Origin: Saprospiraceae bacterium
GTDB taxonomy: Bacteria; Bacteroidota; Bacteroidia; Chitinophagales; Saprospiraceae
Direction: 5' to 3'
Assembly (NCBI GenBank): GCA_026985735.1
Contig: JALSPW010000190.1
Location: 1 to 35,263 of the forward strand
DNA: 35,263 nt
Shown here: in pieces, positions 1 through 35,263 of the stretch
Layout: each line of letters opens with the position of its first letter
Position numbering within the stretch: position 1 is the stretch's first letter
The notes under the pieces: model-generated
The model's database searches: none
Told to the model about the DNA's origin: nothing
Seen by the model: only the letters and a program-made list of their open reading frames with translations
Made by a program: the position numbers and the translations under genes

Positions 1-3000
1 CCCATTAAGATAATTATCATTCATTTCCGCCTGGAGTTTATAATCTCTTTCCATTGGCACTGAGAATTCAAAGAAACCATCACCATTTGTTTTAACGGAT
101 TGTGTCTCATGTACGTCCATATCTTCTAATTTAACGCTGGCATTTTCAACTTTTTTATCATCTTCCGTTATTATCTGTCCGGCAAGCATAGCATTTGCAC
201 CTGCAACATTATCCTGAATATATACGGTTACGGTACAGAAGTCTTTGTTTCCCGCTTGATCCCATACCCACATATCCAAAGTGTGCAAACCTTCATCATC
301 TTCTGTAAATGTTCTGGTACTATCATAAGGATCTGTTCCTGAGAAAGAGAATCTCAGGTCGGTATTACATTCTTCGCAAGTAGAACCACGATCGCAATTA
401 TCATCACTTCCCCTGTCAAAATCTCTGGCTTTTATAGATACCATTCTAGGATCTGTTGTCGGCATAAGCACTGTTGTTATTTCACTATAACACAGAGGAG
501 TTGGATTTTTACAATCTTCAACTTTGAAAGAATAGCTACATTCGCTAATATTTCCACACTTATCTTCCACTGTCCAATGTATATCATACCAGCCCAATTC
601 CATGTGGCTTTTATTAAATGTATTTGTGTTTCCTACTATAGGATATTGCAAATTTGGACCTGTTACCCTATATGACCAAACCAATTCATCATCGGGAGTA
701 CATTCATCATCTGCTTCAGCAACTAAAGTCACATCCCCTGTACAATCCGAATTATATGCACATATTGTTTGATTGTCACAATCGGAAGTAATAACAGGAG
801 CATTATAATCATTTACCATAATAATCTGAGTATGCACCCACATTCCTTCATAAGGATGTCCGGGAAGTCCTAAAAATACAGGATCATCACCATATTGACA
901 CCAATCAATAACTGACCAATCTCTCAATATCTTATAACAAGCACCATCCACTACATTAAATATTCTATCTGAATAAGTTGAGGCTACCATACTACAGTAA
1001 TCGTCATTGCTCAAATCAGGTTCACCCGTATTAGACGGATCTGTATCAGCATCACTACAACCAAGCAAGTTTGTTACATCTCTGGGCCAGTCCCTTGGAC
1101 GCATTTTGAAAGGATGATAATTTTCAATATAAATATATTGTGTGCAAGTAGCTGTTTTACCTCCATTATCAGTTACTGTCCATTTTCTTCTTATAGTTCC
1201 GACATTACATTGATTTAAAGATCCGAAATCTTCGTGAGTCAAAGTAGCACCACAATTATCCCAATAATCCGCTTCCCCTCCGGTTAAATCTACATCATGA
1301 GGGTCAACATTACAATCGATATTCACATTATCAGGACAATTAATTGTAGGAGGAATCTTATCATCAACATAAACTTCAACCATACATGTATTCCAGTTAC
1401 CTTCTTCATCTATAACTTTAAGGACAACCTGGGAAGTTTTTCCAACATCAGACTGACCAAAATCAGCATAATCTCCAAATGGTCCTATCGAAGAAGAACC
1501 TCTCATTCTGGCAACCTGGAAATGTACATCGGAACAATTATCAAAACTACCGTCATCAAATGTTTCTGCATATACCCTAGCGGTACAATCAGTGGTAACT
1601 GTTGCTACCGTATGTTCATCACAAACCGGAATAGGAGGAATATCATCAATTACTCTCACTGTTAATGTCCCGTAAGATTTATTACCGCAGAGATCCGTAA
1701 CCGTATATCTAACACATGTTTCACCTACCGGCAAATCACAAATAGTATATACGGTTTCTCCGTTTACTACATGTGAGGTTATATTATCAAAATATTCAAA
1801 TATTCCGTTACCTGTAGGACAGTACCCTACTTCATAAGTATAGCCCTCACTACAACCGTAGTTTTGAATAATCGGAACAGGAAGAGTAACACAAGCCGAA
1901 CAATCAAATGGATTTGCGCTTACTTCCACATAACCGACATGATTGGTCTCAAAAGTTATAGGAGTATTATCTATAACTTTTATCAATTGATAATGGCTTC
2001 TTGGATTGGCGTCATTATTGCAACAATCATCAGCTCCGGGTTCGCACATATCATAAGCAGTCCATTTTCTCAATACTTTAAATGATCCGGGACAAATCTC
2101 AAACACCTCATCTGTATATATAACATTCAACATACAATAACCGGCATTAGGCCAAATAGGATTTCCATCAATTGTAGGTACGTCAATCTCCTCAGGCTGA
2201 GGATATCCATCTCCATTCGTATCCCATATTTGATTGGTTTCAGTAAAATCACCTCCGGGAGTAGCTTGCATAAAATGTCCATTACAAGACAATGGAGGGT
2301 TATCGATTCCATCCCAATTATGAGGCCATTCCATATCGTCAAAGCCATTGTGTTCCCATCTGATTACATGTTCACAAACAGGCGTTTTCATTCCTCTCCA
2401 ATCCGTTCCTTGATATTTTATTATTCTTTCCTGAAAATAAGAAGCGCATGAAGTATCATTCGGAGTAGTATAATCAGCTATAACTTCAACTACTGCTTCA
2501 TCAAGATGACAATTATCATTAACAATAACACCATTACCAATACGTAAAAATCCTACACTATTAATTCTAAGCTGGGCATCTGTCACTGTTACGTCATAAG
2601 CACTATTATTGTGAATAATTATATGCCATAATCCACCAACATATTGATCATCAGCTTGTATGCCATAGAAGTAATCATCTTTATAAGGAGAATTCAAGGT
2701 ATTAGGAGAATTTTCCGTAGGCGCTTGGATCTCCACTGTGACATTAGAAGATGAATTCATGGATAATAAAGCCTGAACAAAAGTAATAATCTCAGACTGA
2801 TTAGCTTTATTATTCACATCGAAAGGAATATCCGCATCGTTACCGGGAGAAATAGTAAAAGGAAAACCAAATAAATTTGGTCCTACACTTGGCACAATGG
2901 GATCCGTACCAGTATATTTATATCTGGCATCCGTATCGGTATTCAAATAATCACTAAGATCTTCACTACAAGCCACATAAACAGTATCAAGGCATCTTAA

Positions 3001-3423
3001 GGTCGGAGCTATTTTATCTTCCAATCTTAATCCTCCCATACAACTGTTGTTATGGTCGTTTTGAAAACCTACGGTAGCCATAAGTGTTTTATAAGTATAA
3101 TCAGGGTTGGCATCACCGTCCAAAATCCAATTACCTGTACCGTCAGAATGACCTACTACATTATTGTTTTCATCAACAATAGTGTATATTTCATATCCGC
3201 AGGTAATCGTATCATTTTCACCTTCAATTATCATTTCAGGTGTAATAATTGCAAGACATTCGTCATCAAGTGAAACTTGAACCATGTCATTACAACTTAA
3301 TGGGCAATCCTGTGTCTGTGCAGAAAGACTTTGCACTCCCATAAATGCAAACAAAAACATTAATACGACAAATCCATTAAGGAATCCCGTATAAAGCTTG
3401 GGTGTAAATTTCTTGTTTTTCAT
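1..3423 (-). CDS. Secreted multi-domain HYR-type adhesin, partial (3' end beyond window)
   Basis: The frame is open without a stop from an ATG at 3423 to base 1, giving 1141 visible residues; the C-terminus is missing. Residues 1-34 form a signal peptide (hydrophobic stretch, then SLSA before Gln35). The rest is a Cys- and Asp-rich chain of Ig-like/HYR-type modules. Recurrent signatures are 'IAPT', 'IPPTINCP', 'CYKILRDW', 'DKCGN' and 'DDNC', typical of large Bacteroidota surface proteins. Residues around 180-290 (ending near 'GGLWHIIIHNN') are weakly reminiscent of a P-domain beta fold. Near residues 1085-1140 there is a carboxypeptidase-regulatory-like domain ('AGQIITEDDKKVENASV'), which in such proteins usually precedes a C-terminal sorting or dockerin region. 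I infer it is a T9SS cargo protein, but the sorting domain is not visible. It lies 163 bases downstream of a co-oriented response regulator. The start is supported by the signal peptide. Confidence 0.85.
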   Translation of the reverse strand, partial: MKNKKFTPKLYTGFLNGFVVLMFLFAFMGVQSLSAQTQDCPLSCNDMVQVSLDDECLAIITPEMIIEGENDTITCGYEIYTIVDENNNVVGHSDGTGNWILDGDANPDYTYKTLMATVGFQNDHNNSCMGGLRLEDKIAPTLRCLDTVYVACSEDLSDYLNTDTDARYKYTGTDPIVPSVGPNLFGFPFTISPGNDADIPFDVNNKANQSEIITFVQALLSMNSSSNVTVEIQAPTENSPNTLNSPYKDDYFYGIQADDQYVGGLWHIIIHNNSAYDVTVTDAQLRINSVGFLRIGNGVIVNDNCHLDEAVVEVIADYTTPNDTSCASYFQERIIKYQGTDWRGMKTPVCEHVIRWEHNGFDDMEWPHNWDGIDNPPLSCNGHFMQATPGGDFTETNQIWDTNGDGYPQPEEIDVPTIDGNPIWPNAGYCMLNVIYTDEVFEICPGSFKVLRKWTAYDMCEPGADDCCNNDANPRSHYQLIKVIDNTPITFETNHVGYVEVSANPFDCSACVTLPVPIIQNYGCSEGYTYEVGYCPTGNGIFEYFDNITSHVVNGETVYTICDLPVGETCVRYTVTDLCGNKSYGTLTVRVIDDIPPIPVCDEHTVATVTTDCTARVYAETFDDGSFDNCSDVHFQVARMRGSSSIGPFGDYADFGQSDVGKTSQVVLKVIDEEGNWNTCMVEVYVDDKIPPTINCPDNVNIDCNVDPHDVDLTGGEADYWDNCGATLTHEDFGSLNQCNVGTIRRKWTVTDNGGKTATCTQYIYIENYHPFKMRPRDWPRDVTNLLGCSDADTDPSNTGEPDLSNDDYCSMVASTYSDRIFNVVDGACYKILRDWSVIDWCQYGDDPVFLGLPGHPYEGMWVHTQIIMVNDYNAPVITSDCDNQTICAYNSDCTGDVTLVAEADDECTPDDELVWSYRVTGPNLQYPIVGNTNTFNKSHMELGWYDIHWTVEDKCGNISECSYSFKVEDCKNPTPLCYSEITTVLMPTTDPRMVSIKARDFDRGSDDNCDRGSTCEECNTDLRFSFSGTDPYDSTRTFTEDDEGLHTLDMWVWDQAGNKDFCTVTVYIQDNVAGANAMLAGQIITEDDKKVENASVKLEDMDVHETQSVKTNGDGFFEFSVPMERDYKLQAEMNDNYLNG

Positions 3424-3504
3424 GAGTATTATAAAAATTTATTGATTACAAAATAATAATTCAATCCTATGAATCAGATGGATTAAATCAGAATACTCAT
3501 GAAA
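3418..3504 (-). promoter_or_regulatory. 13-bp inverted repeat covering the adhesin start codon
   Basis: On the plus strand TTTCATGAGTATT (3418-3430) and AATACTCATGAAA (3492-3504) are exact reverse complements separated by 61 bases. Read as adhesin mRNA, the downstream arm contains the AUG at 3423 and the second codon (AAA). A stem would therefore hide the start codon. The upstream arm carries its own AUG followed by a five-codon open frame (ATG AGT ATT CTG ATT, then TAA). The repeat is directly visible; a role in translation control or protein binding is inference. Confidence 0.5.
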
Positions 3505-3586
3505 GTTCAATTTATCATTTCAATTCAAGCATCTTTATACTCTCTTTTGAATGTAAACACTCTGATTGAGTGCTTAAAAATAAATT

Positions 3587-4273
3587 TTATCTAATCAAAA
3601 TATCGTGTTTGTCAATTAAATCCAGTAGTTCTCCTGCATTTTTGACACTTAATTTTTTCATAATATGCTTCCGGTGAACACTAACCGTATGTTCACTTAT
3701 AAATAATCGCTCGGAAATCAACTTATTGCTCAAGCCATTATATATAAACCCCAAAATCTCTTTTTCCCTTTTCGTCAAAGATTGTCTTAAAAGGAATCTG
3801 TCTACCGGAATCATTTTTTTTTTAGTAGAATTCAAAAGCGTTTTCCCATTACCATTTAGCTCAGGTGATAATTTAATATTTTCACCGACAAATATCTGTC
3901 CGCTAAAAATATCATTCAAACCTTTAAAAAGAGTTTGATTATCACTAGACTTCAACATATAACCATCAATCCCCAGCCTAAAGCAAGTTTTTACTAATTT
4001 CATGTCTCCATAAGCACTAAGAACAAATAATTTAACTCCTCTTTTGATTTTTCTTATCTGACCAATTAACTCTTCAGGTTCAATATCAACATAATTAATA
4101 TCAAATAAAACTGCATCTACTTCTGAATTCTTAATGATTGAAATCAGGTCTTTACCTGAATTCGTTTTGGCAATTACTTTATAACCGGGAGATTCATTCA
4201 TTTCCAGAATTTTCTCCAAGCCGTCTAAAAATAAACTGTGCTCATCAGCTATAACTATTTTGTATTCTGCCAT
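3587..4273 (-). CDS. LuxR/NarL-family response regulator (REC + HTH)
   Basis: A 228-residue two-domain regulator. The receiver domain spans residues 4-125, with acidic pair Asp10/Glu11, probable phospho-acceptor Asp58 ('VLFDI'), Ser86 and Lys108 ('YMLKSS'). The C-terminal LuxR-type HTH spans about 165-225 ('SLTKREKEILGFI', 'ISEHTVSVHRKHI'). I start at ATG 4273 (MAEYKIVIAD). The frame stays open 48 bases upstream, but those residues do not belong to the receiver fold. No histidine kinase gene is adjacent, so the partner is unknown. It is expected to be a cytoplasmic DNA-binding activator or repressor. The next gene on the same strand is the giant adhesin 163 bases downstream, a plausible target or co-transcribed partner; that link is inference. 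Confidence 0.88.
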   Translation of the reverse strand: MAEYKIVIADEHSLFLDGLEKILEMNESPGYKVIAKTNSGKDLISIIKNSEVDAVLFDINYVDIEPEELIGQIRKIKRGVKLFVLSAYGDMKLVKTCFRLGIDGYMLKSSDNQTLFKGLNDIFSGQIFVGENIKLSPELNGNGKTLLNSTKKKMIPVDRFLLRQSLTKREKEILGFIYNGLSNKLISERLFISEHTVSVHRKHIMKKLSVKNAGELLDLIDKHDILIR

Positions 4274-4812
4274 TTTAAAAAAATTTACTACTATTAAGTT
4301 CAATGAAAATCCCAAGTTCACAAGGATTCTCGATATGTATTATGCAAATAGAATGCCAAAAATAAGCGCAAAATATCATCTTATTGTATATCAATGTTTT
4401 ATGATGTTATATATTTTATTTAGCAATATGACCATTTGTATATTTAGGTGATTTTTTGCATATTAATTCTAATACTAGGTCAAATCATGATATTTTTAGT
4501 GATTTTCATTTTCCCGCAATAATTTCGTACCCTGATAATTCACCATTATTTCCTTTTGCTTTTTAATCTTCTTCTTTTCAAATTTAGAACATGGAACCAT
4601 TTTTTTATTCGGAAGTAATTGTTATGAATTTATGATGATTCCATACAGACAATAACTAACAAATAATATCTTCAATTAATGAATATTTTTATATTACTTT
4701 CGTTATTATTATATATAAATACTCAGATAGAACTATTTTAACTGAAAATCACTTATTTTTAATCTTTAAAAATTCTATTTGAATAATCACAATTAAATGA
4801 AACACAAACAAA
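4274..4812. other. 539-base intergenic region between divergent genes
   Basis: Very AT-rich spacer between the response regulator (minus) and the oxidoreductase operon (plus), so it should hold both promoters. I could not place a full TAnnTTTG -7 element with a -33 partner for either gene; the closest is TCTATTTG at about 4776-4783. Bases 4538-4559 (ATTCACCATT followed by CCTTTTG) resemble the dispersed intergenic repeat seen at 21.4 and 27.0 kb. No convincing small gene, tRNA or strong hairpin was seen. Confidence 0.5.
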
Positions 4813-5748
4813 ATGAAAAAAGTTAACATAGGATTGGTCGGATTAGGATATTTCGGATCTTTTCACTTAAATAATATTTTAAATACACAATTCAATCTCA
4901 TAGGATTTTATGATTCCGATGAACAAAAAGCAATAGAAATTGAAAAAAAAACCGGAATAAAAAAGTATGACAATGTTGAAGCACTAATAAAAGATGTAGA
5001 TGCTATTGATATAACAACGCCAACTATTTATCATTATAATTTGATAAAAAAGGCCATTTTATCCGGAAAACATGTTTTTGTTGAAAAACCGATGACTTCC
5101 AATTCCAAGCAGGCATCTGAAATTATACAGATGCTCCAAAAAACAGATATAAAGTTTCAGGTTGGTCATATCGAACGCTTTAATCCTGCAGTTGACATAA
5201 ACGAATTAAAAAAAGAGAAAATCATAAAAATTGAAGCCAACAGACTATCACCTTACAATCCGAGGGGAACTGATGTTTCGGTTATTTTTGACTTGATGAT
5301 TCACGATATAGACCTTATACTGGCTATTATGGGCAATAAAATCAATTCGATTGAAGCATCGGGATTAATAAAATTCGGAGATAATATTGAATTCGGCTCA
5401 GCTTCTCTGATATTTGAACAAGGAAATACAGCAGTATTAAATTCAAGTATTATTCATCCGTTTATGCAAAGAAATCTCAAAATATGGACAACAAAAGGAT
5501 ACTACGAACTGGATCTTGCAAAAAAAGAAATAAATAAATATTTTTATTCCTTGAAACCTGACAAAGAAAACAATATCTTTGCAAAAAATATTTTTGTAAA
5601 AAAAGATACCAATAACTCAATATTAGATGAGCTAAATGAGTTTTATTATTCTATTATTGAAAATAAACCCACAAGAGTAGATGCTCTTGATGGATACCGT
5701 GCAGTAAAACTGGCGGAAGATATTTTAAATAAAATAAAAACCGGATGA
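4813..5748 (+). CDS. Gfo/Idh/MocA-family NAD(P)-dependent oxidoreductase
   Basis: 311 residues, typical for the family. The N-terminal Rossmann dinucleotide-binding motif is at residues 7-18 ('GLVGLGYFGSFH'), and the family motif E-K-P is at 91-93 ('VEKPMTSN'). 'VGHIERFNPAV' is at 117-127 and a putative catalytic His segment 'LMIHDIDL' at 161-168. These enzymes oxidise or reduce sugar or cyclitol rings, often nucleotide-sugar precursors. The stop codon overlaps the next gene's start (ATGA at 5745-5748), so the two are probably translationally coupled. With the downstream lipoprotein and sugar-phosphate transferase it suggests a role in making a sugar for a surface glycan. The substrate cannot be read from the sequence. 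Confidence 0.88.
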   Translation: MKKVNIGLVGLGYFGSFHLNNILNTQFNLIGFYDSDEQKAIEIEKKTGIKKYDNVEALIKDVDAIDITTPTIYHYNLIKKAILSGKHVFVEKPMTSNSKQASEIIQMLQKTDIKFQVGHIERFNPAVDINELKKEKIIKIEANRLSPYNPRGTDVSVIFDLMIHDIDLILAIMGNKINSIEASGLIKFGDNIEFGSASLIFEQGNTAVLNSSIIHPFMQRNLKIWTTKGYYELDLAKKEINKYFYSLKPDKENNIFAKNIFVKKDTNNSILDELNEFYYSIIENKPTRVDALDGYRAVKLAEDILNKIKTG

Positions 5749-6623
5749 TATACAAGTTCACTATAAAATATGCTTTTATATTTCTTTTCCTAACAATAAT
5801 CCAATATTCCTGTAATGAAGACAGTGCAGAAATACCTGCATACATTTATATTGATAAGATAGCATTGGAGACCAATAACACTACTCAAGGTGCTCCTACA
5901 CATAATATAACTGATATTTGGGTTTATGTAAATGGTCTTTCTACCGGTGTATTCAATAAAAAGGAATTAATTCCGGTAATAGCATCAGATTATTCTACTG
6001 CTGAAATAATATTAGTCCCAGGTATAAGGGATAATGGTATAAAACAAGATATAGAAAATTATTTTTTATATAGGGAAATCCAGCTTACAGAGCCTTTAAA
6101 AGCAGGAGAGATAGACACTATCACTGCTGTTTTTCATTATGTAAATCATGCAGATTTTATTTTTATTGAGGACTTCGAGAACGGAAATATTTTCAATAAA
6201 GAAGTAGATGGTGACAGTTTTACTAAAATAAAAATATCTGAAGAAAACCCCAGGTCAGGGAAAAAATGTGGAATAATCGAATTGAATACAGAACACAATA
6301 ATATAGAAACTACGACAAAAAGCGATTATTATAATTTACCTGATAAAGGTAATTTAGTATATATGGAAATGGATTATAAAGGAGATAATGAACTTGTTGT
6401 AGGAATTTCCGGTAAAGATATTAATGGCAGTGAATACAAATCGGACTTTATATTATTAAAACAGCAAGAAAATTGGAATAAAATATACTTAAATCTTACA
6501 AAAAAGATTCAGGATTCCGGTTTGGAATCATACAGAATATATTTTAAAACCACTTATGATAAAACAAACGGAACATCTACTATATATTTAGATAACATTA
6601 AATTACTATATTCTCGAAAATGA
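5745..6623 (+). CDS. Lipoprotein of unknown function in polysaccharide-type operon
   Basis: 292 residues. The N-terminus is a lipoprotein signal: a hydrophobic stretch ends in 'IIQYSC' with the likely lipidated Cys at 23. Residues about 50-135 contain 'HNITDIWVYVNG' and 'IRDNGI', and look like an extracellular beta domain. From about 136 ('FIFIEDFENGN') to the end the pattern resembles a jelly-roll, carbohydrate-binding-like sandwich; this fold call is inference from strand pattern only. The start overlaps the upstream stop and the stop overlaps the downstream ATG (both ATGA), so the three proteins are probably made together. I recognise the family as one recurring beside Bacteroidota sugar transferases, but know no assigned function. 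Confidence 0.75.
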   Translation: MIYKFTIKYAFIFLFLTIIQYSCNEDSAEIPAYIYIDKIALETNNTTQGAPTHNITDIWVYVNGLSTGVFNKKELIPVIASDYSTAEIILVPGIRDNGIKQDIENYFLYREIQLTEPLKAGEIDTITAVFHYVNHADFIFIEDFENGNIFNKEVDGDSFTKIKISEENPRSGKKCGIIELNTEHNNIETTTKSDYYNLPDKGNLVYMEMDYKGDNELVVGISGKDINGSEYKSDFILLKQQENWNKIYLNLTKKIQDSGLESYRIYFKTTYDKTNGTSTIYLDNIKLLYSRK

Positions 6624-8044
6624 GACTAGACACAAAGACAAAGGGGATTTTATATTATGGATTAGGTGATTATTTTGCTGCACTATTATCATGGTCAATA
6701 TTTTTCTGTTTCAGGAAATATATTGAAACTGATAAGTTTTCTATTTTACAAATTATCAATGATCCTAAATTTTATTACGGTATTATTTTCATTCCGGTAT
6801 TTTGGTTGCTTTTATACAGTATTTTAGACAAGTACAAAGATGTCTACCGGTTTTCTCGTTTTGCTACCTTAAAAAGAACATTCTGGCTTAGTTTATTAGG
6901 GACTACAATCATATTATTTACATTACTGAGGAATGATTTCGTATTAAAATACATAAGCACATTTCATTCATTTGCAGTACTATTTATTCTGCACTTTATA
7001 ATTACAAGTTTTATTCGAATTTCGATACTGACAAGGTTTAAGAATGATATTAAGTCAAATAAAGTTTCCTTCAATACCTTATTAATAGGTGGTAATAATA
7101 ACAGTTTAAAATTATATGAAGAATTAAATAGTATCCCATACAAACTGGGTTATAAATTCGTAGGATTTGTAAACACAAACGGCAACAGCAAAAATGAACT
7201 CGAAAAATATTTACCAAAATTAGGCAATATTGAAGATATTGGTAAAATAATCAAAAAAGAGCATGTAGAAGAAGTCATAATTGCAGTAGAATCTTCTGAA
7301 CATTCAAAAGTAAATAAAATCATTAATTTTCTTTTTGATTTTGAGCAGGAGATCCTGATAAAAATCATACCTGACATGTATCATATTTTATTAGGAAATG
7401 TAAAAATGAATCATGTTTATGGTGCCGTTTTACTTGAAATCAATAGGGAATTAATGCCAAAATGGGAAAAAAAGATAAAGAGGGCATTAGATGTCTTTGT
7501 TAGTCTGTTTGCATTTATAGTTCTTTCTCCATTATACCTATATATTATTATAAGAGTCAAATTATCTTCCGAAGGACCTATTTTTTATAAACAGGAAAGA
7601 ATCGGCTTAAAAGGTAAACCTTTCGATATTATAAAATTCAGATCAATGGTAGTTGGTGCTGAAAACGGAGAACCACAACTATCTCATGAAAATGATGATC
7701 GTGTTACAAAATGGGGTGCTACGATGCGTAAATACAGATTGGATGAATTGCCTCAATTTTGGAATGTATTGAAAGGAGATATGTCTCTTGTAGGACCAAG
7801 ACCAGAAAGAAAATATTATATTGATAAAATAGCATTAAAGGCTCCCCATTACAAGAAACTATTAAATGTCAGACCTGGTATAACATCATGGGGGCAGGTG
7901 AAATACGGATATGCTTCAAATGTTGAACAAATGCTACAGAGGATGAAGTTTGATCTTTTATATCTTGAAAATATGTCTCTGAGTTTGGACATTAAGATTC
8001 TTTTTTATACTCTATTGGTTTTAGTAAAAGGTAAAGGTAAATAA
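6620..8044 (+). CDS. Polyprenyl-phosphate sugar-1-phosphate transferase (exopolysaccharide initiation)
   Basis: 474 residues, the usual length for the long WbaP/WcaJ-type enzymes. The N-terminal half has about four membrane segments (roughly residues 12-32, 50-68, 88-105, 112-135) and then a Rossmann-like domain from about 150 ('FNTLLIGGNNNS'). The catalytic bacterial sugar transferase domain runs from about 285 to the end, with a membrane hairpin, 'EGPIFYKQERIG', 'IIKFRSMV', 'RLDELPQFWNVLKGDM' and 'SLVGPRPE'. It transfers a sugar-1-phosphate from a nucleotide sugar to undecaprenyl phosphate at the inner membrane, starting a capsule, exopolysaccharide or O-antigen unit. It is the last gene of the coupled trio. 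Its stop lies four bases from the stop of the convergent kinase gene, with no obvious terminator between them. Confidence 0.92.
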   Translation: MRLDTKTKGILYYGLGDYFAALLSWSIFFCFRKYIETDKFSILQIINDPKFYYGIIFIPVFWLLLYSILDKYKDVYRFSRFATLKRTFWLSLLGTTIILFTLLRNDFVLKYISTFHSFAVLFILHFIITSFIRISILTRFKNDIKSNKVSFNTLLIGGNNNSLKLYEELNSIPYKLGYKFVGFVNTNGNSKNELEKYLPKLGNIEDIGKIIKKEHVEEVIIAVESSEHSKVNKIINFLFDFEQEILIKIIPDMYHILLGNVKMNHVYGAVLLEINRELMPKWEKKIKRALDVFVSLFAFIVLSPLYLYIIIRVKLSSEGPIFYKQERIGLKGKPFDIIKFRSMVVGAENGEPQLSHENDDRVTKWGATMRKYRLDELPQFWNVLKGDMSLVGPRPERKYYIDKIALKAPHYKKLLNVRPGITSWGQVKYGYASNVEQMLQRMKFDLLYLENMSLSLDIKILFYTLLVLVKGKGK

Positions 8045-8048
8045 TATA

Positions 8049-10823
8049 TCAATCATCAAGAGAAACTCTTTTTTGACCGTTATAATTCTCTTTTATTCGC
8101 ATCAATGGTATTTCGACATAAAATGAAGTTCCTACATTTATTTTTGTAACAAAATAAATCTTACCATTAAACGCTTGAATCATATTTGATGAAATAGCCA
8201 GACCTAGTCCGGTACCGGAACTTTTAGTTGTAAAATTAGGTGAAAAAACTTTGGTTTTCATTTCATCCGAGATACCTATCCCATTATCTGTAATTTTAAT
8301 AATGGAGTTGTCTTTTTCTTTATACAGGTCAATAGTTATCTTTCCTTTTCTCTCGGTAGGAATAGCTTGAATAGCATTTTTAATGATATTATTTAAAATA
8401 CTTACAATATGGTTTTTATCCGCAAAAACAATTACATCATTAATAGGCACATAGAGTTGTATTTCCAGATCTTCTCTCTTGCGGAAAAAATCATGTACAG
8501 CTTTTACAATTTCATTCAAATTAACTTTCTCATTTCTTGCTGTTGGCATTTTAGCAAAATCAGAAAATTCAGTAGCTATTTTATCGAGATTATTGATTTG
8601 CTCTATCAATCCCGGGGCTAGTTGACGGATCATTTCACCTGCCCGTTCAGGTTCACGGGAAACAAAGGATTGAAGGTATTGAATATTCAGTTTCAAGGGT
8701 GTTAACGGATTTTTAATCTCATGAGCGACTTGTTTTGCCATATCTCTCCATGCAGAATCCCTTTCGATTTTAGTAATTATTTTGGCACTTTCTTTAAGTT
8801 TTTTTACGGTTAAATTATAAATTGAAATTAATTTACCTATTTCATCATTTTTGTTCCATTTGAGCAATTCGTTATTTTCGTTCAATGATAATATCTCCAT
8901 CTTTTCACCTAAAATTTCAATAGGCTTGGAAATAGAATTTGCCAATGCAATCGCAATAGCTCCTGACAATAAAAATAATAATACGTATACATTCAGAAAA
9001 TTTGAAAGAATATCAGAAGCAGCTATTACGGCAGAATTACTATTAAAAAAATATCCGGCAATAAAACCTTTCCCACTATTGTTTAAAGAAACCGGTACAG
9101 CAGAAAGCAAATAATTATTAATTTCATAAAAACCAATCCCATTCGAAAAGTTAAATTTATTAAAATCCAAAATTCTCAATGGAATATCGGCATGCCCGGT
9201 TTTTCTTCTTCTTTTATCAATAACTAATTTTCCCAACCGGTCATAAAAATAAAAATTAATATTTTTTGATCTCTCAAGAGACAGCAACTTATCAAGAACA
9301 AACATACTATCTACATCTATATTTGGCTGATAAAATCCGGAACTAATAATCGAAGAATACAAATTGGCTTTTTCCTTTTGGTGTACTTCAAAAAAGTTAT
9401 GAAAGTAATGAAAAGTAATTATTCCCAAAACAAAAAAAGATATAATTAAAAGTCCGATTATACTAAATTGTATTCTATCCTTAAGTGTTTTCACACCGCT
9501 AAAACTCAGTTCAATAATATCAGGTAAAAATTTAAATCGTGAATTTATAATAGAAATGATAAAAAATAACAAGCCAATCATAACAAAAAACAGAGAGAAT
9601 AGCGATAATGGTCTTAAAATACCGGGTATTTTATTTATTTTATATACAATAGTTTTTTTATCTTGTACATATCTGATATATGAAAACCCATCTACGATAT
9701 ATTCTGTTATATTTTTAGAGGAATCAATTTTTTCAGGTACGGGTACGGTGGTCAAACCTGAATTATTGAAAAGTACATTCCCATCATAAACAACAATATA
9801 ATCCGGTTTTATATTTTTACTATCAAAATTCGGCATGGATTTTAAACAATAAAAATATTTAATATAATACTTTTCTTTATTTAAAACGGAATCCAGCTTG
9901 ATATAATCACCATACACGGGATTAAAAAACAAATTATTATCAATTGTATAAAAACCTGAATTAAGTTTATCTAAGAACTCGACTGAATCCGGATTAAGAG
10001 TTTCCATATAATATTCACCATCTTTAGGAGAATCTTTTGCTTCTGACAAATTTTTTATTTTTTGTTCAAAATCATAATCCCTGCCATATATCAGGCTTTT
10101 TACTTTTGTTAAATCATTATTACGCACATAATCCGAATATGCTGAAAAGACAATCAAAGAAGTGAAGCCGGCTATAATAATCATCCAGGTAAAAATCCAG
10201 GTAGAATTTAAAGTTTTTTGATCTATATAAATATCAAGAATAAATAAATAAATCAAAAAGGATAGCACTACCGGTATCAATAATAAAAGCGAAATAAAAA
10301 ATAAAGCAAATATAGAAAATAACGACACAATCAAAAACACTATTCCCAATCTAAATCTAACAGATAAATTCAATCTGTCAATTTTCATATAAATAAAAAT
10401 TGAAAAAATAAAATATGTAATAAATAAAAATAAAAATATAAAAAACCAATATAAATCTTTAGCCTTAATATCGAAAAGGGCTTCTACTTTGAAATCCGGA
10501 TTACTTTTAAAAAAAAGCAATCGTATTAGTAATACCAACCCGATCCCCACAATAACCAGCATTGAGTATAAAGATAAGCCAACAACTGATTTCTTAATAT
10601 AAGCATCTACTTGAATATTTTTCTGACTTTTTATAAATTTCAAAATAAGCCAATCAATAAAAAATATTAGTATTAAAATAGTCAAAGGTGATAAAGGGAA
10701 CCGACCTGAGATAATATTTGTAAGAAAGAAGGAATTAAAAAATTCAATGTATTGTAGCAGCATAGCCACAATAAATAAAAAAAATATAATCAGGAAACTT
10801 TTATTTTTAAAATTTTTCAACAT
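8049..10823 (-). CDS. NtrY-like membrane sensor histidine kinase
   Basis: 924 residues from ATG 10823. The open frame extends to a TTG at 10838, but that TTG is the last part of a TACTTTTG promoter element, so the ATG is preferred. The N-terminus has multiple membrane segments, followed by a long extracytoplasmic part (about residues 240-430) and further membrane segments. A HAMP-like linker lies near 615-680. The HisKA H-box 'VAHEIKNPLTPLKLNIQYL' has its His near 701. ATPase boxes follow: N ('NNIIKNAIQAI'), G1 ('ITDNGIGI') and G2 ('GTGLGLAIS'). The sequence before the H-box ('ERDSAWRDMAKQ') is characteristic of the NtrY family. It should autophosphorylate in response to an envelope or metabolic signal. 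No NtrX-type receiver gene is in the window, so its partner lies elsewhere. Confidence 0.9.
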   Translation of the reverse strand: MLKNFKNKSFLIIFFLFIVAMLLQYIEFFNSFFLTNIISGRFPLSPLTILILIFFIDWLILKFIKSQKNIQVDAYIKKSVVGLSLYSMLVIVGIGLVLLIRLLFFKSNPDFKVEALFDIKAKDLYWFFIFLFLFITYFIFSIFIYMKIDRLNLSVRFRLGIVFLIVSLFSIFALFFISLLLLIPVVLSFLIYLFILDIYIDQKTLNSTWIFTWMIIIAGFTSLIVFSAYSDYVRNNDLTKVKSLIYGRDYDFEQKIKNLSEAKDSPKDGEYYMETLNPDSVEFLDKLNSGFYTIDNNLFFNPVYGDYIKLDSVLNKEKYYIKYFYCLKSMPNFDSKNIKPDYIVVYDGNVLFNNSGLTTVPVPEKIDSSKNITEYIVDGFSYIRYVQDKKTIVYKINKIPGILRPLSLFSLFFVMIGLLFFIISIINSRFKFLPDIIELSFSGVKTLKDRIQFSIIGLLIISFFVLGIITFHYFHNFFEVHQKEKANLYSSIISSGFYQPNIDVDSMFVLDKLLSLERSKNINFYFYDRLGKLVIDKRRRKTGHADIPLRILDFNKFNFSNGIGFYEINNYLLSAVPVSLNNSGKGFIAGYFFNSNSAVIAASDILSNFLNVYVLLFLLSGAIAIALANSISKPIEILGEKMEILSLNENNELLKWNKNDEIGKLISIYNLTVKKLKESAKIITKIERDSAWRDMAKQVAHEIKNPLTPLKLNIQYLQSFVSREPERAGEMIRQLAPGLIEQINNLDKIATEFSDFAKMPTARNEKVNLNEIVKAVHDFFRKREDLEIQLYVPINDVIVFADKNHIVSILNNIIKNAIQAIPTERKGKITIDLYKEKDNSIIKITDNGIGISDEMKTKVFSPNFTTKSSGTGLGLAISSNMIQAFNGKIYFVTKINVGTSFYVEIPLMRIKENYNGQKRVSLDD

Positions 10824-10835
10824 CAAAACTTTACA

Positions 10836-10843
10836 CAAAAGTA
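10836..10843 (-). promoter_or_regulatory. Putative -7 element of the NtrY-like kinase
   Basis: The minus strand reads TACTTTTG here, an exact match to the Bacteroidota -7 consensus TAnnTTTG. It lies about 13 bases upstream of the chosen ATG at 10823, implying a very short leader. No clear -33 TTG was found about 20 bases further upstream. Confidence 0.4.
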
Positions 10844-10890
10844 CTAATTATATATTAAAATAAATCATAATGTATTAAAAATTTATTTTT

Positions 10891-11742
10891 TTATTTTTCA
10901 TGCTTTATTATAATATTATCTATCAATCTAACATTTCCTGCCCAGGCAGCAACTATTGCGATGACAAAATTATCAGATACTGACACAACGGATCTTAAAG
11001 TCTCACCGTTCACTATTTTAAAATATTCGGGATTCAGTCCTTGGTCTTTTATCATCCGTATAGCAGTAGATTCAATTTCTTCGGGAGTTTTGACCCCATA
11101 TACACTTTTTGCAAAAACCAATGATTTATAAAGAATAGTAGATTTTTCTCTAAATTTTTTAGTTAATCTAATATTCCTAGAACTCATAGCAAGTCCGTCC
11201 TTTTCTCTATAAATGGGAACGACTATAAGTTTTGTAGCCATATTAAGTTTTTCCAGCATCATATTTATTATCGTAAATTGCTGGAAATCCTTTTGCCCCA
11301 TAAACAAAAAATCAGGTTGTACTAAATCCAACAATCTTTTCACAACCTGCACAACGCCTTTGAAGTGTCCCGGACGGAATTTTCCTTCCCACAAATTATC
11401 AAGTCCTTCAAGATCAATCTCAACATCAAGATTGGTATCGGGTGGATATATAACTCTTTCGGTAGGTTTGAATAAAATATCCGTATTAGCATTTTTAAGT
11501 TTAGATATATCTTCCTCAATCGTAATAGGATAATTAACTAAGTCTTCCTTATTATTAAATTGAGTCGGATTGACAAAAATACTACAAACAGTAATATCAC
11601 ACCGGAAATTGGATTTTTCAATCAAAGAAAGATGTCCTTTATGTAATGCTCCCATAGTCGGAACAAACCCTATAGTCTTACCTTTAGACTTGAGGTACGC
11701 AATTCTTCTTTTCAAAGGCATTTCATTTACAAAAATTTGCAT
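10891..11742 (-). CDS. panC: Pantothenate synthetase
   Basis: 283 residues, the normal length. Diagnostic motifs are 'GFVPTMGALHKGHLSLI' (residues about 25-41, ATP-binding HxGH), 'FVNPTQFN', 'RPGHFKGVVQVV', 'GQKDFQQ' and 'MSSRN'. The enzyme condenses pantoate and beta-alanine with ATP hydrolysis to AMP in the cytoplasm, giving pantothenate for coenzyme A. It follows gldN on the same strand but is separated by a strong terminator hairpin, so it is probably transcribed independently. The kinase gene starts 67 bases downstream with its own -7 element. panB and panD are not in the window. Confidence 0.96.
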   Translation of the reverse strand: MQIFVNEMPLKRRIAYLKSKGKTIGFVPTMGALHKGHLSLIEKSNFRCDITVCSIFVNPTQFNNKEDLVNYPITIEEDISKLKNANTDILFKPTERVIYPPDTNLDVEIDLEGLDNLWEGKFRPGHFKGVVQVVKRLLDLVQPDFLFMGQKDFQQFTIINMMLEKLNMATKLIVVPIYREKDGLAMSSRNIRLTKKFREKSTILYKSLVFAKSVYGVKTPEEIESTAIRMIKDQGLNPEYFKIVNGETLRSVVSVSDNFVIAIVAAWAGNVRLIDNIIIKHEK

Positions 11743-11775
11743 AATGATATATTATATTTGTTTTTCAAAATAAAA

Positions 11776-11806
11776 AAAGCTGCCTAGTAAAAAACAAAGC
11801 AGCTTT
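11776..11806 (-). terminator. Rho-independent terminator after gldN
   Basis: Read on the minus strand, AAAGCTGC (11806-11799) pairs with GCAGCTTT (11783-11776) around a 15-base loop. The stem runs into an uninterrupted T tract (the A run at 11772-11778 on plus). It lies 26 bases after the gldN stop and upstream of panC, so it closes the gldKLMN transcript. Confidence 0.8.
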
Positions 11807-11831
11807 AATATATTAAATTTCATTCACTCCA

Positions 11832-12689
11832 TTAATAACTCCATAAGTCATGTTCGAAATTGAACAGTTCTTTTTTAATTCGTCTGGATTCAAGAAGTAT
11901 ATCCATATCTTGAGTTGGACTTTTATCGTATTTATCTTTAAATCTGAGATCAAGTATATTACTTATTTTAATAATATAACTTGAAAACATTCTATTTTCA
12001 AAGAGATCATACCAAGTCATTGGAAACATATCATTATAATCACTTGGCACCGGTTCATCAGCAAGAAATTCCCTTAATTCAGGATAATAGACCCAAAACA
12101 GTGGCATTTCATATTTGAATTCACCTGTTTCTGCATCAATCTCATCTTTCAAAGGAGAGATACCTAGAATTCTAACTTTAAAAACGGAAGCTTCTTTATC
12201 AAAATACCAAACTTCTTTAATTCTATATCTCATTATATCATCGGGATTCACTTCACTTTTGGTTACGACAATAGTTTCCTCATATGTTTCCGGATCGTAG
12301 ACCGTTGAAGAATCAATACTGAAAATGAGGCTATCCACACCATCTTTTGTCAAAGGTTCTTTAAAAAACTCATCTTTAAAGGCAGTGATCTTACCTTCTT
12401 TTATTTTGTCAACCAAAATAGTAAAAAAGGCACGTTGAGGATTTCTAAAAGTAATATTAAGTTTTTCCCTTGTTTCTATAATTCTCCAAACCTTTTTTTC
12501 CCAAGGTATATCGGATTCCCTTAAAAATTCATAAGGTAATACTTTTGATTCAAAAGTAAGTGTCCGATTAACAATATCATCAACGTAAGGCTCACTTGAT
12601 TCTTTCATTTGCTTATCGGATTGGGCAAATCCGTTAACTCCAACAAACAACAATGATATAAAGAACAAAAATTTAAATAAAATACTCAT
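11832..12689 (-). CDS. gldN: Gliding motility / type IX secretion protein GldN (PorN)
   Basis: 285 residues from ATG 12689 (MSILFKFL). The open frame can be extended three codons to a TTG at 12698, but the ATG gives a normal signal peptide ending near 'VNGFAQ'. The mature protein has GldN/PorN signatures such as 'IPWEKKVWRIIETREKLN', 'FRNPQRAFFTIL', 'RYRIKEVWYFDKE', and 'PLFWVYYPELREFLA' followed by 'MTWYDLFENRMFSSYIIK'. GldN is a periplasmic component that joins lipoprotein GldK in the ring under the outer membrane. It is the last gene of gldKLMN, 10 bases after the gldM stop, and is followed by a terminator. Confidence 0.94.
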   Translation of the reverse strand: MSILFKFLFFISLLFVGVNGFAQSDKQMKESSEPYVDDIVNRTLTFESKVLPYEFLRESDIPWEKKVWRIIETREKLNITFRNPQRAFFTILVDKIKEGKITAFKDEFFKEPLTKDGVDSLIFSIDSSTVYDPETYEETIVVTKSEVNPDDIMRYRIKEVWYFDKEASVFKVRILGISPLKDEIDAETGEFKYEMPLFWVYYPELREFLADEPVPSDYNDMFPMTWYDLFENRMFSSYIIKISNILDLRFKDKYDKSPTQDMDILLESRRIKKELFNFEHDLWSY

Positions 12690-12699
12690 AATAATCAAT

Positions 12700-14289
12700 T
12701 TATTTAATAGTAAATGTCAAAGGATTAATGTCCCTCGGTGCTCTATCACCGGGGCACTTACACTTAACATTTTCAAAGAAATACCTATCACCCGGTTTAG
12801 CTTTATTAACAAGTTTTTGGACTTTAGGCTGATATCTTCCACCAACATTTTTAGCGAGCTCAGGGTCACTTCTTCTAGCTACTCTAACCAATCTAAAACC
12901 GATAATTTTACATTTTGCTTCAAAATCAAAGTTATCTAATCTCGGGATAATACCTTTATTGGCTTTAAATGTACCTGAGGGAACAAAACCACTCATCTTT
13001 TTACCCAATCTGGCAATAGGATCCGGAATCCTTTTTACCCGGAAAGGTTTTTTAGTCGGTTCAATACCCGGAGCGGAGACATTTACATAAGCATACTCTC
13101 CCACTTTGGTAGGTTTTGTTACTCTAACAGTATAAGTACCATCAGCATTTCTAGAAATAGTACCACCACCGGCGCCGCTCATCGAAACTTTCATCGCATT
13201 ACTGGATATACCGGAGGCGGAAACTTCTACCGGATTATCAACACCAATATAGAATACATTCATTTTAATAGGAGATATAGCCACAGATCTTTCACCTACT
13301 TCATACGAGAAAGTTTCATCATAAGTTTTCACTTCATTCGTAACGGGATTGGTAACTTTGATAGTAGCTTTATATGTTTTCTTTCCTGTAGTTGTTGCAG
13401 GCATTACCAGTTTTGCGACACCATTTTCATCTGTTGGCAACCTACGTCCATTGACAAAAATATCAATTTTGGTATTCACCTTTTTAGAAGCAGCGGCACC
13501 AAGAAAGATTTTGGAAACATATTTATCGCCTTTAATAACATAACTTTTTTCAGGAGCGGACATTACCAGGAAGTTATCAAGTACAATTTCTTCACCTCCA
13601 ACTTTTTTCAACAAATAATTCAAAACGGTTGCTTCAGAAGACTTAGCATCGTTTTGAAACTTTCTAAAAATAGGTAATGTAGACATCAAAGGCATGTGAT
13701 TAAAAGTAAAATCAGCCCAGTTCTTACGAGGAGTGATATCATGTTTCCATGCTTCGTCATCTATTTCAAGGGGTATCTTTCCTTCGTAATTAGCTCTATC
13801 CTCCTCATTTATCAAAGAAAGGAATTTATCCTTATATTCACGTATTTTATCATGAAGCTCCATTCCCTTTGGCCCTTCAGCCATTATTCTGGTTGTTGCA
13901 TCATAATCACGCTTACCTTTCAATACTTTTATTCCATTCAGTACAATAGAATCACCCCCATCTATTTTACCATCTTTATTACCGGCAGCATCTACAAGAG
14001 TATCTAGAATAGATTCCACATAATCTGAAAATTCTTGGGAATATTGATGAGCTAAAGGGGCTCTATCAGCATAAATTTTATATTCGGGTTTTTTACTTGC
14101 TCTTTTTTCAATTAGTTTTGGAAGAGAGGCATTTGCCTGATCCAAAGAAGAATTAGCTTTTTTTAATCCTTTTTCCACCATTTCAAAGGCATTAAATACA
14201 GCAGCAGAAACGTTAAGAGCAAGGAGAGCAGTCAGCACGATATACATCACGTTTATCATCAACTGCCGCGGTTCCTTAGGTATAGACAT
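12700..14289 (-). CDS. gldM: Gliding motility / type IX secretion protein GldM (PorM)
   Basis: 529 residues, the expected size. The N-terminus 'MSIPKEPRQLMINVMYIVL' leads into a single inner-membrane helix (about residues 13-33), followed by a long periplasmic shaft of four domains. The C-terminal domain contains 'DNFDFEAKCKIIGFRLVRV' and ends 'DINPLTFTIK', typical of GldM D4. GldM forms the rotating dimer that, with GldL, turns the proton gradient into movement driving T9SS and gliding. The start ATG at 14289 is unambiguous. It sits 51 bases after gldL and just ahead of gldN. Confidence 0.96.
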   Translation of the reverse strand: MSIPKEPRQLMINVMYIVLTALLALNVSAAVFNAFEMVEKGLKKANSSLDQANASLPKLIEKRASKKPEYKIYADRAPLAHQYSQEFSDYVESILDTLVDAAGNKDGKIDGGDSIVLNGIKVLKGKRDYDATTRIMAEGPKGMELHDKIREYKDKFLSLINEEDRANYEGKIPLEIDDEAWKHDITPRKNWADFTFNHMPLMSTLPIFRKFQNDAKSSEATVLNYLLKKVGGEEIVLDNFLVMSAPEKSYVIKGDKYVSKIFLGAAASKKVNTKIDIFVNGRRLPTDENGVAKLVMPATTTGKKTYKATIKVTNPVTNEVKTYDETFSYEVGERSVAISPIKMNVFYIGVDNPVEVSASGISSNAMKVSMSGAGGGTISRNADGTYTVRVTKPTKVGEYAYVNVSAPGIEPTKKPFRVKRIPDPIARLGKKMSGFVPSGTFKANKGIIPRLDNFDFEAKCKIIGFRLVRVARRSDPELAKNVGGRYQPKVQKLVNKAKPGDRYFFENVKCKCPGDRAPRDINPLTFTIK

Positions 14290-14340
14290 AATTTATTTTT
14301 TTTTAATATTAAACAATAAAAATTCAATTGTTAATTACCA

Positions 14341-14919
14341 TTAACTCTTAACTTGAAAAGCGGAAAGAACATTTCCATAAACGCCATTCAATTGTTCCAA
14401 ATTTTTATTTAATGAAGCCATATGTTCCTTATATTTAACGGTATCGTCAGCAGTTTCACTGAGAGTAGCCATTGCTTCATTAATTCTTTTATAGAAATTG
14501 TGCATTGATTTAGCATTCTCGGCGGTTTCAGTAAAATCTATTTCTTGAAGAGCTTTCAAAGAACCTAAACTTTTGGACATTGCCTGAAGTTCTTCCAACA
14601 TACCACCTAATTTTGATTCAACGGCATCGGCATTCAAAGGTCTGAAATCACTACCACCACCTTCTGTCAAAGGTATCATTCTGGATTTGGCATTATCCAA
14701 CCCCGGATAAAGTTTTTCCCAATAATAATCTTTCTCGGGTCCTATAATTCCTAAGAAAGCAAAAATAAAAGCTTCTGTTCCAAGGCCTACAGTAATTGCA
14801 AGGTTACCCCAAGATTTACTGGTCAACTTACCGAGCGCTCCCATCATAACGATAGATGCTGCAACACCGATAATAAAGTTCTTCAAATACTTAAACCATT
14901 TTGTGTGTACGAAAGTCAT
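14341..14919 (-). CDS. gldL: Gliding motility / type IX secretion motor protein GldL (PorL)
   Basis: 192 residues. Two membrane helices form the N-terminal hairpin: about residues 13-31 ('NFIIGVAASIVMMGALG') and 40-58 ('LAITVGLGTEAFIFAFLGI'). Glu49 inside the second helix matches the conserved intramembrane glutamate known to be needed for motor function. After 'GPEKDYYWEKLYPGLD' there is a cytoplasmic helical tail (about 100-185). With GldM it forms the proton-driven motor. The C-terminal tail is fairly short compared with some GldL proteins. It lies 65 bases after gldK and 51 before gldM. Confidence 0.95.
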   Translation of the reverse strand: MTFVHTKWFKYLKNFIIGVAASIVMMGALGKLTSKSWGNLAITVGLGTEAFIFAFLGIIGPEKDYYWEKLYPGLDNAKSRMIPLTEGGGSDFRPLNADAVESKLGGMLEELQAMSKSLGSLKALQEIDFTETAENAKSMHNFYKRINEAMATLSETADDTVKYKEHMASLNKNLEQLNGVYGNVLSAFQVKS

Positions 14920-14984
14920 AATACATTTTTTTTAGATTAATTAATAATTTTTCGTTGCGAATTTATATAAAAAAATAGTTAATT

Positions 14985-16223
14985 TTAGTTAAAATCATTT
15001 ATTGATCGTCCAAGGAATGTCAATACGGATCTAAATCCGATATATGATTTAGTAGTATCTTGAAATTCATAATCCCTTGTACCATTTTGAAGATAATAAT
15101 ATACATCTTTCCAAGACCCACCTCTTATCACTTTTCTTTTTAATGCCAAGGGTTCATTTTCACTTGCATTGTAAGCGATATTAGGATTCAAATCATGTTC
15201 GGTTTGGTATCCATAATTGTAAAAAGCGGTTGAGGTCCATTCAGCCACATTACCAGCCATATTGTATAAGCCATAATCATTTGGGAAATAAGCATCTGCT
15301 TTCACGGTAATCATACCTCCATCTTCTCCATAATTTCCTCTTCCCGGTTTAAAATTGGCAAGTGGGCATCCTTTGGCATTTCTCACATAGTAAGAACCCC
15401 AAGGATAAGCAGCTCTCTCATGTCCTCCTCTTGCTGCCCATTCCCATTCGGCTTCAATAGGCAAACGAAATTCTTCGGTATTAACTTCAGAACCGCTAAA
15501 ATTGTCCCATAATTTGGTTCTCCAATAATTGAATGCTTTAGCCATATTCCAATTTACTCCGACTACAGGATAATCGTCATAAGCTGGATGCCAAAAATAA
15601 TTACGTGTAAAAGGTTCATTATAAGAATATGCAAAATCCCTAATCCATACCAAAGTATCAGGGAATATATTGATTTTCTCTTTATGAATCAAAGAAGATC
15701 TTACAACATCACTACTTTGATGTGCAGCTTTTTGCCAATCAATCCACTGATACTGATAGATAAGTTTTCTGGTATCGAGTTCTTTTTTACCATTAATAAC
15801 CATATCGCCCTGATAAAACATCTCATCCAAACCTTCATCCGACCAATCCAATTCCATATCCCAGTCGATATATTCGTTGCCATAGTCATCCTCATAGAAA
15901 TCACCCATAATAGTATGAGCTACCGAATCTCTGACATAATTAACAAACTGACGATATTCATTGTTAGTGATTTCCGTATCATCCATATAAAAACCATTTA
16001 AAGAAACGGCTTTAGGTCTTTTGATATATTGATGAAACATATCATTATCATCCTGACCCATTTGCATATATCCTGAAGGAATATATACCATTCCGTACGG
16101 ATTAATACCTTTCCATTTAGGTCTGTCCTGAACACCTGTTAACTGACCTGTTTCTCTTTTACCACATGATGACAAAAGAAGGATAAACATAATTACCCCT
16201 AGAGAAATTATTGCTTTTTTCAT
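14985..16223 (-). CDS. gldK: Gliding motility / type IX secretion lipoprotein GldK (PorK)
   Basis: 412 residues. It has a lipoprotein signal peptide with lipobox 'LLSSC', Cys20 being the lipidation site. The body is a formylglycine-generating-enzyme/SUMF1-like fold: 'GMVYIPSGYMQMGQDD', 'FYMDDTEITNNEYRQFV', 'YPVVGVNWNMAKAFNYW', 'RLPIEAEWEWAARGG', 'NVAEWTSTAF' and 'VIRGGSWKDV'. In GldK this fold is structural; the protein forms the outer-membrane-tethered ring with GldN. It is the first gene of gldKLMN, with a plausible promoter about 45 bases upstream. Gene order matches the porPKLMN arrangement. Confidence 0.96.
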   Translation of the reverse strand: MKKAIISLGVIMFILLLSSCGKRETGQLTGVQDRPKWKGINPYGMVYIPSGYMQMGQDDNDMFHQYIKRPKAVSLNGFYMDDTEITNNEYRQFVNYVRDSVAHTIMGDFYEDDYGNEYIDWDMELDWSDEGLDEMFYQGDMVINGKKELDTRKLIYQYQWIDWQKAAHQSSDVVRSSLIHKEKINIFPDTLVWIRDFAYSYNEPFTRNYFWHPAYDDYPVVGVNWNMAKAFNYWRTKLWDNFSGSEVNTEEFRLPIEAEWEWAARGGHERAAYPWGSYYVRNAKGCPLANFKPGRGNYGEDGGMITVKADAYFPNDYGLYNMAGNVAEWTSTAFYNYGYQTEHDLNPNIAYNASENEPLALKRKVIRGGSWKDVYYYLQNGTRDYEFQDTTKSYIGFRSVLTFLGRSINDFN

Positions 16224-16266
16224 AGTTAATTCAATAAAATTTAACCAAATATTTATAAAACGAGCG

Positions 16267-16296
16267 TAAAGATATGTCGTTTTTTAAATAAACAAA
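16267..16296 (-). promoter_or_regulatory. Putative gldKLMN promoter
   Basis: On the minus strand TTTG (16296-16293) is followed after 18 bases by TATCTTTA (16274-16267), one base off the Bacteroidota -7 consensus TAnnTTTG. Spacing fits -33/-7 architecture. It is 44 bases upstream of the gldK ATG, in the 255-base gap after the porP-like gene. Confidence 0.45.
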
Positions 16297-16478
16297 AAAA
16301 TAACTTAAAATATTAATAAAAAAATTCTTGCCTTTATTTTAACAAATATTTAACGAATATATTTTATTCTTATTTTCTAAAACTCATATTTAAATAACAA
16401 TAATATATAAATTTGTCAAAATTAATGATTTCAAATGTATCAAAAATTATTTCAAGGATTATCTTCTCAATATAGAAT

Positions 16479-17450
16479 CTATAATCTAGGATTAAAAATA
16501 ATAACCGGCAATTTTACATTATTTTTTAAATTGCCAAAATCATACGTAATTTTAAATTCATGAGTTCCATCTTCCACACTTCGAAGAGAGGAAAAAGAAA
16601 TATCATACGCATAGATAATTCTCAGCTTGGAATTTATGTTTCCTCCTATAATAATAGACATTGAATCAAACGTATCCGGAGAATAACCTCTGACATTTAT
16701 ACCTGCCAATATACTTTTATAATCGGCAGTAAATCCAAAATTAGATTGCAAAAGTATAAAATCAGATTGTATCAAACCAAATATTTTTACATAAAAATCT
16801 TTATTTATACCATAAATGTATTGCCAATTGAATTTAATCAAGTCATGAAAGCCATAAGACAAGTCACTACTATTCAATGTTAATTTTTTATCAAATATTA
16901 TTCCAATTTCAATATTTTTATAATTATACATTCCAAAAACACTAAAATTATAGAAACTCCGGTTATTTAGTAATAATTTATCTAAAAATTCATCATTATG
17001 AGATGAATTTTCACCGGTATAAATTCCTTCAGGAGTAATTATATTTTCACTATTATTGGAAATATTAACAATTCCAGTCCCTATACCGAACGAGAATAAA
17101 CCTGCCAATGAGGATGCAACATAATTATATGTCATATTTATTGAAAAAACATTTTGGATTCCATGATATTCCGACTTAATCCCCATTCCTGCTCCGCCAT
17201 GAAATCTATAAACAGGCTGACTATATGTTAAATAGTAATATTTCGGATATCCCGGAATACCTAGCCACTGTTCCCGAACATTCAGACTAACAATTCTGTT
17301 ACCTGTCAAACCTCCATAAGCACTATTTACATTGTACTTATCAAAGGCATATAAAGATGTAGGGGGAATATTTTGGGCAAATATCCCTAAAATATTAAAA
17401 AGACAAAATATTGTCAGTAAAAATTTTAAATTTAAACAGTTGCGTTTCAT
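16479..17450 (-). CDS. PorP/SprF family outer-membrane protein
   Basis: 323 residues from ATG 17450 (MKRNCLNLKF), which gives a proper signal peptide ending near 'NILGIFAQ'. The frame is open 180 bases further upstream, but the extra residues run through the intergenic region and are unlikely to be translated. The mature start 'PPTSLYAFDKYNVNSAYGGLTG' followed by 'REQWLGIPGYPKYYYLTYSQPV' is the standard PorP/SprF opening. The rest shows alternating strands of an outer-membrane beta-barrel. Such proteins link T9SS substrates or adhesins to the motor. The position directly upstream of gldKLMN matches porP in porPKLMN operons. The C-terminus ends 'IFNPRL' rather than in a clear aromatic beta-signal. 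Confidence 0.88.
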   Translation of the reverse strand: MKRNCLNLKFLLTIFCLFNILGIFAQNIPPTSLYAFDKYNVNSAYGGLTGNRIVSLNVREQWLGIPGYPKYYYLTYSQPVYRFHGGAGMGIKSEYHGIQNVFSINMTYNYVASSLAGLFSFGIGTGIVNISNNSENIITPEGIYTGENSSHNDEFLDKLLLNNRSFYNFSVFGMYNYKNIEIGIIFDKKLTLNSSDLSYGFHDLIKFNWQYIYGINKDFYVKIFGLIQSDFILLQSNFGFTADYKSILAGINVRGYSPDTFDSMSIIIGGNINSKLRIIYAYDISFSSLRSVEDGTHEFKITYDFGNLKNNVKLPVIIFNPRL

Positions 17451-17512
17451 TTTCTTTATCTTAACAGTATATTGGCAACAATAACGCAATTTAAAAATAA
17501 TATTTATAAAAA

Positions 17513-17520
17513 CAAAAATA
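17513..17520 (-). promoter_or_regulatory. Putative -7 element of the porP-like gene
   Basis: The minus strand reads TATTTTTG, an exact TAnnTTTG match, 63 bases upstream of ATG 17450. No well-spaced -33 TTG was found (one TTG lies only 14 bases upstream), so this rests on the -7 match alone. Confidence 0.3.
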
Positions 17521-17547
17521 AATAGATAAAGCGACAATATTTTAACG

Positions 17548-17555
17548 TATTTTTG
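17548..17555 (+). promoter_or_regulatory. Putative -7 element of the dusB operon
   Basis: TATTTTTG matches TAnnTTTG and lies 20 bases upstream of the dusB ATG. It faces an identical element on the opposite strand at 17513-17520, as expected for divergent promoters. No clear -33 TTG is visible. Confidence 0.35.
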
Positions 17556-17575
17556 CAATTTAATATTAATAATGT

Positions 17576-18562
17576 ATGGTAAAAATAGGAGATTTGGAAA
17601 TTGGGGAAAACCCGCTATTATTAGCGCCAATGGAAGACGTAAGCGATCCTCCTTTCAGGCTTTTATGCAAAGAAAACGGATGTGATATGATGTACACGGA
17701 ATTTGTTTCTGTAGAAGGATTAATAAGAAATGTTGATAAAAGTTTAAGAAAACTTGAATTGCTACCGGAAGAACGACCCATTGGAATTCAGATTTTCGGT
17801 GCTGAAATAGATTCCATGGTAGAAGCGACAAAAATGCTGGAACCATATATGCCTGATGTAATCGATATAAATTTTGGTTGTCCTGTAAAAAAGGTTGTAA
17901 ATAAAGGAGCGGGAGCGGCGATTTTAAAAGATATAGACAAAATGGTATCTATGACAAAAGCAGTTGTTAAGGTTACTAATATTCCTGTTACTGTAAAAAC
18001 CAGACTAGGTTGGGATAATCAGTCTATAAAAATTGCTGAAGTTGCAGAGCGGCTACAAGACACAGGCATCAAGGCAATGTCAATTCACGGTAGAACACGT
18101 AAACAGATGTACAAAGGAGATGCCGACTGGACTGAAATAGGTAAATTGAAGGAAAATCCCAATATCAATATTCCCATTTTCGGAAACGGAGATATTGATT
18201 CTCCGGAAAAAGCATGGAATTATAAAACAAAATATGGTGTTGACGGTTTAATGATAGGCCGTGCAACAATTGGAAATCCGTGGATATTTAGGGAAATAAA
18301 GCATTATTTTGCTACAGGTGAATTAATGCCACCTCCTACTATTGAAGAAAGGGTCGATGCTGTAAAAAAGCATCTTTTATACGGAATTGAATGGAAGGGG
18401 GAAAGAATTGGTATTTTGGAAATGAGAAAGCATTATACCAATTATTTTAAAGGACTTAAAAATATAAAGTATTACAGAATGAAACTTGTTACCGAGTTGA
18501 AAATTGATAATATTTTAAATATTTTGGATGAAATTAATGAAAATTACAAGGAAACTTTATAA
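17576..18562 (+). CDS. dusB: tRNA-dihydrouridine synthase (DusB family)
   Basis: 328 residues forming an FMN-binding TIM barrel. Motifs are 'LLLAPMEDVSDPPFR' (about residues 14-28), 'DINFGCPVKKVVNKGAGAAIL' (split here by function: catalytic Cys102 in 'FGCP'), 'IHGRTRKQMYKGDADW' and 'IFGNGDI', then 'GVDGLMIGRATIGNPWIF'. The enzyme reduces specific uridines in the tRNA D-loop using NADPH. The start at ATG 17576 gives a normal N-terminus. The stop overlaps the next start by one base (TAATG), so it is coupled to cca. A DusB assignment within the Dus family is likely from the motifs and Bacteroidota context. Confidence 0.94.
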   Translation: MVKIGDLEIGENPLLLAPMEDVSDPPFRLLCKENGCDMMYTEFVSVEGLIRNVDKSLRKLELLPEERPIGIQIFGAEIDSMVEATKMLEPYMPDVIDINFGCPVKKVVNKGAGAAILKDIDKMVSMTKAVVKVTNIPVTVKTRLGWDNQSIKIAEVAERLQDTGIKAMSIHGRTRKQMYKGDADWTEIGKLKENPNINIPIFGNGDIDSPEKAWNYKTKYGVDGLMIGRATIGNPWIFREIKHYFATGELMPPPTIEERVDAVKKHLLYGIEWKGERIGILEMRKHYTNYFKGLKNIKYYRMKLVTELKIDNILNILDEINENYKETL

Positions 18563-19983
18563 TGCAAATGATAAGATACAATAGTAAAGAAAAGAAAATA
18601 TTAGATACTATAAATAAAGCAGCAAGTGATTTGGGTGTCGAAACATATCTTATAGGTGGCTATGTCAGAGATAAACTATTAAAAAGGAATATAAAAGATA
18701 TCGATGTTGTCTGTATTGGAGATGGAATAACACTGGCCAAAAAGACAGCCGGATATCTTGGATTTAAAGGGGATGTAACTATTTTCAAAAGATTTGGTAC
18801 TGCTATGATCAATTACGGGGGAATAGATATTGAATTTGTAGGAGCTAGAAAGGAGTCTTATAACTTTAACAGTCGCAAACCTGTAATTGAACCCGGTACA
18901 TTTACAGATGATTTAAAAAGAAGGGATTTCACTATAAATACTCTTGCCATAAACATCAATAACAAATCATTTGATAAAATAATCGATGTTTTTGGAGGTC
19001 TAAAGCACCTCGATGAAAAATTAATAAAAACCCCTTTAGATCCCGATAAAACTTTTTCCGATGATCCTTTGAGAATGATGAGAGCTATAAGGTTTGCCAC
19101 TCAACTTGATTTCAAAATTGATCAAGATACTTTTGAATCAATTAAAGCAAATAAAGAAAGGATTAAGATAGTATCCTTAGAGCGTATAACTACTGAACTA
19201 CAAAAAATCATAGCAACAAAAAAACCGTCTATAGGTTTCAGGTATCTTTTTGATTCTGGATTGCTTGAAATGATTTTTCCTGAAATGGCTCAGCTTCACG
19301 GCGTTGAAACTATTGAGGGCAAATCACATAAAGACAATTTCTATCATACTATTCAGGTTTTGGATAACGTAGCGAAAAAAACCGATGATATATGGCTAAG
19401 ATGGGCGGCTATTATGCATGATATAGCCAAACCAAAAACCAAAAAATTTATAAAAAATGAAGGTTGGACCTTTCACGGGCATGAGATTTTGGGTTATCAC
19501 ATGACTTATCATATTTTTAAAAGGATGCGATTGCCTTTGGACAATAATATGAAATTTGTACAAAAACTTGTAAAACTTCATCTGAGACCAATGACTTTGG
19601 TAAAAGAAGAAGTAACAGATAGTGCAGTAAGACGATTGCTTTATGAAGCAGGGGATGATATAGATGCATTGATGTTGCTGGCCAAAGCTGATATCACTTC
19701 AAAAAATGAAAAGAAAATCAAAACTTTTCTTAAAAATTATGATAAAGTGATAGAAAAACTTAAAGAAGTGGAAGAAAAAGACAAGTTACGAAACTGGCAA
19801 CCGCCCATATCCGGAAAAGAGATTATGAAAACTTTTAATCTTAAACCTTCAAAAACAGTTGGAATTATAAAGACTGAGATAAGAGAAGCCATTTTGGATG
19901 GTAAAATTTCCAATGATTACAAAGAAGCATATAATTACATGCTACTGACAGGTCAAAAGATGGGTTTAAAAACGATAAATTAG
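18562..19983 (+). CDS. cca: CCA tRNA nucleotidyltransferase (HD domain type)
   Basis: 473 residues. The N-terminal nucleotidyltransferase has 'LIGGYVRDKLL' (GGYVRD at 32-37), catalytic acidic residues Asp46 and Asp48 ('KDIDVV'), 'RRDFTINTLAIN' and 'FSDDPLRMMRAIRFA'. A C-terminal HD domain carries 'RWAAIMHDIAKPKTK'. The enzyme adds or repairs the 3' CCA of tRNAs; the HD domain may give phosphatase/phosphodiesterase activity. The gene overlaps dusB by one base and is followed after seven bases by the isochorismate synthase gene, so the three share a transcript. Some bacteria split CCA addition between two enzymes; whether this one does both C and A addition cannot be told by eye. Confidence 0.94.
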   Translation: MQMIRYNSKEKKILDTINKAASDLGVETYLIGGYVRDKLLKRNIKDIDVVCIGDGITLAKKTAGYLGFKGDVTIFKRFGTAMINYGGIDIEFVGARKESYNFNSRKPVIEPGTFTDDLKRRDFTINTLAININNKSFDKIIDVFGGLKHLDEKLIKTPLDPDKTFSDDPLRMMRAIRFATQLDFKIDQDTFESIKANKERIKIVSLERITTELQKIIATKKPSIGFRYLFDSGLLEMIFPEMAQLHGVETIEGKSHKDNFYHTIQVLDNVAKKTDDIWLRWAAIMHDIAKPKTKKFIKNEGWTFHGHEILGYHMTYHIFKRMRLPLDNNMKFVQKLVKLHLRPMTLVKEEVTDSAVRRLLYEAGDDIDALMLLAKADITSKNEKKIKTFLKNYDKVIEKLKEVEEKDKLRNWQPPISGKEIMKTFNLKPSKTVGIIKTEIREAILDGKISNDYKEAYNYMLLTGQKMGLKTIN

Positions 19984-19990
19984 ACATGTT

Positions 19991-21025
19991 ATGAATTTAA
20001 CCCAAAATGATATATTTGCAATTTACAAGCTACCCGATTCGAAAAACAGGATTACAATAATACAAAATTCAAGGGAAAATATTTTATTTGACAAATATTC
20101 ATTAAATAAAAAAGGGTTTGTTTTTTATCCTTTTTCTGTGATTAAACACAAACCCTTGTTCATAAATGCAGATGAAATTCATATCAATAAAGATTTTCAT
20201 CTTGAAGTAACAAGCATAGATTCTTCTTATGACATAATAGAAAACGAATATTTACAAAAAATAGATTTTTATATAAAAAAAATAAAAGCCGGATATAGAA
20301 AAATAGTGCTTTCGAGGACTAAATCCATCATTAACAACAATCTCAATTTATTTGATTTATTTAAAAAATTGGAAAACAGCTATCCAAATGCTATGATTTT
20401 TTTGGTAAATCACCCTGAAGCGGGAACGTGGATTGGAGCGACTCCCGAAATATTACTTGTAAAAGACAATAACAAAACAGAGACAATGGCATTAGCCGGA
20501 ACCCAATTTGTAGCCGATATCAAATCAGCAAACTGGGAATCAAAGGAATTGGACGAACAAAGGGTTGTAATGGAATTTATTGAAAATATTTTAAATAAAC
20601 ATAATATCCAATACAGTTCTAAAGGACCTTACACAAAGATCGCAGCAAAAAATAATGACGGATATTTAATTCACCTTGCGACAGATTATAGCATAACTGA
20701 TGTTAATAATTATTATAATATGATTTTGGATTTACACCCTACCCCTGCCGTATCAGGACTTCCAAAGAATAAATCAATTCAATTTATTTTGGAAAATGAA
20801 GGATATGATCGCAAATATTATACGGGATTTTTAGGTCCGGTGAATGTAATTAACGAAAATACTTTAAAGTTATTTGTAAATTTAAGAAGTATGGAAATTT
20901 TTAAAAACAAATTTCTTTTATATCTCGGAGGAGGCTTAAACAAGGATTCAATTCCACTTAAAGAATGGGAAGAAACCGAAAATAAAGCAAAGACTTTAAC
21001 GCAGATAATTAGTGGCTGTCTATAA
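19991..21025 (+). CDS. menF: Isochorismate synthase (MenF/EntC-type chorismate-binding enzyme)
   Basis: 344 residues, on the short side for the family; the N-terminal domain is reduced. The chorismate-binding domain has 'KIVLSRT', 'GTWIGATPEILL', 'MALAGTQF', 'ELDEQRVVMEFI', 'LHPTPAVSGLPK', 'YDRKYYTGFLGPV', 'VNLRSM', and a final 'LYLGGGLNKDSIPLKEWEET' segment. The HPTPAV and GLPK signatures fit isochorismate synthase rather than anthranilate synthase. It would start menaquinone synthesis from chorismate in the cytoplasm. No other men genes are in the window. It is the last gene of the dusB-cca operon, seven bases after cca. A hairpin begins eight bases after its stop. Confidence 0.9.
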   Translation: MNLTQNDIFAIYKLPDSKNRITIIQNSRENILFDKYSLNKKGFVFYPFSVIKHKPLFINADEIHINKDFHLEVTSIDSSYDIIENEYLQKIDFYIKKIKAGYRKIVLSRTKSIINNNLNLFDLFKKLENSYPNAMIFLVNHPEAGTWIGATPEILLVKDNNKTETMALAGTQFVADIKSANWESKELDEQRVVMEFIENILNKHNIQYSSKGPYTKIAAKNNDGYLIHLATDYSITDVNNYYNMILDLHPTPAVSGLPKNKSIQFILENEGYDRKYYTGFLGPVNVINENTLKLFVNLRSMEIFKNKFLLYLGGGLNKDSIPLKEWEETENKAKTLTQIISGCL

Positions 21026-21032
21026 ATTCAGA

Positions 21033-21088
21033 CCAACTGACCCGTTGGGAATTAAGGTGACCCAAAATTAATAAAATCATTTTATTAA
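21033..21088 (+). terminator. Possible 3'-end hairpins of the dusB-cca-menF operon
   Basis: CCAAC (21033-21037) pairs with GTTGG (21044-21048) around TGACCC, starting eight bases after the menF stop. Then a pure A/T palindrome with 10-base arms (21068-21077 and 21079-21088, centre C at 21078) follows. Neither is followed by a strong T tract on the plus strand, so terminator function is only suggested. Confidence 0.3.
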
Positions 21089-21098
21089 AAATATTTAA

Positions 21099-21436
21099 CT
21101 TTTGTCTTGTTACATGACTTAATGGTCTTGACGAAGAAGAGAACCAAAAGAGTAAACCTCTTTTGGTAATGAAGGAACCGCTACATCAGTAGCGGGGGGA
21201 CTGATAAAAACATAACAGATTAATGCTGCGGGTATTGCTTGGCTTCATGATTAATAACCTTTCCAAGTTTAGTCTCTAAGGATACAATACCATTAATTAA
21301 TACAAAATAGTCCGCTGTAAATCATTTTTCGATAATTGTAGGTAGGACTTGAAAGCATGCGATAGCGTGACTTCAAAACCGGTTTTTTAACTCATAATTC
21401 ATCATTCACCATTCATAATTAAATTTCTCTTTTGTC
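21099..21436 (+). ncRNA. Hairpin-rich intergenic segment, candidate structured RNA or repeat element
   Basis: No ORF is found. Visible complementary pairs, in order, are: ACCAAAAGAG/CTCTTTTGGT (21143-21152 with 21158-21167); CCGCTAC/GTAGCGG (21178-21184 with 21189-21195, tetraloop ATCA); and GGTATTG/CAATACC (21231-21237 with 21285-21291), the last enclosing CTTGG/CCAAG (21238-21242 with 21263-21267) and TTAG/CTAA (21269-21272 with 21276-21279). AGTCC/GGACT (21309-21313 with 21345-21349) and CATGC/GCGTG with a GATA loop (21356-21369) follow. The octamer CTTTTGTC occurs at both ends (21099 and 21429). The segment is more GC-rich than its surroundings. It could be an RNA gene, an IS or retroelement remnant, or a repeat element; strand is uncertain. 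Confidence 0.4.
21391..21436. repeat. Dispersed AT-rich repeat (ATTCAT...CTTTTGTC type), left copy
   Basis: Bases 21391-21420 consist of variants of the unit 'attcat(a/c)att', followed by CTTTTGTC at 21429 and three tandem 'tctcaat' units (to about 21460). The same word order recurs at 26967-27011. Confidence 0.55.
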
Positions 21437-21544
21437 ATTCTCAATTCTCAATTCTCAATTAATTGTTTTGTTCTATCAACTATTAAAATTATTGTTATTA
21501 GGAATCAGTTGTTCTAAATTTTCAAAAAGACACTCATTACAAAA

Positions 21545-21578
21545 AAAATCAAGTTTCCCCAATGAGAAACTTGATTTT
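21545..21578 (-). terminator. Terminator of the giant CHU_C-domain gene
   Basis: A perfect 13-base stem: AAAATCAAGTTTC (21545-21557) pairs with GAAACTTGATTTT (21566-21578) around an eight-base loop. On the minus strand it is followed by an eight-T run (21548-21541). It lies 165 bases past the stop at 21743, so the 3' untranslated region is long. The plus strand also ends in T-rich sequence, so it may work in both directions. Confidence 0.7.
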
Positions 21579-21742
21579 AAGTTTTACTCATAATTTTCAT
21601 TTAACTAATATACCTTAGTATTAAAAAAAAATTATGCATAAAACAAATATGAAAAACTCTACTCTTTTAAAACCAAAAATAATAAATTTATTAATATAAA
21701 TCAATTTTTCACATTAAAAGCATTTAATTTAGAAAATTGTTT

Positions 21743-24700
21743 TTATCTTATCAATGTAATAGCACCTCTATATAAAATAACCCTACCATCGAGAAATACC
21801 ACTTCAACAAGATATACATATACTCCCGGATTTACCCTTTTCCCTTTGAACCGGCCATCCCACGAAACCGTATTAGCTGCCGAAGGATTCAAGTTTTGTT
21901 CTTGATACATTAATTCACCCCAACGGTCATAAATTTTCAAATAATTTATTCTTTCCACTCCTTTACCTATTGTCAATCTAAATTCATCATTTAATCCATC
22001 CCCGTCAGGTGTGAAAATATTGGGAATATACACATTACGTGAAGTATTGACAATAACATATAGTGCCCCGGTAGAAGTACATCCGTTTTGATCAATAACA
22101 GTAGCATAAATAGTATCGTTGGCATATCCTTCCAGTTCAACTTCAGTTTTCAAATTATTAAGAAAATGATATTTGAAATTAACTGTATCAATATCCCAGA
22201 TAACTTGTGAAATATTGGTATTTGTATTCAAATAAATAGTTTGAGGATCTCCCAAATCCAATTGTACTTCATCACCAAGATCAACAATAATTTCTTCGGG
22301 TTGGGAAATCAAAATTTCCTGTTCTGATTTACATCCTTCCGAATCAAACACAGAAACAAGATAAGGTTGATCGCTAGCATAAACCTGTTTGCATGAATCT
22401 ACGGGCAAAATTGCTCCACCATTAACACTAAATGTATAATCGGGGCCTGCACCACCATAAACAGTATCTATATATATACATGTCGGATCTCCAAAACATA
22501 ATATATCCTGAGCTTGAACAGGTTTAAAGACTATAGGTTGCTGACCTTTTACTTCATAACTTACATAATCAGAACATCCCTTATAGTCTGAAACAGTAAC
22601 AGTATAAATTCCCTGAGCCAAGTTAGCTGCAACTTTAGAATCAGAAACATCCGGGCTCCAATTGAAAGTGTATTGTCCATCGGTATTTCCTCCTGAAAAA
22701 TTCACAGACACCTGACCTGAATTCAATCCCGAACAATTGACATCTTTAGTATTTGCAGAATCTATTGACACAATCAATTTTTCCGGTTGAATTAATGTTA
22801 TAGAGTCCATGATTGAACATAGATTTGCATCTGTTATCTCGATATGATACGTACCAGCGCAAAGATCTACAGCGACAGCACCTGTTTGTCCTGTTTCTTG
22901 CCATTTATAAAAATATGCAGTATTATTTCCTCCTTTTGCTTTAACAATGATACTTCCGTCACAGTCGCCATAGCAAGTAGGTTTTATTGTTTTGGTTTCC
23001 AAAAGATCCAGCGTAAGTTTTTCCGGAACGGCTACTTCAAACGAATCTGACTTAATACATGAATTTCCATTTACCGTATTATAATACACAGAGAAGTGAT
23101 TTTTTCCCCCGGGCAAATCTTTTAATGTAATAGTACTGCCAACTTTATTAGTTCCGTTATCCAATGTAAATACATACAACCCAGATGGATTATCACCTCC
23201 TGAGACCTGAATTATAGCACTTCCGTCACTATGCTGACCATCATTACATGAGATACCTTGCACATCAAGGACATTTATTTCAATTGGAGGCGCACCGGGA
23301 ACTTCAATAGAATCAACCGAACTACATCCAGAATCATCCGAAATAGTAACAACATAAGTACCTGCAGGTACATCATTAATACAAGCCCCTGATAAACCAT
23401 TGTTCCAATCAAAAGTATATCCACTTCCTCCTCCGTCAATATTAATACAAACCGAACCACCCAGTCCACCTGTTTCACCGGGGCCACATTCTGAAGGAGT
23501 TGCCTGGGTAGTATAAGTAAACGGTTGAGGTTCCGGTATTACAATTGTATCCGTAACCGTACATTTATTATCAACTATAATCACGATATAAGTCCCCGCA
23601 CCGACATTTGAAAGAACATTAGTAGTGCTCCCAAGATCAATACCAAGAGTATCTGCCCATCTATAAATTATAGGTCCATAATCACTAGATGCTTCCACAA
23701 CAATATCCGTTGTTGCAGTTGCATCACAACCAAGTAAATCAAATTTAATAGTATCTATATTCAATAATCCGGGTGCTTTGACAATGTCAAAAACAACAGT
23801 TGTATCACAACCATTTGCATCTGCAATATTGACGGTATATACCCCTTCCGACAAATCATAAAACACGTGATTTGTACCATTAACTATGATAGTATCCCTC
23901 CCTATTCCTGAAAGAGCATAAGGTTTAGTACCACCATTGATGCTAAAATTAGCATAAGCCAATTGAGTTGAGGAGCACCCTACATCCCCTTTCTTAATAT
24001 TGACTCCTATGGGTGGAGGATCAAATAGTCTTACCGTATCATATTCAAAGCAGCCTGTAGATTGTTCATATATCTTAACTATATATCGCCCACTACCAAG
24101 ATTATTAACATAAAACATGTCAGTTCCCAATTTCTGAACATCACTATAAGGAGGATGAGGAAATACAGGAAATTCCAAATTGAAATTATCATTAGGATAT
24201 CCTAAAAGGTTTGCTTCATAAGACAACCATCCGTTTTCATCCCCAAAACATGTTGGATCTTGGGAGTTTCTATTAAGATTCATGGTATATTTTTCATCAA
24301 CAAAAACTGAATCCGTTTCATTACACCATGATTTATCACCGTAAACTTTTATATAATTCCATCCGGGAGATGCATTATTGAATATACTTGTTTTAGGAGT
24401 TTTTTCATTGAAAGTATTATTTTCGCTTTGCCATTCAAAAGTATAGTAACCATTTGCATCTTTATTGCTTCCTGAAGCTGTTGCCAAAAGTCTTGCATCA
24501 TTCAATCCTTTACAAGAAGCATCATCAAGTTTTTGTAAATCCAAAATCAACTTGGATGTTTCCAAATTGATAACCGTATCGGTTTTGCATCCACTTGTTT
24601 TATCCTCTATGGTAACGCCATATATTCCATTTCCCAAACCGGCCAATGTATCCGTATCAAAAATATTATTTGACCATTTGATATTATACGGATAGAAGGC

Positions 24701-26323
24701 ACCGTCTTTAACTTTAACTATTATTTTTCCATCGTCATAACCAAAACAAGTCGGAGCTTTAACAAAAATAGAATCAAACACTAAAGGCGGACTAGCGGAT
24801 ACATAAACTCCATAATCTTTAAAATCCCCATTTGTATCGGTGACTTCTATTGTGTAAGAACCCGGATACAATCCTTTGACTATTACTTCTGTCTTTTCAT
24901 CGGAAATCGTACCTGACTGAACAATTGTTCCTCCAAGATCTTTTATCACATAAGAATAAGGAGCTACCCCATTATAAACTTTAAAGAAAATAGAAGACTC
25001 CGCTACATTTGTTTCGGAACCACAATAAGTTGCACTGATATAGAGTCCGTCAGGAGGATCAATGCATATTAACCCCGGTTCAGTATTAGGATAAAAATCT
25101 TTATTATCAAAAGTAGCTTGAAATTTAGACATAATAATAGGAGAACAATCCCCTATCTTTCCAACAAGTTTAAAACAAATATTTACAATTTCCTGATTAT
25201 CGGGAATCGGTCCTGGATTTCGATTCCAATCCAATATCAACAACCCTGGAGAGATTCTATAAATAGTATAATTATCAGGATATATACTTATAATATCAAC
25301 AAATTCCAACACTGTAGGATCATAGTCGATTCTACCAAAAATATATTCTGAATTTTCAAAATCTCTCACTCTAAGAGTGACACAAATAGTTTCGTTTAAC
25401 TTTCCGGATAGAGTATCTAAATAAAGCGTTGGATTAAGACCGTTCGAAATACTCATTTTATTAGTATTGGAACATGATACTCCATCTGAGATTATAACCT
25501 TGTATTCACCAAATCTCGGAAATTTAACCACTACCCTGTCATTGTGAGTAATATTTGGAGTTAAAACCTTCCCCCTATAATCCTGTGACGGATTATCAAA
25601 ATCATAAACATCAATACTTGTATAATTAACATTTTTATTATCATGAAATTTATAATATTCAGGCAAACCACCTTGTACCACAAAACTTGCCTGCAACGAA
25701 TCTCCATTTACTTTATATTGAAAATCGGAAATAGTAATCGGATTCAGATAAACAACAGGAAAAGCTTCATTAATATTTGCTTTTACACAGGGACCGTTAT
25801 TTTCATGATACCCTCTTTCTCCTTTTCTTTGATCCACAGTGATTGGTGCATAATACATTAAAGTCGGATTACCTGTACCATTGACAGCATTATTAAATGG
25901 AGTGAACCCTGTATAAAAACTATTCTTAAACAAAGCATCTCCATCGAGGTCATCAACTGAAATCATCATATCGGGATCTCCATTGAATCTAAAGATATTA
26001 TCTGTCTTAATGGCAATGAGATTATCACCTGAGACAGTAGGTTTACTTTTGTACCATCCGTACCCAATTCCGGCAGGAGTAGCCGGAACAGGATCACTTG
26101 ATACATTATAATCATCATTGTGGTCCAAATAAAATCTATCCTCCCAACATAAGAAAATAGTATCAGAAAGTTCATGTCTGTTACTCTGCCCAACGAAACT
26201 ACTAATCTTATTAATAGTTCCGGGATCATTATTGCATTGAGCATTAGAATACCAAGTAAAAAACAGAACAAATACCCCACTTAAAACCAGTTCGGTCTGT
26301 AATCTATAGAATTTAAATTTCAT
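21743..26323 (-). CDS. Giant secreted T9SS-type protein: cohesin-like domain, SprB-like repeats, CHU_C C-terminal domain
   Basis: 1526 residues. Signal peptide about 1-29 ('TWYSNA' before Gln). Residues about 298-422 resemble a cohesin-like domain: 'ETICVTLRVRDF', 'GRIDYDPTVLEFVDI', 'PDNQEIVNICFKLVG'. From about 520 to 1380 there are roughly ten SprB-like repeats of 70-90 residues. Each opens with a Cys near 'PTCFGDxxG' or a variant, passes a 'Y.F.W' strand, and ends 'G.Y.V.I.D..GC'. Examples are 'APTCFGYDDGK', 'KPTCYGDCDGS' and 'DVNCSGLNSGQ'. Residues about 1431-1526 are the gliding-motility-associated C-terminal domain: 'VYIPNIFTPDGDGLNDEF', 'LKIYDRWGELMYQ', 'WDGRFKGKRVNPGVYVYLV'. That domain marks T9SS export and surface attachment. 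It is likely a motility or binding adhesin. It stands alone, with a terminator after it and a -7 element 194 bases upstream. Confidence 0.93.
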   Translation of the reverse strand: MKFKFYRLQTELVLSGVFVLFFTWYSNAQCNNDPGTINKISSFVGQSNRHELSDTIFLCWEDRFYLDHNDDYNVSSDPVPATPAGIGYGWYKSKPTVSGDNLIAIKTDNIFRFNGDPDMMISVDDLDGDALFKNSFYTGFTPFNNAVNGTGNPTLMYYAPITVDQRKGERGYHENNGPCVKANINEAFPVVYLNPITISDFQYKVNGDSLQASFVVQGGLPEYYKFHDNKNVNYTSIDVYDFDNPSQDYRGKVLTPNITHNDRVVVKFPRFGEYKVIISDGVSCSNTNKMSISNGLNPTLYLDTLSGKLNETICVTLRVRDFENSEYIFGRIDYDPTVLEFVDIISIYPDNYTIYRISPGLLILDWNRNPGPIPDNQEIVNICFKLVGKIGDCSPIIMSKFQATFDNKDFYPNTEPGLICIDPPDGLYISATYCGSETNVAESSIFFKVYNGVAPYSYVIKDLGGTIVQSGTISDEKTEVIVKGLYPGSYTIEVTDTNGDFKDYGVYVSASPPLVFDSIFVKAPTCFGYDDGKIIVKVKDGAFYPYNIKWSNNIFDTDTLAGLGNGIYGVTIEDKTSGCKTDTVINLETSKLILDLQKLDDASCKGLNDARLLATASGSNKDANGYYTFEWQSENNTFNEKTPKTSIFNNASPGWNYIKVYGDKSWCNETDSVFVDEKYTMNLNRNSQDPTCFGDENGWLSYEANLLGYPNDNFNLEFPVFPHPPYSDVQKLGTDMFYVNNLGSGRYIVKIYEQSTGCFEYDTVRLFDPPPIGVNIKKGDVGCSSTQLAYANFSINGGTKPYALSGIGRDTIIVNGTNHVFYDLSEGVYTVNIADANGCDTTVVFDIVKAPGLLNIDTIKFDLLGCDATATTDIVVEASSDYGPIIYRWADTLGIDLGSTTNVLSNVGAGTYIVIIVDNKCTVTDTIVIPEPQPFTYTTQATPSECGPGETGGLGGSVCINIDGGGSGYTFDWNNGLSGACINDVPAGTYVVTISDDSGCSSVDSIEVPGAPPIEINVLDVQGISCNDGQHSDGSAIIQVSGGDNPSGLYVFTLDNGTNKVGSTITLKDLPGGKNHFSVYYNTVNGNSCIKSDSFEVAVPEKLTLDLLETKTIKPTCYGDCDGSIIVKAKGGNNTAYFYKWQETGQTGAVAVDLCAGTYHIEITDANLCSIMDSITLIQPEKLIVSIDSANTKDVNCSGLNSGQVSVNFSGGNTDGQYTFNWSPDVSDSKVAANLAQGIYTVTVSDYKGCSDYVSYEVKGQQPIVFKPVQAQDILCFGDPTCIYIDTVYGGAGPDYTFSVNGGAILPVDSCKQVYASDQPYLVSVFDSEGCKSEQEILISQPEEIIVDLGDEVQLDLGDPQTIYLNTNTNISQVIWDIDTVNFKYHFLNNLKTEVELEGYANDTIYATVIDQNGCTSTGALYVIVNTSRNVYIPNIFTPDGDGLNDEFRLTIGKGVERINYLKIYDRWGELMYQEQNLNPSAANTVSWDGRFKGKRVNPGVYVYLVEVVFLDGRVILYRGAITLIR

Positions 26324-26327
26324 ATTG

Positions 26328-26344
26328 TATTATAATTTATAATA
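26328..26344. promoter_or_regulatory. A/T palindrome directly upstream of the giant gene's start
   Basis: TATTATAA (26328-26335) and TTATAATA (26337-26344) are perfect reverse complements around one T, ending four bases before the ATG at 26323. It could be an operator or a leader hairpin near the ribosome site; pure A/T composition makes chance plausible. Confidence 0.25.
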
Positions 26345-26516
26345 TCGTAACTACTCACTTATTATTATATCAATGTATTACGTGTCTTATTTCTAGCATA
26401 TAACTTTGACAAACGCGGTACAACATACTTTTCATGTTACTAAAGAACATTTTGCTAAAAAATACATAGTTTCAAAAGCACCGGAGTAAAATAATTACAA
26501 ATTTTAAATTTCAGTG

Positions 26517-26524
26517 CAAAGATA
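26517..26524 (-). promoter_or_regulatory. Putative -7 element of the giant CHU_C-domain gene
   Basis: The minus strand reads TATCTTTG followed by CA, an exact TAnnTTTG match. It would give a leader of roughly 185 bases before ATG 26323. That leader contains a small hairpin (ATGTT/AACAT at about 26434-26450). A -33 TTG is not clear. Confidence 0.4.
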
Positions 26525-26804
26525 TATTTAAAATATTAATAATAACATCATTTTATTAAAAACAAGCTATTCAATTTTAAATATTCATTTTTTTTTAGAA
26601 AAATGCCTCATAAGTAAACGATTAAGAATATCAAATATTATCAAAAATCTTTATTTTTAAAATATAAGTAATTTATAGATATTTTTTAATTAAAGATGAA
26701 GCATAAAATCAAAACGCTGCAAAAAATAAAAAAAATATATTTTTCTTTTTTGTTAAAACACTATTCTTTCATTTCAGCTCAGTTAAAATACGCAAAAATA
26801 TTCT

Positions 26805-26916
26805 GTGGGCATCATAATGCCATGCACTTACGTATGAAGTTGTAATATGTCGTCTATACGGGACTTTCTTTTGTTTCAAATAAATTTGAAACGCCATTTA
26901 AAGACATACTCCCCAC
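26805..26916. repeat. Second hairpin-rich intergenic segment with REP-like core
   Basis: Pairs seen: GTGGG (26805-26809) with CCCAC (26912-26916) as outer closure; GGCAT/ATGCC (26808-26812 with 26817-26821), which competes with it; TATGTC/GACATA (26846-26851 with 26903-26908); and a perfect GTTTCAAAT/ATTTGAAAC stem (26873-26881 with 26884-26892). Inside lies GTCGTCTATACGGGAC (26850-26865), similar in style to short palindromic repeats of Bacteroidota intergenic DNA. Function unknown. Confidence 0.35.
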
Positions 26917-26966
26917 CGATGAAGCACCCCTAAATTCAATAAATCAATCTATTCTAGTCAATTAGT

Positions 26967-27016
26967 AATTCATAATTTACCATTCATAATTCATCATTTA
27001 TCCCTTTTGTCTTTTT
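26967..27016. repeat. Dispersed AT-rich repeat (ATTCAT...CTTTTGTC type), right copy
   Basis: Variants of 'attcataatt' and 'attcatcattt' at 26967-27000 are followed by CTTTTGTCTTTTT at 27004-27016. This matches, in the same orientation, the order seen at 21391-21436. CTTTTGTC also occurs twice at 29767-29795 before the arginine deiminase gene. Confidence 0.55.
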
Positions 27017-27135
27017 ATTGTTATCTATGTACTTCGTGTTTTATACTTCATACCAAATAATAACAAGATTTCCGGTTTATCTCCTATTTTTTTTTCATTC
27101 ATCAGTGTGAAATTTTTAATTAAAAAAATTTAATG

Positions 27136-27143
27136 TACATTTG
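27136..27143 (+). promoter_or_regulatory. Putative -7 element of the PASTA protein gene
   Basis: TACATTTG matches TAnnTTTG, 24 bases upstream of ATG 27168. No TTG at the expected -33 position. Confidence 0.4.
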
Positions 27144-27167
27144 TAAATTAAATATCAAAATTCAAAA

Positions 27168-27995
27168 ATGGTTAACGAGTCAAAATTTTCTTTAAAAGAA
27201 TTAATTAGATTTATTGTCAGTAAAGTTTTCCTGAAACATTTTAGTCTAATTGTCGCATTTTATGTGCTAATTGTAGTTTTACTATTGTTTTGGTTAAGTT
27301 TTTATACAAATCACGGTCAGAAATTAATATTACCTGATTATAACGGTATGCATGTAGAAAAAGCAATTATCGATGCTGAAAATCATCATTTTAAAATAAT
27401 TATTGATGACTCTACCCATATAGTTGGCAAACCCGGAGGTTTAATAATAAGCCAAAATCCAAAACCGGGTTCAAAAGTAAAGGAAAACAGAAAAATTTAT
27501 GTGAATGTGACAAAATACAACCCTGATAAAATCAAGGTTGCCGATCTTCCATCATTATACGGTAGAAATTTTAATACAAAAAAGAGAGAACTTGAAATTT
27601 TGAAAATAAAATCCAAGATTATAGGATATGAATATGATAAAGGAGAACCAAATTATATCTTAAAAGTTTTTTACAATGGTGAACCGATTGTAACCAAAGA
27701 GGGTAAAAAAAATGATGTAGAAATAAATAAAGGAGGTACTCTTGAATTTATTTTAAGCCGTAAATCAGGGGGGACAATAGATTTACCAAATTTCAGATGC
27801 ATGACTGCAGAGCAAGCTATTTTTTTGATAGAATCAAGAAATCTAAAATTAGGAGCATTAAGAAAAAACGGTCAGATTGTTAGTACACATACCGGATTTG
27901 TAATAAAGCAAAGCCCTGCAGCCAGCAATAAGATACCTATGGGAACAAACATAGACCTTGAACTAAGTGATGTATTGCCAGACGATTGTAAGTAA
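27168..27995 (+). CDS. Membrane-anchored PASTA-domain protein
   Basis: 275 residues. A short cytoplasmic N-terminus is followed by one membrane helix (about residues 24-45, 'LIVAFYVLIVVLLLFWL') and then three PASTA-type repeats (about 52-115, 118-195, 198-270). Signatures are 'ILPDYNGMHVEKAIIDAENHHF', seen in part as 'LPDYNGMHVEKA', then 'VISQNPKPGSKV'-like 'IISQNPKPGSKVKEN', and in the third repeat 'DLPNFRCMTAEQAIFLIE' and 'VIKQSPAASNKIPMGT'. Unlike Firmicutes or Actinobacteria PASTA proteins there is no kinase or transpeptidase domain. The repeats probably face the periplasm and may bind peptidoglycan or proteins. The gene is single, converging on plsC. Confidence 0.85.
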   Translation: MVNESKFSLKELIRFIVSKVFLKHFSLIVAFYVLIVVLLLFWLSFYTNHGQKLILPDYNGMHVEKAIIDAENHHFKIIIDDSTHIVGKPGGLIISQNPKPGSKVKENRKIYVNVTKYNPDKIKVADLPSLYGRNFNTKKRELEILKIKSKIIGYEYDKGEPNYILKVFYNGEPIVTKEGKKNDVEINKGGTLEFILSRKSGGTIDLPNFRCMTAEQAIFLIESRNLKLGALRKNGQIVSTHTGFVIKQSPAASNKIPMGTNIDLELSDVLPDDCK

Positions 27996-28049
27996 TATCC
28001 GGCTATAAAATCATTGAAATTTAAAAAATTAAGCATTTTTAGACAAACA

Positions 28050-28802
28050 CTAATCAAAAGCTTTAGACCACCCTTTTTGCATTTCAAGCAATTTATTATC
28101 AATCCAATTTTTGGATTCATCCATTAAGTATTGAGAATCATTGCTTTTCAAGACAGGCCCAAAAGCCAATTTTACGTCCGTGAAGCATTTCCCTGCTGTT
28201 TGGACAAATTGTTGCCAAGTGGAATTATTTTCCCATAAATCTTCTTTATATTTATATTCTTCCGCTATAGGTACAACGGGAATGTTATTGGCGGCAGCAA
28301 CTTCAAAAGTACCTTTTTTAAAATCCGCAGTTAATTTATTAACATTTGTAGTTCCTTCAACAAAAATCAATACATTTTCTCCCGATTCGATAATATCTTT
28401 AATAGCTTTTCTTGTCTCTTTTCTGCTGTTTTTATCTTCTCGTTTTACAAAAAAAATTCCTGTCAATTCGCTAGCTTTACCAAGAATGGGAATATCACGT
28501 ACTTCAGCCTTTGAAAGAATAAAGGTATTCAAATATTTGAGAGTAACAAAAAAATCCAGGATTCCTCGATGGTTTGAAACATAAATAGCGGGTTGCACCG
28601 GGGGGAAACCTTCAATTTTATTTCTAATGCCTAAAACAGGATTTATAAACTTTAAAAAATCTCTTCTAAATTTAAATCCGGTTTTGATATTGTACTTTAT
28701 TATTGTTTTTATACTTAATAAAAATAACGGATAGGCTATTATTAATGCAACGGCAAAAATAAAAAGCCTCACAGATGCTAAAATCGTTTTAAATATAATC
28801 AT
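28050..28802 (-). CDS. PlsC-like 1-acyl-glycerol-3-phosphate acyltransferase family protein
   Basis: 250 residues. It has an N-terminal membrane helix (about 8-30) and the acyltransferase motif I NHRGILD (Asn77-Asp83, His78 and Asp83 being catalytic). Motif 'GIFFVKRED' is near 115-123, motif III 'FVEGTT' at 147-152 (the usual form is F-P-E-G-T-R), and 'VPIA' is near 186. It probably acylates lysophosphatidate or another acceptor at the inner membrane. The altered motif III (Pro to Val, Arg to Thr) leaves the acceptor uncertain. It starts five bases after the upstream ppx stop, so they form a two-gene operon. Confidence 0.83.
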   Translation of the reverse strand: MIIFKTILASVRLFIFAVALIIAYPLFLLSIKTIIKYNIKTGFKFRRDFLKFINPVLGIRNKIEGFPPVQPAIYVSNHRGILDFFVTLKYLNTFILSKAEVRDIPILGKASELTGIFFVKREDKNSRKETRKAIKDIIESGENVLIFVEGTTNVNKLTADFKKGTFEVAAANNIPVVPIAEEYKYKEDLWENNSTWQQFVQTAGKCFTDVKLAFGPVLKSNDSQYLMDESKNWIDNKLLEMQKGWSKAFD

Positions 28803-28807
28803 AGTTA

Positions 28808-29695
28808 TTATTTTAGTTGGCTTTGGTTTTGTTCTAAAATCATTCCATCGGTTAAACCCATTTTTGGTACATAAATTTCTGTAATTCCAGCCATTTTCAT
28901 AATATTAATATATATTTCCGTAGCCGGAACAATCACATCAGCCCTATCGGGTTTCATACGCAAATCATTAATTCTTTCTTGCAAAGAAAATGATTTTAAA
29001 TACTTTAGGGTTTCTTCAATTTCTATAAGAGTAACCGGTTCAAGATATCTTTTTCTTGCCAATTGAGATATTTTATTAATATTTCCTCCTGTACCGATAG
29101 CTGCGATACCGTTGCATTTAATAACATTCTTATTAATCCAATCCGTAATTTCATCCCAGACGCTTTCTTTTATTTTATTTTTCAACATCCTCAATGTTCC
29201 TATTTTAAAAGATTTGGAATTTTGCTTTTTACCATTTGAAAATAATGTGAGTTCGGTACTACCACCTCCTACATCAATAAACAGGAAAGGATTTCCCTCC
29301 ATAAACCCCTCAATATTAAAAGATTTAAAGATCAACTCTGCTTCTCTTTCACCATCAATTACTTCCAGTTTGATTTTTGTTTTCTCAAAAATTCTGGAAA
29401 TAACATATTGACTATTGATTGCTTCCCGCATTGCAGATGTAGCACAAGCCATAATTTTATTAATATGATAGGCTTTGGCTAAAAACTTAAATGCTTTTAA
29501 TGTCAAAATAAACCTCTTCAATTTTTCTTCACTTATATAGCCTGTATCAAAAACATCCTCCCCTAATCTTAAGGGCACCCGTACCAATTGTACCTGTTTG
29601 ACAATCTTGTGTCCATTATCATTCACAACATATCCTATTAACATTCTACCGGCATTGGTACCGATATCAATAGCTCCATAATATTTTCGTTTCAT
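28808..29695 (-). CDS. ppx: Ppx/GppA family exopolyphosphatase
   Basis: 295 residues, the short form with only the two actin-like ATPase-fold domains and no C-terminal HD domain. Phosphate-binding motifs are 'GAIDIGTNAGRMLI' (about residues 7-20), 'ATSAMREAIN', 'FIDVGGGSTELTL' and 'AAIGTGGNI'. It hydrolyses terminal phosphate from polyphosphate and/or the gamma phosphate of pppGpp in the cytoplasm; the choice cannot be made by eye. It leads the ppx-plsC operon and is divergent from the arginine deiminase gene. A TATATTTG -7 element lies 15 bases upstream of the ATG. Confidence 0.88.
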   Translation of the reverse strand: MKRKYYGAIDIGTNAGRMLIGYVVNDNGHKIVKQVQLVRVPLRLGEDVFDTGYISEEKLKRFILTLKAFKFLAKAYHINKIMACATSAMREAINSQYVISRIFEKTKIKLEVIDGEREAELIFKSFNIEGFMEGNPFLFIDVGGGSTELTLFSNGKKQNSKSFKIGTLRMLKNKIKESVWDEITDWINKNVIKCNGIAAIGTGGNINKISQLARKRYLEPVTLIEIEETLKYLKSFSLQERINDLRMKPDRADVIVPATEIYINIMKMAGITEIYVPKMGLTDGMILEQNQSQLK

Positions 29696-29709
29696 ATTAA
29701 AAATTTATG

Positions 29710-29717
29710 CAAATATA
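29710..29717 (-). promoter_or_regulatory. Putative -7 element of ppx-plsC
   Basis: The minus strand reads TATATTTG, an exact TAnnTTTG match, 14 bases before the ppx ATG at 29695. No clear -33 TTG. Confidence 0.35.
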
Positions 29718-29846
29718 ACAATTGTAGCTACTAAGATAGAATCATTTTTAATTAATAATTAAATTCCTTTTGTCTTTTTCCATTTTTCTTTTGTCTTTAC
29801 AAATTTTGAACTTTAAAACTTTAAACATCTGTTAAAAAGTGAGCAA

Positions 29847-29878
29847 TTGTTCAGATTTTAATAATTTTCTTACCTTTG
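29847..29878 (+). promoter_or_regulatory. Promoter of the arginine deiminase operon
   Basis: TTG (29847-29849), a 21-base spacer, then TACCTTTG (29871-29878), both matching Bacteroidota -33/-7 consensus. It is 21 bases upstream of ATG 29900. The upstream TTG codon that would extend the protein by eight residues lies within this -7 element, so it is not the start. Confidence 0.6.
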
Positions 29879-29899
29879 CAATATTTAAACATAAATTTA

Positions 29900-31153
29900 A
29901 TGAAACCCAAAGTTTTTTCTGAAATAGGAGAATTAGAGAAAGTGATAGTACACAGGCCTGATAGCGGTCTATCCAGAATATCCCCGCAAAAAGCTGAGGA
30001 ATTGCTATTTGATGACATTATTCACCTTCCTTTGATGCAAAAGGAGCATGATACTTTCACTAATATATTAAAATTTTTCACAGGTGACGAAAATGTGCTT
30101 GAAATAGAAGACTTATTAGAACAAGCACTGGATTACTCTCATGTGATGAAAGAAAAGATAATAGATGATATTGTACGATTCGAAGAGCTTCCTGCAAAAG
30201 CGAAAAGTATAATGATGCAATTGGATTCAAAACATTTGACCAATTTATTAATTACGGGATATTGCGAAAAAGACGATGCGTATTTATTTGATGCGATTCC
30301 AAATTTTATTTTCACAAGGGATATTGCTGTTGTAATAAAAGAATATATATTAATAACAAAAGCTGCAAGAGATGCAAGACACAGAGAAAATTTATTAGCC
30401 AGATTTATTCTCAATTCGCATCCGATGTTTTTGGAATCCCGAAAAAATAAAAAAGTCATTAATTTGAATAACATTGACCTTTTCCCTCCTTCAAAAAGAG
30501 GCAAATCTGTGTCAATGGAAGGGGGTGATGTAATGATTGTGAACGAAAATTATTTATTTATCGGACATAGTGAGAGGACTTCCCAACATGCAATCAACTT
30601 ATTAAAAGACTATCTTTTCGAACGAAATATTATTGACAATGTAGTGGAGATTGAAATACCCCATGAAAGAAATTTCATGCATTTGGATACTATTTTCACT
30701 CAAATAAACACACATGATTGGGTTATTTATAAACCTATTATCTATGATGGAATAGGCTCGTTGGTAAAAGTTTATAATAAATCGGGAAAAACCAAAAAAT
30801 ATTTATCTGTCAAAGAGTTGTTTTTAGAAGAAATAGACCCCGAAGTTAAATTTATTTTCGGAGGTAACGGTATATATCCATATCAGGAAAGGGAACAATG
30901 GACAGATGGTTGCAATTTAGTGGCAATAAAACCCGGAGTAGCATTAACATACGACAGAAACCTAAAGACCGAAGAAGCATTTAAAAATGCCGGATATAAA
31001 ATTATACATGCTGAAAAATTGCTTAAAGACATCGAAAAGGGCAAATTAAAACCTGAGAATATAAATAATACTATTATCACATTACCATCTACCGAATTGT
31101 CTCGCGGAAGAGGCGGTTCACATTGTATGACATGTCCTGTTAAAAGAAAATAA
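29900..31153 (+). CDS. arcA: Arginine deiminase
   Basis: 417 residues from ATG 29900. Guanidino-modifying enzyme motifs are all present: N-terminal 'FSEIGELEKVIVHRPDSGL', 'PNFIFTRDIAVV', 'SMEGGDVMIV', 'MHLDTIFTQI' (catalytic His) and 'GGSHCMTCPV' with nucleophile Cys409. The enzyme hydrolyses L-arginine to citrulline and ammonia. No ornithine carbamoyltransferase, carbamate kinase or arginine/ornithine antiporter is nearby, so an ATP-yielding ADI pathway is not shown here. It starts an operon with a thioesterase gene two bases downstream and a YihY-type gene after that. In Bacteroidota such standalone deiminases may serve arginine breakdown or pH balance; that is inference. Confidence 0.92.
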   Translation: MKPKVFSEIGELEKVIVHRPDSGLSRISPQKAEELLFDDIIHLPLMQKEHDTFTNILKFFTGDENVLEIEDLLEQALDYSHVMKEKIIDDIVRFEELPAKAKSIMMQLDSKHLTNLLITGYCEKDDAYLFDAIPNFIFTRDIAVVIKEYILITKAARDARHRENLLARFILNSHPMFLESRKNKKVINLNNIDLFPPSKRGKSVSMEGGDVMIVNENYLFIGHSERTSQHAINLLKDYLFERNIIDNVVEIEIPHERNFMHLDTIFTQINTHDWVIYKPIIYDGIGSLVKVYNKSGKTKKYLSVKELFLEEIDPEVKFIFGGNGIYPYQEREQWTDGCNLVAIKPGVALTYDRNLKTEEAFKNAGYKIIHAEKLLKDIEKGKLKPENINNTIITLPSTELSRGRGGSHCMTCPVKRK

Positions 31154-31155
31154 TT

Positions 31156-31566
31156 ATGTATTCATTTAAATATCAAATAAGGGTAAGATATGCAGAAACA
31201 GACCAAATGGGGTATTCATATTATGGTAATTATGCCAAATACTATGAAGTGGGTAGGGTTGAAACAATCAGATCTTTGGGTTTTTCTTACAAGGATTTTG
31301 AAACCGTATGGGGTGTAATGCTACCTGTGGTAAGCATGGAAGCCAGGTATCTTAAACCTGCATATTATGATGATTTACTGACTATAGAAACGCAGATTAA
31401 TGAAATGCCGGGGAAAATGGTAACTTTTTATTGTAATATTTACAATGAAAAAGAAGAATTGATAAACAGAGGTGTGGTAAAGCTCTTCTTCATAGATATG
31501 AAAACAGGAAAAAGGGTTTCAGCCCCTGCTATTTTAATAGATAAATTAAAACCGTATTTTGAGTAA
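31156..31566 (+). CDS. YbgC-like acyl-CoA thioesterase (hotdog fold)
   Basis: 136 residues, the usual size of the 4-hydroxybenzoyl-CoA-thioesterase-like hotdog family. The active-site motif 'RVRYAETDQMGYSYYGNY' has catalytic Asp16. 'YEVGRVETIRSLG', 'VVSMEARYLKPAYYDDLL' and 'NRGVVKLFFID' follow in the usual order. It hydrolyses short or medium acyl-CoA or similar thioesters in the cytoplasm. It lies two bases after the deiminase stop and overlaps the next gene by eight bases, pointing to one transcript. Unlike proteobacterial ybgC, it is not next to tol-pal genes. Confidence 0.88.
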   Translation: MYSFKYQIRVRYAETDQMGYSYYGNYAKYYEVGRVETIRSLGFSYKDFETVWGVMLPVVSMEARYLKPAYYDDLLTIETQINEMPGKMVTFYCNIYNEKEELINRGVVKLFFIDMKTGKRVSAPAILIDKLKPYFE

Positions 31567-32515
31567 TTTTTTTGAAAATAAATGGAATCAATTTTTAGAA
31601 TTGTCTTTTATTAAAAGAATCAATAATTGGGCCAAGAAAACAACTTTACCGGGATTTGACGGAGTTCCTGTATACGACACACTTATTTTTGCTTATAAAG
31701 AATCACTGAAGGAAGATATCATGATACGAGCTAAAGCAATGTCCTTTAGTTTTTTTCTTGCTATATTTCCGGGTGTAATTTTTCTCTTGACATTTTTACC
31801 ATATTTGCCTTTTACCGATTATTATGTTGACATGTGGAAATCATCTTTAACAGGATTATTGCCATTGCAGGCCGAAAGTTATATTTTCGGCATCATGGAC
31901 AGTTTGGGTAAAAAGACACATGTAAGTTCGCAATTGGTTTCACTGTTTTTGATGCTATATTTTACCTCCAACGGAGTATCGTCCATGCTGGCAAGTTTTA
32001 GCAAATCATACCGGGAAACATATAAACGCAGAAATTATCTGGAACACAAATTAAGAGCATTTGAAATTACATTTTTACTATTTTTACTGCTCTTTTTATC
32101 TTCAGGTTTAGTGATTATGGGAAATATCTGGATTGAATATCTTTTTGAAAAATTGAATCTCAATGAATTTTACAGAATCACAATTGATTTTTTAAGATGG
32201 ATATTAGTAATCGTATTGTTTTATTCCATTATTTCTTTATTATACCGCTATGGTCCTGCCATGCGAAGAAAGATTAAATTTATAAGTCCGGGAGCAGCAT
32301 TGGCAACCTTTTTAGCAATAATAAGTTCAATCGGTTTTTCTTATTATGTGAATAATTTCAGTAATTATAATAAAGTTTACGGATCACTTGGTGCTATAAT
32401 TATCACAATGATTTGGATTCAAATCAATTCTATGGCCTTAATCATAGGATATGAACTTAATGCCAGTATTGCCATTAACAGGGATATGAAAAATAAAATT
32501 AAAAGTAATAAATAA
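31559..32515 (+). CDS. YihY/BrkB family inner-membrane protein
   Basis: 318 residues starting at a TTG (31559); no ATG is available until about residue 55, and the residues before it match the usual cytoplasmic N-terminus ('LPGFDGVPVYDTLIF'). The first helix follows 'IRAKAMSFSFFLAIFPGVIFLLT'-like sequence (shown in part: 'AMSFSFFLAIFPGVIF'). About six membrane segments follow, with family motifs 'FTSNGVSSMLASF' and 'YGSLGAIIITMIWIQ'. The family was once called ribonuclease BN, but members are membrane proteins of uncertain role, possibly transport or envelope related. It overlaps the thioesterase gene by eight bases, which supports coupling and the TTG start. Confidence 0.86.
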   Translation: MSNFFENKWNQFLELSFIKRINNWAKKTTLPGFDGVPVYDTLIFAYKESLKEDIMIRAKAMSFSFFLAIFPGVIFLLTFLPYLPFTDYYVDMWKSSLTGLLPLQAESYIFGIMDSLGKKTHVSSQLVSLFLMLYFTSNGVSSMLASFSKSYRETYKRRNYLEHKLRAFEITFLLFLLLFLSSGLVIMGNIWIEYLFEKLNLNEFYRITIDFLRWILVIVLFYSIISLLYRYGPAMRRKIKFISPGAALATFLAIISSIGFSYYVNNFSNYNKVYGSLGAIIITMIWIQINSMALIIGYELNASIAINRDMKNKIKSNK

Positions 32516-32842
32516 TTTGGATTTTTTTTATATATTTGTAGCAAATTCCATTATAATCCCATCATTGTTATACCAAACCGTTATCAAGATGGTGAAATAG
32601 AAAAAGAATTAGTTTTTGCTTATTCAAGAAAAAAATCTTTGCATAGCCTTAGGTATGGAAATATTTTTAAAGATAAGGAAGTGAGAACTAAACTTTTTAT
32701 AATCAGCAAATTGGTCGCAGTTTGGTATTAGTTTCCGTATGTAAATAAATACGATAATATTGTCGTACATAATACAATGTCAATCATTTAATAAGAAAGC
32801 GACTATTTATGAAGAGTGCTTTTTAAAAAAATATTATTAATT
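32516..32842. other. 327-base intergenic region with inverted repeats
   Basis: No plausible gene. It contains ATACCAAAC (32570-32578) and its reverse complement GTTTGGTAT (32720-32728), 141 bases apart. The word AGCAAATT lies outside the left arm and just before the right arm (about 32540 and 32705). An 18-base near-palindrome lies at 32750-32767. TATATTTG at 32531-32538 is a possible -7 element that would transcribe this region from the left. Confidence 0.5.
32750..32767. promoter_or_regulatory. 18-base near-palindrome, operator-like
   Basis: TACGATAATATTGTCGTA is a dyad with a single mismatched pair. It lies about 75 bases upstream of the coiled-coil gene start. Its complement shares the 10-base word CGACAATATT with 17532-17541 in the porP/dusB divergent promoter region. 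A transcription factor site is a guess. Confidence 0.3.
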
Positions 32843-33823
32843 ATGGCTTCAAAAAAATCAACAAATAATGTAATTGCAATGGCTATTATCGCCATTATTT
32901 TGCTTTTGGGAACTACCGGTTATTTATGGGTAGAAAACAACAAACTCAAAAACGAAATCGATAAATACAATAAAGAATTAAACAATCTTAGTCAAACACA
33001 AGCAAAGCTTGAGAAGGATTATGAATTGGCTATAAACAGTTTGGATGACTTAAAAGGTGATAATCTGGAATTAAATTCATTAATAGAAAAACAGAAATCC
33101 GAACTTAAAGCTCAAAAAGAAAAGATTAGTACTTTAATCTGGAAATCAAGGAAATTGCAAAAAGCAAAAGTAGAAATAGAGAATCTCAAAGCACAGGCAC
33201 TTGAGTATGTACAGGAAATAAATGATTTAAAAGAGCAAAACGAAGTTCTCACTTCCGCTAATCAAAAATTGCAAAAAGACAAAAGTGAATTATATGAAAA
33301 ACTCAATTTGACCAAAAGCCAAAAAATAAAAATCCAACAAGAAAAAGACTCTTTGGCATTAATAAAACAAAAACTTGAAAAAGATAAAAAAAGATTATAT
33401 ACCAAAGCGAATAAAGCCTCTGTAATACCTTTGGATAAAATATCAGTCAAAGGATATTCTATAAAAAAGAATGGAAAATATTCAAGAAAAAGAAAAGCCA
33501 AAAATATTCAGGTTTTGAAAATTTGTTTTGATATGATGGAAAATGAAATTGCTGATACTGGAGAAGAAGTTTTTTATATTCGATTAATAGGTCCTGATGG
33601 TATTACATTATATGATGAAAACACAGGTTCCGGAATAATTTTTAAATCAAGTGATAATACCCCTCTAAAATACACGAAAAAATACAGTGTTGATTATACG
33701 GGGAAGCAAGCGAATAAATGTCTTATTTGGAATAAGGATATACCGCTTATAAAAGGACGTTACAAACTGGAAGTTTATAACAAGGGATATATTTCGGGGA
33801 AATATGATTTTAAATTAAGGTAA
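32843..33823 (+). CDS. Membrane-anchored coiled-coil protein, function unknown
   Basis: 326 residues from ATG 32843 (MASKKSTNNV). The frame is open to a GTG at 32816, but the added nine residues are unlikely. A single membrane helix (about residues 9-30) is followed by a long charged coiled coil (about 31-190) rich in Lys, Glu, Leu and Gln. A C-terminal beta-rich domain (about 195-326) has 'KNIQVLKICFDMMEN', 'YIRLIGPDGITLYDE', 'CLIWNKDIPLIKGRYKLEVY'. This C-terminal domain recurs in Bacteroidota proteins of unknown role. The topology suggests a cytoplasmic N-terminus with the coil in the periplasm. It converges on the barrel gene with four bases between stops. Confidence 0.8.
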   Translation: MASKKSTNNVIAMAIIAIILLLGTTGYLWVENNKLKNEIDKYNKELNNLSQTQAKLEKDYELAINSLDDLKGDNLELNSLIEKQKSELKAQKEKISTLIWKSRKLQKAKVEIENLKAQALEYVQEINDLKEQNEVLTSANQKLQKDKSELYEKLNLTKSQKIKIQQEKDSLALIKQKLEKDKKRLYTKANKASVIPLDKISVKGYSIKKNGKYSRKRKAKNIQVLKICFDMMENEIADTGEEVFYIRLIGPDGITLYDENTGSGIIFKSSDNTPLKYTKKYSVDYTGKQANKCLIWNKDIPLIKGRYKLEVYNKGYISGKYDFKLR

Positions 33824-33827
33824 CGGT

Positions 33828-35263
33828 TCAAAACAAGCTAATATATCCTATGTGTATCTTTACATCCTTAAAGTCAAAAGGGTTGTCGTATTGTTTGCCG
33901 ACAGCTGATGCAAGACTTAGGATCCCTCCTTTTGTATCAAAATTTATTCCCGCACCAAAGCCAACAGGGGTATCTTCAATAGATATTGTTGAATAAGGAT
34001 TATAAATAAACGCATAATCCAAAAATGCAAACAGAAAAGAATTTCTGTCGATTAACAATCGAATTTCCGCTGTAGAGACGGAATAAATTGAAGCAAATAT
34101 ACTTTCTTCATCAAAACCACGTAATAATCCGGATCCACCTAAACGGAACAATTCATTTTCATATAATTTCTCTGCAGATTTTTTCCAGGCACTTTTATTT
34201 GCCAATTTCAGTACGATTTTAGGCCCTAAGGAATAGTAAAAAGAAAAACTTTCCGAAATATTAAATACATAAGAACTAGTTTTGATTGAATCATAACTAT
34301 TACTAAAATCAAAATTCTCATTTTTCAAACTTGTAATTTGAAAATTTTTTAAGATTTTTCTTTGTCCTGAATATCCATCTATCACTAATTCAAAACCTTT
34401 ACGTGGATTATAATGGTAATCCAAATTTTCATAACCCAACTGTATTCCCAAACTATTGGACATTATATCCAATTTACCGGGCAAACGACCCAAAGCCAAA
34501 ATCGAAGTACTGTCAATAGACAACAATCTTGATGAAAAAAGTTTCCAATATGATTTTACATAATTTACTCCATTAAAAAAGTATTGAATTCCTAAATCCA
34601 AATTGACATCGCGGTATTGATCCTGATTTATAAAAATGCTGAATTTAGAATCCAAACCAAAAGGCATTTCAAAAATAAAAGGATAATTGACATTCAATAT
34701 CAGATTTTGCCTTTCTTTGGCCATATTTTTATAATTGAAATACAATCTCTCCCCGTGTCCGAATTTGTTTAGGAATTCTGCAGTTATTTCACCGGTCAAC
34801 CTATATTTTCTCACCCCTGTATTATCCGGAAGCAATCCCAAAAGAAAATCAAATCTATTAACTTTTTTTTCTTTTAAATCCAAGTTTAAAGTAGCACCGG
34901 AGCCAAAAAAAGAAACAGTTGGAGGATTATTAAGTGTCACAAAAGGTAAATTATTCAATTTTTCACTGACCTTATCAATTTTGCTCTTGTCAAAAGTCTC
35001 TCCTTTCTTTATTTCAAGAAAACGTCTTAAAAATCCGGTTGATAAATCTATTCCCGAAGTTATTTTAATAGAATCAAAATAAATCCTTTTATTCTTTTGA
35101 ATTACAAACAATCCGGAAATCATACTATCGTTTTCGAATGTTATACTATCCATTTTCACGTAAGCAAAAGGATAACCCGTATTATCAAAATAAGTAAGGA
35201 GTTTTTCAAATTCAACTTTTACCCTTGTGGGTAAAATATACTTACCCTCCCATTTAGAAATAT
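33828..35263 (-). CDS. BamA/TamA-superfamily outer-membrane protein (POTRA + D15-like barrel), 5' end beyond window
   Basis: The reading frame continues past a GTG at 35159 to the right edge ('YFDNTGYPFAYVKMDS'), so the N-terminus and signal peptide are missing; 478 residues are visible. The first 100 or so form POTRA-like modules: 'NTGYPFAYVKM', 'RIYFDSIKITSG', 'FLRRFLEIKKGETFDKSKI', 'LNNLPFVTL'. A barrel of alternating amphipathic strands follows. The conserved 'ELFRLGGSGLLRGFDEES' corresponds to the RGF/Y motif of the L6 loop in Omp85 proteins. It ends 'HIGYISLF' with a terminal Phe beta-signal. It is probably an outer-membrane assembly or translocation protein, shorter and more divergent than BamA. 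The substrate is unknown. Confidence 0.83.
   Translation of the reverse strand, partial: ISKWEGKYILPTRVKVEFEKLLTYFDNTGYPFAYVKMDSITFENDSMISGLFVIQKNKRIYFDSIKITSGIDLSTGFLRRFLEIKKGETFDKSKIDKVSEKLNNLPFVTLNNPPTVSFFGSGATLNLDLKEKKVNRFDFLLGLLPDNTGVRKYRLTGEITAEFLNKFGHGERLYFNYKNMAKERQNLILNVNYPFIFEMPFGLDSKFSIFINQDQYRDVNLDLGIQYFFNGVNYVKSYWKLFSSRLLSIDSTSILALGRLPGKLDIMSNSLGIQLGYENLDYHYNPRKGFELVIDGYSGQRKILKNFQITSLKNENFDFSNSYDSIKTSSYVFNISESFSFYYSLGPKIVLKLANKSAWKKSAEKLYENELFRLGGSGLLRGFDEESIFASIYSVSTAEIRLLIDRNSFLFAFLDYAFIYNPYSTISIEDTPVGFGAGINFDTKGGILSLASAVGKQYDNPFDFKDVKIHIGYISLF

Follow-up and report, generated by a model that had tools for sequence, protein, structure and literature searches.

The intergenic segment downstream of the menF-like gene on contig JALSPW010000190.1 of a Saprospiraceae bacterium (assembly GCA_026985735.1; "the window" below is the whole analysed stretch of 35,263 nt) is very probably one copy of a non-autonomous mobile repeat bounded by terminal inverted repeats (TIRs), a MITE of the Transposase_29 (PF21804) insertion-sequence family. 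This assignment is based on the inverted repeats, the dispersed copies, an empty site in a related genome (G004) and one end that is homologous to an end of Transposase_29 insertion sequences. The initial annotation had proposed an undescribed structured RNA or element at 21099-21436. The word "element" has held; a discrete RNA gene has not, in view of the mosaic dispersed repeat, the transposon ends and the unconserved global fold. The contrary outcome allowed for at that time, a decayed insertion sequence, comes close to the MITE reading with its link to an insertion sequence of the Transposase_29 family. The assignment removes a candidate new structured RNA as false and explains where many hairpin-rich stretches between the genes of two Saprospiraceae genomes come from; it also ties a MITE and its inverted-repeat sequence to the Transposase_29 family.

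The element and its insertion site

The features of the locus are collected in Table 1. The element starts one base past the menF stop codon, and no ORF of at least 60 aa is present between 21026 and 21742, in agreement with the ORF-free stretch described initially; the large SprB/CHU_C gene at 21743-26323 lies on the strand opposite to the menF-like gene. The actual unit is longer than first delimited and extends over 21027-21518. Its TIRs are imperfect, with the consensus TTCAGAMCAACTGACCC. The 5' boundary is sharp across copies, and the far end bears the inverted form of the same word. The window copy of the 5' block lacks one C of the family consensus. Copies with two ends span 217 to 738 nt, a range from which a single row of 1128 nt was excluded as a presumed chance pairing. 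The word CTTTTGTC, regarded initially as the boundary at both ends, occurs six times on the plus strand and three times on the minus strand of the window, and at its first site 11 of the 13 other copies covering it read TTTTTTGCC. GC-rich words do stand out locally from AT-rich surroundings; overall, the GC content of the whole element equals that of the window (both 0.32), with 0.36 in the core and 0.22 in the tail.

Table 1. Features of the element and its locus (positions in the window)
Feature	Position	Strand	Remarks
menF-like gene (chorismate-binding enzyme)	19991..21025	+	PF00425, E 4e-48; host gene upstream of the insertion
Probable MITE, single complete copy	21027..21518	+	492 nt, inverted repeat to inverted repeat; TIR pairing, dispersed copies, syntenic place in G004 without the element
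5' terminal inverted repeat TTCAGACCAACTGACCC	21027..21043	+	
5' block	21027..21065	+	Homology to the end of Transposase_29 insertion sequences on the C-terminal side
Hairpin 1	21143..21167	+	10 bp, loop 5
Hairpin 2	21178..21195	+	7 bp, loop 4
3' hairpin module (hairpin E)	21346..21382	+	37 nt; spread outside the MITE too
AT-rich simple-sequence tail	21383..21501	+	Short matches to the tail in other relatives
3' terminal inverted repeat, inward reading TTTAGAACAACTGATTC	21502..21518	-	14 of the 20 outermost bases identical to the 5' end
Terminator-like hairpin	21545..21578	.	Common to G004; outside the element

Both flanks of the element are retained in G004. The upstream flank (window 20703-21026) corresponds to L163 2213-2537 with 77.9% identity, and the downstream flank (window 21542-22600) to L163 2533-3584 with 79.3%. 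The region 21027-21518 has no match at the syntenic G004 place, where the end of menF and the side of the terminator-like hairpin abut. The G004 locus is an empty site for the whole element, in a genome whose adjacent menF orthologue has 70% protein identity rather than in a sister strain; the 23 nt from the 3' inverted repeat to the shared flank (21519-21541) are also without a G004 counterpart. No target-site duplication above shuffled pairs was detected among 22 TIR pairs, some of them spurious (223 of 1000 shuffles scored as high). According to a review of prokaryotic MITEs (PMC10969869), their direct repeats wane over time, and the absence of a duplication consequently lowers the MITE claim without excluding it.

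Since the terminator-like hairpin common with G004 sits beyond the insertion, menF transcripts should continue into the element, which would be expected to lie within the menF 3' UTR as a structured segment of roughly 500 nt, rather than to form an RNA gene of its own. If the hairpins affect mRNA 3' ends, 3' UTRs derived from transposons could be studied here as a test case. The possibility of an integron attC site was assessed by visual inspection and rejected: the CCAAC/GTTGG pair shares bases with the inverted repeat and encloses a loop of 6 nt.

Copies, modules and the Transposase_29 family

The repeat is dispersed between the genes of the source bacterium and of one close relative. In its own genome (G000), at least 62 pieces match the query 21026-21480, a lower bound since 40 of the 212 candidates were scored, and some of these pieces comprise the tail only. 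The 360-nt core has at least 47 matches in the congener G001, a Saprospiraceae MAG (40 of 130 candidates scored). Matches were obtained in 17 of 60 relatives, the long ones in G000 and G001 only, and the rest short and mostly to the AT-rich tail. Hairpin E, with up to three mismatches, is present in 57 copies in G000, 48 in G001 and none in the other 38 of the 40 genomes; the corresponding numbers for the 5' block are 16, 10 and none in the other genomes examined. A scan of public sequences, which may pass over records close to the genome of the window, detected the hairpin in one assembly only, the Saprospiraceae MAG JALSPK01 (30 stretches), which to judge from its contig numbers and positions is probably G001, and the viral contigs scanned for the 3' hairpin gave no matches. 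None of the 28 examined 5' ends lies inside an ORF of at least 120 aa; a single one reaches a few bases into the end of an ORF. As is characteristic of MITEs, the many dispersed copies carry no transposase gene.

Internal blocks are swapped or lost among the copies. In particular, among the 67 copies of hairpin E with enough flanking sequence, the 5' block is found upstream in 11, a CAAATAAATTTG-type hairpin upstream in 26, and the 3' inverted repeat downstream in 18. The interior is a patchwork of hairpin modules, and one of these modules spreads outside the MITE as well.

Several further arrangements were observed. At L055:1450-1690, about 80 bp of the interior block that contains hairpins 1 and 2 stand head to tail in three copies, and near L087 position 1793 a pair of elements that share their inverted repeat and differ in their interiors are nearly joined head to head. 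The hairpin module GTTTCAAATAAATTTGAAACGCC (sister form TCGCAAATAAATTTGCGA) recurs in intergenic positions of G000 and G001 and precedes the 37-nt hairpin at L053, L061, L063, L077, and L093; the 26 of 67 hairpin E flanks mentioned above have a hairpin of this type directly upstream. A second inverted-repeat-like word, TTCAGACCAAGTACCCC, follows CTAATGAAGCAC at L187:2160, L097:1142, and L075:1382, both inside and beside elements. Simple-sequence tails of words like CATAATTCATCATTCACC and CTTTGAACTTTGTCC come after many copies (window 21383-21470; L028, L047, L052, and L060), and tails of the CATAATTCATCATTCACC kind give short matches in other relatives.

A variant of the inverted repeat, TTCAGAACACCTGACCC, occurs eight times in G002 and twice in G004 (up to three mismatches from the query). 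In G002, each of the eight sites lies no more than about 300 nt from where a contig ends, which is what a multi-copy element would be expected to show. One end of the element bearing this variant runs into the N-terminus of a transposase and the other into its C-terminus. Pfam family PF21804 (Transposase_29) is matched at these places, namely G002:C126 (E 7.5e-21), G004:C348 (E 1.9e-81, with stops), G004:C580 (E 4.6e-12), and G001:C150 (E 2.5e-6). The family consensus of the 5' block agrees with the outermost 40 nt beside the transposase C-terminus at 35 positions in G002, 36 in G001, and 31 in G004:C348; for the 23 bases inward of the inverted repeat the agreement is 20, 21, and 19, respectively. 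The matching ends belong to insertion sequences or their relics, each directly behind the C-terminus of a Transposase_29 gene. Ends in common with an autonomous element, another mark of MITEs, were thus found via G002, G001, and G004, and none in the element's own genome. At G004:C569, a pair of similar inverted repeats flanks another Transposase_29 fragment.

Every copy of Transposase_29 encountered is either incomplete or decayed, and NCBIfam models gave weak matches only on the transposase pieces, far under their cut-offs. The Transposase_29 relic at G003:C11 has no TIR at three mismatches, and no PF21804 match is present in the element's own genome (94% complete, 321 contigs). Given the state of the copies, the relic without a TIR and the lack of a match in the own genome, mobilization in trans is a step that we infer: a transposase acting on the inverted repeats would have put the element between menF and its terminator. 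The element may no longer move, since its own assembly yielded no transposase of the family.

Hairpins, folding and rival explanations

One rival explanation is a separate non-coding RNA with a structure of its own, or a cis-regulatory RNA, in either case with conserved folding. The plus strand is in line with it, reaching -80.1 kcal/mol where shuffles average -65.2 (z -2.90; one shuffle in 100 folds equally well), compared with z -1.81 for the minus strand (4 of 100). The 10-bp and 7-bp hairpins reported in the initial annotation are indeed present, and in 20 aligned copies 97.6% of the cells of hairpins 1 and 2 are paired, with six two-sided changes, a number that none of 500 shuffles reached. 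In 42 distinct copies of hairpin E, 93.3% of cells are paired and nine are two-sided (again 0 of 500). However, four of the six changes in hairpins 1 and 2 come from row C225 and two from row C6 of the 20, and so may represent two events, and eight of the nine two-sided cells of hairpin E fall at one pair, its two pairs with a two-sided change being equalled in 293 of 500 shuffles. The closed multi-branch set initially described fails: its CAATACC arm occurs in 3 of the 14 aligned copies spanning the place (3 of the 20 rows), once as CAATATT, and two-sided changes are absent from all of its pairs. RNAalifold retained only hairpins 1 and 2, and the internal blocks are freely lost. The absence of a match to known RNAs was confirmed, with no Rfam match at gathering level in the window, six sub-threshold matches at E up to 10, all far under the gathering scores, and no tRNA or tmRNA predicted by ARAGORN. 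Compensatory changes hold for the separate hairpins alone and not across the global fold; these small hairpins are maintained, whereas the global fold is not conserved. Moreover, palindrome correction could create the same paired changes. We therefore regard a structured RNA of this kind as very unlikely. It is also improbable that the hairpin modules are under RNA selection as an exchangeable, transposon-borne kit spread by this genus behind many genes, where they would influence the stability or termination of mRNA in the way suggested for BOX elements. MITE transcripts commonly form stable stem-loops (PMC10969869), and the hairpins thus need no new RNA class.

Two other kinds of dispersed repeat have to be weighed against the MITE. 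In a BOX-like or NIME-like modular intergenic repeat, the hairpin modules would be dispersed and recombined through a mechanism of their own, with the Transposase_29-like ends as just one module type among several. The mosaic copies agree with this, as do the alternative upstream neighbours of hairpin E (the 5' block or a different hairpin) and the 80-bp tandem of an interior stretch, whereas the whole copies have inverted repeats and an end common to the element of a transposase gene. We consider such a repeat possible, although with rather low probability, and for the window copy it does not conflict with a MITE. A REP-like repeat mobilized by IS200/IS605 or RAYT could account for the abundance of hairpin E by itself, like that of REPs, and two Y1 transposases are encoded in G001. 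Nevertheless, the host genome G000 has no Y1_Tnp match, for which reason the idea was rejected, and G002, G003, and G004 have Y1_Tnp without the repeat. IS200/IS605 elements are not known to have inverted repeats, and the whole copies have them together with the Transposase_29 end, so that a REP-like origin is highly implausible.

Comparison with known systems

MITEs are an already known class. In the literature searched (Bacteroidetes/MITE and Saprospiraceae/MITE), no paper on the MITE family of the window was found among the titles listed, and searches for "Transposase_29" or "PF21804" gave nothing relevant and one unrelated paper. Like the prokaryotic MITEs reviewed in PMC10969869, the element is small, AT-rich, bounded by TIRs, intergenic, able to form stem-loops, without a transposase, and related to an insertion sequence; the window family differs from them in the lack of a detected target-site duplication and in its strongly mosaic interior. 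The BrickBuilt MITE of Porphyromonas gingivalis (PMC4596501) is likewise intergenic, belongs to Bacteroidota and has a leader and a tail around variable repeats; it has a 23-nt minisatellite of its own, and the resemblance drawn here is one of architecture. Pneumococcal BOX elements (PMC3049150) are also modular, hairpin-rich dispersed repeats with optional internal modules. They are from another host phylum, one end of the window family is tied to a named transposase family, and here too the likeness drawn is one of architecture. Unlike the Transposase_29 (PF21804) insertion sequences of G002 and G004, the window element is without a transposase gene; it shares with them the TIRs (there TTCAGAACACCTGACCCC) and, at one end only, about 20 nt of subterminal sequence.
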